In this document: one piece after another, positions 1-64,000 of the stretch
Layout of the letters: the number at the start of each line of letters is the position of its first letter
Position numbering within the stretch: position 1 is the first letter of the stretch
NCBI GenBank assembly: GCA_021791535.1
Contig: JAJYWI010000021.1
Coordinates: forward strand, 42,507-106,506
DNA length: 64,000 nt
Direction of reading: 5' to 3'
From: Microcaldota archaeon
GTDB taxonomy: Archaea; Micrarchaeota; Micrarchaeia; Micrarchaeales; Micrarchaeaceae
Translations under genes and position numbers: made by a program
Notes under the pieces: generated by a model
Databases searched by the model: none
What the model saw: only the letters and a program-made list of their open reading frames with translations
What the model was told of the DNA's origin: nothing

Positions 1-1
1 A

Positions 2-601
2 TACGCATACACCCTTTCAAGGGAGATTATGGGCTCCAAGGTGGTTGCAATAAGCGACTCCGAAGGTGGGGTCTACGACCCTGACGGGCTAGACCTGGCG
101 AAGCTTGATGAGGCGAAGAAGAGGACAGGCACAGTGCAGGGCTACAAGAGCAAGAAAGCCAAGAAGATATCCAACGAGGAGCTGCTTGAGCTAAAGGTAG
201 ACATACTCATACCCGCAGCGATTGAGAATCAGGTGAGGGCCGACAACGCGGACAGGATAAACTGCAAGCTTCTTCTAGAGCTTGCAAACGGGCCTGTTAC
301 ACCCGAAGCTACGAAGATACTTTTCGAGAAGAAGATACTAGACCTGCCAGACTTCCTTGTAAATTCCGGCGGCGTGATAGGTTCGTATTATGAATGGGTG
401 CAGAACATAACCGGAGACTACTGGGACACCGATCTCTTCTATGCAAAGCTTGACAAGAAGATAACCAAGTCATTCAACGCAACAATCGCGATGCAGAAGG
501 AGTATGCAGCGAAGGGCGAGAAGATAAACCCACGCATGGCTGCATACATAATAGCAGTTGAACGCGTTGCAAAGGCGATGAAGGCGCGCGGTTGGTACTA
601 A
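2..601 (+). CDS. gdhA: Glutamate dehydrogenase, C-terminal part (5' end outside window)
   Basis: Frame is open from base 2 (YAYTLSREIMGSKVVAISDSEGG...). LVDILIPAAIENQV, NGPVTPEA and LPDFLVNSGGVIGSYYEWVQN are typical Glu/Leu dehydrogenase motifs. Confidence 0.9.
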   Translation, partial: YAYTLSREIMGSKVVAISDSEGGVYDPDGLDLAKLDEAKKRTGTVQGYKSKKAKKISNEELLELKVDILIPAAIENQVRADNADRINCKLLLELANGPVTPEATKILFEKKILDLPDFLVNSGGVIGSYYEWVQNITGDYWDTDLFYAKLDKKITKSFNATIAMQKEYAAKGEKINPRMAAYIIAVERVAKAMKARGWY

Positions 602-609
602 ACCGATAT

Positions 610-1020
610 TCAGACATTCCAGCTGAGTAGCTTGCGCGAAATGCAGAGCGGTATTACTTTCTCCTCAATTATGTCAGGAAGCTTGATTCCCTCTCCCTTG
701 TAGTTTTCCTTTATAAACCTGAACTCTTCATATTCTGGATCGGAAAGTTTCGGATTTCCTTTCAACTCAACAAGGTAGGTGGAAAGGCGTACAGTTGCGT
801 CATCAAAAATCGCACCAGATTCAAAGTCGCCCATCTTTTCAAGTATCACAGAGCCGCAGTCCAGCTCCTCCTTTATTTCGCGGGTCAGTGCTTCCTCTTC
901 CGTTTCGCCTTGCTCCACCTTGCCCCCAAGGCTTGTCCATATATCCTTGCCAACTTTCCTCACCATTAGGAACGCGTTATTCTGTATGACGACCGCAGCG
1001 ACTTTGTGTATTATCTTCAT
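610..1020 (-). CDS. NUDIX hydrolase
   Basis: Nudix box GGKVEQGETEEEALTREIKEEL. Confidence 0.9.
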   Translation of the reverse strand: MKIIHKVAAVVIQNNAFLMVRKVGKDIWTSLGGKVEQGETEEEALTREIKEELDCGSVILEKMGDFESGAIFDDATVRLSTYLVELKGNPKLSDPEYEEFRFIKENYKGEGIKLPDIIEEKVIPLCISRKLLSWNV

Positions 1021-1054
1021 GTACTTATCTTCTTAGCTCGCTTATTTAATGGTT

Positions 1055-1858
1055 TCAAAACAGGTTTTTCTGAGTTCCTTTCATATGGTCGAATATTGGG
1101 GTCACTATGTAACCTTCCTTCATACTGCCCAGTATCGCGCACTTGTCGGGATGTTTCCAATAATAGTAGGCAATGTATGCGCAGAACACTGCATCGAGCA
1201 TGTCTTCGTGTTTCTTCAGCTCCGATTGCCTCATTGCATTCATTTTATCCCCCAACATGACATTGCTACCTATTTTGAGGCTTGGGTTTGCAGAGGATAA
1301 TCCCTTAATCAGCCTCTCGTATCTCTTGAACTCGCTAATGCGGAACGCTTCTTCCCTGTTAGGCTTCGCCTTGTACTTGATTATGCTGTTTAGACCGAAT
1401 AGCACGACCGTGGAGGGGTGCGGATAAACCTCGAATAACTTCCTTGTGCGTTCCATGCCCTTGACATTTGGATTGTGCTTGAACCCTAGTTCCTGCAAAG
1501 CCTTTACTAGTTCTTCGCCGCGTATCTTGCCGTTTGACCATGCACCAAGCCTTGTCCTGTTTGCAGGGTGGGCACCGGCATCGTATTTCCTGAAAAGATC
1601 ACCAACAATCTTCTCTGCGATTCTACGGCCTTCAACATTAGGCACAACGAGCGGCGCGTCTATTGCGATTAGTGCATCCTTCTTACCAACTTTGCCAGAC
1701 ACATAATCGGTTATTTCACTATCTGATACTACTATATCGGCATTCAGCAGCCTTCCCCTTTTCTCATCGCCTTCAATTATTGCTATCCCGGTGTTGTTCT
1801 TCTCAGACCACGCAAGGTCGATTCCAACGAACAACATGCAATCACCACGTAATGGCAC
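1055..1858 (-). CDS. DUF429-type predicted RNase H-fold protein
   Basis: N-terminal GIDLAW...NTGIAI; DALIAIDAPL; VYPHPS motif. Start probably at internal Met (MLFVGIDLAW). Confidence 0.65.
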   Translation of the reverse strand: MPLRGDCMLFVGIDLAWSEKNNTGIAIIEGDEKRGRLLNADIVVSDSEITDYVSGKVGKKDALIAIDAPLVVPNVEGRRIAEKIVGDLFRKYDAGAHPANRTRLGAWSNGKIRGEELVKALQELGFKHNPNVKGMERTRKLFEVYPHPSTVVLFGLNSIIKYKAKPNREEAFRISEFKRYERLIKGLSSANPSLKIGSNVMLGDKMNAMRQSELKKHEDMLDAVFCAYIAYYYWKHPDKCAILGSMKEGYIVTPIFDHMKGTQKNLF

Positions 1859-1875
1859 TGGATGTTCCGGTTATT

Positions 1876-2583
1876 TTACCTTCCTTTCCTAAGCAAACCG
1901 TATCCACAGACGAGTGCGGCGATTATCCCGCCTGCAACATCACCTATCACGTAAACATACCAGTTCGTGAAGTTCCCCGACGCTATAGCGGGGCCCATGA
2001 AAACCGCCGGGTTTGCAGCTGCGCCTGTGAACGGGCCAGCGAAGAGCGCGAGTACTACGAGAGTGAGTCCTACGCCTAGGCCGCCGATTCTTGATGCTAT
2101 CTTCTCGTTTGCCGCAGTCATGAAAACAGAGAATACAAGGAAGAAGGTTATCAGCGCCTCTATCATAACGCCTTGCATAACCGTTATGCCAGACGCAAGG
2201 GCAGGTACCCCCCAACCAGCAGCCGCGCCAAGATGTGTCGGTAGGACAGCCATAAGTACAAGGATTGCTATTGTCGCTCCAACTACCTGGGCAAGTATGT
2301 ACGCAATTGTATCGCGCAATCCGATTCTGCGCGCAACGAACATGCCAACCGTAACTGCCGGGTTTATGTGCCCTCCCGATATGTAAAGCGCGGCCGTCAC
2401 GGCGATGCCAAGCGCTATGCCGTATGCCAACGCAACAATCAGTATCGACACCCCACCGGCGTGCATCGCAGTCGTCGAGATGATCGCTCCGACTCCTATC
2501 GAAAGCAGCAAGAACGTCCCAAGCGCCTCAGCGAGGAGCTTCTGCCATAGTTTTATTGCCACGCAATCAAACTGTTTTAACAA
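1876..2583 (-). CDS. MIP-family aquaporin/glycerol channel
   Basis: Six hydrophobic segments; SGGHINPAVT and AANPAVFMGPA NPA motifs. Confidence 0.9.
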   Translation of the reverse strand: MLKQFDCVAIKLWQKLLAEALGTFLLLSIGVGAIISTTAMHAGGVSILIVALAYGIALGIAVTAALYISGGHINPAVTVGMFVARRIGLRDTIAYILAQVVGATIAILVLMAVLPTHLGAAAGWGVPALASGITVMQGVMIEALITFFLVFSVFMTAANEKIASRIGGLGVGLTLVVLALFAGPFTGAAANPAVFMGPAIASGNFTNWYVYVIGDVAGGIIAALVCGYGLLRKGR

Positions 2584-2894
2584 TCATCTTTTATATTTCT
2601 TGCTATGGCATATCAGGTCCTTGACGTCCATCCCATAACGGCCTGATCTTTTGAATATCTCTATAATGTTTGCGTTCCCAAGCTCAATGCCGTTTATTCC
2701 AAGGGATCTTATCACAGTGCTTATCTTCTTTGCGGAATCGGCCTCTATTTCAATGTAGGGCTTGACAAGCGGCCACCTTGCCATGTCTATCTCCCCACCT
2801 TTGTATCTAGCTTTGTATTTCTTTAGGGCTGCACGAAGCGCATTCTCGTCAAAATCTATTATCTTGGTCTCTATTTCCTTCGTAAAACTACAAT
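2584..2894 (-). pseudogene. CYTH-domain gene remnant with internal deletion
   Basis: KEIETKIIDFDENALRAALKK plus MARWPLVKPYIEIEADS...GIELGN match the N- and C-termini of the CYTH ORF at 38439-38969. The middle is absent and there is no start codon between the tRNA and the conserved N-terminus. Confidence 0.6.
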
Positions 2895-2980
2895 CGCCGG
2901 GGGCGAGATTCGAACTCGCGGAAGCCATTTCTGACTAAACAGCTTAGCAGGCTGCCGCCCTACCACTAGGCGACCCCGGC
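2895..2980 (-). tRNA. tRNA-Ser(GCT)
   Basis: GCCGGGG...CCCCGGC acceptor; anticodon loop CTGCTAA; long variable arm; T-arm GCGAGTTCGAATCTCGC. Confidence 0.92.
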
Positions 2981-3039
2981 CCGTTATCATTAGCCACACA
3001 ACCCTTTTATTGCTTCGGAGGATACCCCCCAACCGCTTG

Positions 3040-3380
3040 CATTGGTTACGTCTTTAGAGGAATGCAGTGCTTGCTTATGCATCAATATGTCCGCTGATCG
3101 CAATGTGCTTTTTCGACTAGTGGCAGAAGCCGCCTTGCGCTCTGCACCCATGAAGGATGGTCTGCGCTTTGGCTCGGCCCTGTATCCTAAGAGCATAGCT
3201 TTGCCATGCTTAGGGTTGCTCCTTCCGGCCTGGCCCGGTTCACATAGTGAGCTACCACATAGGGCAGGACGTCTACGCTTCCGCGCAGGTCCGGCACAGA
3301 TGCATGGCACTCGGACGGCATTGGCCCGCCAAAAGGGATTTGCGGATTGGAGACCCTTAGCCTCCAGCCTATCTGCCACA
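3040..3380 (-). ncRNA. ffs: Archaeal SRP RNA (7S), approximate ends
   Basis: Minus strand has GGGCCAGGCCGGAAGGAGCAACCCTAAGC (helix 8 signature), an Alu-like 5' part GGCTGGAGGCTAAGGGTCTCC, and a TATA-like ATATTTAAATT upstream at about 3397-3406. Confidence 0.85.
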
Positions 3381-3469
3381 GATATAGCCAGTCCCGAATT
3401 TAAATATGTTCACCTTCTAATCTGTTTATATATCTAGGCAGCATAAGCATAATGAAAGGATTTAGCATG

Positions 3470-3883
3470 AGCGACGAAGAGTATATGAAGCTACTTGACC
3501 GCGCCTTCAGCAAGGCGCACATCGTTTCCAGCGAAAGCTCTGACTTCGTGATACCGAAGGTCGATTCGATAGTGCAGGGGAACAAGACAATCGTCAGGAA
3601 CATAGGCATCATAGCAGACAAGGCGAGAAGAGACCCCAAGGAGATAGCGAGGTACATAAGCAGGGAGCTTGCCGTCCCCGTGGGGATCGACGAGCAGCGC
3701 ATGGTGATAAGCGGAAGGTTCCAGGCCGCGGATATGGACAAGCGCATACAGCGCTATTTCGAGATTTACGTCATATGCAGGGAATGCCACAAGCCAGACA
3801 CAAGGCTCGAAGGCGCAGGCCGCGGCATGTTCTATCTAGTTTGCGAGGCGTGCGGCTCGCGCTATGGCGTGAAGCACTACTAG
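3470..3883 (+). CDS. Translation initiation factor aIF2 subunit beta
   Basis: Zn ribbon CRECHKPDTRLE...LVCEACGSRYGV; start likely MSDEEYMKLLDRA. Confidence 0.9.
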   Translation, partial: SDEEYMKLLDRAFSKAHIVSSESSDFVIPKVDSIVQGNKTIVRNIGIIADKARRDPKEIARYISRELAVPVGIDEQRMVISGRFQAADMDKRIQRYFEIYVICRECHKPDTRLEGAGRGMFYLVCEACGSRYGVKHY

Positions 3884-3890
3884 TGGTACT

Positions 3891-4199
3891 ATGAGAAAAA
3901 GTGGAGTCGACGAGAGGAGGGGTGCGCCGATCGAGTACAGGCTGAAGCTTCCGGAACAGGGCGAGGTCATCGGCACTGTGGCGAAGACAGCCGGCGCAAC
4001 GAAATTCTTCGTAGACTGCAGTGATGGGAAGCAGCGGCTCTGCTCCATACCTGGAAGGTTCAGGCGGCGCTTCTGGGTGAAGGAGAACGACGTTGTGATA
4101 GTCAAGCCATGGGTTGTGCAGAGCGATATCAGGGGCGACATAGTCTGGAGGTATAGCGTGATGGACATAAACAAGCTCAGGGAGAAGCAGCTTGTATGA
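3891..4199 (+). CDS. Translation initiation factor aIF1A
   Basis: GEVIGTVAKTAGATKFFVDCSDGKQRLCSIPGRFRRRFWVKENDVVIVKPW. Confidence 0.93.
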   Translation: MRKSGVDERRGAPIEYRLKLPEQGEVIGTVAKTAGATKFFVDCSDGKQRLCSIPGRFRRRFWVKENDVVIVKPWVVQSDIRGDIVWRYSVMDINKLREKQLV

Positions 4200-4292
4200 A
4201 CTCCTTCCAAAGTGTAGCTTTATCTCTCTACAACTACAGAGTCTTTTTAAACCTGAAACGAGTATTCAAATCACTCGTTGTAAGGTGCCATC

Positions 4293-5507
4293 ATGCAAAC
4301 GCTTAACGACCTACTCGGCGAATCAAAAATATTTTTGAGTAGGGAGGCTCTCTCACCGCATTACACTCCGAAGAAGTTGGTGTTCAGGGAGAAGGAGATA
4401 AACAGCATAGAGCGTGCAGTCGCTCCTTCGCTCAAAGGCGACAGGGGGCGAAACCTCTTCATATACGGCAAGACAGGCACTGGGAAAACCTCGTGCGTCA
4501 ACTACGTGATAGAGGAGATAAAGCAGATACCGAACACGAAGGCGAAGATATCGTACATAAACTGCAGGATATACAACTCGAGGTTCAAGGTACTGGCAAA
4601 GGTGACAAGCGACCACCTGCCCACATACGCGAAGCGGGGTTACGGCGCTGTCGACCTCTACGAAAGGCTTAGGAACTGGGTGGAGGAGGACAGCAAGATA
4701 TTCGTCGCCGTGCTGGACGAGATCGACATGGTAAAGGACCTGGACGACCTGATATACACGCTCACGAGGATAAACAGCGACATAAAGGCCGGCGGGGTGT
4801 CCATGATAGGAATATCAAACCGGGTATCCTTCAAGGAGGACCTAGATCCGAGGAGCCTTTCGGCACTTTACGAGACGGAGCTCGTCTTCCCACCGTATTA
4901 TGCCACAGAGCTCTATGCGATAATAAAAGAAAGGGCGGAAATCGGCTTCAGGAAGGGCGTTGCGAGCGACGAGGTGCTGCACTACATAGCTGCACAGGCG
5001 GCTAAGGAGGGCGGCGACGCGCGGTTCTCGCTAAAGGTGCTTGCCAGGGCAGGAGAGCTCAGCGAAGAGCGGAAGATCCCAACCATAACAATGACGGAGG
5101 CGCAGGACGGCGTCAGGATGGCCGAGAACGAATCCGTTTACGAGCTGATAGGGACGCTTCCAGAGCACCAGAAGCTTGTGCTATACTCTGTTGCGCTGCT
5201 CACCCGGAGCGGCGGCACGTACAAGAAGCTCACCGATGGCGTCGACACCTACCTGTTCAGCGGAGAGGTCTACAACCGCTACAGGTCAATATGCGATAAC
5301 ATGAAGAAGGAGCCGAAGAGTGAACGGTGGTACAGGAAATACCTGTCTGAGCTTGAGATGCAGGGCCTGATAGCAGCTTTCGAATCAGGCAAGGGAATAC
5401 GCGGGCACACCAAGCTTGTCAAGCTTTTGGTGCCTACGAAGAAGACGTGCGATGTGCTTGAGAAAGACCTTTTCGGAGTGCCTGAGCATAACGGGGGGGC
5501 TGCGTAG
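4293..5507 (+). CDS. Orc1/Cdc6 replication initiator
   Basis: FIYGKTGTGKTSC Walker A, AVLDEIDM Walker B, TRIN...GISN sensor, C-terminal winged helix. Confidence 0.93.
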   Translation: MQTLNDLLGESKIFLSREALSPHYTPKKLVFREKEINSIERAVAPSLKGDRGRNLFIYGKTGTGKTSCVNYVIEEIKQIPNTKAKISYINCRIYNSRFKVLAKVTSDHLPTYAKRGYGAVDLYERLRNWVEEDSKIFVAVLDEIDMVKDLDDLIYTLTRINSDIKAGGVSMIGISNRVSFKEDLDPRSLSALYETELVFPPYYATELYAIIKERAEIGFRKGVASDEVLHYIAAQAAKEGGDARFSLKVLARAGELSEERKIPTITMTEAQDGVRMAENESVYELIGTLPEHQKLVLYSVALLTRSGGTYKKLTDGVDTYLFSGEVYNRYRSICDNMKKEPKSERWYRKYLSELEMQGLIAAFESGKGIRGHTKLVKLLVPTKKTCDVLEKDLFGVPEHNGGAA

Positions 5508-5515
5508 GTGCTTCT

Positions 5516-6031
5516 TTGTACTACGATATTGTTTTCAGCTCATGCAACATCGACGGCAGCCTTGTATCAAGGCTTGGATTCTCAAAGATCGGCGTGATAC
5601 CAGATAGTATAGCATTCTTGGATCTCGAAAAGCAGGGTGTTGGTAAGGAAAGGAAGGTGATTGCCAGCGGCCCTGCCGGAAAGCTCATATCGGCTGCGAA
5701 CATGGGCGTCGCTGCTGTATACCTGAAAGGCATGGAAGCGGACAAGAAGCTGATGGCCTCGTTGGCGGACAATGGCGTGGCCCTATGCATATCGCTATCA
5801 GACATAACGGAGAACGACGGGCTCAGGCGTTCCCATACGATATTCAAGGCCGGCCGCCTGCTCTCAAGTGCGAGGAAAAACGGCGTCGACATCGCTTTCG
5901 TGACCCTAGCAAGGTCGAGGAGCAGCATGTGCTCCTACATGCAGATTGTCGAGCTCGCGAAGCTCATAGGTGCCGAAGAGAGCTACGCCAGGAAGAGCAT
6001 AAGCGAGGTTAACGGCAGGCTGGTGGTCTGA
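5516..6031 (+). CDS. rnp3: RNase P protein component 3 (Rpp30)
   Basis: Rpp30-like PHP fold with GLRRSHTIFKAGRLL...DIAFVTLARSR; adjacent to Pop5-like ORF. Confidence 0.75.
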   Translation: MYYDIVFSSCNIDGSLVSRLGFSKIGVIPDSIAFLDLEKQGVGKERKVIASGPAGKLISAANMGVAAVYLKGMEADKKLMASLADNGVALCISLSDITENDGLRRSHTIFKAGRLLSSARKNGVDIAFVTLARSRSSMCSYMQIVELAKLIGAEESYARKSISEVNGRLVV

Positions 6032-6345
6032 TGATGCGGGAAAAACATAGATATATAGCTGTGGAGTCTGGCCATGCGGTTACGGAACCCGAGAGGGATG
6101 ACTTCGCGACAGGGCTCCGTATTGCGCTAATGCGCTGCATAGGCGAATCAAACTTCCACATGGTGAACCCAAGAGTAGTCGAATTCCTCAATGACAACAC
6201 CTTCATACTAAGGACCAGCCTAGCAGGCTGCGGCCATGTCATAGCTGCGCTTGCGCTCATCAAGAGGATAGGCGGCCGGGACGCGTACTTCTACACCTTG
6301 GGTGCTTCGGGAACCATCAAGGCGCTCAAAAAGAAACGGATGTGA
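6031..6345 (+). CDS. rnp2: RNase P protein component 2 (Pop5/Rpp14)
   Basis: KHRYIAVE start, NDNTFILRTSLAGCGHVIAALALIKRIGGRDAYFYTLGASGTIKAL. Confidence 0.82.
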   Translation: MMREKHRYIAVESGHAVTEPERDDFATGLRIALMRCIGESNFHMVNPRVVEFLNDNTFILRTSLAGCGHVIAALALIKRIGGRDAYFYTLGASGTIKALKKKRM

Positions 6346-6500
6346 CATCCTCCGGCGGCCGAAGCCGCGGGCTTGCATGGCGGTTTCTTCGGTCGCGATA
6401 TCCCACCCAATATGTTTCCACACCAGCTGCATGTAGCTGTTGTTTTCCTCTGGCCAACGCCTAAAACTCTGCAGCCTGCGCTTTCATCCAACCTTTAAAA
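6345..6500 (-). mobile_element. Possible IS200/IS605 (tnpB) 3'-end remnant
   Basis: Minus strand AAGCCCGCGGCTTCGGCCGCCGGAGGATGTCAC hairpin followed by GGATGTCAC resembles IS605-family right ends; preceding translation has a TnpB-like zinc-finger half, ATCSWCGNI. Confidence 0.4.
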
Positions 6501-6604
6501 AGGTGGGTTTTAGGCTCGTTGCATTTATAAGCTTATATGCCCAATTACAATACGCTATTTTGTTTGACTGCTTTACCTGATTTACTTTAGTTTATGGTGT
6601 GAAG

Positions 6605-7303
6605 ATGTATCCGCAACAGACAGCATACGACAGGGGAGTGATGTTCGCTCCAGACGGCAGGCTTTTCCAGGTAGAATACGCAAGAGAGGCGGTCAAGAAG
6701 GGCGCAACGTCGGTAGGAATGGTAACGAAGGACAGCATAGTGTTCGTAGCTCATAAGAACATAACCGCGCCGCTTACCGTGCCCGCAAGCGTACAGAAGA
6801 TATTCCGCATCGATTCGTACATAGGCGTAACATACAGCGGTATAGTCGCCGATGGTCTGCACCTCATCAACATAATGAGAAGCAAGACGCAGACGCACAG
6901 GATGGTCTATAACGAGACAGAGTCGGTAGAGAGCATATCCAGGGACGTGTCAGAGGAGCTTCTTCTCGCCACGCAGTACGGCGGGATAAGGCCATATGCG
7001 ATATCCGTGCTGATAGGCGGCATCGACAAGGAGCCGAGGCTCTACGAGATAGACCCCGGGGCGACTGTTGCAGGCTACAAGGCAGATGCGATAGGGACAG
7101 GGAAGATCATAGCAGACGAGATGCTTACAAAAGAATACAGCGACGACATAAGCACAGAGGAGGCTTTGGCGCTGGGAGTGAAGATAATCAAGAAAGTAGC
7201 TGACAAGCAGCAGATAAACGAGAACAGCATCGACATAGCAACGATAACAAGGAAGGACGGCTTTGCGATGATGTCTCCTGACAAGGTATCTAAGTATCTC
7301 TGA
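6605..7303 (+). CDS. psmA: Proteasome subunit alpha
   Basis: YDRGVMFAPDGRLFQVEYAREAVKKGATSVG. Confidence 0.95.
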   Translation: MYPQQTAYDRGVMFAPDGRLFQVEYAREAVKKGATSVGMVTKDSIVFVAHKNITAPLTVPASVQKIFRIDSYIGVTYSGIVADGLHLINIMRSKTQTHRMVYNETESVESISRDVSEELLLATQYGGIRPYAISVLIGGIDKEPRLYEIDPGATVAGYKADAIGTGKIIADEMLTKEYSDDISTEEALALGVKIIKKVADKQQINENSIDIATITRKDGFAMMSPDKVSKYL

Positions 7304-7339
7304 TATTTCTCTTACTATTCTGATGGAATCGTGAAGAAC

Positions 7340-8032
7340 ATGGCTTCTTCTAAGACAGTCATAGCAAAGTACGAAAGGAATGGCTCCGAGTTCGAGATAT
7401 TCGTAGATTCGGAGCTCGCGCACGACTACATAACCGGCAAGATAACCGACCCGCTCAGGGTCCTTGAGGCCGAGGAGATATTCAAGGACGCCAGAAAAGG
7501 CGAGAGGCAGAACAGCGAGAAGATAAAGAAGGTATTCGGCACGGACGACCTGGCGAAGGTGGTGGACACCATACTGAAGAAGGGCAACGTGCCTATAACA
7601 ACAGAGCAGAGGAACCGGCTCGTAGAGGACAAGAGGAAGCAGATAATCGCGTTGATAGCCAAGAACTCGATAGACCCGAGGACGAATGCACCGAACCCAC
7701 CGATGAGGATCGAGAACGCAATGAGAGAGGCGAAGGTGGCGATAGACCCATTCAAGAGCGCCAACGAGCAGATAGATGAGATAGTGAAAAGGCTGAGCGT
7801 GGTTATGCCGCTGAAGTTTACCACTGCCAAGATAAGCGTGACCATACCGGCCGAGTATGCCAATGGGTGCTTCGGTGTGCTCAAGCAGTACGGTCTCAAA
7901 TCTGAGCAATGGCTGCAGGACGGCTCTCTGCAGGCGATCCTCGAGTTCCCTGCCGGGATGCAGAGCGAGTTCTTCGATAGGATAAACAAGGCAACGCAGG
8001 GCAGGGCCGAGACAAAACTTTTGGAGAGTTGA
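7340..8032 (+). CDS. SBDS-family ribosome maturation protein
   Basis: [42 protein letters not shown]. Confidence 0.92.
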
Positions 8033-8036
8033 TACG

Positions 8037-8642
8037 ATGAAGGAGATAATATTGCCTGGCGACCTTGTCTCTGACAAGCCTATCAGGAACAGTTACACGT
8101 ACATCGAAGATGGGAAGACCTACTCGATGGTGCTTGGCACTATAGAGAGGGAGCCGCTGTCTATAGTTCCGCTAGAGAGCGTATGGAGTCCCCGTATAGA
8201 GGACACTGTCGTCGGCATAGTCACATCGGCAAGAAACAGCGTATACGAGGTGGATCTGAGGTTCCACGGGAGGAGCATAATAATAGGCGGCAAATTCGAG
8301 AGGTTTTCGTTCAACGTCGGCGATGTCGTTGAGGCGACAGTTAAGGATATAGAGGAGAAGCGCACCATAATACTGAGTTATCCGAGGCTGCTTTCCGGTG
8401 GCACGCTCATTAGCGTCAAGACGGCGAAGATACCGAGGATAATAGGCCGGGACAATACGATGATAAAGCAGATAGCTGATAAATCGAAAAGCAGCATCAT
8501 AGTTGGCAAGAACGGCCTGATATGGCTCAAGGGCGGCGACATAGCGCTTGCCACGAAGGCGATACTGACCGTGCAGGAGGAGGCGCACGTGTCAGGCCTT
8601 ACAGAACGAATAAAGAAACTTATGGAAAATGGAGAACGGTGA
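8037..8642 (+). CDS. rrp4: Exosome subunit Rrp4
   Basis: S1 and KH domains, VGIVTSARNSVYEVDL, ISVKTAKIPRIIGRDNTMI; in exosome operon. Confidence 0.9.
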   Translation: MKEIILPGDLVSDKPIRNSYTYIEDGKTYSMVLGTIEREPLSIVPLESVWSPRIEDTVVGIVTSARNSVYEVDLRFHGRSIIIGGKFERFSFNVGDVVEATVKDIEEKRTIILSYPRLLSGGTLISVKTAKIPRIIGRDNTMIKQIADKSKSSIIVGKNGLIWLKGGDIALATKAILTVQEEAHVSGLTERIKKLMENGER

Positions 8643-8646
8643 ATAT

Positions 8647-9393
8647 ATGGCATCAAAAGCTAACAGACCGGATTTGGTTGTCGATGGGAAGCGGCTTGAC
8701 GGCCGCGCAATGGACGAGCTGCGCCAATTGAAGATTGAGGCGAACGTGCTGAAGAACGCCGACGGATCGGCGTATCTGGAGTGGGGCAGGAACAAGGTGC
8801 TCGCGGCCGTATACGGACCCACCGAGACGCAGCCGAAGCACATGGCAGACCAGACGAAGGCGATAATAAAGTGCAGGTACCAGATGGCCCCGTTCTCGTC
8901 ACTCGAGGACCATGGGAGGACCGGCCCAAACAGGCGCGCAATCGAGATATCGAAAGTGACGAAGGAGGCCTTCGAGAACGTCGTTATGCTGAATGAGTTC
9001 CCAGGAAGTATGATAAACATATTCATCGAGATACTCCAGAGCGACGGCGGTACAAGAGCGGCAGGCATAACTGCAGCCGCCGTGGCGCTCGCCGGCGCGG
9101 GCATACACATGAAGGACCTGATATATGCCGTGTCTGTCGGAAAGATCGGGGAGCACCTGGTATTGGACCTCAACATGAAGGAGGACAACTATTCCGATTC
9201 TGACATGCCGATGGCGATATCCCCGAGGAACAACAACATACTGCTGCTGCAGATGGACGGTGAGTACACTGGGGAGGAGCTGCACAGGGCAATGGAGATG
9301 GCGATAGAGGCCGGCAAGACGATAGGCAAGATCCAGAGAGATGCGCTCCGCAGCGTCTACACCAATGTAGCGGAGAAATACGAGAGTGTTTGA
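8647..9393 (+). CDS. rrp41: Exosome subunit Rrp41
   Basis: KRLDGRAMDELR...GRNKVLAAVYGPTE, RNase PH fold. Confidence 0.94.
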   Translation: MASKANRPDLVVDGKRLDGRAMDELRQLKIEANVLKNADGSAYLEWGRNKVLAAVYGPTETQPKHMADQTKAIIKCRYQMAPFSSLEDHGRTGPNRRAIEISKVTKEAFENVVMLNEFPGSMINIFIEILQSDGGTRAAGITAAAVALAGAGIHMKDLIYAVSVGKIGEHLVLDLNMKEDNYSDSDMPMAISPRNNNILLLQMDGEYTGEELHRAMEMAIEAGKTIGKIQRDALRSVYTNVAEKYESV

Positions 9394-10173
9394 ATGGAAG
9401 CTATAGGAGATATAAAGAGCGGGTACATAAGGGAGCTGCTATCCAAGGGCCTCAGGGAGGACTCGAGGAAGGTTTCCGATTTCAGGAGCATAAAGGTGGC
9501 CAAGAACGTCATAGAGAACGCTGAAGGATCAGCGCAGGTGGACCTTGGCAACACAAGGGTTCTTGCAGGCGTCAAGGTAATACTCGGAGAACCTATGTCA
9601 GACACTCCGAATGAGGGCACGCTCGCGATGTCGGCCGAACTGCTTCCGCTCGCATCTGCAGAGTACGAGGCCGGTCCTCCTAGCCCAAACGCAATAGAGC
9701 TGGCCAGGGTGGTGGACAGGGGCATACGCGCCGGCAAATGCGTCGACATGACCAGCCTTTTCATAGAGGAGGGCAAGTCGTGGAATGTCTACGTAGACAT
9801 CTATGTATTGAATTACGACGGCAACCTTTTCGACGCAAGCTGCCTTGCGGCAATGAGCGCGCTTGCCTGCACCAAGATGCCAGAATACGAAAACGGGGCA
9901 GAGGTTCGGGAGAAAAGGGTTAAAGAGCTTAAGATAGATAATATCGTGACATCGGCCACCTTCGCCAAGATAAACGGCGGAATACTGCTCGACCCAAACG
10001 GCAACGAGGAGAATGCGGCTGCGGCGAGGCTGACCGTAGCTACTGACGGCAAGTTCATACGCGCGATGCAGAAGGGCCTAAGCGGCAGCTTCTCAGCGAA
10101 AGAGGTAGAGGAGATGGCAGATATGGCGATGAAGAAGCACGATGAGCTCAAAAGACGCGTAATGGGTGCATGA
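9394..10173 (+). CDS. rrp42: Exosome subunit Rrp42
   Basis: REDSRKVSDFRSIKV...GSAQVDLGNTRVLAGVKVILGEP. Confidence 0.94.
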   Translation: MEAIGDIKSGYIRELLSKGLREDSRKVSDFRSIKVAKNVIENAEGSAQVDLGNTRVLAGVKVILGEPMSDTPNEGTLAMSAELLPLASAEYEAGPPSPNAIELARVVDRGIRAGKCVDMTSLFIEEGKSWNVYVDIYVLNYDGNLFDASCLAAMSALACTKMPEYENGAEVREKRVKELKIDNIVTSATFAKINGGILLDPNGNEENAAAARLTVATDGKFIRAMQKGLSGSFSAKEVEEMADMAMKKHDELKRRVMGA

Positions 10174-10177
10174 TCGC

Positions 10178-10420
10178 ATGGCAAATGCAAGCATAAGATA
10201 CGGGGCAAGGGTAAGGAAGAGATACGCAGCCGTAAAGCAGCAGAAGCGCGCGTTGTACAGGTGCGAGATGTGCGGCAGGGATGCAGTCAAAAGGATAGGC
10301 ACGAGCATATGGAGATGCAGGCACTGCGGAGCGACATACGCAGGCGGCGCCTACTCAATGACAACAGCAGCAGGAGAGGTCGCGAGAAGGCTTGTCTCGG
10401 ATTACGCTAGGAGGAGATAA
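10178..10420 (+). CDS. Ribosomal protein L37Ae (eL43)
   Basis: RYGARVRKRYAAV...YRCEMCGRDAVKRIGTSIWRCRHCGATYAGGAY. Confidence 0.93.
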   Translation: MANASIRYGARVRKRYAAVKQQKRALYRCEMCGRDAVKRIGTSIWRCRHCGATYAGGAYSMTTAAGEVARRLVSDYARRR

Positions 10421-10776
10421 TGGTAGAGATAGTATACGACCCTATACACACGCTGGTTGTGCACGATGTGGCGAAAGTACCGCTGGAGGATCTCATAAGG
10501 GAAAGGATAACTCCCGGCGTGACGCTGCCGCTCTACTGGTGCGCAGGCGTGCTTTTCAGCTTCGCCTCTGCGCCGATTGCGGACGAGATAATGAAGGACT
10601 ACTTCAAAGGGAAGATCCACTGGATGGAGGTGCACTATACGGAGATGAAGGAATACAAGTCGGTGCTGGAACTGGACGACGAGCACTACGGAGGCAAGGT
10701 GACCATCAGGGTGATAGACACCGCGGCATCACAGATACACAACGATTTTGTAGGATGGCTCAAGAAGAGGAGATGA
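10420..10776 (+). CDS. Uncharacterized protein in exosome/L37Ae/RpoP operon
   Basis: Intact 118-aa ORF, start overlapping the L37Ae stop, followed by rpoP. Confidence 0.75.
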   Translation: MVEIVYDPIHTLVVHDVAKVPLEDLIRERITPGVTLPLYWCAGVLFSFASAPIADEIMKDYFKGKIHWMEVHYTEMKEYKSVLELDDEHYGGKVTIRVIDTAASQIHNDFVGWLKKRR

Positions 10777-10780
10777 TATT

Positions 10781-10912
10781 ATGGCATACGTTTGCGTGCA
10801 CTGCGGGAAGAAGATAAAGCAGCTTGATAATTTCATAAGGTGCCAGTACTGCGGCTCAAGGGTGATAGTGAAGAGCAGGCCGAACCTCTCAAGAGAGGTG
10901 AAGACCGACTAG
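10781..10912 (+). CDS. rpoP: DNA-directed RNA polymerase subunit P (Rpb12), 43 aa
   Basis: MAYVCVHCGKKIKQLDNFIRCQYCGSRVIVKSRPNLSREVKTD; not in the supplied ORF track because of its size. Confidence 0.88.
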   Translation: MAYVCVHCGKKIKQLDNFIRCQYCGSRVIVKSRPNLSREVKTD

Positions 10913-11152
10913 CTACTTGCTGCCCACTATTATGCTCTCTGATACGTTCTTTACCCGCTCGTACTTGACGCTGTTCTTCGCAAGCAGCATCGCAGTGTTG
11001 TCGCTCCTCGTGAGCTGCTCCGCCTTAATCAGAAGGAGGTTAGCCACCTTTCCACTTTCAAAATCCAGTATAGCATCCTCTACCAGGCCTATCTTCTTAC
11101 CCTCGTTCGTTATTATCTCCTTGCCGTATAGTTCAGAAAGCAGAATAGCCAT
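10913..11152 (-). CDS. PRC-barrel domain protein
   Basis: LYGKEIITNEGKKIGLVEDAILDFESGKV. Confidence 0.8.
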   Translation of the reverse strand: MAILLSELYGKEIITNEGKKIGLVEDAILDFESGKVANLLLIKAEQLTRSDNTAMLLAKNSVKYERVKNVSESIIVGSK

Positions 11153-11156
11153 TCCA

Positions 11157-11690
11157 TCACTTGATATTCATAATCCTTTGAGATGCAAATATTCTTATTA
11201 TGTATGCTCTCAGCTCCTCCATGAACGCCTTTTCGTCCTTGCCTAGCTCTGAGAGCTCAGAGGCATCGAACATGGACATGTTGCCATGGACAAGGTTCCC
11301 CAAGTACTCGTCAGTAAGGTGGTAGCCCTTTGTGCCGCATCTTCCGCATACGTATAGCGGCATGACCGGGGCTTTGGTAGGGGACCGCAGCGTCTCAATA
11401 TACCTGGAGAGGGGCGCGTTCCCGCAGCCCGGGCATTCCTTCTGCAGCGTCACCTCCCTGTACTGCCGTATCTCCGCATCTGCACCCATGCTAACAACGA
11501 AATTTTCTGCCGCTCTGCGCACGTCATTACTATCGATAAGCCGCTGGTCGGTCACGCTGCCTATCCTATCGAACCTGCTCTCTAGCGTATGGTCGCCGAC
11601 AGGCTCGAAGAGCACCGTAGCCATTACTCCGCAATCATCGTAGTCTATGCGGACCTTCCCTGTGCTGCTAGTCGCCATCCCAACCTTCAC
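11157..11690 (-). CDS. Uncharacterized zinc-ribbon protein
   Basis: CPGCGN...CGRCGTKGYH. Confidence 0.6.
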   Translation of the reverse strand: MKVGMATSSTGKVRIDYDDCGVMATVLFEPVGDHTLESRFDRIGSVTDQRLIDSNDVRRAAENFVVSMGADAEIRQYREVTLQKECPGCGNAPLSRYIETLRSPTKAPVMPLYVCGRCGTKGYHLTDEYLGNLVHGNMSMFDASELSELGKDEKAFMEELRAYIIRIFASQRIMNIK

Positions 11691-11918
11691 TCAATCGCCG
11701 AACCTCAGTCTGTACGAGTCTATATCCTCCTTAAGTATCGTCTTCCTGCCATTCTTCCTAGCCTGCGCCATTGCGTATTTGGCTATCCTCCTTGCCTTGC
11801 CCTCCAATATCGCTGAAAGCGATTCGGCGGCCTTATCCGTCAATCTCACAGGGCCCCTCCTGCTTACTATCCTCTTTATCGCAATTTTGGGTATCCTTGT
11901 CAATGCACCATCCCGCAA
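11691..11918 (-). CDS. Archaeal histone-fold protein
   Basis: IPKIAIKRIVSRRG..RLTDKAAESLSAILEGKARRIAKYAMAQARKNGRKTILKEDI. Confidence 0.88.
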   Translation of the reverse strand: MRDGALTRIPKIAIKRIVSRRGPVRLTDKAAESLSAILEGKARRIAKYAMAQARKNGRKTILKEDIDSYRLRFGD

Positions 11919-12076
11919 GATTCAGCACTCAAGATCATCTTCACAGCTATAGGCTCAGCGTAGTGCATTATCATCATTATGCTATTCTGGCTTGCAAGCA
12001 ATAAAAAGGTTACCCTGGCGCAACACGCACCTTTTTAATCTTTAATGGTGGAAGTACTACCTGCTGTGGTGAATTA

Positions 12077-12397
12077 ATGAGTGTAACCGACGTGACGGAC
12101 TCGACATTCGAGGAGGAAGTGGTAAAATCGAAGCTGCCTGTTGTAATAGACATATGGGCTGAGTGGTGCGGGCCCTGCCGTCTATTCAGTCCTATATTCG
12201 ATGAACTCTCCTCAGATTACGATGGGAAGGTAAAATTCGTGAAGATTGATGCAGATTCGAACGAGGCAATAACCAAGAAGTACAACATAATGAGCATACC
12301 TACTACGCTTTTGATAGAGAAGGGCGAGCTTAAAGCGATGAATGTCGGGGCGATCCCTAAGGAGGCGCTGAAGAAGTGGATAGATAAGAACATATGA
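12077..12397 (+). CDS. Thioredoxin
   Basis: VVIDIWAEWCGPCRLFSPIFDEL, cis-Pro SIPTTLL. Confidence 0.95.
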   Translation: MSVTDVTDSTFEEEVVKSKLPVVIDIWAEWCGPCRLFSPIFDELSSDYDGKVKFVKIDADSNEAITKKYNIMSIPTTLLIEKGELKAMNVGAIPKEALKKWIDKNI

Positions 12398-12616
12398 CTT
12401 CTAGAGCGCCTGCACAGAAGACTTTAATATCTATCAACATGTTCCTAATGAGTGAGAGTGATGGCTAGCCAACACGCAGCGCGCCAACTGAGCGACTGAT
12501 GCTAGCCATGGCCATATCCTCATGCAAATCGCTATTCCTTATGCCGGCTTATGGCATATCTATTAAAACCAGTATAGGTGAATATGAGTATCCTGATGGA
12601 TACGGAGTTGGTGGCC

Positions 12617-13882
12617 ATGCCTGACATACCATTCCCAAGGGGGATGCGAGACCTTATGCCCAACGAGGCGCTCTTCAGGAACGAGCTCCTGAAGAAGATA
12701 GAGAGCGTTTTCCAGAGGTACGGCTTCCTTACGATAGATACGCCCACGCTGGAGTCTGTGAAGGTTCTAAATGCGAAAGGCGGAATAGGCGAGGATACGA
12801 AGCTCATCTTCGAGACAAAGAACGATGAGCTGGCCCTCAGGTATGACTTCACCGTATCGTTAGCGCGGTACGTGGCCATGCATCAGGGCCTGCCCCTGCC
12901 GCTCAAGAGATACGTGATAGGCAAGGCGTGGAGGCGGGAGGAGCCACAGAGGCTGCGCTACCGCGAATTCACACAGGCTGACGTCGACATAGTCGGCGGC
13001 GACACCGTGTATGCTGATGCCGAGGTGATATACACCGTAGCGAAGGCCCTCGACGAGGTCGGCGTGTCCTATTTCATAAAGATAAACAATCGCGCGATGA
13101 TGGATTCGCTGCTCGCCTCATTCGGCATAAAAGGCGCACAGTTCATGGAGGTGCTCAGGGTTATCGACAAGCTTGACAAGCTTGGTAGGGACAAAGTGAC
13201 TGAGCTGCTGGGCGCGCTCGGCCTGAACAGGGACCAGATAAGCAGGATAGATGACCTGATAAACATGCAGGGAACCAATAGCGAGAAACTCGATTTTGCA
13301 GCTACAGTCTCGAAAGACAGCTCGGTTGAGGAGCTCAGGTCTACCATAGCACTCGCAGAGTCCTATGGAATAAAGGGCGCCATAAAGGTAGATTTCTCCG
13401 CAGTGCGAGGCTTCGACTACTATACCGGCATGGTGATGGAGATTGCGAGCACGGAAGGCGAGAAGAGCGCTCTGGGCGCAGGCGGAAGGTACGACAAGCT
13501 CATTGGCCTCTACTCAGTGAAGAGCCTGCCTGCAACAGGCGCATCCATAGGGGTAGATCGGCTGCTCGACATGATGGGATTCTCAGAATCACCCAAGCAG
13601 ACATACTCAAAGCTATTTGTGATAAACGTCAAGGAGTCAAACTACAAGTATGCGTTGAAGACCGCGAACTGGTTCCGCGACAAAGGCATAGCTACAGATA
13701 TAAACTTATCGACAAGAAACATATCCAACCAGTTGTCCTATGCGAATTCGCTAAAGTTCGGCTACGCCGCGATTGTCGGTGACGTCGAGGAGCAGGCTGG
13801 CAAGCTGAAGCTTAGGAACCTGGTAAGCGGCGATGAGTCTGTGATGACGCCGGAAGAGGCGCTCGCCGAGATAAACAAGTGA
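12617..13882 (+). CDS. hisS: Histidyl-tRNA synthetase
   Basis: PRGMRDLMPNEALFRNELL, RYREFTQADVDIVG, GGRYDKLI. Confidence 0.95.
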   Translation: MPDIPFPRGMRDLMPNEALFRNELLKKIESVFQRYGFLTIDTPTLESVKVLNAKGGIGEDTKLIFETKNDELALRYDFTVSLARYVAMHQGLPLPLKRYVIGKAWRREEPQRLRYREFTQADVDIVGGDTVYADAEVIYTVAKALDEVGVSYFIKINNRAMMDSLLASFGIKGAQFMEVLRVIDKLDKLGRDKVTELLGALGLNRDQISRIDDLINMQGTNSEKLDFAATVSKDSSVEELRSTIALAESYGIKGAIKVDFSAVRGFDYYTGMVMEIASTEGEKSALGAGGRYDKLIGLYSVKSLPATGASIGVDRLLDMMGFSESPKQTYSKLFVINVKESNYKYALKTANWFRDKGIATDINLSTRNISNQLSYANSLKFGYAAIVGDVEEQAGKLKLRNLVSGDESVMTPEEALAEINK

Positions 13883-14391
13883 TAAAGATGGCAAAATCCG
13901 AACTCGAAAGGGTGACCGAAGAGAAGGTAGCAAAGGGAGGCATACTGGTCAAGTTCTATTTCGACATGCAGAGCGAAGAGAAGGATAAGCTGCAGCCCCT
14001 GCTCGTCGACCTCATAAACGAGCGTTTGCTCAAGGAGCCTGGTGTCGTCTACTGCTACGGTGCCATAGAGGAGCCGATAAAGCACGATAAGTACTATATA
14101 ACGAGCGCAGCTGTGCACGTCCTGTTCGAGAGTTTCAGGAACCTCATTATAATAGCGTTCAAGTATGCGCCAATAGGCGTCGAGATCCTCAGGCCGCAGA
14201 AGGACCTGCACGTAAGCGTCTGGGACCTCCAATCTGTGTTGTTGGACGTGGCGCAGTTCTCAACCGAGTACTCCAGGTACATACTCGAAAAAGTGTTGAG
14301 GCCGGAAGACATGCAGGCCATACAGGAGAACTTGAAAAACAGGGAGGAGATAGGCAAGCGGCTCATCGAGAAGAAGGAAAAGAAGGAATAG
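13879..14391 (+). CDS. Uncharacterized conserved-looking protein downstream of hisS
   Basis: Intact ORF overlapping the hisS stop. Confidence 0.6.
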   Translation: MIKMAKSELERVTEEKVAKGGILVKFYFDMQSEEKDKLQPLLVDLINERLLKEPGVVYCYGAIEEPIKHDKYYITSAAVHVLFESFRNLIIIAFKYAPIGVEILRPQKDLHVSVWDLQSVLLDVAQFSTEYSRYILEKVLRPEDMQAIQENLKNREEIGKRLIEKKEKKE

Positions 14392-14425
14392 GTAGCGCGT
14401 GCGCACTCCAAGCCGGCTGCGCAGC

Positions 14426-15499
14426 TCAAGTGGAGTTGTACATTGTCAGGTTGATCAGTATGCCGCGCTGCTGGTTCGGCGTATCTGAGAGGCGGAACCC
14501 GCCGGCAAGCATAAAGTACTGGGTGCCTACAGAGCTAGACACAAGCCTTATCCTGACTATCTTGCCTGCTACTGTTGTCAGCGGTATGGTGGCATTCCTG
14601 AATATCGACGTTGTGACGTTCTTGCCCTTTATTGTCGAGTTGGGGAGGGAGAGGTTGAACGTATTGTAAGCGGCCACTATTGCCGGGCTTCCGTTGCGCA
14701 GAATCTCAACGTATATATTGCCGTGCTGGTTGCTCACTATCTTGAAGTTCAGGAACGGCTTATTGGCTATAAACTCCGAAGATGTAAGGTTGCCGGGAGC
14801 GGTCTGCGTGCCGCACCTGTATGTGCTGGCCACATACTGTCCGGGGGAGCTGTTCCACGGAGAGCTGAGATAGCACTTTACTATCGCGTTGTTCGCATAT
14901 GTGATGTTGAATGGCTTTGTGCCGAATCCAGCTCCGGACGCGTTCCACCCAGTATACTGGCCATTAGAGAAGTTGCCGTTATACACGAAGTTATACGCCT
15001 GCTGCGGCGGGGATGTCGTAGAGTTGAATATAAGCATGGACTGGCCGCAGCTCCCGCCTCCAGCCCCTGTTGTGAACGTTATATTGTATACCTGCTTCGG
15101 ACCGGTCAGTTCTGTCAGGAAGGTCGTGCAGTTGTAGCTTATCGTCTGGTTAACATACGTTCCGTTGTTCGCTCCGACCACAAGGAGATGCGCGGTGTCC
15201 GCATCGCCAGCCGCTGCCCATATGCCTATTGAATTAGTGGTGAGCAGGCAGTGCGCCTGCGTTGTGCTGTTTGTCTTGTTAACCGACAACGTGTACGAAT
15301 AGCAATCGTATAGGGTCCCCCTGTTTATGGTTGTTGTGGCCGGCACGCCACTTATCGTTGTTGCCGCGGTCACTGTCGTGGCGGCGGAAGTCGTTAGGCC
15401 GTGGTGCGTGAGGAGGAACCCGCTCTCTACATAAGCGAGTATTGCAGCCAATATTATAATCACGATTATGGTGACAGCGAAGCGCTTCATGCATGACAC
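14426..15499 (-). CDS. Secreted/membrane-anchored protein rich in N-glycosylation sequons
   Basis: N-terminal hydrophobic helix, many NxS/T motifs. Confidence 0.65.
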   Translation of the reverse strand: MSCMKRFAVTIIVIIILAAILAYVESGFLLTHHGLTTSAATTVTAATTISGVPATTTINRGTLYDCYSYTLSVNKTNSTTQAHCLLTTNSIGIWAAAGDADTAHLLVVGANNGTYVNQTISYNCTTFLTELTGPKQVYNITFTTGAGGGSCGQSMLIFNSTTSPPQQAYNFVYNGNFSNGQYTGWNASGAGFGTKPFNITYANNAIVKCYLSSPWNSSPGQYVASTYRCGTQTAPGNLTSSEFIANKPFLNFKIVSNQHGNIYVEILRNGSPAIVAAYNTFNLSLPNSTIKGKNVTTSIFRNATIPLTTVAGKIVRIRLVSSSVGTQYFMLAGGFRLSDTPNQQRGILINLTMYNST

Positions 15500-15571
15500 C
15501 TGCTACATCAGGTATTTAACCTCGTCAGTTTAATATATGTTGTCCTTTTATATGGATAAGCGGTGTGATGT

Positions 15572-15685
15572 TTGGGAAGCATACCTAGGAAATGGAAGAA
15601 AAAGGGAAGAATGCGCTGGAAGTGGAAGAAGAAGCGCAGGAAGAGGTTGAAGAGGGCGCAGAAGAGGAGAGTCGGAGAGCTCTGA
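15572..15685 (+). CDS. L41e-like tiny basic ribosomal peptide (internal ATG at 15611 gives 24 aa)
   Basis: Reads ...PRKWKKKGRMRWKWKKKRRKRLKRAQKRRVGEL; resembles L41e; TATA-like TTTATATG at about 15548. Confidence 0.6.
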   Translation: MGSIPRKWKKKGRMRWKWKKKRRKRLKRAQKRRVGEL

Positions 15686-17155
15686 TCACTTCGCTATTTT
15701 CTCAAGTATCGGGTATGTCTCATACAGCCTATCCTGCTCGAGCTGCTGGTAGAGCATGTATATTATGCCGACTGTGAGCAGTATGCCCATCCCTGTGCCT
15801 ACAGCGCCCGTGAGCGTCGCAAGCGCAGCGAGAAGGCCTACGAATATGCTGCCAAGCACGGTTATGGTCGGTATGTACTTGTTAAGTATGCCCTCGACTA
15901 TCCTCGGATCCCTTCTGAACCCAGGAATCTGCCAGCCCATGTCACCCAATTGCTCTGATATGCTCTTTGGGTTCTGCCCGGTCATCTCAACCCAGAACTT
16001 TCCGAAGACTATGCAGAGTATGACAAGCACAACCGTGTAGACTATCACATGCACCCACTCCGGCACAAGCACAAAGCCTCCCCATGGGAGGAAGAGCTGG
16101 GTCGTGTGCGTCGCCAGGTACGTGAAATAGGTGCTGTATCCGCCTATGCCTCCATAATTGGCTGAGTACGGGAGCGGGAATGTCGGTGATATCAGGTACG
16201 CGATGCCGCCATTAAGCTGGAGCGTCGTTCCCCCTCCGGTAGTGCCGACAGGCTGGTACAGCGCGAAGAACTTCGCAAGTCCTGCAAGCGATCCCTTCAC
16301 ATTTGCGAGGAACCGCAGCCAAACTGTTGCGCTAAGCTCCAGTGACGACGCCAGTATCACCGGAAGCACGCTGACATACAGGAACGGTATCGGAAGGCGG
16401 CCGCCAACGCCCCTCAGCTGCTCGAACGACAGCGGGAGCTCTATCTTCATTTCATAAGCGTATATGCTGACCAGGAAAACGAGTATCGCAAAGAACAGCG
16501 GTCCGAACGCGAGCATCGCGTTAGGTATGGCTGACGCGCCTCCAGCCTGAACTGCCGCTATCGCCTCCGGTATCAATATCCCGAACGTACCAGCCACTAT
16601 CGCGTATGATACCCCAGCGGCGATGAAGACGTTTATGCCTGATGTTATGCCGTACTTCGTCATCATCTCGTCAAGATAGATTATCATTATGGCACCGATG
16701 GCGAGCTGCAGCACCACTAGCCCTACTACGGCGCTTGAGGCCACAGGCACATATCCTGTCACTACGAATATCGCAGACTCTACTACAGCGATGACTATCG
16801 CAGCCAGCTTCTGCAGGGTCTGGAAGCGCGCCCTCTGCGCAGTATCGTTCATGTCCATTTTTATTATCCCTGAACCTGCGATCAGCTGCAGCACTATGCT
16901 AGAGAGCACTATCGGGCCTATTCCTACCGTTATGACGCTGCCTATCCTCGCAGCGAATATTATGCTTACCAGCTGGAGCAGCGGCTGCGTTATCGCCTGT
17001 TGGTTGATGCCTATCGCATAGGTGTTGTAGAGCAGGAAGTAGATTCCGAGGATACCGGCCGTCCAGTACATTTTTTCTCTAAGCGATAGCGGAGTGGCTG
17101 GGCCACGTATCGTCGGTATGAACCTCGATATCCTGTCCATGAACTCCAGTGCCAT
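15686..17155 (-). CDS. secY: Preprotein translocase subunit SecY
   Basis: Ten hydrophobic segments; GIGPIVLSSIVLQLIAGSG; PGFRRDPRIVEGILNKYIP. Confidence 0.93.
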   Translation of the reverse strand: MALEFMDRISRFIPTIRGPATPLSLREKMYWTAGILGIYFLLYNTYAIGINQQAITQPLLQLVSIIFAARIGSVITVGIGPIVLSSIVLQLIAGSGIIKMDMNDTAQRARFQTLQKLAAIVIAVVESAIFVVTGYVPVASSAVVGLVVLQLAIGAIMIIYLDEMMTKYGITSGINVFIAAGVSYAIVAGTFGILIPEAIAAVQAGGASAIPNAMLAFGPLFFAILVFLVSIYAYEMKIELPLSFEQLRGVGGRLPIPFLYVSVLPVILASSLELSATVWLRFLANVKGSLAGLAKFFALYQPVGTTGGGTTLQLNGGIAYLISPTFPLPYSANYGGIGGYSTYFTYLATHTTQLFLPWGGFVLVPEWVHVIVYTVVLVILCIVFGKFWVEMTGQNPKSISEQLGDMGWQIPGFRRDPRIVEGILNKYIPTITVLGSIFVGLLAALATLTGAVGTGMGILLTVGIIYMLYQQLEQDRLYETYPILEKIAK

Positions 17156-17166
17156 CTACTCACCGT

Positions 17167-18207
17167 TCACTCCGCCGCTTTTCCGGTTATCCGCATCAGA
17201 TACGCGCCTCGTCTGGCCACTCTTGTCACCTTTGCGCCCTCAGCGATATGGTTCTTCAGCAGGCCGTTAATTAGCGCGATAGAGATATCGACGAACTCGC
17301 TCCTAGAGTGCATCCTGTCGAACGAAACATCAATCCTTATGGGACTAAGGCTTTTAACGCTTGCCTTGCCGATGCCGAGCAGCCTTATCACCCGCTCGAT
17401 CCTTGCCGCAGCAGTCCTTGCTGCTATTTTTGCCTTGCCTGTGAAGATTGCCGATGCCAGTTCGCTGCCTATGTACGACGCCACATGCCCAATCTCGTCC
17501 TGGTAAGGCCTCTCGAGCACGGCCGACATCGCAAGGCTGCGGTACTCCGGAGATGCGTGCATCTCGCTCTCCCTCTCCGCCTTTACCGTCTGCCTGGCCA
17601 GGTGTTCCACAAACCTGTGTATCGCAGCTTTGGCATCGCCGTGTACCTTTTCCATAAAGACGTCATACTTTGAAGAGAAGATGCACGAACCAGAGCCGTT
17701 GTTCGAGCACGCGCGCTCCACTACATCTACATACTGCTTCCTCGACGCCGTGGCGAAGCCGGATATGACGCCCGCCTCAAACGAGTGCATGTTGATGCCA
17801 AGGAACTCCTTTGACCTGTCGTACATCCGCATGTCGAGCCTGTCTGGGAATACGTTGTACATCACGCCTGCGTATCCAGCGTGCTCGAAGAACTTCACGA
17901 GGTCGCTTATCGATTCCTCATACAAAAGGTACCCTTTCGAATCGCTCAGCATCGAATATAGGTGCCTGCCTATGCGCATACCAGATCTCCTGCTTAAGCC
18001 GGACAGGCTTGGCGTAAGGTTTGCGAGCAGCGATGTGAATAGGACAGCGCTCTCAGGCATCCTTTCAGATACCTCTCCGCCGAGTATCCGTCCTATCAGA
18101 ATGCTCTCGCTCCCCCTAATGTAATGATGCGGTGCTATTATTGTGACCTGTTTCTGGCGCTGCGCAGACTTGCGCGCGCTCCGCAACGTGCGTTTCCCCT
18201 GCGCCAT
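17167..18207 (-). CDS. Possible V4R (4-vinyl reductase-like) domain protein
   Basis: FEAGVISGFATASRKQYVDVVERACSNNGSGSCIFS resembles a V4R motif. Confidence 0.45.
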   Translation of the reverse strand: MAQGKRTLRSARKSAQRQKQVTIIAPHHYIRGSESILIGRILGGEVSERMPESAVLFTSLLANLTPSLSGLSRRSGMRIGRHLYSMLSDSKGYLLYEESISDLVKFFEHAGYAGVMYNVFPDRLDMRMYDRSKEFLGINMHSFEAGVISGFATASRKQYVDVVERACSNNGSGSCIFSSKYDVFMEKVHGDAKAAIHRFVEHLARQTVKAERESEMHASPEYRSLAMSAVLERPYQDEIGHVASYIGSELASAIFTGKAKIAARTAAARIERVIRLLGIGKASVKSLSPIRIDVSFDRMHSRSEFVDISIALINGLLKNHIAEGAKVTRVARRGAYLMRITGKAAE

Positions 18208-18265
18208 ACTCTGTCTTTTACAGCTTAGTTAATAAAAGCTTGTTTCTAGCGCCCCCTTTCATACA

Positions 18266-18742
18266 TCATGACAGTTTCCAAGAGTTGTAGGCTATCAGGA
18301 CGATATTGATTGCGATGAGCGCAGACACTATCTCTATCGAGTAGTTGACTATGAACGCGTTGGCTACCGATACCTCAGCTATGCTGAGACCGAACGCCGT
18401 TATCCCATAAAGCAGCGGCGCTGAGCAGCCGCATCCGGATATGACCCCCGCGAAGACGGTAGCGAATGCGCCTGCCGTGCCTGCCTTCACCCCTAGGCGT
18501 CCTTTCGATGTATTCCTCAGAGTGAATACCCCTATAGTGAGCATCATTGACGCTGTTATGACAAGCGCGTATATCAACGGCTTTGGTACTGTTATAAGCA
18601 GCACGCCGTAGTTCTGCAGGCGTATCAGGTAGGTGAAGATCAGGTAGTACACGGCCGCAACCGCTATGTTCAGCGCTATGTACTGTGGCCTGTATACGCG
18701 CGCGAGCGCTCTGCCAATGCTTGATGGTCTCAATCTACACAC
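18266..18742 (-). CDS. Small polytopic membrane protein with GCGCSAP motif
   Basis: Four hydrophobic segments; overlaps the preceding DUF929 gene by 8 nt. Confidence 0.6.
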   Translation of the reverse strand: MCRLRPSSIGRALARVYRPQYIALNIAVAAVYYLIFTYLIRLQNYGVLLITVPKPLIYALVITASMMLTIGVFTLRNTSKGRLGVKAGTAGAFATVFAGVISGCGCSAPLLYGITAFGLSIAEVSVANAFIVNYSIEIVSALIAINIVLIAYNSWKLS

Positions 18743-19841
18743 CCATACGGCTCTCTATCTTAGGTATGACAGGAAGCGAGCACACCGAGGCATTATTGCC
18801 GATGCTGCTGCACATCAGGGCCACATAGACATCCGCACCAGCATATTCGGTCCAGGCGAACTGCGTAGCCGGATGCGCAAGTTGCGCGTATACCTGCGCG
18901 TGGGTCATGCCCGTGAGCGGCAGCGTTGAGCCTGTAGGCGGGCCGTTACCGAAGTCCACCGCATCCGCACCGCTTGCAACATATTCTCCCCATATCGTGT
19001 ATGGCGTGCCACCGAAAGTGTTTATCTGCAGTATGTAATTGAACGCGTCTATGTACGCTGGTATCCCTGTCTCATTCAGTATCTTCTGCACCTTTGAGAA
19101 CGGGTTGAGCGTGAATCCTCCGGTTATTGGGTTGATGTCCTCCATAGGCAGGAAGTTGATGTAGCTGCTGTTGTAGAAACTGCCTGGGTTTACTGTAGAT
19201 GCGTTGTACTCGACAGGCCTCCAGTACAATGTAGGTACGTCGCCGTCGCCCAGGCTGCTGTAGCCGGTATAAAGGCGGGAGAAGCTGCCGAACCTGCTCA
19301 GCGCAAGTGCCATGGCCCACCTGTTCTCGCCGCACCACACGCAAGTTATGCTCCCATAGTAGATGACCGAAGGCTTGCCGTTCACGATGAAGTTGTTGAC
19401 CTTCAGCGGGGAAACCCCGACACTGTTGTTCAGCGTCCCGTTGAGAAGCATCTCTCCGGCAGTCTCGAAGTATGAGGCGGGAGCGTTGTTTATTATTGAG
19501 AGGTCTGTGCTGTTCAGCGGAGCGTTAAGATTGGTAAGCCTGTCGCCGAACGTGCCATTCTGCGTTATGATCGGATAGCCTGGCAAGCTGGTCGGAGGCA
19601 CAGGCAACTGGCTCTTTATGTCGTACGCCGGGTAGCTGGCATGCTGTCCCTGGGCTATGCTATTTGTCCGGTTCGCAAGCGTCGTGAGCTGCTGCGATAG
19701 CCTTACATTCTGGTTCGAGAGTGACGTTATGACTGTGCGTTGGTAGAGCGCTATGATCACTAGCACAGCTACCGCCGCCGCAAGTATTATGCAGCCTGCC
19801 CTTGGTCTTCTCCGCTTTGCTCTAGAACTCTTGGTGTTCAT
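18735..19841 (-). CDS. DUF929-like membrane-anchored thioredoxin-fold protein
   Basis: N-terminal TM; GKPSVIYYGSITCVWCGENRWAMALALSRFG. Confidence 0.75.
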   Translation of the reverse strand: MNTKSSRAKRRRPRAGCIILAAAVAVLVIIALYQRTVITSLSNQNVRLSQQLTTLANRTNSIAQGQHASYPAYDIKSQLPVPPTSLPGYPIITQNGTFGDRLTNLNAPLNSTDLSIINNAPASYFETAGEMLLNGTLNNSVGVSPLKVNNFIVNGKPSVIYYGSITCVWCGENRWAMALALSRFGSFSRLYTGYSSLGDGDVPTLYWRPVEYNASTVNPGSFYNSSYINFLPMEDINPITGGFTLNPFSKVQKILNETGIPAYIDAFNYILQINTFGGTPYTIWGEYVASGADAVDFGNGPPTGSTLPLTGMTHAQVYAQLAHPATQFAWTEYAGADVYVALMCSSIGNNASVCSLPVIPKIESRMGV

Positions 19842-19925
19842 TCCGCATTCCGAAAAAAGGTTAACTTAATAATATTGTCCGGCTAAAGTATTTATATACG
19901 TGTGTGCATGCAGACCAAGCAGCTT

Positions 19926-20726
19926 CTTCAGAAGCCGGAAACAATGCAGAAGAGCGTAGTGGAGATGGCCGATGCCCATTGCCACCTGAGCATACTGAGC
20001 GATCCACAGATAATACGCGACGCCGTGCTTTACGGTGTATCCACAATAATAACCGATGGGGTAGACACGCCGTCGAACATAAAGACGCTCGAGGTCGCAG
20101 ACAACAAGAATGTATTCGGCGCTGTGGGCGTAGACCCAGAGCACGCGTTGGCGATAGATGAAAGCTCTTTCGATAGGGAGATGGAGTTCAACATCGGCCT
20201 TGCAAGGAGGAATGCGGATCGCATAGTGGCTATAGGCGAAATAGGCCTTGACTACTCAATAGGCGGAGGACCGCGCAACATTGTCAGGCAGAAGAAGGTA
20301 TTTGGAAGATTTATAGACCTGGCAGAGGAGCTGAGGCTGCCTGTATCTGTGCATGCTAGGAATGCGATAGGCGATGTGCTCGATTTCCTTGTGGAACGGG
20401 AAGCAAAGAGGGTGCACCTGCACTTCTTCGAAGGAGGGGTTGAGGAGGCAAGAGTTGCACTGAAGCACGGCTATCTGATATCCGTGCCCCCGATCGAGTC
20501 GTCTAAGAGGAAAAGGGTTATTGCGATGATGCCTATAGAGAGCCTGATGGCCGAGAGCGATTCGCCTGTGGTCGGGCAGAACCCTAAGTCTGTCGAGAAG
20601 CCCATCAGGTACATAGCCGGGATAAAGAGGATGCCGTTCGAGCAGGTTGCAGCTGCGCTTGTTGCAAACACGAAGCGGTTCTTTGACGTGAATACGAAGG
20701 GCAGCGTGAAGATGATGCGTTATTAA
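19926..20726 (+). CDS. TatD-family metal-dependent hydrolase
   Basis: DAHCHL, AIGEIGLDY, PVSVHAR, LMAESDSP. Confidence 0.85.
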   Translation, partial: LQKPETMQKSVVEMADAHCHLSILSDPQIIRDAVLYGVSTIITDGVDTPSNIKTLEVADNKNVFGAVGVDPEHALAIDESSFDREMEFNIGLARRNADRIVAIGEIGLDYSIGGGPRNIVRQKKVFGRFIDLAEELRLPVSVHARNAIGDVLDFLVEREAKRVHLHFFEGGVEEARVALKHGYLISVPPIESSKRKRVIAMMPIESLMAESDSPVVGQNPKSVEKPIRYIAGIKRMPFEQVAAALVANTKRFFDVNTKGSVKMMRY

Positions 20727-20750
20727 CTTTTGCTTCTCATTATTCACGAT

Positions 20751-20864
20751 GGGCCCATAGCTCAGCTTGGATAGAGCGACAGCCTTCTAACAAACTTCTT
20801 AGAAAGAAGTTCGATCAAGAAAGAGGAAAGCTGAAGGTCGCGGGTTCAAATCCCGCTGGGCCCG
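20751..20864 (+). tRNA. tRNA-Arg(TCT) with canonical 37/38 intron (about 20790-20828)
   Basis: GGGCCCA...TGGGCCC acceptor; spliced loop CTTCTAA between CAGC/GCTG; T-arm CGCGGGTTCAAATCCCGC. Confidence 0.92.
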
Positions 20865-20933
20865 AGGAAATTTACCGTCGTAAAAGTCGTTCTGTTTAGC
20901 GCATGCTTTAAATAACTAAAATGGTGAATAACT

Positions 20934-21242
20934 ATGATGAAAGTTAATTCAAATGCCTTAGAAAAGCTGCATCCGCAGCTAGATTACGTCTATTATGGCG
21001 ACTGTTTAGAATATATGCGCCGTATGCCTAATTCTTGTGTAGATTTGATTATTACAGATCCTCCTTTCAATATTGGTAAAAAGTATGATTCGTATAAAGA
21101 CAATCTCAGGTTCGAAGAATATCTAAATTGGTGTTATCAATGGCTCGATGAAGCGGTCAGAATATTGAAACCAGAAGGCAGCTTAAGTCAAAGGAAGGTA
21201 TTTATATGTAGACAAGGTGAGCCTTGGTTAAGGGTGAAATGA
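20934..21242 (+). pseudogene. Truncated DNA methyltransferase (N6-adenine/N4-cytosine type) fragment
   Basis: VYYGDCLEYMRRMPNSCVDLIITDPPFNIGKKYDSY...LDEAVRILKPEGS, then homology appears to stop. Confidence 0.75.
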
Positions 21243-21541
21243 TGCGCGTAGATTTTAGGGTGGAACAAGCTCAAGGAGCTAAACTAATCGTACAAGGAGG
21301 AAGTAGTGTTGCTGGAGGTGAATTTTTAGGCGGGATTCTGCGAAGAGATGGTGAGGTTCTTGGAAGAATAGGCACAGTGTTTCGGCAGGGAGAAGATAGC
21401 AGAGTTACTGCGGCAGAGGTGTGGCCTGTAGATTTAGGCGAACGTCTAAAAAGCTTTATGAGACGTAGGAAGCCGGTCCCTTATGCTGGAGAGCCTACAT
21501 ATTATAGACGTTATCCAAGTTGGACTCAGATCATCGAATAA
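21239..21541 (+). CDS. Orphan hypothetical protein (element cargo)
   Basis: Intact ORF with upstream TATA-like TATTTATATG. Confidence 0.45.
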   Translation: MMRVDFRVEQAQGAKLIVQGGSSVAGGEFLGGILRRDGEVLGRIGTVFRQGEDSRVTAAEVWPVDLGERLKSFMRRRKPVPYAGEPTYYRRYPSWTQIIE

Positions 21542-21548
21542 ATAGGAG

Positions 21549-21571
21549 TTTCAAGACCGTTCTGCTTGCGT
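21549..21571 (+). repeat. Right-end element repeat, degenerate copy
   Basis: TTTCAAGACCGTTCTGCTTGCG identical to the start of the repeat at 58842. Confidence 0.7.
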
Positions 21572-21689
21572 AATACCTGTTGGTGTAGTCGTCCTTTATT
21601 TTAGCAGTACAGGTAAATTTGACCGGCCCAGGAAAGGGCTCGGCAAAGGATTTTAACCATGCGCCTGAAATCATAAATAGGGTGCTTGG

Positions 21690-22691
21690 TTGAGCCCGGA
21701 TTTTTCGATTGTGACAACAAAGACGCCGCTTAGGGTCACGTTTACTGGCGGAGGCACGGATCTTATGGACTACTACACGAGACGCGGGCCTGGCGCAGTC
21801 GTCTCTGCCGCAATAAATAAGTATATCTATGTGACAGCGGCAAGGAATTTCTACCACGATGAGATAAGGGTTTCATATTCAAAGAGCGAGGACAAGCTCA
21901 AAAGCGTCGACGAGATACAGCATCCGGCAGTAAGGGAGGCGCTACGCCTGCTTGGCATAAATGGAGGCCTGCAGATTGTGAGCATAACCGAAATACCTTC
22001 AAAGGGTACTGGCCTTGGCTCGAGCAGCAGCTTCCTTGTTGGATTGCTTTACGCGTTGCACACTTGGCTTGGCGAGCCGGTGTCGCAGGAGCAGCTTGCA
22101 AGCGAAGCATTCCACATAGAAAGGGAGGTGCTCAAGGAAGAGGGAGGCAAGCAAGACCAGTATATTGCTGCGTACGGCGGCATAAGGCTCATGGAGTTCA
22201 ACAGCGACGAAAGCGTCTCAATGAGGCCCATAGTGCTCAAGAGCGACAGGCGCGAGCTACTGCAGTCGAGCTTAATGATGTTCTACACAGGCAGGGAGAG
22301 AAGCTCTGTGGAGATACACAAAGAGCAGGTAAAGGGCATAGAGGCCAAGCTGGATATCTACGATGAAATGCGCGACATGACGTACAAGACATACGACGCT
22401 ATCGCTAAATGCGATATCGAGGAGCTCGGCGCGCTAATGGATGCAAACTGGCAGTTTAAGAAGAAGCTGAGCAGCGGCATAAGCGATAGCGCGATAGACG
22501 CTTATTATGAAAAGGCGATAAGGGCCGGAGCCATTGGCGGCAAGCTGATGGGCGCTGGGGGCGGAGGCTTCCTGCTCTTTGTGGCGCCCAAGGAGAAGCA
22601 TGCTGATATCGCAAGCGCGCTTGGCCTACAGGAGGAGCCTTTCAGGCTCGATCCCCTTGGCTCAAGGATCATGAACATGGAAGGGCTGTGA
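21690..22691 (+). CDS. GHMP kinase (D-glycero-D-manno-heptose 7-phosphate kinase-like)
   Basis: TPLRVTFTGGGTDL; GTGLGSSSSFLVGLLYAL; GGKLMGAGGGGFLLF. Confidence 0.88.
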   Translation: MSPDFSIVTTKTPLRVTFTGGGTDLMDYYTRRGPGAVVSAAINKYIYVTAARNFYHDEIRVSYSKSEDKLKSVDEIQHPAVREALRLLGINGGLQIVSITEIPSKGTGLGSSSSFLVGLLYALHTWLGEPVSQEQLASEAFHIEREVLKEEGGKQDQYIAAYGGIRLMEFNSDESVSMRPIVLKSDRRELLQSSLMMFYTGRERSSVEIHKEQVKGIEAKLDIYDEMRDMTYKTYDAIAKCDIEELGALMDANWQFKKKLSSGISDSAIDAYYEKAIRAGAIGGKLMGAGGGGFLLFVAPKEKHADIASALGLQEEPFRLDPLGSRIMNMEGL

Positions 22692-22788
22692 TTTGCTGCT
22701 TCACGATACCTTTACGACTACTGCCCCTACGGCAAACGGCGCTTTTTGTACAAAACCACCGATGTCCCCGCATGCCGCATATAAAAGC

Positions 22789-23232
22789 TTAGCCGCTGTG
22801 CTCGGTTTTCTCGGCTGCCGCATCATTGCCAGGCCTGCCTCCCCTCTTTGACTGCTTCTCTATCCTGGCGTTGGCGAACTCTACCGCAAGGTCCTCATCC
22901 GCCGCGCTCTCCATCCATGCCTTTATGTAAATGGCGATGTTCCTGAACGGTTTGGAGAACCTGTCTGTGAGTTCGTACGCGCCGCTCTCATGCTTGAGCA
23001 GGCCGAGCTGCACGGCAAAGTCCAGGTACCTCTTTGCAGTAGCTACAGGTATGTTCTGCGGGGCCTCCTTAAGCCTGAGCGAGTGCTTCCTTTTAACCTC
23101 GAGCAGCAACGCCGCGAACCTGTAAGCTTCTGTTTCGTTGTCGTAGAAGAGCCTTGCTATGTCCTTTACGTTCACGCCCTTCAGCTTATCCTTGAGAGGC
23201 GCATCTTCGAACTCCCAGTACTTTATCGCCAT
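22789..23232 (-). CDS. Hypothetical winged-helix-like protein
   Basis: Intact ORF with a plausible HTH region VATAKRYLDFAVQLGLLKHESGAYELTD. Confidence 0.5.
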   Translation of the reverse strand: MAIKYWEFEDAPLKDKLKGVNVKDIARLFYDNETEAYRFAALLLEVKRKHSLRLKEAPQNIPVATAKRYLDFAVQLGLLKHESGAYELTDRFSKPFRNIAIYIKAWMESAADEDLAVEFANARIEKQSKRGGRPGNDAAAEKTEHSG

Positions 23233-23293
23233 TGCTCCACTAATTATAAAATAACACGGAAAGGGTATTTAATCCTATTCCATAAATACGGAA

Positions 23294-24406
23294 TCATCTC
23301 TCCTTAATGAATGTTATTATGTCACCGTCTTCCAGCACGTGCGCGACGCCGACCTTCTGGTTGGCGAACCTAGCGCTCCTGCCGGATACCTGCGCGCACT
23401 TCAGCCTGTCGACTATCTGCGCATGGAACTTCCTCGCCGCCTCACCCACCGTTGCACCCCGCCTTAGCACCATCGAATGTGTATCCTCCCCGATTCTAGG
23501 TTTCAGGTATACCGTTATTATATCAAGCGCATCGTATATCTCGGCCTTAAGCCTATCGATGTTGGTCTTCTCTGTCGCGCTTACAGGGACTACGGCAAGT
23601 CCATACTTCTTTGACAGCGAGTCACCCACAGCGCGATAATCCTCCCTTGTGTCTATCTTGTTCAGCGCTACGATCGCCTTCATGTATTGCGCCGTGTTTG
23701 TTATTATGTCGATGAGCGTATCCTCGTCTGCCCTAGCCCATACCGAGACCACCGCGTTGTGGATGCCGAGCCCTTTCAATATCTCCTCCAGATAGCTGTC
23801 AGGCATGCCAGATCTATTTGTTTCGATTTTGATCCCGCCAGCAGGCTTCTCGCTTATCTGCACCGATGGCTTTCTCTCGTTTATCCGTATCTTGAGCGCA
23901 TGGAATTCTGCCAGGAGCCTGTCGAACTGCTCCAGGTTGTTTATGTCCACCACGAAGACGATAAGCTCAGCCGGCTTCAGCGCCGCGGCGACCATCCTGC
24001 CCCTTCCTGCGCCAAGGTGTGCATCCTCTATCAATCCAGGCAGGTCAAATATCTGTATATGAGAACCCTTGTACACCATCGTGCCTGGCACCACGGTAGT
24101 TGTCGTGAAGGCGTATTGTGCAGTTTTTGACCTAGTGTTTGCCAGGGCATTTATCAGCGACGATTTCCCTGCGCTCGGGAAACCTACCAGCGCAACGGTC
24201 GCATCGCCGCTCTTCTTCACGAAATATCCCTCTCCGTGCTTCTTCCTGCCTGACGCAACTATCTCCTTCTTTATCCTTGCGATCTTCGCGCGCAGCATGC
24301 CAAGGTGCAGGTTTGTAGCCTTATTGTACTTCGTTTTCTTGTACTCCTCGGTGAGCTCCTCCAGTTTTGTCGTCAGGGATTCTGTTTTTTCGGTCATCTG
24401 ATACAC
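23294..24406 (-). CDS. DRG/Rbg-family GTP-binding protein with TGS domain
   Basis: VALVGFPSAGKSSLINAL, DLPGLIEDAHLGAGRG, C-terminal TGS. Confidence 0.93.
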   Translation of the reverse strand: MYQMTEKTESLTTKLEELTEEYKKTKYNKATNLHLGMLRAKIARIKKEIVASGRKKHGEGYFVKKSGDATVALVGFPSAGKSSLINALANTRSKTAQYAFTTTTVVPGTMVYKGSHIQIFDLPGLIEDAHLGAGRGRMVAAALKPAELIVFVVDINNLEQFDRLLAEFHALKIRINERKPSVQISEKPAGGIKIETNRSGMPDSYLEEILKGLGIHNAVVSVWARADEDTLIDIITNTAQYMKAIVALNKIDTREDYRAVGDSLSKKYGLAVVPVSATEKTNIDRLKAEIYDALDIITVYLKPRIGEDTHSMVLRRGATVGEAARKFHAQIVDRLKCAQVSGRSARFANQKVGVAHVLEDGDIITFIKER

Positions 24407-24497
24407 AATTGTATATTTCAGTAAATAAATGTGGCTAAAATTGCCTTTTGTTTATCCCCCGTAGTTATATTCGGATGTTATTTTAAATACTTATCAT

Positions 24498-24572
24498 ATG
24501 AGTGGTTATAAAGTGGATGAAATGGCAAGGAAAATGAAGAGAAGGAAGGCAACAAGAAAAAGGAAGAGATAG
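24498..24572 (+). CDS. Tiny highly basic peptide (24 aa; 16 aa from ATG 24522)
   Basis: MSGYKVDEMARKMKRRKATRKRKR; TATA-like TTTAAATA at 24482 and T-rich tract after the stop. Confidence 0.45.
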   Translation: MSGYKVDEMARKMKRRKATRKRKR

Positions 24573-24609
24573 TTAGTCTCCTCCTTAGTTTTATTTCTAT
24601 TTTTTTCTA

Positions 24610-25905
24610 TCACATCATCTTAGCGAAGCGTTTCCTGAATGCGCGGTCGTTCTTCAGGTTGTCGAACATCTTCCTCATCTTGTTGAAGTCGGAGATCAGC
24701 TGGTGCACCTCCTTCTCCGTCGTGCCGCTGCCCTTCGCTATCCTCCTTATCCTCCCGGGGTTGTGGAGTATGCGCTCGTCGCTCCTCTCCTCCTTTGTCA
24801 TGGATCCGATTATCACCTTGTACCTGTTGAGCTTCTCCTCTCCCTGCTCCATCATCTCCTTAGGGACTTCTGTGGCGCCCATCATTCCGAATATGCTCTG
24901 CAAAGGGCCCATCTTGCCCATCGCGCGAAGCTGCGCATAGAATGACTCGAAATTCAGCTCATCCATTTCCAGCTCCTCCGGCTTTATCTCGGCCTCTTTC
25001 ACGGCATTTTGCACGCTTGCTACTAGCCCAGCCATGTCAGGCACCCCGAGCAGCGCGCCTATGAACTTGTCAGACCTGTACGGCTCTATGTTCGCCAGCT
25101 TCTCTCCGGTGCCTATGAACATCACGGCAGACCTCGCTGCGTTTGTGGCGCTCAGCGCGCCGCCTCCCTTGCCTGATCCGTCAATCTTTGTCACTACCAC
25201 CCCAGTAACCCCAACTGCGCTGTTGAACTGCGCCGCCTGCCTGCCGGCCACCTGGCCTATATCGGCACTTATCACCATTATCTTCTCGTCAGGCTTGAAA
25301 GCGCTGGAGACCCTCTTCAGCTCCTCTATCAGCTGCCCGTCCAGCGCGCTCCTGCCGCTAGTGTCGCACACTACCACCTGCTTCTCCTTGAACCGCTCGA
25401 GGCCCTCCTTCGCTATCTTAGCAGCATCCTTCTCGCCCTTTTTCCCGAAGAACGATACGTTTGCCTGTTTAGCCAGGGTCTCAAGCTGCTCGTAGGCCGC
25501 AGGCCTTGAAACATCGCAGCAGATCAGTGCCGCGCTCAGCCCCCTGTCCTGGTAATACTTGGCTAGTTTCGCCGCCGTAGTTGTTTTGCCCGACCCATAG
25601 AGGCCCATCAGCAGTATCCTCTGCCTCTTGAGCTTTGGCTCGTAGGACTGCCCCATCAGGGCAACCAGCTCATCGTAAACTATATTGGTTATGTAGTCCG
25701 TCGGCGCAACTCCGGGAGGCGGCCTGCTCTTCAGCGCCTTCTCCTCTATCCTATCGGTTAACTCACGCACAAGCGCAACATCGACATCTGCGCTGAGAAG
25801 GCTCTTCTGCAGCTCCTTGTTAAATTCCCTTATCGTCTTCGCGTCTATGATAGTGGCGCGCTTGAGCTTCGCTATCGCCTTCCTCAGGCCTTCGCCAAGA
25901 TCCAT
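24610..25905 (-). CDS. srp54: Signal recognition particle protein SRP54
   Basis: LMGLYGSGKTTTAAKLAKYYQ; VVCDTSGRSALD; M-domain GxGMMGA-like motif. Confidence 0.94.
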   Translation of the reverse strand: MDLGEGLRKAIAKLKRATIIDAKTIREFNKELQKSLLSADVDVALVRELTDRIEEKALKSRPPPGVAPTDYITNIVYDELVALMGQSYEPKLKRQRILLMGLYGSGKTTTAAKLAKYYQDRGLSAALICCDVSRPAAYEQLETLAKQANVSFFGKKGEKDAAKIAKEGLERFKEKQVVVCDTSGRSALDGQLIEELKRVSSAFKPDEKIMVISADIGQVAGRQAAQFNSAVGVTGVVVTKIDGSGKGGGALSATNAARSAVMFIGTGEKLANIEPYRSDKFIGALLGVPDMAGLVASVQNAVKEAEIKPEELEMDELNFESFYAQLRAMGKMGPLQSIFGMMGATEVPKEMMEQGEEKLNRYKVIIGSMTKEERSDERILHNPGRIRRIAKGSGTTEKEVHQLISDFNKMRKMFDNLKNDRAFRKRFAKMM

Positions 25906-25967
25906 AAAACTCGCCTATAGTATCTTGATGCTCCATATTTATAACTTCTATTCGTATTTAGCGTGTT

Positions 25968-27104
25968 ATGCCCAGACTGAAGATGGTTCTAGCGCAGGCG
26001 AACCTAGCGCTCAAAGGCGGCGCAGAATTCACCATACTTAAGATCGCGCAGCATTACAATACACTGATATACACTGCTGAATACGACAGGAACAGGACAT
26101 ATGACGGATTCAAGGAGTTTGATGTGCGGACGATAAGCAAGGGCGGTTTTACTGGCGTGCTCCCATATGGAAGGATGTCGCAAGGCCTTGACTATGGCCT
26201 ATCCTTCTACAACTTCAAGGTCAAAGAGGATTACGACGTCATCAATGCTCACATAGGGCCAAGCCACTGGATAAGGAACAACAACGAGAGGGTGATGTGG
26301 CACTGCCATACGCCTATGAGGGACATATACGACCTTTATGAGTACAGGATGATGATGAGGAGCCCGCTCGCCAGGCCAGTGTACAGGCTAGGCACCAGGA
26401 TAGTGAAGGGCATGGACCAGGGCGTGGTCAAGAGGATAGAGAAGATCGTGACAAACAGCGAGATAACCCTTGCGCGGATCAAGAAGTACTACAATAGGGG
26501 TGCGACGATAGTCGGGACGGGCGTCGATTGGAGGGATTTCAAGAGGGACGGAGACGGTAAATATTTCTTCTACCCATCAAGATTCTCCCCAAACAAGAGG
26601 CAGGATTATGCTATAAGGGCGTTCCAGTTGTTCAAGAAGCGCACCAAAGGATACAGGCTGGTGCTGTGCGGAGTGACATCGAAGGACCAGTTCTATTACA
26701 ACTACTATAAGCGGGTTAAGGAGCAGGCCGCGAAGGTCGGCGATGTAACGGTGCTCGCTGATATATCCGAAAAGGAGAAGGCAAACCTCTATTCAAGGGC
26801 AACCGCCGTGCTGTTTACGTCTGTTATGGAAGACATGGGCCTTGTGCCGCTTGAGGCGATGGCGAGCGGCAAGCCTGTCATATCTGTCAATGAGGGCGGG
26901 CCGACCATAAGCGTGAAGGACGGCCGCACAGGATTCCTGGTGGGCAGCGAAACCGAGATGGCTAGGCGCATGCAGCAGATTGCCGATGACGAGAGCCTAG
27001 CTGAGAGGCTTGGCAAGGCAGGGCTAAACAGCGCAAAAAGGGAATGGTCGTGGGAGTCATTCTTCAAGCGGTACGACGCAGCTATAAGGGGAATGAGGCT
27101 ATGA
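25968..27104 (+). CDS. Glycosyltransferase family 4-like
   Basis: GTGVDWRDFKR..FFYPSRFSPNKRQDYAIRAFQ; PLEAMASGKPVISVNEGGP. Confidence 0.88.
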   Translation: MPRLKMVLAQANLALKGGAEFTILKIAQHYNTLIYTAEYDRNRTYDGFKEFDVRTISKGGFTGVLPYGRMSQGLDYGLSFYNFKVKEDYDVINAHIGPSHWIRNNNERVMWHCHTPMRDIYDLYEYRMMMRSPLARPVYRLGTRIVKGMDQGVVKRIEKIVTNSEITLARIKKYYNRGATIVGTGVDWRDFKRDGDGKYFFYPSRFSPNKRQDYAIRAFQLFKKRTKGYRLVLCGVTSKDQFYYNYYKRVKEQAAKVGDVTVLADISEKEKANLYSRATAVLFTSVMEDMGLVPLEAMASGKPVISVNEGGPTISVKDGRTGFLVGSETEMARRMQQIADDESLAERLGKAGLNSAKREWSWESFFKRYDAAIRGMRL

Positions 27105-27452
27105 CTTCTGCGTTATCGCCTTGACCGGAGATGGCCCTATCACGTATCTCGATATTACCTTTGCAGCGTAGTCCAGCGCCTTCTTTATGTTCGCCTCAGT
27201 ACTGGCGCCGGTGCAGATCATCTTGCCGTTCTTGAAGAGTATTATTGACACTCGCGGCTCCGCAATCTTGAATATGGCGCCAGGAAACTGCTCAGGCTCG
27301 TAGTCGACCTCCTTCACCTTCTTAGACAGCAGGTAGAGGTCTATCTCAGCGTGCAGGTCGGCGCTTACAACTATGTTCTCTATCTTTATTACAGGATTAG
27401 TTATCATCCCGTCCTTAGCTTTCTTTGGTTTTGCTGCCGTTTTAAACACCAA
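27099..27452 (-). CDS. Single-repeat TATA-binding protein-like
   Basis: IENIVVSADLHAEIDLYLLSKKVKEVDYEPEQFPGAIFKIAEPRVSIILFKNGKMICTGAST; only one TBP repeat in 117 aa. Confidence 0.8.
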   Translation of the reverse strand: MVFKTAAKPKKAKDGMITNPVIKIENIVVSADLHAEIDLYLLSKKVKEVDYEPEQFPGAIFKIAEPRVSIILFKNGKMICTGASTEANIKKALDYAAKVISRYVIGPSPVKAITQKS

Positions 27453-27514
27453 CGTACCACTATTTATATGTGCAAAGGTTTAAATACTATTGAGCGTTCT
27501 GGGCTGGTGAAAAC

Positions 27515-28606
27515 ATGGATGGGGAGGTCGCCATTGTTGGCGGCGGCGTGATAGGCCTTGTGCTAGCCAAGGAGCTGGCGGGGAGCGGAGTCGATGTTAC
27601 GGTTTATGAGGCGCGCAGGAGGGCCGGCGAAGGCGCCAACAAGGCATCGGGAATCGTATCCGTAGGCGGTTTGGCCAGCATAGGCGTGGATTATCACGAT
27701 GCTGTACTCAATTCTCTTGACGGCGCTGCGCTCTACGCAGGCGAGGAGAAGCTGAGCATAAAGGCGAAGGAAACCAAGGCGTATGTGCTCGACAGGGAGG
27801 TATTCGCCAGGCTGTGCGCAGATGAGGCAATCGAAGCAGGCGCAAGAATAGAGTTTGGGAAAAAGTTAGACAAGGATACGGTCAAGGAGCTTTCGCGTGG
27901 CAGGATAGTCGCAGGAGCTGACGGCGTTGTATCCGGCGTGGCTAGCCAATTCGGCTTCCCTGAGATAAACGATTATGTGCTTACATACAAGGCGGAATAC
28001 GCAGGCGCCGACGTGCGCGACCTGCACTCCTGCGAGCTTTTCTTCTCAGATGCGCCAAAGAGGTTCTTCGGCTGGACGGTGCCGCATTCTAAATCGGTCC
28101 TTGAGGTTGGGATAGGCGAGTGGATACGCACCAGGCGCAACAGCGTGTCGGTGTTCAATGCGTTCATAAAGAACAGCATTGTCTCGGCGGAGATACGCGG
28201 CGCAACGAAGGAATCTGGCCTGGCGAGCATAATACCTCTGCAGGCCAGGAAAGCGACAGTCAAGGGCAATGTGCTGCTCGTCGGAGACGCTGCCGGCCAG
28301 GTCAAGGCAACTACCGGAGGCGGGCTTGTTTTCGGCGCACTGTGCGCCAAGACTGCGGCGGAAGCCATAGTAAACCATCTCAGGAACGGCGCGCCGCTCT
28401 CTATGTACGATAGGATGTGGCGCCGGAGATACATGGCTGACCTCCAGATGCACAGGGCTATACATCGCTATTATTCAAGCTTGGGCCCGAGAGGCGCGCG
28501 GCTGCTTTTCAGGCTCGCCAGAACGCTTGGCGTCGAGGGGTTCCTCAGTGAATACGGAGACATGGACAGCCCGCGCAAGGTCGCGAAGAGGATTTTTGTG
28601 AGATGA
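27515..28606 (+). CDS. Geranylgeranyl reductase-family FAD-dependent oxidoreductase
   Basis: VAIVGGGVIGLVLAKELAGSGVDVTVYEARR; VLLVGDAAGQVKATTGGGLVFGA. Confidence 0.9.
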   Translation: MDGEVAIVGGGVIGLVLAKELAGSGVDVTVYEARRRAGEGANKASGIVSVGGLASIGVDYHDAVLNSLDGAALYAGEEKLSIKAKETKAYVLDREVFARLCADEAIEAGARIEFGKKLDKDTVKELSRGRIVAGADGVVSGVASQFGFPEINDYVLTYKAEYAGADVRDLHSCELFFSDAPKRFFGWTVPHSKSVLEVGIGEWIRTRRNSVSVFNAFIKNSIVSAEIRGATKESGLASIIPLQARKATVKGNVLLVGDAAGQVKATTGGGLVFGALCAKTAAEAIVNHLRNGAPLSMYDRMWRRRYMADLQMHRAIHRYYSSLGPRGARLLFRLARTLGVEGFLSEYGDMDSPRKVAKRIFVR

Positions 28607-28777
28607 GACTCCAGCTCCTCCCATGCATCGGAACCAATCCCACCGAAGCAAACGCATGCGTCTATGCGGATTCCAGCACCGTTGACTGCTCCTCTGGCGT
28701 GCGTGCCCTAAAGATATAAATAGCTTAACCGCTCATAGTAGCTCGGCTGTTTCTAACAACATGAAACGCGTGATTTA

Positions 28778-29176
28778 ATGAGCCAGTTTGGAGTCCAGCT
28801 TCATTCAAGGTCGCATACAAAAGCCTCAGGCAACGGCAAGCGCAAGATAAAATCAAGGGACAAGTGCAGGAGCGAGATAGGGAGCTACTTCTCGGCTACG
28901 AAGATGTCGGAGGAGAACGCCTACAGGGCGCACAGAAAGCGCGGCGGCCATCTGACAATGGTGCTGAAGAGCGCTGGTTATGCCAACCTGCTGACAAAGC
29001 AGGGCTACAAGAAGGTCAAGATAAAAGGAGTGCTTGAGTCAAAGGATAACAGGAACTTCGCGCGTCAAAACATAATAACGAAGGGCACGATAATCAATAC
29101 TGAGTTTGGCAAGGCGCAGGTGACAAACAGGCCTGGCAGAGAGGGCAGCGTCAATGCGCTCCTTCTAGAGGCTTGA
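28778..29176 (+). CDS. Ribosomal protein S8e
   Basis: NIITKGTIINTEFGKAQVTNRPGREGSVNALLL. Confidence 0.9.
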   Translation: MSQFGVQLHSRSHTKASGNGKRKIKSRDKCRSEIGSYFSATKMSEENAYRAHRKRGGHLTMVLKSAGYANLLTKQGYKKVKIKGVLESKDNRNFARQNIITKGTIINTEFGKAQVTNRPGREGSVNALLLEA

Positions 29177-29180
29177 GCTG

Positions 29181-29558
29181 ATGCCTGCAGTTGTATACGA
29201 ATGCAGCGTTTCAGAATCCCAGGAGCTGAAGAAGTTCCTGGAATACGACCCATACCTCGACAAGAGCCTTGATGCCGAACAGCTGAAGAAGCTCAACAGC
29301 GACAGCGACGCAAATATAATATTCTCAAGGCAGGAGTTCATGCTCAGGGATGGAGCATCTCTCGGCCTATCCAAGGACAAGCTCTACCTATACATAAACG
29401 CCAGCGAGGATTTCCTGGCCGGTGCCGAAAAGAAGCTCAAGAATAAATTCAAGAGCATAAGGCGTGCGCCGAAAGAGGATGAGGAAAAGTTCATAGATGT
29501 TGTAGAAGAAGAGCACAGCAGGGGCAACGCCGGGATCGGCGCCATATTCGGTGGTTGA
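29181..29558 (+). CDS. Hypothetical protein
   Basis: Intact ORF between S8e and carbamoyltransferase genes. Confidence 0.6.
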   Translation: MPAVVYECSVSESQELKKFLEYDPYLDKSLDAEQLKKLNSDSDANIIFSRQEFMLRDGASLGLSKDKLYLYINASEDFLAGAEKKLKNKFKSIRRAPKEDEEKFIDVVEEEHSRGNAGIGAIFGG

Positions 29559-29564
29559 ACGAAC

Positions 29565-30506
29565 GTGATAAGCTCCGATGACCTGTCGCGCGACCAGATA
29601 ATGCACATATTCAGGATAGCTGACGACCTTAAGAGCAGCAAGGTCGAGATAACGATAAAGGAGCACGCTATACTCGCATTGCTGTTCGACAAGCCCTCGC
29701 TGCGGACCCGCGTATCGCTCGAAGTAGCAATGGCCCAGCTCGGAGGCAACAGCGTCTACCTGGAGAACCAGATGACCCACCTGCAAAGCGGCGAAACGTT
29801 ATCCGACACGACAAGGATACTCAGCAACTATTGCGATTTCATAGCCGTAAGGACGTTCAGCCAGGACCAGCTAGTAGAGATGGCATCAGTATCGCGCGTG
29901 CCGGTGATAAATGCACTTACGGATGTTGAGCACCCCACGCAGGCGCTAGCTGACGTATACACTATAATGCAGCACGTCGGTCGCATCCGCGACGCGAAGA
30001 TCGCATTCATGGGGAACGTGGCTTCGAATGTTGCTAACTCGCTGATGATAACTGCGGCCAAGCTGGGCGCCGAGGTCGCACTCATAGGACCAGCCAACGA
30101 AAACCCCCCAAACAGCTTGTACTACAACAAGGCAAGGGAATACAGCAAGGTGTATACCGACTCGTCTGTCGAGAGCGGGCTTGAAGATGCAGACATAGTC
30201 TACACAGATACGTACGTTGACATGGGCCACATAAAGGGATCCGACGACTACGTGCAGACAGAGCAGGAGAGGCACGCAGAGGATAGGATAAAGATATTCT
30301 CCCCGTACCAGCTCAATGCGAAGGCACTATCGTATGCGGCGAAAACCGCGCTTGTGATGCACGACATGCCGGCGCACAGGGGGGTGGAGATCACAAACGA
30401 TGTGATGGACGGCCCCAGAAGCATAGTGTGGGAGCAGGCGGCGAACAAGCTGCTCCTGAACAAGGCGATACTGCTATACCTCTCGGAGATCGGCCCATCT
30501 AGATAA
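29565..30506 (+). CDS. argF: Ornithine carbamoyltransferase-like
   Basis: DKPSLRTRVSLEVAMAQLGG; HPTQALADVYTI; HDMPAHRGVEIT. Confidence 0.88.
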   Translation: MISSDDLSRDQIMHIFRIADDLKSSKVEITIKEHAILALLFDKPSLRTRVSLEVAMAQLGGNSVYLENQMTHLQSGETLSDTTRILSNYCDFIAVRTFSQDQLVEMASVSRVPVINALTDVEHPTQALADVYTIMQHVGRIRDAKIAFMGNVASNVANSLMITAAKLGAEVALIGPANENPPNSLYYNKAREYSKVYTDSSVESGLEDADIVYTDTYVDMGHIKGSDDYVQTEQERHAEDRIKIFSPYQLNAKALSYAAKTALVMHDMPAHRGVEITNDVMDGPRSIVWEQAANKLLLNKAILLYLSEIGPSR

Positions 30507-30536
30507 GTATAAATTCTTATTCTGAGACGCAGTAAC

Positions 30537-31190
30537 ATGGACCTTCTCGCCAAAGTCGGAATCGGCGCTGCAATACTCATCATCATATTCGCAGGAGTGC
30601 TCGTTTTCAGGTATGCTGTCGCGAGACCAGGGCCGCTTTCGGCATCGCAGGCGCAGCAGATAGTGCAGCGCGACCTGAGGCTCTCCTATCCGAACGCCAC
30701 GATAAACGTGATAAATGTAACGCCATCGACGCTATCCTCGGGCAGCTGGAACGTGTTCGTGAGCCTGGTGTACAACGCCACAAGGCCGTGCCCAACCGTG
30801 TATCTCGAGCAGTATGACTACCCGGCTACCGGGCTGGTGCCTAGCGTCGCCAATCTCTACACGCAGCACTGCATAATATACGGCCTCTCGAACACCTACC
30901 TGCCGTACTACACGTACCTGATAACCTCGCCAGAGATAGCTATAGCAAAGTCGTTCAATACCTCATTTCCAGCGCTTGTCGTTTATGTCAACACATATGG
31001 ATACAACAGCACCAACGTGTATGCATCGCATTACCAGAACCTCACGCTAAGCAGAAGCGTATTGCCATCAGGCAGGAGCTTCATCGACGTATGGCTTGTG
31101 AACTACACAAACGTGCGTGCCCCGTACTCGGAATACGTGATCCTGAACTCATCAGGCTCTATCCTGTTCAACTACACCCTTTCACGCTGA
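30537..31190 (+). CDS. Membrane-anchored hypothetical protein
   Basis: N-terminal TM and many N-glycosylation sequons. Confidence 0.6.
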   Translation: MDLLAKVGIGAAILIIIFAGVLVFRYAVARPGPLSASQAQQIVQRDLRLSYPNATINVINVTPSTLSSGSWNVFVSLVYNATRPCPTVYLEQYDYPATGLVPSVANLYTQHCIIYGLSNTYLPYYTYLITSPEIAIAKSFNTSFPALVVYVNTYGYNSTNVYASHYQNLTLSRSVLPSGRSFIDVWLVNYTNVRAPYSEYVILNSSGSILFNYTLSR

Positions 31191-31226
31191 AAAATCACCA
31201 TAACGATATTACAAAAGTAAATCAAA

Positions 31227-31263
31227 ATATACTATGATAAACAGCCATATACTACGATGAACA
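31227..31263 (+). repeat. Two 17-bp near-identical direct repeats upstream of ftsZ
   Basis: ATATACTATGATAAACA (31227-31243) and ATATACTACGATGAACA (31247-31263), spaced 20 bp start to start. Confidence 0.75.
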
Positions 31264-31386
31264 AAATTTACGCCTTTTCCATCTCATGAAGCGGGGGTTT
31301 TCAGTCACGAAATTAAAACTACTACTATCAGAAACAGATGCACAAGGTTTTTAAAGCTATTTATTGCATTAATTGCAGGCGATAAA

Positions 31387-32451
31387 ATGAGCGACCTCGT
31401 TAACGACCTATTGGGACAACCCAGCGGAAGCAGCACGACACCACAGGAAGACTTTAGTTCCTCGCAGATAAAGATTGTTACAGCCGGATACGGCGGAGCT
31501 GGCTGCAACATAGTCAACCGGCTTATAAAGGCCGGGGTTAAGGGCACGGAATTCGTTGCTGTTAATACAGATGCGCAGCACTTCAAGATAATAGATGATA
31601 GGATCAAGAAGGTGCTGATAGGAAAGTCGCTAACAAGGGGGCTCGGCGCAGGCGGCGACCCTCAGATGGGCAGGAAGGCCGCTGAGATAGACAGGAACCT
31701 CATAGAGGAGTCGCTGTCAGGCTCGCAGCTCGTATTCCTATGCGCCGGAATGGGAGGCGGCACAGGAACAGGAGGCATATCAGTAGCTGCGCAGGTGGCG
31801 AAGGAGCAGGGCGCCATAGTCGTAGCTATGGTAACGTACCCGTTCGACCTCGAAAGGGTGAGGAAGGTAAAGGCGGAGGAGGGCATCCAGGAGCTGAGGA
31901 AGCACTGCGACAGCGTTATAATACTGGACAACAACACCCTGGTTAGGCTTGTGCCGAACCTTCCGATGAACGAGGCGTTCGCGCTAGCCGATTCGGTTCT
32001 GGCTAAGGCAATAGGAGGCCTCGTATGGACGATAACGCAGCCAAGCATGATAAACATAGACTTCGCTGACGTAAGGAGCATAATGGTAGGCGGAGGCGTG
32101 GGCTTCATAGCTGTTGGAACAGGAAGAGGCGCTGACAAGGTGAACTCCGCTGCTGAAGGAGTGCTGAAGAACAAGCTCCTTGACGTAGACTTCGAGGGCG
32201 CAAGCGGCGCGCTTGTTCACATATCCGGAGGTTCATCACTTACGATTGGCGACGCAGTCCATGCCGGTGAGATAATCACCGAGAGGATGGACCAGAAGGC
32301 CAACGTGAAGTGGGGCGCCAGGATAATCCCAGGTTACGAAGACCAGCTCGAGATCGTGGCAATAGTGACAGGTGTCAAGGGAGCGAGCATAGTCGGGAGG
32401 CTGGAGGAGAAGAAGCAGGAATCTTACAGCGACCTTGAGATGATCGGCTAA
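31387..32451 (+). CDS. ftsZ: Cell division GTPase FtsZ, paralog 1
   Basis: GYGGAGCNIVNRL; GAGMGGGTGTGG signature; TYPFDLE. Confidence 0.94.
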   Translation: MSDLVNDLLGQPSGSSTTPQEDFSSSQIKIVTAGYGGAGCNIVNRLIKAGVKGTEFVAVNTDAQHFKIIDDRIKKVLIGKSLTRGLGAGGDPQMGRKAAEIDRNLIEESLSGSQLVFLCAGMGGGTGTGGISVAAQVAKEQGAIVVAMVTYPFDLERVRKVKAEEGIQELRKHCDSVIILDNNTLVRLVPNLPMNEAFALADSVLAKAIGGLVWTITQPSMINIDFADVRSIMVGGGVGFIAVGTGRGADKVNSAAEGVLKNKLLDVDFEGASGALVHISGGSSLTIGDAVHAGEIITERMDQKANVKWGARIIPGYEDQLEIVAIVTGVKGASIVGRLEEKKQESYSDLEMIG

Positions 32452-32476
32452 CCACATTGGCATTTAGGTGAGTTCA

Positions 32477-33487
32477 ATGTTGGGAAACCATTCCGGGGAG
32501 GAATTCGTAGCTAAGCTTGCGGTAGTTGGAGTAGGAGGGCAGGGCTGCAACCTTGTGAACAGGCTGTACAAGAGCGGCATAAGGAGCGCAGACACCCTTC
32601 TTCTAAATACAGATGCCAAGCATCTCGGCATAGTCAATGCTGACAAGAAGATACTAATAGGCAAGGAGATAACACGCGGACTAGGGGCTGGCGGATTCCC
32701 TGAAGTCGCGGAGAAGTGCGCAGAAGCCTCGAAGAACGAGATAGCAGAGGCCATAGCTGGATACGACATGGTTTTCGTTGCAGCAGGAATGGGCGGAGGG
32801 ACTGGCGGAGGCGCTGCGCCGGTTGTAGCGAAGATAGCCAAGGAGCAGGGAGCGCTGGTTGTAGCATTCGTAACCTATCCATTCTCGCTTGAGAGGAGCA
32901 GGAAGAACAAGGCCGATTGGTCGCTCCAGCAGCTCGGAAAGCACACTGACACAACTGTTGTGATAGAGAATGACAGAGTGCTTAGCTATGCACCCAACCT
33001 GCCGATGGAGAAGGCGTTCGAGCTTGTTGACAGCGTTGCGTGCAACGCTGTAAAGGGCATCGCAGACACGATAATGCTGCCTAGCCTAATAAACCTGGAT
33101 TTCGCAGACGTGAGGACCGTCATGCGCGGCGCTGGGACTGCTGTGATAAACCTTGGCGCAGGAAGCGGGCATGACAAGGTTGACAAGGCGATAAAGTCAA
33201 CGCTCACCCACCCGATGCTGAATGTCGACCTGCTAGGCGGCAAGAGCGCGCTTGTTCATGTAGCTGGCGGCACCTCCCTTACGATACAGGAGGCGACGGC
33301 GATAGGCCAAGGGGTAACAGAGGGCCTTGATGAGCGGGCTAACGTGATCTTCGGCGCAAGGCTGATACCAGAGCTGAACGACCAGATAAGGGTGATGTCG
33401 ATAGTGACAGGAGTCACACCGAAGTTCGGCCTCGGGATAGATAGGAGCGCCACGCCGCTAACCGACATGAGCCTAGAGCTGATCTGA
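32477..33487 (+). CDS. ftsZ: Cell division GTPase FtsZ, paralog 2
   Basis: GVGGQGCNLVNRL; AAGMGGGTGGGAAP; TYPFSLE. Confidence 0.94.
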   Translation: MLGNHSGEEFVAKLAVVGVGGQGCNLVNRLYKSGIRSADTLLLNTDAKHLGIVNADKKILIGKEITRGLGAGGFPEVAEKCAEASKNEIAEAIAGYDMVFVAAGMGGGTGGGAAPVVAKIAKEQGALVVAFVTYPFSLERSRKNKADWSLQQLGKHTDTTVVIENDRVLSYAPNLPMEKAFELVDSVACNAVKGIADTIMLPSLINLDFADVRTVMRGAGTAVINLGAGSGHDKVDKAIKSTLTHPMLNVDLLGGKSALVHVAGGTSLTIQEATAIGQGVTEGLDERANVIFGARLIPELNDQIRVMSIVTGVTPKFGLGIDRSATPLTDMSLELI

Positions 33488-33548
33488 GCGCGCTCCAGGA
33501 ATAATTTATTAACCCTCTTGTTCAAACTAGAATGTAGCAGGTGAAGAC

Positions 33549-33953
33549 GTGGGGGACGATGTAACGATTGTATCGATGAAAGATGTCAGGGTAGGCCGCT
33601 ACATAATAATCGATGGCATACCGTGCAGGGTGGTCGATATAGAGACAAGCTCCCCAGGCAAGCATGGATCCGCAAAGATGCGCGTCACAGGCATCGGCAT
33701 GTTCGACGGGCAGAAGAAAACGCTGCTCAAGCCGTCCAGTGCAGACGCTGAAGCGCCCGTGATAATAAAGAAGAAGGCGCAGGTGGTCTCTGTTAGTGAC
33801 TCCACGGCGCAGCTTATGGATTCTGATACATATGAGGTTTACGACCTGCCTATTACAGATGAGTTCAAGGGGAAGCTGAAGCCTGGCGCGACTGTTGAGA
33901 TCGTGGAGGCGATGAGCAGGAGGGCGCTATCGCGCACGCTTGGCAACGAGTGA
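33549..33953 (+). CDS. Translation initiation factor aIF5A
   Basis: SSPGKHGSAKMR hypusination-site motif. Confidence 0.93.
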   Translation: MGDDVTIVSMKDVRVGRYIIIDGIPCRVVDIETSSPGKHGSAKMRVTGIGMFDGQKKTLLKPSSADAEAPVIIKKKAQVVSVSDSTAQLMDSDTYEVYDLPITDEFKGKLKPGATVEIVEAMSRRALSRTLGNE

Positions 33954-33957
33954 TTCC

Positions 33958-34320
33958 ATGGAAGTCAGCATACTATCGGACAAGAGCAACCCGAACACTA
34001 AAAGAAGGGAGATATCGTTTGCTGTTGTGCAGGACGACAAGACCGCATCGAGGGAAGAGGTGAAGCAGGAACTCTGCAAGAGGCTTGGCCTAAACCCTGA
34101 TACAACGATAATAACGCATATGAAGCAGGAGTTCGGCATGAAGAGAAGCATCGGAGTGGCGCATTCCTATGCGTCAAAGGAGCAGATCGGCGGCGCGGAG
34201 CCGAAGTACCTGATTGAACGCTTATCAAAGAAGGGCGAGGCGAAAGCTGAGCAGGCGAATGCCGGGGAGGCCAAGCAGGAAAAGGGGGCAGGAGCGGCTG
34301 GGCCGGAGAAAAAGGAATGA
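33958..34320 (+). CDS. Ribosomal protein S24e
   Basis: NPNTKRREISFAV...FGMKRSIGVAHSYAS. Confidence 0.88.
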   Translation: MEVSILSDKSNPNTKRREISFAVVQDDKTASREEVKQELCKRLGLNPDTTIITHMKQEFGMKRSIGVAHSYASKEQIGGAEPKYLIERLSKKGEAKAEQANAGEAKQEKGAGAAGPEKKE

Positions 34321-34326
34321 TGATTG

Positions 34327-34476
34327 ATGGCCGACAAGAAGCAGAAGCAGACTAAGCAGTACAAGCCTGGGCGGGTGTGCCCCAAGTGCGGAAGGAGGAT
34401 GGCTGAGCACCAGGATAGGTTCTCGTGCGGCAACTGCCACTATACTGAGTTCAAAGGCCATGAGAAGAGAGGATAA
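34327..34476 (+). CDS. Ribosomal protein S27ae (49 aa)
   Basis: [49 protein letters not shown]; below ORF-track size limit. Confidence 0.88.
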
Positions 34477-34480
34477 CCTC

Positions 34481-35230
34481 ATGCCCCGGATCAAAAAGGG
34501 AAGCGCGAGCCATGAGCGGCCTATGAGATACGCCGTGTATGTCGCCTTCCTTGCCCTTATCGTATTGCTTCTTGAAACCTCAAACCTTTACGCCACCGGG
34601 AAGCTTGGCGAGAATGCCTATCTGGTGTATGCGTCAATAGCGCAGTCGTTCATATTTTCGTTTGTAGTCTTGGCATACCTGTTTGCCAGCGGCAGGAGCC
34701 TAAGGCAGGCGTTGGCCAGGTTAGGCCTGGCGCGGAAGCAATGGAAGAGCGCGTACATAGCTTATGGCATAGCCATATTCGTATCGATATTCATTCTTGA
34801 GATACTGCTAGGGGTGTTCCAGGCGGTCACAGGCGTGCAGCTCCCGACCAATGTCGCAAAGCTGTTCAGCGGGCTGCCGTTCTACTTCCTGCTCTTCTCT
34901 GTCTTCATTGCCCCGATAAACGAGGAGATACTTTTCAGGGGCTTCCTTGTGCCAGGCATAGGGAATGTGCTATTATCCGGTCGGAAGAATGCAAGGAGGG
35001 GCACCGCAGCATACAAGAGTGCGATGTGGGCCGGGATAATACTGAGCGCACTGCTCTTCGGCGTGCTCCACTACCTGTCGTACAACTCGATATCGGAGCT
35101 GATAGCCGCACTGGTGTTCGGCCTGATCGCTGGCTATGTAAGGATAAAGAAGGATTCGCTGTATCCCTCAATAATAGCCCACATGCTTGTCAACTTCCTT
35201 GGATTGCTGGTGCTGGCGATACTAATATGA
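34481..35230 (+). CDS. CPBP-family intramembrane metalloprotease
   Basis: NEEILFRGFLVPGIG; LLFGVLHY; multiple TMs. Confidence 0.88.
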   Translation: MPRIKKGSASHERPMRYAVYVAFLALIVLLLETSNLYATGKLGENAYLVYASIAQSFIFSFVVLAYLFASGRSLRQALARLGLARKQWKSAYIAYGIAIFVSIFILEILLGVFQAVTGVQLPTNVAKLFSGLPFYFLLFSVFIAPINEEILFRGFLVPGIGNVLLSGRKNARRGTAAYKSAMWAGIILSALLFGVLHYLSYNSISELIAALVFGLIAGYVRIKKDSLYPSIIAHMLVNFLGLLVLAILI

Positions 35231-35907
35231 ATGAACTACGCGTCGTGGTTGTCGGGCCGATGTATCAGCAGAACCTGGGCTACATAGCCAGGGTATCAAA
35301 AAACTTCGGCGTACCGAGGCTGTACATCGTTAATCCGAGGTGCAACTACAAGGGCAAGGAGGCAATCAGATACTCGAAGCATGCAAAGGAGCTGCTGCAG
35401 AGCGCGAGAGTGTCAAGATCGATAAACGATGCAACAAGGGGCACATTCGTTGTGGGAACAACCGCCTTATGGAGGAAGACCAGCCAGGCGTTCCACAACG
35501 TGCACACTCCGGGAGAGCTGCTAAAATTGCTGAAAAGGAACAAGATAAGCAGGATATCCCTGCTGATTGGCAGGGATGATACTGGGCTAACGAAAGGAGA
35601 ACTGATGGGGTGCGATGCAACCGTATTCATACCAACTAGCGCAGGATACCCTGTGCTGAACATATCGCACGCGCTCGCGATACTCCTCTACGTCTTCTCA
35701 AGCCATGAACTGAGTGGCAGGCCAAACGCCCCCGACAAGAGGGACATTGAGAGGATGAACAGGCTAATTGGCATATTCGTATCAAAGAGGAAGGGGATAC
35801 GCGACAGGAAGGCGGTAGCTATGGCCCTCAGGCATATCATAGCAAGGTCGTCGCCAACTAAAGGCGAGCTAAAGGCCATATCAGTTGCATTGTCGCCCAG
35901 GGAGTGA
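35227..35907 (+). CDS. TrmH/TrmJ-like SPOUT RNA methyltransferase
   Basis: QQNLGYIARVSKNFGVPRLYIVNP; LLIGRDDTGLTKGEL; LNISHALAILLY. Confidence 0.85.
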   Translation: MNELRVVVVGPMYQQNLGYIARVSKNFGVPRLYIVNPRCNYKGKEAIRYSKHAKELLQSARVSRSINDATRGTFVVGTTALWRKTSQAFHNVHTPGELLKLLKRNKISRISLLIGRDDTGLTKGELMGCDATVFIPTSAGYPVLNISHALAILLYVFSSHELSGRPNAPDKRDIERMNRLIGIFVSKRKGIRDRKAVAMALRHIIARSSPTKGELKAISVALSPRE

Positions 35908-35962
35908 GCATAGCCAAGAATGAGGGTTACGAAAACCCCGTCAAAAACTAAGGTCCTTCTGA

Positions 35963-36340
35963 TTATTTCTTCGGAGCTTGCCTCCTGCTCTTTATTATCT
36001 TGACCTTTGTCGGGGTTAGCAGTATCTTTGCATCGTCAAGCCTGGCTATGTCCCCGTTAGTCTTCTGCACATAGTCCTTCAGCTTGTCTATCAGTCCCTT
36101 AAGTGTGTTAGGCCTCTTCGCCATCTCAGATATGTTAAGCAGTATAATGTTCTTCCTGCGCAGCTCGTCCTCGATGAGCGCAAGGTCAGATTCCTGCTGC
36201 AGCGCAACAGGCTTGATGTAGAAATCTGCTGGTTCATTCATCACGTCTACATTCTCCATCTCTGCAGAATTCATGTATTCCTCTACGTCCAGTTCCTTCG
36301 ATGTGCCCAGCACACCTCCCAGCTTGTTGAAGATGCTCAT
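35963..36340 (-). CDS. SepF-like cell division protein
   Basis: N-terminal MSIFNKLGGVLG; DFYIKPVALQQESDLALIEDELRRKNIILLNISEMAKRP. Confidence 0.72.
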   Translation of the reverse strand: MSIFNKLGGVLGTSKELDVEEYMNSAEMENVDVMNEPADFYIKPVALQQESDLALIEDELRRKNIILLNISEMAKRPNTLKGLIDKLKDYVQKTNGDIARLDDAKILLTPTKVKIIKSRRQAPKK

Positions 36341-36478
36341 TCCATCACCATAGTCGCCAACAAGGTATAGCATATCTCTTTTTTAATACTTTCTCTTTTG
36401 CGGAAGAGAAGGAGCCGCGTTTCCATCCTACGCCAAGCAAAGATTAAAAACATACCATGATTATACTAAACGGTGCAA

Positions 36479-36838
36479 ATGATAAAGCTGAAGAGGGTCT
36501 ATGAGCCGATAAGCGTGACCGACGGAGAGCGCATCCTCGTCGACAGGCTTTGGCCCAGGGGCATACGGCACAGCACATCCAACATAGACATATGGATCAA
36601 GAACGTCGCGCCTAGCAAGGAGCTGAGGAAGTGGTATTCCCATGACCCGAAGAAGTGGATGCGCTTCAAGAAGCGGTATAAAAAGGAGCTGGATGGCAAT
36701 ACGGCTCTCAACAAGTTGATCAGGATAGTGCAGAGCGCAGACCCGGTCACCTTTCTGTATGCGGCTAGGGACCAGAGGCACAACAATGCGGTGGTGCTGC
36801 TCGAGGTAGTCAAAAGGATGATGAAAACAAAGGCATAA
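36479..36838 (+). CDS. DUF488-family protein
   Basis: IKLKRVYEP...GERILVDRLWPRGI...IKNVAPSKELRKWYSHDP. Confidence 0.88.
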   Translation: MIKLKRVYEPISVTDGERILVDRLWPRGIRHSTSNIDIWIKNVAPSKELRKWYSHDPKKWMRFKKRYKKELDGNTALNKLIRIVQSADPVTFLYAARDQRHNNAVVLLEVVKRMMKTKA

Positions 36839-36848
36839 GGCGCGTTTT

Positions 36849-37220
36849 TTGGAGAATGTGATAGTTGACACAAGCAGCATACTCTTCGGCATGGCAGCCA
36901 AAAAGGACGTCTTCAGCATAGCCGCCAAGAGGTTCCATAAGCCAGTGCTCATATCAAGAGGCGTACTGAACGAGCTTTTAGGAATATCCAAGAACAAGGG
37001 CAGAAGGGGAGCGTCGGCGAGAGCTGCCCTCGCACTGATAAGGGTTAAAAATGTTAAAGTGCATAGAGATAAAGGAAGCGTCGACTCCTGGATCGCTGGC
37101 TCAGCCGCAAAGCATAATAACACAGTCGTCATAACGAATGATACGGCTCTTTTCAGGAAGGTGAGGTCAGTAAACAGGAACGTTTTCAAGCTTTCAAGGA
37201 GCGGAACTCTAAGAGGATGA
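36849..37220 (+). CDS. PIN-domain protein
   Basis: NVIVDTSSILFGM...ISRGVLNELLGIS...VVITNDTALFRKV. Confidence 0.8.
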   Translation: MENVIVDTSSILFGMAAKKDVFSIAAKRFHKPVLISRGVLNELLGISKNKGRRGASARAALALIRVKNVKVHRDKGSVDSWIAGSAAKHNNTVVITNDTALFRKVRSVNRNVFKLSRSGTLRG

Positions 37221-37807
37221 GTGAGAGATTGTACAGCATATACAGTGTAAAGGACACATTCAAGATGCCGCCCGAATATTTCGGCGAGGACATAGAGAAG
37301 GTCGCCACCACAATAATCCAGAACAAGTATGAAGGGAGAATAGACAAGGACATGGGCGTGGTGGTCTCGGTGTTCAACGTGAGGGACATAGGCGACGGCA
37401 TGATATATCCCGGGGATCCGGCTACGCACCACGATGTTCAGTTCGACGTGCTCGCCTATACGCCTCAGGTCGACGAAGTCGTGCCAGGGATGGTTACCGA
37501 GCTTGTGGAATTCGGCGCATTCGTCAGGATAGGCCCGATGGACGGACTTGTCCACGTCTCGCAGATAGCCGGCGAATTCCTCACATTTGACAAGAAGAAC
37601 CAGGCGTTCGTATCCAGGAAGAGCAGCATAAGCCTGAAGAAGGGCGACATCGTCTACGCAAAGGTGTCGACCGTGAGCATGAAGAACACGATAAAGGACT
37701 CGAAGATAGCGCTTACGATGAAGCCTGACGGCCTGGGCAGGCCGGAATGGGCGAACATGGCAAGCGCGAGGGCGAGGGCCAGGAAGGGAGGTTCAAGAAA
37801 GAGATGA
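37217..37807 (+). CDS. rpoE1: RNA polymerase subunit E' (Rpb7)
   Basis: Rpb7 N-terminal fold plus S1 domain VTELVEFGAFVRIGPMDGLVHVSQIAGEF. Confidence 0.92.
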   Translation: MSERLYSIYSVKDTFKMPPEYFGEDIEKVATTIIQNKYEGRIDKDMGVVVSVFNVRDIGDGMIYPGDPATHHDVQFDVLAYTPQVDEVVPGMVTELVEFGAFVRIGPMDGLVHVSQIAGEFLTFDKKNQAFVSRKSSISLKKGDIVYAKVSTVSMKNTIKDSKIALTMKPDGLGRPEWANMASARARARKGGSRKR

Positions 37808-37811
37808 TGCA

Positions 37812-38072
37812 ATGGCAGCAGCAAAACTTGTACATAGCACGCAGAGAGGGGAGGAGGGGTGCACATCTTGCGGTTCAGGAATATACGGCCAGGCGGTAAG
37901 CGGCGTCATCGACACCTACGGGGTCCCAACAACCGATAAGGAGTGGAGAGAGGTGAGAAGGATAGCCAGGCAGGACTTGGAAGCGGCAGGTTTCCCGACG
38001 GTTGACACGAAAATGCTTAATGCAGCAGTCTCTGAACACAAGCAGAAGATGCCGGCAAAGCTGGAGGAATGA
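37812..38072 (+). CDS. Hypothetical protein between rpoE1 and spt4
   Basis: Intact ORF in operon; CTSCGSG motif. Confidence 0.55.
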   Translation: MAAAKLVHSTQRGEEGCTSCGSGIYGQAVSGVIDTYGVPTTDKEWREVRRIARQDLEAAGFPTVDTKMLNAAVSEHKQKMPAKLEE

Positions 38073-38076
38073 CACT

Positions 38077-38271
38077 ATGGCAGAGGAAAAGGCGTGCAGG
38101 AACTGCAGATTGATTGTAAGGCACACTGACACATGCCCGCTGTGCGGATCGAAGGAACTGACAGACAAGATCGGGGGCTACATAATCATACTGAATGCGG
38201 AGAAGTCTGAAGTTGCGAAGAAGATGAACCTGAAGATGAACAGCATCTACGCCCTGGACATAAAAGGTTGA
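38077..38271 (+). CDS. spt4: Transcription elongation factor Spt4 (RpoE'')
   Basis: KACRNCRLIVRHTDTCPLCGSKELTDKIGGYIIILN. Confidence 0.9.
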   Translation: MAEEKACRNCRLIVRHTDTCPLCGSKELTDKIGGYIIILNAEKSEVAKKMNLKMNSIYALDIKG

Positions 38272-38438
38272 AACGGCTGGCGTTCAGGTGGTCATGGCTG
38301 TGAAATAAGCGTCCATTGATGACAAGGAGCCTGTTTTTAAGGCTGCCCACCAGTTCTGATCCATCGGGCGAAAAACGATAAAGAGTTGCATCAGGGTGAA
38401 TGACATTTCAGGATAGGCGGTAAAGTTTAGGTGAAATT

Positions 38439-38969
38439 ATGATAGAAATTGAGACAAAAATAATAGATTTTGATGAAAACAGGCTCAAAGCAGAGCTAAA
38501 GAAAAGGGGCATACGAGGTACTGGAGAAATACTGCAGAGAAGATGGATTTTTAATTTGTCTAAGAATGATGGTTCGGATGAATTCATAAGGGTCAGGACC
38601 GATGGCAAAAAATGCACAATCGCATACAAGTATAGAAAAGGTGAGGGGCTTGGAAATACTGAAGAAATCGAGGTAGCAACAGACAACTTCGATAATGCTG
38701 CAGAAATCTTTTCAAAGTTAATCAAAAGTAAGAAATACCAAGAAAATAAAAGAGAAACCTTCATGTTAGGTGCGGTGGAGATAACAATCAACAGATGGCC
38801 GATGATTCCGCCTGTTTTGGAGATAGAAGCGCCCAGTGAAAAGGAAGTGCGAGACGTAATAAAGGAATTTAGTATCGCCGGCAAGGAGTTAGGCAACATA
38901 GGATGGGAAAAGCTCTATAAGCAATACGGAATAGACCTGAACGCGTACGAATTTTTAAAATTCAAATGA
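38439..38969 (+). CDS. CYTH-domain protein (class IV adenylate cyclase/thiamine triphosphatase-like)
   Basis: EIETK start, EFIRVRTDGKKCTIAYKYRKG, EIEVATD, PPVLEIEAPSE. Confidence 0.88.
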   Translation: MIEIETKIIDFDENRLKAELKKRGIRGTGEILQRRWIFNLSKNDGSDEFIRVRTDGKKCTIAYKYRKGEGLGNTEEIEVATDNFDNAAEIFSKLIKSKKYQENKRETFMLGAVEITINRWPMIPPVLEIEAPSEKEVRDVIKEFSIAGKELGNIGWEKLYKQYGIDLNAYEFLKFK

Positions 38970-39066
38970 TTTTATAGTAGTGATATCTAGCCGGAGTAAA
39001 TCGCGAAGGTAAAATTCCGGTTGATCAATTGAGGATTAACTCCAATTTCTTAAATGGATTTATTAT

Positions 39067-39789
39067 CTAGTCTTTGCCGTCCGCTGCCTTTTTCGGCTCG
39101 CTCTCCTTGGCGATCTCCGCCCGCTCGTAGTCCTCCTGCACTTCTACCTTGTCTATGTCCTTCATCAGCGACAGTATAGACGCAACCAGGCTGGACTTGC
39201 CAACGAAATAATCGGCATTCTTCTTTGTCTTGCTGTCATACGATAGCACCATCTCCTTGCCCTTCATCGAAACCGAGCTTGGCTTCACGTTGTATGTCTT
39301 GCCGAGCGCCTCGACCCGTTGCGCAGGCTCAGTGATATTCCCGACTATTCTAACCTCGTATGTTATGTCCCTGCCTGCGTAAGGGTGATTTGCATCGACG
39401 ACCACCCTACCCGAGTTCACGCTCTTCACGGTTGCGGCCATATTCTCTACTTCTACCCTCATCCCAGGATACGGGTTCAACTCCCTTGCTCTGAAGTCCG
39501 ATAGCGGCATCACCCTCACAAGCTCTTCGTGCCTGCTGCCGAACGCATCCTCTGGCTTGAACGTGAACTTCTTCATCTCGTTGAGGTTCATTCCTCGAAG
39601 CTCCCTGTCAAGCCCCTTTATCACGCTGTTGGATCCGAGGATGACAAGCGTGGGACCATACGATGAGTCCTTGTTGAAGATGCCCTTTTCTTTCGCTAGC
39701 TTCTCGTCTGTCGTAGCTATCAGGTCGTTGGTTGCCGCGTCCCATGCGCTGTATTCTACCTCCAGGAAATCTCCTTCTTTGAAAGCCAT
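39067..39789 (-). CDS. FKBP/SlyD-type peptidyl-prolyl isomerase
   Basis: VILGSNSVIKGLDRELRGMNLNEMKKFTFKPEDAFGSRHEELV; DANHPYAGRDITYEV. Confidence 0.88.
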   Translation of the reverse strand: MAFKEGDFLEVEYSAWDAATNDLIATTDEKLAKEKGIFNKDSSYGPTLVILGSNSVIKGLDRELRGMNLNEMKKFTFKPEDAFGSRHEELVRVMPLSDFRARELNPYPGMRVEVENMAATVKSVNSGRVVVDANHPYAGRDITYEVRIVGNITEPAQRVEALGKTYNVKPSSVSMKGKEMVLSYDSKTKKNADYFVGKSSLVASILSLMKDIDKVEVQEDYERAEIAKESEPKKAADGKD

Positions 39790-39857
39790 AAGATTACCGA
39801 TAGCTATAATTGCTTAAATATGTATAAAAAGATGAGGATTAATCTAAAAGTGAGACC

Positions 39858-40439
39858 ATGGAGCAGGAAAGGAAGAAGAAGCTCACGCTTTTCATCGGCG
39901 CGATAGTAGTCGGCGTAATGTTCGTGACATCGTATGCGGCTTTCGGCAGCAACGGCTCTGCGCCTACAAGCAGCACTACGATAAGGCAGAACACCTACGC
40001 GGTGTTCGGCAGCGTGAATGCCATCGTCACTGGATATGGCAGCAGCCTCATGATAACCCTGGACAACAAAAGCGCAGGCAACGCACTGAACAGCACGCTC
40101 TCAAAGCTGGAGGCGAACAACACGATAACCAACTTCATACCGACAACCGGAGGTTTTCTGGTTTATGCTACAGGGAACTTCCCGTATACTGCGCAGGAGA
40201 CTCTATACGGCTCCCTCCCCAAGAACTCCATATCGCTGAACGGGACCGAGGTCATAAGCACCCCGAACGCGTTCGTCCTCTACTACTATGGCACGGCCAT
40301 AGACGTCTACACAAACATCACCAACTTCACCGTGCCGTCCAGCCTGCTTAAGCCTATCGGCTACAAGACCAAGGTGAACGTGCAGGCGCTTGTGCTGCAG
40401 GATGGCCGCGTATACGATAGCAACATACAGGTGACCTGA
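39858..40439 (+). CDS. Membrane-anchored hypothetical protein
   Basis: N-terminal TM; sequon-rich; directly upstream of gltX. Confidence 0.6.
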   Translation: MEQERKKKLTLFIGAIVVGVMFVTSYAAFGSNGSAPTSSTTIRQNTYAVFGSVNAIVTGYGSSLMITLDNKSAGNALNSTLSKLEANNTITNFIPTTGGFLVYATGNFPYTAQETLYGSLPKNSISLNGTEVISTPNAFVLYYYGTAIDVYTNITNFTVPSSLLKPIGYKTKVNVQALVLQDGRVYDSNIQVT

Positions 40440-42145
40440 TGGCCGACATAGGTGCGATAATACGCAAGTACGCGCTTAAGAACGCGCACGATTACGGCAA
40501 GGCGAGCGAGGGCAGCGTACTCGGCAAGGTCATACCGTACTCGAAGGACGTCAAGGTCCAGGACCTGAAGAAGCTTGTATCTGAGGAGGTCTTGAAGGTA
40601 AACGGCATGGACCGCACTGCGATTGAAAGGGAGTACGGCAGCTTCAAGGATGAGTTTGAGCAGAAAGAGCGCGAAACCCTTGAAAAGACCGCGATGCCGC
40701 AGATCAGGATAGATGGTGCAGTAAAAGGCAAGGTCGTGACTAGGATATCCCCGGCGCCTACCGGCTACATGCACATAGGCCACGTAAAGCAGGCGCTCCT
40801 TAGCGAGGAGGCGTCCAGGATCTACGATGGCAAATTCTACAGGTATTTCGATGATACCGACCCGGAGCTGTGCAAGCAGGAGTACGTGGACTCGATGATG
40901 AAGGACCACGAATGGCTTGGCATGAGGTTCGACAAGACATACTACGCCAGCGACCACATCGCAGAGATGTACAAGTACGCGGAGCAGCTGATCGATGCTA
41001 AGAATGCGTATGTATGCACCTGCTCAAGGGAGACGATGAAGGAGAGGAGGTTCCTAGGCATCGGATGCGAGCACAGGAAGGAGAGCGTTGAAGGGAACAG
41101 GAGGCTCTTCAGCGACATGCTAGATGGCAGGATGGCCGAGGGCGGGTCCACCGTGCGATTTAAAGGGGACATGGCATCGAAGAACACAGCGATGCGCGAC
41201 CCAGTCATAATGCGGATAGTGGACACGCCGCACTACAGGACCGGCAAGAAGTACCGGGTGTGGCCTACATATGATTTCAATACGCCAATAGTGGATTCGC
41301 TCAACGGAATAACTGACATAATACGCAGCAAGGAGTATGAGCTGCGCGATGAAGAGAGTAGGGCGATACTCGCCGCGCTTGGGCTGCGCATACCGCGCAT
41401 GCACCTCGAGGCCAGACTCAACATAAGGGGCAACATAACGCAAAAAAGAGAAATAAGGAAGCTGATAGACGAGAAAAGGCTACAGGGATGGGACGACCCA
41501 AGGCTGCTTACAGTTATGGCGCTGAGGCGTAGGGGCATCATGCCGCAAGCGATAAGGAATTTCGTGCTCAGGCTTGGCATGACAAAGACGGACAGCACCG
41601 TACCGATGGATGCGTTGCTAGCTGAGAACAAGAAAGTGATAGACCCTACTGCAAAGCACCTCTATTTCGTGCCTGATCCGGTCAAGATGGTTGTAAAGGG
41701 TGCGGCGCGGTCCAAGGCGAAGCTGAGGCTGCATCCAACGAAGGATTATGGATTCCGCGAGTATGATGTAGGCGAATATTTCTACATAAGCAAAGATGAC
41801 GCAAGCGGCATAGAAGCAGGCGCTGGCGTAAGGCTGAAGGACTTCATGGACGTAAAGGCGACGAAGAAGGGCAGCAGCATAGAGGCCGTAATCGACCCCG
41901 AAGCCAGCGGCAGGATAGTCCAGTGGGTATCGGATGGCAACTATTTAGAGTGCACAGTGCTCGTGCCCTTGCCGATAGTCGACGACGAAGGCAGGTTCAG
42001 CCCAAACAGCCTAAGAACCGTGTCAGGATACGTGGAAAGCTACGCCGAGAAGCTGAGGGAGCGCGAGATAGTGCAGTTCGAGAGGTTCGGCTACTGCATA
42101 CTCGATGACAAGAAGAGGATGCAGTTCATCTTCATCTCAAAGTGA
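40439..42145 (+). CDS. gltX: Archaeal glutamyl-tRNA synthetase
   Basis: RISPAPTGYMHIGHVKQALLSEEA; archaeal-type anticodon-binding domain. Confidence 0.92.
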   Translation: MADIGAIIRKYALKNAHDYGKASEGSVLGKVIPYSKDVKVQDLKKLVSEEVLKVNGMDRTAIEREYGSFKDEFEQKERETLEKTAMPQIRIDGAVKGKVVTRISPAPTGYMHIGHVKQALLSEEASRIYDGKFYRYFDDTDPELCKQEYVDSMMKDHEWLGMRFDKTYYASDHIAEMYKYAEQLIDAKNAYVCTCSRETMKERRFLGIGCEHRKESVEGNRRLFSDMLDGRMAEGGSTVRFKGDMASKNTAMRDPVIMRIVDTPHYRTGKKYRVWPTYDFNTPIVDSLNGITDIIRSKEYELRDEESRAILAALGLRIPRMHLEARLNIRGNITQKREIRKLIDEKRLQGWDDPRLLTVMALRRRGIMPQAIRNFVLRLGMTKTDSTVPMDALLAENKKVIDPTAKHLYFVPDPVKMVVKGAARSKAKLRLHPTKDYGFREYDVGEYFYISKDDASGIEAGAGVRLKDFMDVKATKKGSSIEAVIDPEASGRIVQWVSDGNYLECTVLVPLPIVDDEGRFSPNSLRTVSGYVESYAEKLREREIVQFERFGYCILDDKKRMQFIFISK

Positions 42146-42664
42146 CCTCCTCCTCATGAAATTAACGTAGTAAAGGAATGCTGCAACGCCCAGAGGGTCC
42201 GGCACCCTGCCCTCCTTTACCAGGCGCATCGCTTTATCGAGGCTCATGACTCTAACCTTTATTAACTCATCCTTATCCGGATGCCTCTTCGCCTCGCGCA
42301 GCCCCTCGGCCAGGAAAACCCTCACCGCGTTCTGCTTTATGAAAGCAGGGCTGATGTAGCACTTGAAGAGAAGCTTCAGGCTCTCAGCTCTGTATCCAGC
42401 CTCCTCCCCCATCTCCCGCGCAGCCGCAGCGGCATAGCTCTCGCCCCGCTTCGTCTTTCCGGTTATCACAGAGTATACGTAATTCTTCAGCAGGGGTCTG
42501 TACTCCTGCAGCAGCACCACCCTGCCCCTGTCAAGTACGGGGAGCACCGCGATAATGTTGCAGTGCATCCTCACATAGGTCACGCGCTTGCGCATCCTTC
42601 TAGGAAGCTTCGCATTCATCATCTCAAGCGAATAATTCTTTGTCTTTATCAGCGTCCTCGCCAT
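42137..42664 (-). CDS. NUDIX hydrolase (ADP-ribose pyrophosphatase-like)
   Basis: GKTKRGESYAAAAAREMGEEAGY. Confidence 0.88.
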   Translation of the reverse strand: MARTLIKTKNYSLEMMNAKLPRRMRKRVTYVRMHCNIIAVLPVLDRGRVVLLQEYRPLLKNYVYSVITGKTKRGESYAAAAAREMGEEAGYRAESLKLLFKCYISPAFIKQNAVRVFLAEGLREAKRHPDKDELIKVRVMSLDKAMRLVKEGRVPDPLGVAAFLYYVNFMRRRSL

Positions 42665-42671
42665 GCAATCA

Positions 42672-43490
42672 CTACACCTTCATAGCCTCCTCTATTTCCG
42701 ATGCTAGCACGGAGAGCTGCACGCTCTGGAGGTGTGGTTGCAGTACACCCACAACTTTTCCGGCATCGCCGTACCTCTTCATGTCGAATAGCGCCATCGC
42801 TATGTAGAAAAGCGCGTTGATCGAGAATGAATCCGGCTTGAGGAGCAGCTCCGCATCCTTTAGCGCCAGGCCGGGCTCCAGAAGGTTTATCTCAAGCATC
42901 ATCCTCGAGTACGTGCCAAGGTAGCTGTCAATGCCATTTATCCTCTCAGCAAGCACGGAAGCCTCCCTGAGGTTCGAGAGCTTCATGTGGCATATGAAAG
43001 AGAGGTAAAGCGCGCTTATCGGAGGCCTCTCCTCATTCAGGTAATTGGAGCAGGCGCTTATGGCGTCATTGAGCAGACCCCTGGCCGCAGATGCGAACTT
43101 AGCCGCGTTGTCCCTCAAGCCGGCGTTCTCCTCCATGAAGCCATTTCTATCGTACCTTATCCCGGCTATCTGGGAGTTTGACTGCCTTATGCGCAGAAGC
43201 GCCTCTGCGTAAAGGTAAGCCGGGTCCTTGCTCTCTTTATACAGCGCATCGTACGCGCTCGCCGCCCCATCGTAATCGTTCGCCTCGGCCAGCTCCGTTA
43301 TCTTCGATATAGACTGAGGAGCATTGGCGTCGCGAGCGCCGCCTTGGCCAGGTGCGAGAGGCAGCTCGCATAAGCTGCATATCCCGGCGTGCCCGACTAT
43401 CATAGTATCTGCGCCGCAATAATTGCAAGTCGTACGCCTGCCGCTCTTCGCAACGAACTCCAAAGCCTTAGAGTATGTGCCAATCCCCAT
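42672..43490 (-). CDS. Hypothetical protein with zinc ribbon and helical repeats
   Basis: CNYCGADTMIVGHAGICSLCELPL followed by TPR-like helices. Confidence 0.55.
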   Translation of the reverse strand: MGIGTYSKALEFVAKSGRRTTCNYCGADTMIVGHAGICSLCELPLAPGQGGARDANAPQSISKITELAEANDYDGAASAYDALYKESKDPAYLYAEALLRIRQSNSQIAGIRYDRNGFMEENAGLRDNAAKFASAARGLLNDAISACSNYLNEERPPISALYLSFICHMKLSNLREASVLAERINGIDSYLGTYSRMMLEINLLEPGLALKDAELLLKPDSFSINALFYIAMALFDMKRYGDAGKVVGVLQPHLQSVQLSVLASEIEEAMKV

Positions 43491-43545
43491 CGATTAGATA
43501 TGGGAAGCGGTTTATTTAGCAATTTCCCTATGCGCCATGGCCATG

Positions 43546-44202
43546 TTACCTCTTCCTCAGCACCGCGAACATGTGGAGCCTGTCAAAAGGCTCCAGGGCA
43601 ACAGTCTGCAATAGGTCAAACTCGTCACTGAGCAGCTCAAGCTCCCTCTTGAAGACGATCTTTGGATCCTTCGAGACATCGGCACTCTGCGACTTTATTA
43701 CGAAATACGCTATGCCACTACGCTTCAGGAATCTTGCGTTTGCCTTGAGCATCTGCGCCTGTTCCCTGGCAGAAGCGTCCTGGTATATTATGTCGCACTG
43801 CTCAACCGTATCAGCATATCTATCTGGGTACCTCGCATCGGCCAGTATAGGTAGCATGTTGCCTCTCATCTCGCAGACCCGTACTAGCTCGCGCATGTTC
43901 CTCTCCGAGAGCTCTATGCAGTACAGGCTGCCGTTCTTGGCTATATCGCTTATGTGGCTCGCTGTCGTCCCTGTAGCCGCACCTATGTAGAGGACGCTGC
44001 TCCTTTCATCGAACGCGAAATGCTTGAGCCCATTAAGTATTGCGGCTGCAAGTTTGCTCCTATAAGGGTTCCACATCCTGTACTCTATCCCGTCCTCTGT
44101 CTCAAGCCCCTCGGTGTACGCCCTCCTTCCCGGCGTGATGTTCCTGGTGGCCAGCAGCCCGCCTATCTTGTAAACCCCGGGAAAGACCTCCTTTACTGCC
44201 AT
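43546..44202 (-). CDS. flpA: Fibrillarin-like rRNA/tRNA 2'-O-methyltransferase
   Basis: WNPYRSKLAAAILNGL; VLYIGAATGTTASHISDI; DIIYQDAS. Confidence 0.93.
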   Translation of the reverse strand: MAVKEVFPGVYKIGGLLATRNITPGRRAYTEGLETEDGIEYRMWNPYRSKLAAAILNGLKHFAFDERSSVLYIGAATGTTASHISDIAKNGSLYCIELSERNMRELVRVCEMRGNMLPILADARYPDRYADTVEQCDIIYQDASAREQAQMLKANARFLKRSGIAYFVIKSQSADVSKDPKIVFKRELELLSDEFDLLQTVALEPFDRLHMFAVLRKR

Positions 44203-44255
44203 CTAAGCACTGCACACCTGCCGGTATGCCAGCCTAGCTTTGGCCTCAAAACTAC

Positions 44256-44681
44256 TTATTGCTTTGCGTACGCGTAGCTTATCAGCCTCCTGGCCAATGC
44301 CCCTTTGTTCAGCACGGTGTTGTACTCGTGCCTCTCCTCAACCCCTGTCAGTATGTCCTCCTCCGCGTGCTCTATCTCCAGCTCCTCCTCCACCACGTCA
44401 GCCATCTCGTCCTCTATCGACATGAGCTCCTCCTTTATGCCTTGCGGGAGATCTGTCCTGGTCGTGAGGTACGCTATCGACACCCTCTCCGGCGGGCTCC
44501 TGTGCGTCTTCTTGAAGAAGAGGGCTCGCAGCACGCGCTCTATAGCGCTGCTGTAGAGGAGTGATGCCGCTACGAGCTCCTTCGAGTCCCTTCTCCGCCT
44601 CGCCAGCTCGAAGTCTCTCTGTGCCTTCTTCAGGAGGCCATACCCCTCAGGGCCACCGCCCCTACCCATGCCTTCCACCAC
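44256..44681 (-). CDS. HEPN-like hypothetical protein
   Basis: Helical; LLYSSAIERVLRALFFKKTHRSPPE. Confidence 0.45.
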   Translation of the reverse strand: MVEGMGRGGGPEGYGLLKKAQRDFELARRRRDSKELVAASLLYSSAIERVLRALFFKKTHRSPPERVSIAYLTTRTDLPQGIKEELMSIEDEMADVVEEELEIEHAEEDILTGVEERHEYNTVLNKGALARRLISYAYAKQ

Positions 44682-44773
44682 CTAAAACTCCCAAACTAGA
44701 TTTAAATACTTTCCACGCATTTAGATTTAACGAGATACCCAAAAGTTCCTTTACTGCAAAATCTGGTATAAGA

Positions 44774-47002
44774 ATGGAAGGCCTTCCGTCGAACAGGTTC
44801 GTAGCCGGGCTCGCGTCCCTAGCCGGCAGCGGCGTGACAAGGGACGAGATGATAAAGTACTTCACAAAGCTTGTGGAGGAATCGTACGGCGTAGAGAAGG
44901 TCTCCATCAGGGACGTTGATGGCATCTCAGACGGTTCTGCCGTGTGCACGCAGCTGATATCTACAAGGAAGCCGTTCGTGGACAACAACCTGAGCGAGTA
45001 CTCGATGTCGCCTGAGCTAGCTGGCTATGGCAGCAGCGGCTACAGGAGCTACGCTGCAGTGCCTATACTCGCGGATGGCAGGGTCGTCTCAATGCTGGAG
45101 ATGCTCTCGCACATGGAGAACAGGTTCACCGATGATGCCATGCGGGACATCTCTGTAAGCGCCCTGCTCATAGGCTTCGCGCTCGCCTACAAGGCGGAGA
45201 GAAACAGGAGCACAGCCCTCGCAGGGTACTTCGACGCTGTGTTCAACAGCGGCAGCCCGCAGATGCTCGTTTCGCCCGACGGGAAGATAGTCAAGGCTAA
45301 CAAAGCGGCCATCAGGAACTTCAGAGTGCAGCAGGGCGCAGAGATAAAAAGCGCGCTCGGGGTTGATTACGGCACGCTGATGTCCATGGCGGGCTCGCAT
45401 GGCACTATAGCAGTTGAGATGGACGGGGCTAGCAGGGCGTACTCGGCGGCGGTGAGCAAGGCTAGCGACGCCCTGCTCCACGTGTCGCTCCAGGACGTGT
45501 CAGACGTATCTGCTATAAGGGGAGCGATGCAGTCGATATCGCAGAGCGCAGACACCATGATATTATTCACTGACGCCCTGCTGAACATGGTCGATGCAAC
45601 CGACAGCTTCGAGAAGATATTGGGCTATGAGCGCAGGATAATGATGGGCAAACCGATAGCCGACATAATAAGCGACAAGCGGCGCGAGGACTTTGCGGCA
45701 TCATTGAAGGGCGATGACAAGAAGGCATCAGTGGGCAGGACCGATGTGGTCTCGATAGGCGGATATCCGATAAGGATGCACTATTCCGCAGTGAAGTCTG
45801 TCGGAGGGTACTCCATAATGTTTACTAGATCAGATGCCGAGAAGTACGTGGAAGACCTGCGCGAAGGGTTCAACGACTTTATAGCCAACGCCGCAGAGAT
45901 GGTAATAAGGGTTGATGGCATGGGGTACATCACCTCGTGCAACCTTGCAACCGAATCGACCCTCGGTTATGCGCGGGAAGACCTTGTTGGGAAAGAGATA
46001 CGGAGCGTATACAAGGACCAGGCGATAGTGGATAGGGATATGGCATACGCAAGGAACCTTGGCAAGCCTGACAATTCATATGTGGATCTGCTAGGCAAGA
46101 ATGGCGAAATCGTACCAGGCACCCAGTCGATAAGGTTCCTCACAGATCAGGACGGCAACTCCGAATACGTGATAGTGATACGTGAGCTGCTGACAAAAAG
46201 GATCCTGGATGACAGGGAGCTTGCGCTGTCGAAGATGGAGCGAGAGATGAAGCAGCTCAGGTCCACCGGCGAGCTGAAATCGCAGTTCATATACAACATA
46301 TCGCACGAGCTCAAAACGCCAATGACAAACATCAAGGGCTTTGCGAAGCTGCTGTACAGCGGCGAATTCGGGCAGCTGAACGATGACCAGAAGCAGTACA
46401 TACAGACGATATCCGATGAGGCTGACAGGCTGATGCTGATAATACAGCAGGTGCTTGATTCTGCTAAACTGGACGCGCAGAAGATAAAGCTGGAGCTGAA
46501 GGATGTAGACCTGAACTCGATGCATGATAACCCAAGCATAGTCGCCCTGAAGGAGTCGGCAGAGGAGAAGGGGCTGTCGTTCAAGTGGGACGTCGCATAC
46601 GATGTGCCTACTGTGAAGGCGGATCCGAACAGGCTCATCCAGATATTCGTGAATCTGATAGGCAACTCGATAAAGTTCACAGAGCGCGGCGGCATACATG
46701 TTAAGATATCGAAAAAGACGAAAGGCAAGGTCCAGTGCGATATCATAGATACCGGCATAGGCATAAGCGAGGAGGACCGCCACAGGCTATTCAGGAAGTT
46801 CTACCAGGTGCAGGCGAAGAAGGACCTCGTCAAGCAGGACGGTGCAGGCACGGGGCTTGGGCTCTCCATAACAAAAGAGCTGGTCAAGCTGCATTCCGGC
46901 GAGATATCCTTCGAGTCGCAGCCAGGCAAGGGCACGAGATTCTGGTTCACCCTTAGGATAAAGCCGAAGGCCAGAAGGCAGAAGCAGCCATCAGGCAACT
47001 AG
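44774..47002 (+). CDS. Sensor histidine kinase (GAF/PAS/HisKA/HATPase)
   Basis: FIYNISHELKTPMTNIKGFAKLL H-box; NLIGNSIKFTERG; DTGIGISEEDRHRLFRKF; GLGLSITKELV. Confidence 0.93.
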   Translation: MEGLPSNRFVAGLASLAGSGVTRDEMIKYFTKLVEESYGVEKVSIRDVDGISDGSAVCTQLISTRKPFVDNNLSEYSMSPELAGYGSSGYRSYAAVPILADGRVVSMLEMLSHMENRFTDDAMRDISVSALLIGFALAYKAERNRSTALAGYFDAVFNSGSPQMLVSPDGKIVKANKAAIRNFRVQQGAEIKSALGVDYGTLMSMAGSHGTIAVEMDGASRAYSAAVSKASDALLHVSLQDVSDVSAIRGAMQSISQSADTMILFTDALLNMVDATDSFEKILGYERRIMMGKPIADIISDKRREDFAASLKGDDKKASVGRTDVVSIGGYPIRMHYSAVKSVGGYSIMFTRSDAEKYVEDLREGFNDFIANAAEMVIRVDGMGYITSCNLATESTLGYAREDLVGKEIRSVYKDQAIVDRDMAYARNLGKPDNSYVDLLGKNGEIVPGTQSIRFLTDQDGNSEYVIVIRELLTKRILDDRELALSKMEREMKQLRSTGELKSQFIYNISHELKTPMTNIKGFAKLLYSGEFGQLNDDQKQYIQTISDEADRLMLIIQQVLDSAKLDAQKIKLELKDVDLNSMHDNPSIVALKESAEEKGLSFKWDVAYDVPTVKADPNRLIQIFVNLIGNSIKFTERGGIHVKISKKTKGKVQCDIIDTGIGISEEDRHRLFRKFYQVQAKKDLVKQDGAGTGLGLSITKELVKLHSGEISFESQPGKGTRFWFTLRIKPKARRQKQPSGN

Positions 47003-47950
47003 TATGCCGCATGCGTTTCCGAACGCCTGCGCCTGTGTCATTGATCCCTGCAGGGATGTGTAGCTCAAGTCCTTGAATATCCCTTCTATTGTCGTGTTCA
47101 GTATGTTGCCAGTAGTGAGGTTGACCTTAAGTATGAGCACAGGGCCAGAGGATAGCGAGGAGTTCGAAAGGGTCGACCACGTTGCGTTGTAGTTTCCACT
47201 GCCAACGCTCGTTACCGAGAATGACATGCGGTAAGGCGCTTGCGCAGTTACGTTCGCGTATGTTGCAGGTCCTGATGGCAGCCTGCTATACTGCTTCGCA
47301 TAGTCGTTGTTGTATATCGTCTGGGTGCAATTGGCCGTGTTTGCATAAGCCGTCGTGTAATTCTGCATCAGGCCGTACCACTCGTTGTTCTTAAGGTAGT
47401 TGACTATGCGCTCCTCTGGAGTGGTCGCCTGGACCGTGGTGGTTGCGGCTGTCGTCTGCCTCGCTATAGATGTTGTGGTATTCGATGATGGCACCACCTG
47501 CTGGCTGATCACGTGTATCCTGCCAGAGCTTGGCTGTTCATTGAGATACGACTGCAGAGGCGTTATGGTTATGGATGCGCTGCTGTTAGTCAGCGAGTTA
47601 AGCTTTATCTGCATGTCTGCATACGAGTGCATGCCAGCGTTAACGTTAGTCGAGTTGTAGAGGATAAGCGTCACGTTCAGGATTGGATTTATGTACACTG
47701 GCGACCTGCCTATGTATACATATGCTACATTCGATGCCGGGGCGGCGCCGTGGAGCAGCACTATGTACTGCACGCCGCTGACCCTCACTACCGCAGGCGT
47801 GTTTGAAATAGTCAGCGTTGTAGGCCCGGATACGCTTATTGCACCGCTTCCTACCGTTATGAACAGGCCGACAACTACCGCTATCACAACAGCGACGATT
47901 ACTGCCAAGCCGATATGCAGCCTGCGCACCATCGAATCAATACATATCAT
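46991..47950 (-). CDS. Membrane-anchored sequon-rich hypothetical protein
   Basis: N-terminal TM and many NxS/T sites. Confidence 0.6.
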   Translation of the reverse strand: MICIDSMVRRLHIGLAVIVAVVIAVVVGLFITVGSGAISVSGPTTLTISNTPAVVRVSGVQYIVLLHGAAPASNVAYVYIGRSPVYINPILNVTLILYNSTNVNAGMHSYADMQIKLNSLTNSSASITITPLQSYLNEQPSSGRIHVISQQVVPSSNTTTSIARQTTAATTTVQATTPEERIVNYLKNNEWYGLMQNYTTAYANTANCTQTIYNNDYAKQYSRLPSGPATYANVTAQAPYRMSFSVTSVGSGNYNATWSTLSNSSLSSGPVLILKVNLTTGNILNTTIEGIFKDLSYTSLQGSMTQAQAFGNACGILVA

Positions 47951-48086
47951 AATCCAAGGTTTATAAATGCAACGAGCAGAAAACCCGCCTTTTTAAATGC
48001 TGGATGAAGCCGCGGCTGAATAATACATGCCGGTTCGGCAAGGAAAGCATAATATTCTTTACGTTGATATTCTCATCGGCGATCGG

Positions 48087-49292
48087 ATGTCTGCAAGCAA
48101 CGTACCTGTCAAGGAAGTAGTAATGGCGCTGGTAAACGAGAAGCAGCAGCTTACCTACAACGAGCTGAGCGACATGATGTTCAGCAGAGGCGTCTCTGAG
48201 CCCGACCTGAAGGGCTCGCTAAAGGAGCTTGAGGATTCAAAGCTGATAGCTTCCAGGAGCAGCGGCGGGGTGCTCACGTACTATGTGCTCAACCAGGGAG
48301 ACTCGCCAAGGAGAGTCCTCATAATAGAAGACGACAAGAACATAAGCAAGCTGATGGCCCTCTCGATAGGCAAGGGCTTCGAGATAGGCCAGATATACGA
48401 CGGAGGAGAGGCGATAGAGGCGATAAGGGTGGCAAAGCCCGAGCTCGTCATACTCGACCTTATGCTGCCGCACAAAGACGGGCTGGACATATGCCAGACG
48501 ATAAAGAGCGACCCGAGCACCAACAACATAGTAGTCATACTCGTAAGCGCGATGGACCCGACGAGCAACAGGTTCAAGGGAATAAAGTACGGAGCCGACT
48601 ATTACATAAAGAAGCCGTTCGACCCCAACGAGCTCCGCACCCTTGTGACGATATTCCTAAAGAAGAAAGGGAAGAGGTTCGATCCGCTCATAGACCTGCC
48701 TGACGAAGAGCGAATATCGAAGGAGGTGGAGAGGTCGATAAAGGAAGGCGCGCAGTACACGATAGGCACCCTCAAGATAGGCGGCCTCGGCGCATACGCC
48801 AGGAGGTTCGGCGAGCACGCCGGCGTAGTCATACTCAGGCTGATATCCCAGCTCTTGCAGGATTCGGTGAGAACGAAAGGTCCAGGTACGTTCGTCGGCT
48901 TCCTGAACAGCGACGAGTTCGTCCTTGCAGGGAAGAAGGGCGAGGTCGAGGCCGTGATAGAGGAGGTCAACAACGAGTTCACAGCCGTGTTGCCGTTCAT
49001 ACTGCAGGATGCTGGCTACAAGCTGATAGACCTGAGCATAGACAGCCTCTTCGAGTCTAAGGAGGTCCCGAAGCTCACTCTCGAGTACGAAGAGTCTGAC
49101 AGGGACCAGATAAAGCAGAGGAGGAGCGAGATACTCCAGGGCAGGGGAGGTGGTTTCGGCGGCGCAGGCGCATACACATACGACGAGCTTCAGAAGCTGT
49201 TCGGATCCAAGAACCTCGACATAAAGATAACGAGGGATGCTAACGGCGTAAGGCTCCACATAGGAAAGAACGCCGATGGCAGGGATGGGTAG
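48087..49292 (+). CDS. Response regulator: wHTH + REC + degenerate GGDEF-like domain
   Basis: VLIIEDDKNISKLMALSIG, LVILDLMLPHKDGLDIC, VILVSAMD, YIKKPFDPNEL; C-terminal GFLNSDEFVLAG at the GGDEF position. Confidence 0.85.
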   Translation: MSASNVPVKEVVMALVNEKQQLTYNELSDMMFSRGVSEPDLKGSLKELEDSKLIASRSSGGVLTYYVLNQGDSPRRVLIIEDDKNISKLMALSIGKGFEIGQIYDGGEAIEAIRVAKPELVILDLMLPHKDGLDICQTIKSDPSTNNIVVILVSAMDPTSNRFKGIKYGADYYIKKPFDPNELRTLVTIFLKKKGKRFDPLIDLPDEERISKEVERSIKEGAQYTIGTLKIGGLGAYARRFGEHAGVVILRLISQLLQDSVRTKGPGTFVGFLNSDEFVLAGKKGEVEAVIEEVNNEFTAVLPFILQDAGYKLIDLSIDSLFESKEVPKLTLEYEESDRDQIKQRRSEILQGRGGGFGGAGAYTYDELQKLFGSKNLDIKITRDANGVRLHIGKNADGRDG

Positions 49293-49294
49293 AG

Positions 49295-49840
49295 ATGACC
49301 AGCTGGCGCGCGAAAAGATCCCAGGCGACCATCGATTTCCTAACATCTTACGGAATAGTGATAGTCGTTGTTGCGATTACTGTGGCGCTGATATTCGAGC
49401 TCGGGGTATTCTCGCCGCAGTTCGCGCCGACGTACTGCAACGCAGCGCCGTCTTTTTCGTGTTCAGCGTTCATCATGGCGTCTAACGGCACATTCACGTT
49501 CCTGCTATCGCAGTCGATTGGATCCTCAATAAGGATAACCGCCATAGGCTGCTCCAGCGAGATAAACGGCACTGGGGTTGGGCCCAGGTACGGCAATGTG
49601 CAGATGATAGGTGCGTCAAACTATTATCCGACAAGCTTCACGCCGGGCACTGCGCTATTCTCCAACATGCCGAAGCAGTTCAGCGTCTACTGCTACGATG
49701 CTCCTGGCAGCTCGCCGGCATCCGGCTCGCTTGGATCCACGTTCACCGGTTACGTGTGGCTGAATTACACCTATTCGGGGCTTCCTAGCACATACAGGAC
49801 GAACCAGCAGGTGATATCGTTCAGCACCACATATACTTGA
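49295..49840 (+). CDS. Archaeal pilin-like (class III signal peptide-like) secreted protein
   Basis: RSQATIDFLTSYGIVIVVVAITVALIF resembles KGQ-x-EFLxxYGW class III leader/TM. Confidence 0.6.
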   Translation: MTSWRAKRSQATIDFLTSYGIVIVVVAITVALIFELGVFSPQFAPTYCNAAPSFSCSAFIMASNGTFTFLLSQSIGSSIRITAIGCSSEINGTGVGPRYGNVQMIGASNYYPTSFTPGTALFSNMPKQFSVYCYDAPGSSPASGSLGSTFTGYVWLNYTYSGLPSTYRTNQQVISFSTTYT

Positions 49841-49863
49841 ATAATTAAAAAGGTAATGATTGA

Positions 49864-50724
49864 ATGGATTTCAGTGATTGGTTGCGGGCCGGAACCATGT
49901 TGAAGATATCTTTCATATTCACGGTAGCCGCGCTGATGCTGCCGCAGCTCGCCAGTGCGTCTTATGTGAGCATCATACAGCCGTTCAATACTACTGTGTA
50001 TTCGCAAAACGCTGTCGTCTATATAGGTAAGGATGGGCCAGGGCAGACCTTCTACATCACGATATCCGCTGCAACGACGAACAGCACAGGGGTAGTAAAC
50101 AACCTTGGCTGGAACAAGTTCGTCGTGACAGGGCTGCCGCAGGGGTGGATAGCGCAGAACTCGTCGCTATACAACCCGACGCTGTCAGTCAAGATAACCC
50201 CGTCTTCCGGCGCGCCGAACGGCACATACAGGTTCAACCTTACTGCGGTGAACATAGGCAATTACTCCAAGCTTGGCGCTCTCAGGTTTATTGCAGAAGT
50301 GAACGTCACGCCTGACGTCTTCAAGCTCGGGGTGTCACCAAGTACGGCTCAAGTAAGCGTCAGCGAGCCTACCGACATATACGTCTCAATCAACAATACT
50401 GGCGTGTCTGATAGCCTCTTCCTTATAAGCCTGTCAGGTCTGCCTGCATACAACATAACGCAGAGCGTGATAGCGCTGCACCATACAACAGAAACGTTCA
50501 CATATCCTGTCACGCTCGGTGAACCTGGCGTGTACAATGTCAACATCAGCGTCAAATCGGTCGCCAGCCCGTTAATATACAAGCAAAGCAGCGTAAGGAT
50601 AATAACGCAGGCCACGTTGCTGAACGACTACTACGCGACCGGGAGCGGCATAATCGCCTTCCCTATAGTCTACGAGCCGGTCTACGCCGTGATGTACCTG
50701 ATAAGCCTAATCCTCAGGCACTAG
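49864..50724 (+). CDS. Secreted membrane-anchored protein with Ig-like/NEW3-like repeats
   Basis: N-terminal signal, beta-rich sequon-rich body, C-terminal TM. Confidence 0.55.
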   Translation: MDFSDWLRAGTMLKISFIFTVAALMLPQLASASYVSIIQPFNTTVYSQNAVVYIGKDGPGQTFYITISAATTNSTGVVNNLGWNKFVVTGLPQGWIAQNSSLYNPTLSVKITPSSGAPNGTYRFNLTAVNIGNYSKLGALRFIAEVNVTPDVFKLGVSPSTAQVSVSEPTDIYVSINNTGVSDSLFLISLSGLPAYNITQSVIALHHTTETFTYPVTLGEPGVYNVNISVKSVASPLIYKQSSVRIITQATLLNDYYATGSGIIAFPIVYEPVYAVMYLISLILRH

Positions 50725-50763
50725 ATAGAAAGGCTCTAAAATGGTTGTGCACAAAACGAATAA

Positions 50764-50835
50764 GCCCGAATAGCTCAGTGGTAGAGCGACTGGCTGTTAA
50801 CCAGTAGGTCGCAGGTTCGATCCCTGCTTCGGGCG
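50764..50835 (+). tRNA. tRNA-Asn(GTT)
   Basis: GCCCGAA...TTCGGGC; anticodon loop CTGTTAA; T-arm CGCAGGTTCGATCCCTGC. Confidence 0.95.
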
Positions 50836-50923
50836 TAAGGGCGGGAGGTCCTATGCCTTTTTCTCAATCAGCCCACATATCCCAGGCACAGAACGTCTCA
50901 TCCCATAACCTGTTTCGGGCACC

Positions 50924-51271
50924 TTAATATCCGACATCTTTACTCCTTTTCTTATGTACGAATTCCCTTCTAAGTCTAAATGCAAGCCTTCCATCCGAAT
51001 GCCTCATCGGTACACCCAAAACTGTGCTGCAAGTAGGGCAAACGAGCTTTGGTGCGTCTTCAGGGACCTTTATCTTTGCATCCTTCTGTAACTTTGCTAG
51101 TTCTGGCGGTGCAGATATCCTGTTAAAGTAGCATCTTATGAGAGGACCAGGACCATCCTTTTGATACCAAAGAACCTTTGTATCGCCGCATTTCTTGCAG
51201 AAAACATCAAGCATAACGGCCTTGCCTCCTCTAACCCTCCTATATTGGTCATTTTTCATTTTGACCCTCAT
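50924..51271 (-). CDS. Hypothetical zinc-finger protein
   Basis: VFCKKCGDTKVLW...LVCPTCSTVLGVPM. Confidence 0.6.
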   Translation of the reverse strand: MRVKMKNDQYRRVRGGKAVMLDVFCKKCGDTKVLWYQKDGPGPLIRCYFNRISAPPELAKLQKDAKIKVPEDAPKLVCPTCSTVLGVPMRHSDGRLAFRLRREFVHKKRSKDVGY

Positions 51272-51346
51272 GGCTTCACCTCATTGACACTAAGTTTTGA
51301 GATGAATCAATTATACATCTTTCCTTACAGAAGGATTAGCAGAAAG

Positions 51347-51367
51347 CCCATGACTTTCAATCGTGGG
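51347..51367 (+). mobile_element. IS200/IS605-like right-end hairpin remnant
   Basis: AAAGCCCATGACTTTCAATCGTGGGATGAATG; stem CCCATGA/TCGTGGG; no tnpA/tnpB nearby. Confidence 0.4.
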
Positions 51368-51613
51368 ATGAATGCGGATTAGACAAACACATATGTATAC
51401 AAATATTGATAAACAATATACTATCAAAGGATTAAATGGACTATGAACACAACGGGACAAGTGTGGCGATGATAAACTACCACAGCCTTCCGCTCAGAAT
51501 ATAAGAGGTCAATATTGGTAGGGGATATAAAGAAAAGGATGGATGAAATTATGGAAACTGTGGCAAAGAGAAAATAATAAATATGTTTCTTCACATAATA
51601 TTTATGTGATTTA

Positions 51614-51856
51614 ATGCCGAATATTACCCTTGTAATTAGCAAGGAGCTTAAGATGGAAATGAAGAGGCACCCCTCTGTCAAATGGTCGAGCGCGGTAAGG
51701 AACGCCATAGAGCAGAAACTTGCGGATTTCAGAGAGGCTGAAAGTATAGCAAAAAGAAGCAAGTTCAGCTTGAAAGATTGGAAATCAATAAGCGAAAAGA
51801 TATCAAGGGATGCTGCAAGACACGCAAGGGCGCTTCTCCATGAAAGTAACGGTTGA
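51614..51856 (+). CDS. Putative VapB-like antitoxin
   Basis: MPNITLVISKELKMEMKRHPSVKWSSAVRNAIEQKL, RHH-like start; overlaps PIN ORF. Confidence 0.7.
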   Translation: MPNITLVISKELKMEMKRHPSVKWSSAVRNAIEQKLADFREAESIAKRSKFSLKDWKSISEKISRDAARHARALLHESNG

Positions 51857-52250
51857 CGCCAACGTACTGTTTGCGTGTCTGATAAAGGACTCAACAACCA
51901 GGAAGCTCTTCTTCAATCCCGCTCTGTCTCTCTTTGCACCAGAATTCATCGTAGAGGAACTGCTGCAGCACATCATAGAGATACGGGGAAAATCGGCCTT
52001 AGGGGAGGAAGAACTGCACCGCCTGATAGCAAAGGTTTTTGGACAGCTAACGCTTGTACCTGATAGGGCACTTAAACCATTCCTGCCAGCCGCAGCAAGC
52101 CTTGTTAAGGATCCAAAGGACTGGTTGTATCTTTCATGCGCGTTGCATGAAGACACTTTAATCTGGAGCAATGACAACGACTTCAGCGAACAAGAAAGAG
52201 TCAGGGTTGTTACTACAAAGGAGCTCATCGCTCTTGTAGGATTACTATAG
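51840..52250 (+). CDS. PIN-domain VapC-like toxin
   Basis: MKVTVDANVLFACLIKDSTTRKL...FIVEELLQH...DWLYLSCALHEDTLIWSNDNDF. Confidence 0.82.
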   Translation: MKVTVDANVLFACLIKDSTTRKLFFNPALSLFAPEFIVEELLQHIIEIRGKSALGEEELHRLIAKVFGQLTLVPDRALKPFLPAAASLVKDPKDWLYLSCALHEDTLIWSNDNDFSEQERVRVVTTKELIALVGLL

Positions 52251-52266
52251 ATCAGAGAAAGCGGCC

Positions 52267-52306
52267 GTTAACCAGTAGATTGCAGGTTCGATCCCTGCTT
52301 CGGACG
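52267..52306 (+). repeat. Duplicated tRNA-Asn 3' fragment (attR-like)
   Basis: 40 bp matching tRNA-Asn from anticodon to acceptor end with 3 substitutions. Confidence 0.85.
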
Positions 52307-52466
52307 CTCTCTTAAATAAATAGGCAGATAATTTATCAAGTTTTTATCTACCTAACTGATTACTTCAGTTGAAAATAACGATCCAAAGCCATTCGTCGAA
52401 TTTGCATTCAAACAGTATTATCTGCAGATAAAGGAATTTTTAAGCTAGAATTCCTTTGAGAGCATG

Positions 52467-52502
52467 GCACTATCTATGAAACGAGAAGGGCATGGATAGT
52501 GC
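52467..52502 (+). repeat. Left-end hairpin of element family, copy 1
   Basis: GCACTATCTATG-AAACGAGAAGGG-CATGGATAGTGC: 12-bp stem with one G.U. Confidence 0.85.
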
Positions 52503-52557
52503 GTAGATAGTAGAAGGCTTAGATAAGGCTTAATATTTTGATGGGCAAAGCCAGAGT

Positions 52558-53058
52558 ATGCCAAAGAAAAGCAAGCCTACGGAGCTCGATATGAAAAGTG
52601 AGGTGCGTAAGTTCCTTATTGTTGCTAACCTTAGAGGTTATGCTGCTGATAACACCAAAGCTTGGATAAAGGAGAAAGATGGTTCTACAACAATAGTCTA
52701 TGAGCGCGAAGACTGGAAGTACCACGATAACTTTTTCGGAGGTGAACCCTATGGCGGTAGAGAGGTCGTATTTTACAAAGGTGAACCAGTATGGATGATG
52801 GTTTACTATGGTGCTATAGTAGAAACAGAATCAGATGTTAAAGGACTCTACCAGTTTTTACAACGGGCTTTGAGAGCTGATCCGGAGAGTAACCCATACA
52901 GAGGGCCGAAGAGCTTCAAAGAAGGTGAGCTTGAATACAGAAATTCTTGGACCGGTGAAGTAGAAAGCTTTTCCGGCGAGGAGGGCATTTACAGAGCAGG
53001 AAAAAGAATATACTGGGCAAAGTATTTAGGCGGTTTTGTAGACCAAAGAGCGGAATAG
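52558..53058 (+). CDS. DUF5680-like protein
   Basis: FLIVANLRGYAADNTKAWIKEKDGSTTIVYEREDWKYHDNFFGGEPYGGREVVFYKGEPVWMMVYYG. Confidence 0.65.
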   Translation: MPKKSKPTELDMKSEVRKFLIVANLRGYAADNTKAWIKEKDGSTTIVYEREDWKYHDNFFGGEPYGGREVVFYKGEPVWMMVYYGAIVETESDVKGLYQFLQRALRADPESNPYRGPKSFKEGELEYRNSWTGEVESFSGEEGIYRAGKRIYWAKYLGGFVDQRAE

Positions 53059-53100
53059 CTTCAAGACCGCTCTGCTTAACGCAGTTATTGGTCTTTCAAC
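53059..53100 (+). repeat. Right-end repeat of element family, copy 2
   Basis: CTTCAAGACCGCTCTGCTTAACGCAGTTATTGGTCTTTCAAC; nested stems AAGACC/GGTCTT and CTGC/GCAG. Confidence 0.85.
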
Positions 53101-53132
53101 ATGTTCGACTTTCCTACAATCGCATCTGCGTT

Positions 53133-53192
53133 ATGACATCGTATATGACGGGCACGCAGATAGTTGTTGACGGAGGCGTACTCCTGGTGTAA
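53133..53192 (+). pseudogene. C-terminal remnant of a short-chain dehydrogenase
   Basis: MTSYMTGTQIVVDGGVLLV stop resembles the SDR C-terminus (YxTGQxxxVDGG). Confidence 0.6.
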
Positions 53193-53335
53193 TTACCGTT
53201 GCACAGTGTTTCAACTTCCAGTTAAATATCTTTTAAGGACTCTAGTAAGCAGTAGTCCTGCTCAGATGGTGCGGTCTCCCTTCCAGCTTCCTTCCCGCAG
53301 CCCACAATAAAAAGTCTATGTACAGTGCAGATACT

Positions 53336-53860
53336 TTATTTATACACTATCTTCATCTTTCTTACCCTTGCGCTTTTCGTTAGTTCATGGCCCTTTGCAT
53401 TGGTAGCGCTGAAAATGTGCTTTACTCCAATCCCTCTTACCGCGAGCGCATCGGCTATTAACGACCTATGGCATCTCCAAGGTACGGCCTCCGCGCACAT
53501 AAGGGCCAAGCGCCGCCTTTTTGCCATCTTCATCAAAGCATTTATGTTATCTCCGAATTCCTTTGTCTGCATATAGTCAGCGAAGCCCCTAAACGACGCA
53601 TTATACCAATACGTATTTACCGAATCCTTAGAGGGGCGCCTCAGCCCGCCCAGCCCTTTCATATGCACGTAGCGTATGCGGTGCCGTTTCAGCCCCGCCG
53701 CAAGCCTTTTCTCGTTGAATTGCGGGTTGGCCCTTGACTTTGGTATGGTGCGTATATCCACCAACTCCTCTATCCCGTACGCTTCAAGTATCTTCACGAA
53801 CTCGCTAAACTTACGCGTAGAATGGCCTATGGTAAAGACCAATGGTCTATCTCTTGGCAT
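53336..53860 (-). CDS. DUF488-family protein
   Basis: FTIGHSTRKFSEFVKILEAYGIEELVDIRTIPKSRANPQFN; LMCAEAVPWRCHRSLIADAL. Confidence 0.92.
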   Translation of the reverse strand: MPRDRPLVFTIGHSTRKFSEFVKILEAYGIEELVDIRTIPKSRANPQFNEKRLAAGLKRHRIRYVHMKGLGGLRRPSKDSVNTYWYNASFRGFADYMQTKEFGDNINALMKMAKRRRLALMCAEAVPWRCHRSLIADALAVRGIGVKHIFSATNAKGHELTKSARVRKMKIVYK

Positions 53861-54368
53861 TCGTCGCCACCCTATTTATCTTCCTCAGTTCTCTTACCCT
53901 GACAAGTGCCCTGCCTCTTATCGGAAAGTGCATCACGTATGCCTTTGAGCCGCAAATGTCGTTTTGCCAACCGAATTTAAAATTGCCGTGTCCTATGAAC
54001 TTCGAGTAAGTGACCTTTCCTATAAAACAGACGACACTTGGTTTATTCGCGGATATCAGGCGCAATATCCTTTTTCTGCCACTGACCTCTTCTCCGCGCC
54101 TCAATTGAGACACGTCACGCGACGGCCTGGCTATTATGTTCGTGAAATTAAGATTGTATACCTGCCGGAACTTGTTCTCGTATATCCTCTTCAGTTCCAT
54201 ATCGTTTTTTAGGTCATCGACATCTTCGTTTATTATGCCGGCACGGCTCAGGAGATACCAAAACATCTTGTTATTCGAGAAAGGGACACCGCGGCTGTAC
54301 GATCCGTAATGCGGGTTTATCCCAACGAACAATATCCTTGCGTTTTTCGATGAGATATAACGTATCAT
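53847..54368 (-). CDS. Mismatch-specific uracil-DNA glycosylase-like (MUG/TDG fold)
   Basis: ILFVGINPHYGSYSRGVPFSNNKMFWYLLSRAGII. Confidence 0.75.
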   Translation of the reverse strand: MIRYISSKNARILFVGINPHYGSYSRGVPFSNNKMFWYLLSRAGIINEDVDDLKNDMELKRIYENKFRQVYNLNFTNIIARPSRDVSQLRRGEEVSGRKRILRLISANKPSVVCFIGKVTYSKFIGHGNFKFGWQNDICGSKAYVMHFPIRGRALVRVRELRKINRVATNAKR

Positions 54369-54439
54369 GGTTATCAGACCCGCGATGAACTTAAGAACTG
54401 TAAGCCGAATCGGGCAGGCTCCGCGTTCAAACGCCGCGC

Positions 54440-54835
54440 TTACTTTGCCTGGCCGGCGAAGTAGCGCTTCCCGCGCAGTATGAATCTCTTATCCATCTTC
54501 TTTGGCGCGAAATACCTCTTCGTGAACTCTATTACCTTCTTCGGGTCGAACTCCTTGCAGCTGTATACGTCTATGGATATGAAGTTCCTCACGCTCATAG
54601 TGTGTATCACTATCGATGAGTCGGCAAGCGGCACCCAGCCGCTCAGCCCTGTCTTGCTCGGGAAGGTCTTCCTGTCGGTCCTGAATATCGATGGCGGAGC
54701 CTGCTTTTTCATCCCTATAAAATCGACCATCTTGTCAAGATAGCTGTAGCAGTGGTCTAGCTCGCCGCAGACCTCCGGCTTGCAGTGATAGCAGTCGAGC
54801 AGAAGCTCGTAGCCAAAGACCCCCTTGTTCCTCAT
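54440..54835 (-). CDS. S-adenosylmethionine decarboxylase-like protein
   Basis: YELLLDCYHC...GLSGWVPLADSSIVIHTMSVRNFISIDVYSC. Confidence 0.65.
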   Translation of the reverse strand: MRNKGVFGYELLLDCYHCKPEVCGELDHCYSYLDKMVDFIGMKKQAPPSIFRTDRKTFPSKTGLSGWVPLADSSIVIHTMSVRNFISIDVYSCKEFDPKKVIEFTKRYFAPKKMDKRFILRGKRYFAGQAK

Positions 54836-54877
54836 ACCCTGCCCTAGCGATAAGGCGGGCCGCCATCGATCTGATGG

Positions 54878-55015
54878 TCAGCCTCCTATCCTGAACATCT
54901 TCGTGCCGCAGACAGAGCACGCGCCGGTCATCGCCTTCTTGCCGTTCTTCATTGTTACCTGCTTCGCGTCCTTCATCTCCCTCTTCTGCTTGCACTTAAC
55001 GCAATACGCTTCCAT
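54878..55015 (-). CDS. Small zinc-ribbon protein (DUF5679-like, 45 aa)
   Basis: MEAYCVKCKQKREMKDAKQVTMKNGKKAMTGACSVCGTKMFRIGG; below ORF-track size limit. Confidence 0.75.
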   Translation of the reverse strand: MEAYCVKCKQKREMKDAKQVTMKNGKKAMTGACSVCGTKMFRIGG

Positions 55016-55123
55016 ACAATCGCCAGTAATACCTATAGATGTGCCTATTTAAAAATGTTCCTTACAAGCATGGTTTGGGGGCTGAGAGGCGTGGAGCTTG
55101 CGCGCCACGCCGCCTGTGCAGGA

Positions 55124-55318
55124 TCAGTTGCTTTTCTTCTTGAGCTCCTGTATACTCTCCTCTATGCCTTTTGCCTCCTGCTCCAGCGATTTCTTGTACT
55201 CGGATAGGACCTCTATCCTCTCCTCCTTAGTCAGGAAGCCCCTCGCGTCCTCGTACGCTCCGCATCCGCACCCGCATCCCCTGCCGCTGCCACATCCGCA
55301 CATTCCATATCTTCGCAT
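55124..55318 (-). CDS. Cys/Gly-rich small protein
   Basis: MRRYGMCGCGSGRGCGCGCGAYEDARGFLTKEERIEVLSEYKKSLEQEAKGIEESI. Confidence 0.65.
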   Translation of the reverse strand: MRRYGMCGCGSGRGCGCGCGAYEDARGFLTKEERIEVLSEYKKSLEQEAKGIEESIQELKKKSN

Positions 55319-55407
55319 TTTTTCACCAGTTCTTATATATATGACATCATATATTACAGCTGGCAAATATTTAAATATATCGGTTGTCCTATATGTAATT
55401 GGTTAGA

Positions 55408-55713
55408 ATGAGGTACAAGTACGGGTGCGACATGCGCGGCATGTTCTCCTTCCAGATATTGTGGCTGCTATCGAAGAGGAAGATGTCCGGCGAGGAGATA
55501 GCCAGGGAGATAGCCAAAAGGAGGGGGGAGAAGCCGAAAGCCGGCACTCTGTATCCAGCGCTGAAGGAGCTAAGGATGGCGAACATGGTTAACGGCGTAA
55601 GGAGCGGGAGGACCATAACATACTCGCTCACGGCTCATGGCAGAATATGCTTAAGGCACGCTCTGACGTACTTCTGCAGGTCTTTCGGGGATGTTTTCAA
55701 TGACGCTAAATAA
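55408..55713 (+). CDS. PadR-family transcriptional regulator
   Basis: QILWLLSKRKMSGEEIAREIAKRRGEKPKAGTLYPALKELRMANMVNGVRSGRTITYSLT. Confidence 0.85.
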   Translation: MRYKYGCDMRGMFSFQILWLLSKRKMSGEEIAREIAKRRGEKPKAGTLYPALKELRMANMVNGVRSGRTITYSLTAHGRICLRHALTYFCRSFGDVFNDAK

Positions 55714-55793
55714 CGTATTTAAATATTTACGCCAAATTATATAAGGAGCGTTTTGCATTATAGTATATACCATCAATCAACAGGGGCCTTGCA

Positions 55794-57488
55794 ATGACAA
55801 AATATGTCCTCGTATCTGACTCAACGCTTGTCGCGCACTACAGGCACTTCCCATTATTGACCTTTCTGCCGTGTGCGCCATCAGAGCTTGTCCCAAAGTC
55901 CGTGTACTATTTCCTGAAGGGGCCTCAGGACGCCCCAATGCCAAACGGCGAGGCGGCCACAGCCCCTTACTCTATAAGGAAGCTTGAGGCCGCGCTGCTC
56001 AAGGCAGGCGTGAGGAGGGAGGACATAGCCGTGCCGCACGAGAGCCGTCTCGCTGACTTCATAAAGGACGACACAGAGGTAATAGCGGTATCAACCATGG
56101 ACCCGCTAGGGACAGGCCCGCTGACAATGTCGTACAACGTGCTCTTCGGCACGACACACACGCCATGGGTGAGAGTCGAATGGGAGAGGCTAATGAGGAA
56201 GATAAACGCGCTGAGGGCCGGCAAGAAGGCTAAGCTGATTGTTGGTGGCCCAGGGGTCTGGGAGTTCACGATAGAGCCGGAAGCTGTGCAGAGGTACGGC
56301 ATAGACTATGCTGTGCAGGGAGAGTGCGATGACATAGCCGCCCAGGTCTTCGAGCAGACCGCCACCGGAAATATAGACAGCAGCCTATTCTCTAACGGCT
56401 TCATATCCTATGATATGCAGTTCCACAAGAGCTACAACGAGCACAACAGGTTCCTCTCAAGGAAGCTCGGCCTGGCAAAGGGTGCGCCGACGCTAGAGGA
56501 GCTGCCTCCAATAGTGAGGCCTGCGATGATGGGGCTGGCCGAGACGATGCGCGGATGCGGCATAGGCTGCGACTTCTGCGAGGTCACCCTGAGGCCGATG
56601 AGGTACTATTCGCCTGAGAGGATAGGCGAGGAGGTTAAGGTCAACATGCAATCAGGAGCGACTAACGCATGGCTGCAGACAGACGAGATATTCGCCTACA
56701 AGCACCTCAACGCAAAGTTCGAGCCGAACCAGGAGGCGCTGATAGAGCTGTTCAGCTATATAATGTCGATACCTGGCTTGAAGAGCACAAACCCCACGCA
56801 CGGAAGGATATCGATACCGGCTGCATATCCGGAACTTATAGGGAAGATCTCATCGATAGTCAAGGCCTCGCCATCCAACTGGATAGGAGTTCAGGTCGGA
56901 GTAGAAACAGGCAGCGACAAGCTCGCCCAGAAGCACATGCCGAACAAGACGCTGCCTCTCAAGATAGGCGCCGACGGCACGTGGCAGGAGATAGTATGGA
57001 AGGGAACCAGCAACATGAACAAGTACTACTGGAGGCCTGCCTTCACAGTGCAAGTCGGCCAGATGGTAGAGACACCGGAGGACAATTGGGATACCGTCGC
57101 GCTGATAAACTGGATGAGCAATTCCACCATAGAGGGCACCAGCAGGCCTTTCGAGTTCACTGCTACGCCCATGCAGAACGTGCCGCTGGGGCTGATAAAG
57201 AGCAGGGCGTTTTCGGCGATAAACCTAGACGAAGCGCAGATGGCAGTGTATTATGCCAGCTACAGGCACCTGGCGAAGATGGCGATGCGCGACGCAAGGA
57301 GGGACAGCAAGGGCAACATGCTAGTGAAGAATGGAACCGCAGGGCTCATCTACGTGGGCGGCTGGTCGATGATGAAGTTAGTTGAAGGAATAGCGAAGAA
57401 ACACAAGGTCGACATAGAGAAGGTTAAAAGATGGGGCCTAGACAGGGAGAAGAACAAGCAGACAGCGGTCATGGCAAGCAGAGTCTAA
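55794..57488 (+). CDS. Radical SAM protein
   Basis: ETMRGCGIGCDFCEVTLRPMRYYSPERI CxxxCxxC motif; N-terminal B12-binding-like region. Confidence 0.88.
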   Translation: MTKYVLVSDSTLVAHYRHFPLLTFLPCAPSELVPKSVYYFLKGPQDAPMPNGEAATAPYSIRKLEAALLKAGVRREDIAVPHESRLADFIKDDTEVIAVSTMDPLGTGPLTMSYNVLFGTTHTPWVRVEWERLMRKINALRAGKKAKLIVGGPGVWEFTIEPEAVQRYGIDYAVQGECDDIAAQVFEQTATGNIDSSLFSNGFISYDMQFHKSYNEHNRFLSRKLGLAKGAPTLEELPPIVRPAMMGLAETMRGCGIGCDFCEVTLRPMRYYSPERIGEEVKVNMQSGATNAWLQTDEIFAYKHLNAKFEPNQEALIELFSYIMSIPGLKSTNPTHGRISIPAAYPELIGKISSIVKASPSNWIGVQVGVETGSDKLAQKHMPNKTLPLKIGADGTWQEIVWKGTSNMNKYYWRPAFTVQVGQMVETPEDNWDTVALINWMSNSTIEGTSRPFEFTATPMQNVPLGLIKSRAFSAINLDEAQMAVYYASYRHLAKMAMRDARRDSKGNMLVKNGTAGLIYVGGWSMMKLVEGIAKKHKVDIEKVKRWGLDREKNKQTAVMASRV

Positions 57489-57528
57489 AGCTTTATATCC
57501 TTCACAGAGATATCATCACGTCAGCCAT

Positions 57529-57603
57529 GGGTCTGTAACTCAGTTTGGCTAGAGTGGCAGGCTTTTAACCTGTAAGTCGGGGGTTCAAATCCCCCCAGAC
57601 CCG
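57529..57603 (+). tRNA. tRNA-Lys(TTT)
   Basis: GGGTCTG...CAGACCC; loop CTTTTAA; T-arm GGGGGTTCAAATCCCCC. Confidence 0.95.
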
Positions 57604-57657
57604 AGTAAAATTTGCGACGACAAAATTTCTGAGCTAAAATTTCTTCGAGAGCAAGAC

Positions 57658-57689
57658 ACTATCTATGAAATGTGATGGGCATGGATAGT
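57658..57689 (+). repeat. Left-end hairpin of element family, copy 2
   Basis: ACTATCTATG-AAATGTGATGGG-CATGGATAGT: 10-bp stem. Confidence 0.85.
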
Positions 57690-57741
57690 AAGCGTATACG
57701 TAGGAATGCTTAAATATTTCCTATGCCGTATAAGATTACTG

Positions 57742-58296
57742 ATGGTGGGCAAGGAGAAGGAAGTTGCAGCACAGGACGGCAAAGCAACGACTTCTGAGAG
57801 GGCGTTTGGGCAAAGGGATTACGTTGCTCTATTCGGTAATGTTCTAAGGGCTACAAGCACCGGAAAGCACTACAAATACACCATCTTGCTACCAATAAGA
57901 GAATACTACGAGGGTGCAGAAGGCAATGCCAAAACAGTATTCACCAAGAAAGACGTAAAACAGCTTAGGCGGCTTTTACGTGGCGACTTTGGCGGTGTAA
58001 CATTCAGTTATTCAACTGGAGACTGGATAGATGACGATGGTAGAAACGTGGTTAATGACCACGCACAATACGAAGTTTCGGGCCAGAAAAACAGCATGGT
58101 GCGAAAGTATTTTGCAGAGCTAAAGGCAAGATTGTTATTGCATGCAGATGAAGTAAGAAACATACCGCAGAACGACATATACGTGCAAAGGTCAGCGGTC
58201 AATTTAGGAGATGATGTATTCGAAAAGCCGCCCCTGGAAGAGTTAAGCGGCAGGTTAACGAAACTAAAGGAAAAGCTTAATAATCTAAAAAGATGA
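57742..58296 (+). CDS. Orphan hypothetical protein (element cargo)
   Basis: MVGKEKEVAAQDGKATTSERAFGQRDYVALFG...; intact ORF. Confidence 0.65.
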   Translation: MVGKEKEVAAQDGKATTSERAFGQRDYVALFGNVLRATSTGKHYKYTILLPIREYYEGAEGNAKTVFTKKDVKQLRRLLRGDFGGVTFSYSTGDWIDDDGRNVVNDHAQYEVSGQKNSMVRKYFAELKARLLLHADEVRNIPQNDIYVQRSAVNLGDDVFEKPPLEELSGRLTKLKEKLNNLKR

Positions 58297-58595
58297 TATG
58301 GATGGCAGCGACAAATATTGAAGCGGAAGGTCGAAATATGTGGGTATCACAAGATAGATCGCTTGAAGTTCCCTATGCGTTACAGAGGGTTACGATTAGA
58401 TTCAAGAGCGAAAAGGCCGATCTTGAAGCCCAGGAGATACTAGGCAGAATGGGCAAAGTGCATTACTTTGAAGGCCCTGATGGCAAAGAAAGAGTAAGCA
58501 TAACCGAGGAGATGCTCAAAGTGCTTGAGGAGAAGCATATCCATTTCGAGCGCATTACAAGGCCTGCGCCCGTAAGTAACACCCTGAGAAAGTAA
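58293..58595 (+). CDS. Orphan hypothetical protein (element cargo)
   Basis: Intact ORF overlapping the previous stop by 4 nt. Confidence 0.6.
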   Translation: MIWMAATNIEAEGRNMWVSQDRSLEVPYALQRVTIRFKSEKADLEAQEILGRMGKVHYFEGPDGKERVSITEEMLKVLEEKHIHFERITRPAPVSNTLRK

Positions 58596-58841
58596 CTAGA
58601 TTGTATGTCACAAAAGAGATCCGACAGGGATGTATTCGTGGTATGTTGTGGTATGGAAGGAGCAAGAGCTATGGCTAGAATTGATACCGTTTTGATAGAC
58701 GCGCAAGGAACAATACTGTAAATAACAAGCAGTATAGTGAACTATTGAGGCTCGGAATACCCCGTGAGATTGTTAGCGCGTCGCCGTCTTATAAGCCACC
58801 TGCGGTGAAAACCCAAAGAAAGTAACAATCTAGTTATAAAG

Positions 58842-58882
58842 TTTCAAGACCGTTCTGCTTGCGCAGTTATTGGTCTTTCAAC
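58842..58882 (+). repeat. Right-end repeat of element family, copy 3
   Basis: TTTCAAGACCGTTCTGCTTGCGCAGTTATTGGTCTTTCAAC. Confidence 0.85.
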
Positions 58883-59038
58883 GTTCGATTTCTAACAAAA
58901 CCGCACCAGGTGGCTATATAAACTTCAAGTTCTACAATGCTCTTGGAAAATCTGGTTCGAAAATCGGAAAACGCTTTTGAGGAAATGATTGCATGCTGCA
59001 TCAAAAACCGGGTTCGAATTACGGCGACAAAAGGCTAG

Positions 59039-59092
59039 AGAGTGGCAGGCTTTTAACCTGTAAGTCGGGGGTTCAAATCCCCCCAGACCCGA
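59039..59092 (+). repeat. Duplicated tRNA-Lys 3' fragment (attR-like), exact
   Basis: GAGTGGCAGGCTTTTAACCTGTAAGTCGGGGGTTCAAATCCCCCCAGACCCGA identical to the tRNA-Lys 3' end. Confidence 0.92.
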
Positions 59093-59132
59093 AGCCTTAA
59101 ATATCTGGAAAAGGTCAGCTCCTACGGTCACT

Positions 59133-59717
59133 GTGCCTGAAACGAAACCTTTCACTAACGCTGCTTCAAAGAAGATAGCCGAGTTAGACTGGATAGACGG
59201 AGGCAGCATCCACAGGCTAATTCCTACGCTTCGAGGCTCAGGGCAGGACTTTGGCTTCGGCGTTGAATGCCAGCTGCCAGGAGAGATATACTGGAAATGG
59301 ATACCGCTGCTTACAGGCTCGGAAGAGTTCAGGAAACGGATAGAGGATGAAATAAGAGCATCCATGTGCGACAATGGCCTTGATTGGCCGACGTACCTGA
59401 GGCTGAATTGGTCAAGGAACGGGCTGAACCTGGAGACCAACGGCGTGAACGGCTGCACGGTCTACGTGCTTAAATCGGAGTCAAGATACACGGAGCACAA
59501 CGTTGATAACCTTAGGCAGGCAATGGTGCTGCAATTCGCGCTGTCCATCTACACGAGAAGGATGATGCAATTTCTAGATTTCTTAGAGTCGCAGGGCACC
59601 GAAGGGTCAGTGCTGGAGGACAGCAAGCCGCTTGGAGAAGAGGACACAATAGAGGTAACAATCAGATTGGTCTCAACGAAGAAAAAAGGGCGCGCCCTGC
59701 GGAGATTGGATGTTTGA
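59133..59717 (+). CDS. Hypothetical protein downstream of attR-like repeat
   Basis: Intact ORF. Confidence 0.6.
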   Translation: MPETKPFTNAASKKIAELDWIDGGSIHRLIPTLRGSGQDFGFGVECQLPGEIYWKWIPLLTGSEEFRKRIEDEIRASMCDNGLDWPTYLRLNWSRNGLNLETNGVNGCTVYVLKSESRYTEHNVDNLRQAMVLQFALSIYTRRMMQFLDFLESQGTEGSVLEDSKPLGEEDTIEVTIRLVSTKKKGRALRRLDV

Positions 59718-59821
59718 GCAGAAACCCATATCTATTTAAACGTTGAAGCAGTAATACCACAATAAGTCAGCTCTTTGGCTATCACAACCTCTAAATATGG
59801 TTGCGAATAATATAGATAGAT

Positions 59822-59936
59822 GCCAGGGTGGCAGAAACCGGTAACGCGTACGCCTGGAATTTTTTCCTGAAAGCGTATGGCTCTTCGGAGCCGTCTGGGT
59901 TCAAATGCCTTAGAGCTGAATATCCCAGCCCTGGCG
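59822..59936 (+). tRNA. tRNA-Ser(GGA) with two predicted introns (anticodon loop about 12 nt, T-loop about 17 nt)
   Basis: GCCAGGG/CCCTGGC acceptor; TACGC-CTGGAA[intron]A-GCGTA; variable arm GGCTCTTCGGAGCC; CTGGG-TTCAAAT plus 17-nt insertion-CCCAG. Confidence 0.82.
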
Positions 59937-59950
59937 TCATGTGTGCTTCC

Positions 59951-60616
59951 ATGGCAGACGAGAACGCCGCACCTGCGGCAAAGGAGGAAAAGAAGGCAGA
60001 GGCGCCGAAGAAGGAGCAGCCGAAGGCCGAGCCTCCTTCGCAGCCGAGACAGCACAAGAAAGAGGCGAGGCCGCAGCACGAGAAGACGGCAACGTCAATA
60101 ATAAGGATGGGAGGCAAGGACATAAACGGCGAGCTCGGCCTCGAAAGGGCGCTGATGCAGATAAAGGGCGTAGGCAGCAATCTCGCCCATTCGGTATCGT
60201 TTGCCGTGGAAAAGGAATTCCACATACAGAAAAATACGAAGCTTGGGTCGTTAAGCGAGGAGCAGATAGAGTCTATAGAATCTGTGATAAAAGACCCAGC
60301 GAAGTACGGCATACCAAAGTACATGATAAACAGAAGAAACAACCCCGACAGCGGTGTGGATTCGCACCTGATAGGCAGCGACCTCACCTTTGCCGTGAGG
60401 CAGGATGTCAACCGCGATGTAGGGATAAGGACGTGGCGCGGCTACAGGCACCAGCATGGCCAGAAGGTGCGTGGCCAGCATACGAAGAGCACAGGCAGGA
60501 CAGGCGCGACAGTCGGAGTCATGAAGAAGGCGGCGAAGCAGCAGCTCGCAGCCGCCCAGCAGGAGAAGGGCGGAGCCGCTGCGTCGCCAGCAGCCGCGCC
60601 GTCAGCTAAGAAGTGA
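59951..60616 (+). CDS. Ribosomal protein S13 with Ala/Lys-rich extensions
   Basis: GGKDINGELGLERALMQIKGVGSNLA; DVGIRTWRGYRHQHGQKVRGQHTKSTGRTGATVG. Confidence 0.92.
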   Translation: MADENAAPAAKEEKKAEAPKKEQPKAEPPSQPRQHKKEARPQHEKTATSIIRMGGKDINGELGLERALMQIKGVGSNLAHSVSFAVEKEFHIQKNTKLGSLSEEQIESIESVIKDPAKYGIPKYMINRRNNPDSGVDSHLIGSDLTFAVRQDVNRDVGIRTWRGYRHQHGQKVRGQHTKSTGRTGATVGVMKKAAKQQLAAAQQEKGGAAASPAAAPSAKK

Positions 60617-60620
60617 TTGA

Positions 60621-61214
60621 TTGGGATCAGCTAAGAGGAACCGAAGGAAATTCGAGAAGCCAAAGGACATCTGGAGCTCCGATAGGATATCCTCTGACAA
60701 CGCGCTCATGGAGGAATACGGGCTCAAGAACATGAAGGAAGTTTGGATCGCGCAGACGCGCGTAGGAAGGGTGCGAAGGAACGCGAGGGAATTCCTCTCA
60801 GGCACCGCAGACACGAAGGATTACGAGAGCGCGATGATCGCCAGGCTGGTCAAGTTCGGTATAGTCAAGGATGGTGCGACCCTCGACGACCTGCTGGACC
60901 TTAACGAGCGTGCATTCATGGAGAGGCGCCTGCAGTCGATAGTGACGCGTAAAGGGCTAGCGAGGACCACGAAGCAGGCTAGGCAGCTCATAACACACGG
61001 CTACATATCAATAGCTGGCAGGAAGGTCAACAGGCCAGGCTACATGGTGAGCCTTGAAGAGGAGAAAGCTGTCGGATACTACAAGCCGATACAGATACAA
61101 GTGCAAGCGGCAAGAGCGCCAGCGGCAACCGGGGCGCCAGAGACCCCCGGAGCAGGCGGAGAGGCGCCTGCAGGTGCGCAGCAGTCTGGCGAAGCTCAAA
61201 GCACTGGGGGATGA
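60621..61214 (+). CDS. Ribosomal protein S4
   Basis: [14 protein letters not shown]...[43 protein letters not shown]. Confidence 0.92.
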
Positions 61215-61216
61215 CA

Positions 61217-61717
61217 ATGGCTAAGAAAGATGACGCGAAGAAGCAGGCGCAGCAGGCTGTGAAGAAGGAAGCAAAGGCGAAAGACGTATCATACGAAGCG
61301 AAGGCCATGGAGGAGCCCAAGGCCAAGCCGCGCGCCGATAGGATCGCCGTGGCTCACGTATTCTCATCGAAGAACGACACAATAATAACGCTCACAGATC
61401 TAAGCGGCGCAGAGACCTTCGCTGTCGGAAGCGGCGGCATGGTTGTAAGCGCAGACTCCCAGGAGGGTTCCCCATACGCAGCCATGCAGGCTGCATACAA
61501 GGTTGCGGCGGCTGCGAAGGAGAAGGGCATAACGAACATCAACATATCGATAAGAGCACCTGGCGGCCACGGCGCGAAGACCCCTGGACCTGGTGCGAAC
61601 GCGGTTGTCAGGGTTCTGGCGAGGAGCGGTCTAATCGTGAACAAGATAGAGGACGTAACCCCTATACCAACAGACACGACGAAGAGGCCTGGCGGGAGGA
61701 GAGGAAGGAGGGTCTGA
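61217..61717 (+). CDS. Ribosomal protein S11
   Basis: [59 protein letters not shown]-terminus. Confidence 0.94.
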
Positions 61718-61734
61718 TCAAGCGCGGTGAGCGA

Positions 61735-62187
61735 ATGGCCATTGAGCGCTCTGCCGGGGCGATAATCCTAATAACCGACGCCAGAGCGCCAAGCATACTT
61801 ATACTTGAGCAGAACAGCGAGTTCTACCACAGGCCGCCGAAGACGATAGTTTTGGACATAGGCCCCAAGGGGCACATAGAGCCCGGGGAGGACGATGTCA
61901 CAGCCGCAAGGCGTGAGATAAGGGAGGAAATAGGCCTGGATGTAAGGATTGACACCAGCTTCAAAGCTGTCAAGAAATACGTTTACAGTAACAACGGCAA
62001 GGATGTGCGCAAGAAGGTAACCTACTTCATATCGAGAATCAGGATGCGGGACGTCCGCAGGATAAAGCTAAACGAGGAGATATCAAGATATAGGATAGTT
62101 CCGATAGCAAAGGCCGCAAGGGCGCTGAAGTACAAGAGCGACAGGGATGTAATCAAGAAGCTCCGGGAGTACCTCGGCTCTCGCTAA
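61735..62187 (+). CDS. NUDIX hydrolase (Ap4A hydrolase-like)
   Basis: GPKGHIEPGEDDVTAARREIREEIGL. Confidence 0.9.
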   Translation: MAIERSAGAIILITDARAPSILILEQNSEFYHRPPKTIVLDIGPKGHIEPGEDDVTAARREIREEIGLDVRIDTSFKAVKKYVYSNNGKDVRKKVTYFISRIRMRDVRRIKLNEEISRYRIVPIAKAARALKYKSDRDVIKKLREYLGSR

Positions 62188-62231
62188 TCCCCTTTGTATC
62201 CTGCCCTTCCTCTTCCTCAGTCATTATACGC

Positions 62232-62735
62232 TCAGGGCTTTCTTCCGGCATGCCTCTTCACTTTCCCAAGCGTGGAGCTGTGCTTGCTTATCAGCCCTGC
62301 AAAGGCGTTCTCGTTCATTATGTATGCCTTCGAGCCCTGGTGCTTCAGGTGCATGCCAAGATTCTCCATAAGAAGAGCGTCGTGCGCCTCCAAGTTCCTG
62401 ATGAACATGCCCTTCCTGTCGAAGCCGCCGATGCAGTCGAATAGTCCAGCAAGGTAGCTTCCGGAGTAGTCGTTGACGTACTTGAACGTCTTCGTCCTCC
62501 TCTCCAGCGCCTTGTCGAACAGCCTCTTCAGCCTTGAGTTGTAGAAGGCGGCCCCTCCATCCTTCAGTATTATCTTGTTAGCCCCGACCCCGAGCTCGTT
62601 CACAGCTATCCGTATGAAGCGCTCCAGCATATCGCTGTCGTTTGTAGTGAGCTCTATAGGCTGCCGCCTCTGGCCTGCGCTGTATACGCCGAGCATGTAG
62701 CTTACGTCGGGCGACAACTTCAGCTTGGCTGCCAT
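62232..62735 (-). CDS. LAGLIDADG-like protein adjacent to 16S rRNA
   Basis: DVSYMLGVYSAG and YLAGLFDCIGGFD resemble two LAGLIDADG helices. Confidence 0.6.
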   Translation of the reverse strand: MAAKLKLSPDVSYMLGVYSAGQRRQPIELTTNDSDMLERFIRIAVNELGVGANKIILKDGGAAFYNSRLKRLFDKALERRTKTFKYVNDYSGSYLAGLFDCIGGFDRKGMFIRNLEAHDALLMENLGMHLKHQGSKAYIMNENAFAGLISKHSSTLGKVKRHAGRKP

Positions 62736-62872
62736 GATAGCTTCTGGGATTTATGCTTAATAAGCGTATTCCTGGCTCGCGCTGTGGTGTAAAAAAGCAG
62801 TCTTGAGGTATTATGGGAGGACCAACGCTTCCTTCTGCACATCTTTTGATAAAACTTTTCATAAAAGTTTTA

Positions 62873-64000
62873 CGAGGTGATCTATCCGCAGGTTCCCCTA
62901 CGGATACCTTGTTATGCCTTCGCCCTCCTCACAAAGCCCTAACTCGAAAGTATCCGAAGATACTGCCTCACTAGGACCTCACTTGGGTGACGTGGCAGGC
63001 GGTGTGTGCAAGGAGCTGGGACAGATTCACCGCCTAATAGTGATGGGCGATTACTAGGGATTCCATTTTCATGAGGGCGAGTTTCAGCCCTCAATCCAAA
63101 CTTAGGTCGGTTTTAGGGGATTGGCTCCTCCTTTCGGAGTTGCATCCCATTGTGCCGACCATTGTATGCCGCGTGTAGCCCGGAAGATTCAGAGCATACT
63201 GACGTATCGTCGCCGCCTCCTTCCTCCTCTTTAAACAGAGGCGGTCTCGACAGAGTGCTCGTCCCATCGCTGGAACGGTGGCAACTGTCAATGGCGGTCT
63301 CGCTCGTTCCCGGACTTAACCGGACAGTTCACACCACGAGCTGACGGTCGCCATGCACTACCTCTCGGCTCGTCAGGCAAGATCTTTAGTCTGGCCTTCA
63401 CACTGCCGTCGCTCCCGGTAATATTTCCGACGTTGAATTCAATTAAACCGCAGCATCCACCCCTTGTGTGCTCCCCCGCCAATTGCTTTAAGTCTGTTGT
63501 CGTGTAGAACGACACACGAATTCAACCTTGCGGCCGTACTCCCCAGGCGGCAGACTTAACACTTTCGCTACGGTACTGCAGGCGTTCGAGACACCTGCAA
63601 CACCAGAGTCTGCATAATTTACTGCTAGGGCTACTCGGGTATCCAGTGGGCATAGTTTCCTATCACCCATATCTGATCCGATTCGTTCTCCTAGCCTTCG
63701 CTCCTCACTGTCGGATGCGTTCTGGTCAGGCGCCTTCGCCACCGTTGGTCCTCACAGGATTACAGGATTTTACCCCTCCCCCGTGAGTACCCCTGACCTC
63801 ACCCGCTCCCTAGCCTGTGGGTATCCCATGCCCGCATTGACGTTGAGCGCCAATATTTCACATGAGACGGCACAGGCCAGCTACGAGCGCTTTAAGCCCA
63901 ATAATCGTGGACACCACTTGTGCTGCGGGTATTACCGTGGCGGCTGCCACCCGTCTTGCCCAGCACTTATTCGCCAAGCTTGCTATACTTGGCAAAAGGT
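62873..64000 (-). rRNA. rrs: 16S rRNA, 3' portion (continues beyond window)
   Basis: Complement carries AAGTCGTAACAAGG-like 3' minor domain and GGGGAACCTGCGGATAGATCACCTCG; universally conserved tracts throughout. Confidence 0.95.

Follow-up and report, generated by a model that had tools for sequence, protein, structure and literature searches.

A miniature tRNA-Lys element of Micrarchaeota, devoid of integrase and probably mobilised in trans

Introduction

The genomes of Micrarchaeota are very small, a life on other archaea is assumed for these organisms, and the way in which they gain genes is poorly known. Among bacteria, the cis-mobilisable elements (CIMEs) and other recombinase-less elements bordered by attL and attR carry cargo only and are presumed to use the recombinase of a related element. 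With respect to integrases, the gene of SSV1 is split upon integration, and the suicidal (SSV-type) enzymes have been tied to PF16795 and to a single origin in a review of 2021 (PMC8371274). In the Thaumarchaeota, according to the accessible part of a survey of their integrated elements, tRNA genes are the main target and the elements contain cargo together with restriction-modification genes (PMC6563490). A search of the literature on integrases and mobile elements of Micrarchaeota and DPANN, carried out largely without subscription papers, yielded nothing on the family of elements described below.

The present report deals with a window of 64 kb (64,000 nucleotides, the whole stretch of DNA that was analysed), in which a tRNA-Lys(TTT) gene is followed by a short element. 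This Lys element is read, with a probability of roughly 0.75, as a non-autonomous, integrase-less member of a family of tRNA-targeting integrative elements of Micrarchaeota, moved in trans. The mobile-element family seems to be newly recognised, and its miniature members seem to spread across genera on the integrases of larger relatives. Like the CIMEs, these elements are att-flanked and recombinase-less; unlike them, they are archaeal, many are complete at 0.8-2.3 kb, and they display a conserved right-end module and recurrent pairs of cargo genes. The integrase-bearing members of the family resemble the SSV-type class I elements in their tRNA 3' target, their tyrosine recombinase and an integrase frame that spans attP (22 of 27), whereas their integrases belong to PF00589 and not to PF16795, and the window element, lacking an integrase, has no attP inside such a gene. 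The Micrarchaeota elements share with those of the Thaumarchaeota the tRNA targets, the cargo and the restriction-modification genes, integrase-less miniature forms being absent from the descriptions given in the accessible part of that survey (PMC6563490). A broader proposal, according to which a distinct miniature (0.8-2.3 kb), integrase-free lineage with a hairpin module uses borrowed integrases across genera, and the SSV-like layout evolved independently of PF16795, is put forward tentatively, as something possible rather than probable.

Near-minimal mobile elements lodged in tRNA genes would represent a concrete route of gene gain for Micrarchaeota, and such a family, the att sites of which are short, would explain the variable islands found beside essential genes, in the present case those of the S13-S4-S11 ribosomal cluster. 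Should gene-splitting integrases have originated outside PF16795, the single-origin view of the 2021 review would need revision, and they would offer an independent case for the puzzle of the persistence of such integrases.

The tRNA-Lys Element and Its Borders

The Lys element is located inside a 106-kb contig of a draft genome (G000) of 741 kb distributed over 25 contigs (Table 1). Bases 24-77 of the tRNA-Lys are identical to attR at 54 of 54 positions (E 1.8e-26), the interval between the tRNA and attR measures about 1,434-1,435 bp, and the GC content of the element (43.4%) is distinct from that of the flanking genes (55-57%). The motif CGACAAAA occurs at only two places on the + strand of the window, 13 bp past the end of the tRNA-Lys and 6 bp ahead of attR, and no match to the integrase family was found inside the element. 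The sequence-only reading, which had described an AT-rich stretch lying between the tRNA-Lys and a perfect 54-bp duplicate of the 3' end of that gene, a short motif near both ends, two overlapping ORFs, a degraded coding remnant and the lack of a recombinase, is confirmed on all these points.

Table 1. Features of the window associated with the tRNA-targeted elements.
Feature	Position	Strand	Source
tRNA-Gln(CTG) with intron, bearing the third, truncated element	20750..20865	+	
Third element: DNA-methyltransferase-like fragment (so named from sequence resemblance alone), ORF ending at 21541, M2 cut to its first half (21547-21570)	20866..21570	+	
tRNA-Asn(GTT), target of the second element group	50764..50835	+	ARAGORN
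Element B1 at tRNA-Asn: PIN-domain gene 51846-52250 and small upstream ORF; no integrase	50836..52262	+	
Copy of tRNA-Asn 3' part, 35/37 identical	52267..52303	+	
Element B2: M1, DUF5680 gene 52558-53058, M2 53048-53130; right end lost	52307..53130	+	
tRNA-Lys(TTT), attL, gene kept whole	57528..57604	+	ARAGORN; Rfam tRNA, 70 bits
Left arm, inverted repeat AAAATTTG-CGACGA-CAAAATTT including CGACAAAA (57618-57625)	57607..57628	.	
Module M1: hairpin ACTATCTATG/CATGGATAGT and TATA-like CTTAAATATTT, preceding the first ORF	57624..57716	+	
ORF196, likely start ATG 57742	57706..58296	+	
ORF100, partner gene	58293..58595	+	
Pseudogene; the 87-aa gene is intact in congener G006, at tRNA-Gly (51% over last 35 aa)	58607..58825	+	
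Module M2 (right-end module): hairpin 58846-58877, then inverted repeat GTTCGATTT..AAAACCGCACC	58831..58911	+	R1, 99.5 bits (model built partly from this copy)
TATA-box-like CTATATAAA, right end	58914..58922	+	
Right arm: GGTTCGA motifs at 58954 and 59011, CGACAAAA at 59025	58954..59032	+	
attR, exact 54-bp copy of tRNA-Lys 3' part	59039..59092	+	sequence comparison

Bounded on one side by a whole tRNA and on the other by a direct repeat of the tRNA 3' part, the element has the organization of a tRNA-targeted insertion, and its att sites resemble those of relatives that encode a recombinase: the left arm is common to the integrase element of G008 and the M2 right end to that of G052. Such att sites, in an element deprived of recombinase, correspond to the definition of a non-autonomous or cis-mobilisable element. 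A near-identical left arm follows the tRNA-Lys in the congeners G004 and G005 and in G008, where the integrase gene comes next; since the left copy of CGACAAAA belongs to an arm that also stands beside the tRNA-Lys of other species, a target-site duplication left by a transposon is not favoured. Module M1 shares 81% identity with positions 52435-52525 of the tRNA-Asn element, and CTATATAAA is placed where the integrase-bearing relatives have their right-end TATA box. The right end was rejected as a usable integrase N-terminus, its frame being interrupted by a stop ahead of the core. No Rfam family was found for M2, and a weak tmRNA match (59007-59084) overlaps the tRNA copy.

A draft genome in 25 contigs might contain a tRNA duplicated artificially during assembly. 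The probability of such an artefact is practically negligible, since the element is located inside its 106-kb contig, independent genomes exhibit the same architecture, and two congeners possess a scar made of the same arm and a partial attR at the same tRNA.

The Same tRNA-Lys in Congeners

The gene order PadR - radical SAM - tRNA-Lys - island - S13 - S4 - S11 is largely conserved in the congeners, and only the island varies: it measures about 2.2 kb in the window genome and about 1.9 kb in G005, is reduced to 0.75 kb in G004, and extends to 7.5 kb in G008, where it includes an integrase. The scar in G004 and G005 consists of the tRNA, the inverted-repeat arm and a partial tRNA copy (attR), while integrase genes occur at this tRNA in G002, G003 and G008, directly behind the tRNA in the first two. 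The Lys element is absent from this tRNA in all five congeners examined, and the empty sites to which the sequence-only reading had looked were not found in a clean form among them, a scar or a different element being present instead. That reading had also inferred a recent integration from the perfect duplication. The 54/54 identity and the absence from the five congeners agree with it, but one gene of the element is broken and the nearest relative, located at a tRNA-Gly of a congener, shows 84% identity over only 269 bp; judged from these sequences, this copy may plausibly have been integrated recently.

In the tRNA-Lys island of G008, the integrase gene (1516-2353 of locus L009) seems to be broken by a frameshift close to a duplicated AAATCGGGTTCGAA motif; this GGTTCGA motif, which resembles the tRNA T-arm, is shared by the arms of many elements. 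In the window, a 194-aa orphan gene (59133-59717) lies between attR and S13; its sole match (29%) was found in the congener G002, so that it may be the remnant of an older insertion.

Cargo of the Lys Element

The genes of ORF196 (196 aa) and ORF100 (100 aa) overlap by 4 bp. Contrary to the description of the stretch as orphan sequence, the ORF196 family occurs in 8 of the 303 genomes of the phylum, with relatives in seven other genomes of the order, and in several species the ORF196 homologues are followed by a small gene related to ORF100. The pair is found without integrase at a tRNA-Leu of G070, which belongs to another family, in an element of about 1 kb with a 26-bp exact attR, and also by a tRNA-Lys (G102) and a tRNA-Gly (G006), no tRNA copy being found at either of these. 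Neither ORF196 nor ORF100 belongs to a Pfam or PADLOC family, and two scans of IMG/VR gave no relatives of them; a single weak PHROG match was obtained for ORF196 (E 0.009, function unknown). The predicted structure of ORF196 is fairly confident (pLDDT 79.5), with a beta-alpha-beta-beta-alpha-beta order, and a fold search returned weak matches to a phage SAM lyase (E 1.2e-3, TM-score 0.33-0.43) and to uncharacterised phage proteins (from E 2e-5). Owing to the weak and general nature of these matches, no function is claimed for ORF196. Depending on the element, the cargo of other members consists of VapBC, a weakly matched ATPase-like protein or DUF5680, and the 11-kb element of G052 contains a restriction-modification-like protein, judged by eye from its sequence.

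The Right-End Module M2 and the Integrase-Less Elements

The covariance model of M2, built from four copies, recognizes 30 places in 19 of the 165 genomes of the order, at many tRNAs, most of them no more than about 250 bp ahead of a tRNA 3' copy. Pairing in the hairpin is kept through double (compensatory) changes in 8 of 9 pairs, a result reached by none of 500 shuffles and by none of the slid controls; the structure was derived from the same alignment, which favours it, and most of the sequences were external to model building. As a guess, the hairpin, placed between the cargo and the right-end promoter, may end the cargo transcript.

Among the 12 M2 elements for which both the tRNA and attR were seen, the integrase is missing from 8, broken or truncated in 3, and intact in 1. 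The integrase-less elements are those of tRNA-Lys in G000 (1,435 bp) and G143 (771 bp), tRNA-Asn in G151 (799 bp) and G004 (5,132 bp, weak copy), tRNA-Asp in G008 (1,482 bp), G156 (2,283 bp) and G119 (1,045 bp), and tRNA-Arg in G151 (4,091 bp). Damaged integrases occur at tRNA-Lys(CTT) of G144 (fragment), tRNA-Gly of G143 (pseudogene) and tRNA-Asn of G133 (truncated gene), and the intact one belongs to the 11.1-kb element at tRNA-Arg of G052. Behind a single tRNA-Lys of G143, the 771-bp element stands in tandem with one that bears an integrase. As a marker of integrase-bearing elements M2 was rejected, since it did not rise above noise in the integrase loci examined. Paired adjacent copies of M2 (G026 C2:39988-40141, G142 C20:19464-19684) suggest stacked right ends.

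The Integrase Family of Micrarchaeota

A tyrosine recombinase of about 310 aa (PF00589) is encoded in 90 of the 165 genomes of the order. At 62 of the 80 named loci, a tRNA on the same strand, of twenty kinds by anticodon, lies at most 1.2 kb upstream of the integrase, and a copy of the tRNA 3' part was found downstream at 27 of the 80, 1.7-9 kb away; for the family in general, the distance to the closing copy is mostly 3-11 kb. The genomes are drafts and the boundaries of the elements come from sequence comparison only, so that elements near contig ends will have been missed and some att copies broken.

The att ends of these 27 integrase-bearing elements were joined in silico to read the frame across the core. 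The integrase frame runs through the core (attP) into the right end in 22 of them and reaches an ATG there in 19, typically about 84 nt ahead of the core end and about 80 nt past a TATA-like box. It is open for at least 78 nt upstream in 16 cases, against 1 and 3 for the other two frames, and the predicted N-termini are alike within the same tRNA, e.g., MKLENDAKSGQGRGAFNPATRVQIP at tRNA-Glu. A frame that crosses attP implies that integration would split the gene, as in SSV1. On these frames, most of the integrase-bearing relatives with both ends seen have attP within the integrase gene; their enzyme, however, stands outside the SSV family, PF16795 being detected in none of 11 family integrase proteins and in none of the 165 genomes. 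By profile, the nearest solved relatives are XerA-like. The suggestion to look for SSV-type or XerA-like integrases was accordingly borne out for the XerA kinship and, in part of the family, for the SSV-style layout, but not for the SSV protein family itself. A tree of the 80 integrases is compatible, with weak support, with a single change between split and classic layouts. Since the tRNA-Lys integrases of G002 and G003 group beside the classic layout, no split layout is attributed to the window element.

With respect to the mechanism, the Lys element would retain the parts recognised by the integrase, namely the tRNA 3' core, both arms with CGACAAAA and the inverted repeat, and M2, in addition to its two small cargo genes. 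The tyrosine recombinase of a larger relative present in the same cell would recombine the tRNA core with that of the element, so that the tRNA gene would remain complete on the left side and the 3' part thus displaced would mark the right end. The very end of contig C10 of the window genome contains at least the C-terminal half of an integrase of the same family, with HSLRH and the Tyr in VYIHT, cut by the contig end. This enzyme may act on the Lys element, and the element may be excised. Together with a 413-aa tyrosine recombinase of the genome, described below, it would make mobilisation in trans possible in this cell.

Movement between Genera

Element B2 (DUF5680, about 52468-53129) shares 90.4% DNA identity over 664 bp with the 799-bp integrase-less tRNA-Asn element of genus g21. 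Similarly, a stretch of 774 bp that begins at the tRNA shows 90.6% identity between the integrase-less VapBC element at tRNA-Asp of G008 and the corresponding element of another genus. For both genus pairs the ribosomal protein S4 is only 53-54% identical, and integrase-less forms have therefore crossed genera. The element proteins (90-95% identity, dN/dS 0.09-0.22) are, as these ratios indicate, under purifying selection. Both copies of each pair lack an integrase next to the tRNA, so that the integrase-less form most simply predates the transfer, the integrase being presumably supplied in trans. The shared elements could also descend from integrase-bearing ones in which the gene was lost ahead of the transfer, the spread then relying on another route, namely DNA uptake combined with homologous recombination at tRNA genes.

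If DNA were taken up and then exchanged by homologous recombination between tRNA genes, the spread would not involve site-specific recombination. The tRNA genes are conserved enough to seed such exchange, and the inter-genus Asn and Asp copies do reside at the same tRNA; however, a tRNA 3' copy with tRNA-specific arms is what site-specific recombination predicts, and right ends related to one another are found at tRNAs of many kinds, which makes this explanation highly improbable. It is unlikely, though less so, that the Lys element is a static relic, left by an integrase-bearing element that entered the tRNA-Lys, lost its integrase by deletion and now decays, with att sites persisting by chance. 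Decay is common here, as illustrated by the broken 87-aa gene, the frameshifted integrase at the tRNA-Lys of G008, the pseudogene at the tRNA-Gly of G143 and the scars of G004 and G005. Against a relic, both ends are complete and attR is perfect, ORF196 and its partner recur without integrase at other tRNAs and in other genera, and integrase-less relatives are common to different genera at 90% DNA identity. Site-specific integration of a satellite mobilised in trans, already proposed from the sequence, is thus supported and extended to a mostly integrase-less lineage, the members of which are shared between genera.

Other Elements in the Window and Genome

In addition to the Lys element, the window contains two further groups of such elements, at the tRNA-Asn (50764) and at the tRNA-Gln (20750). 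Two integrase-less elements are stacked behind the tRNA-Asn (window 50764-53130), one with the PIN-domain gene and the other with DUF5680 and M1/M2; by its layout, the PIN-domain gene with its small ORF is VapBC-like. Elsewhere in the genome, contig C4 (locus L048, 7798-9177) contains a tRNA-His followed by the 413-aa tyrosine recombinase, which belongs to a different group.
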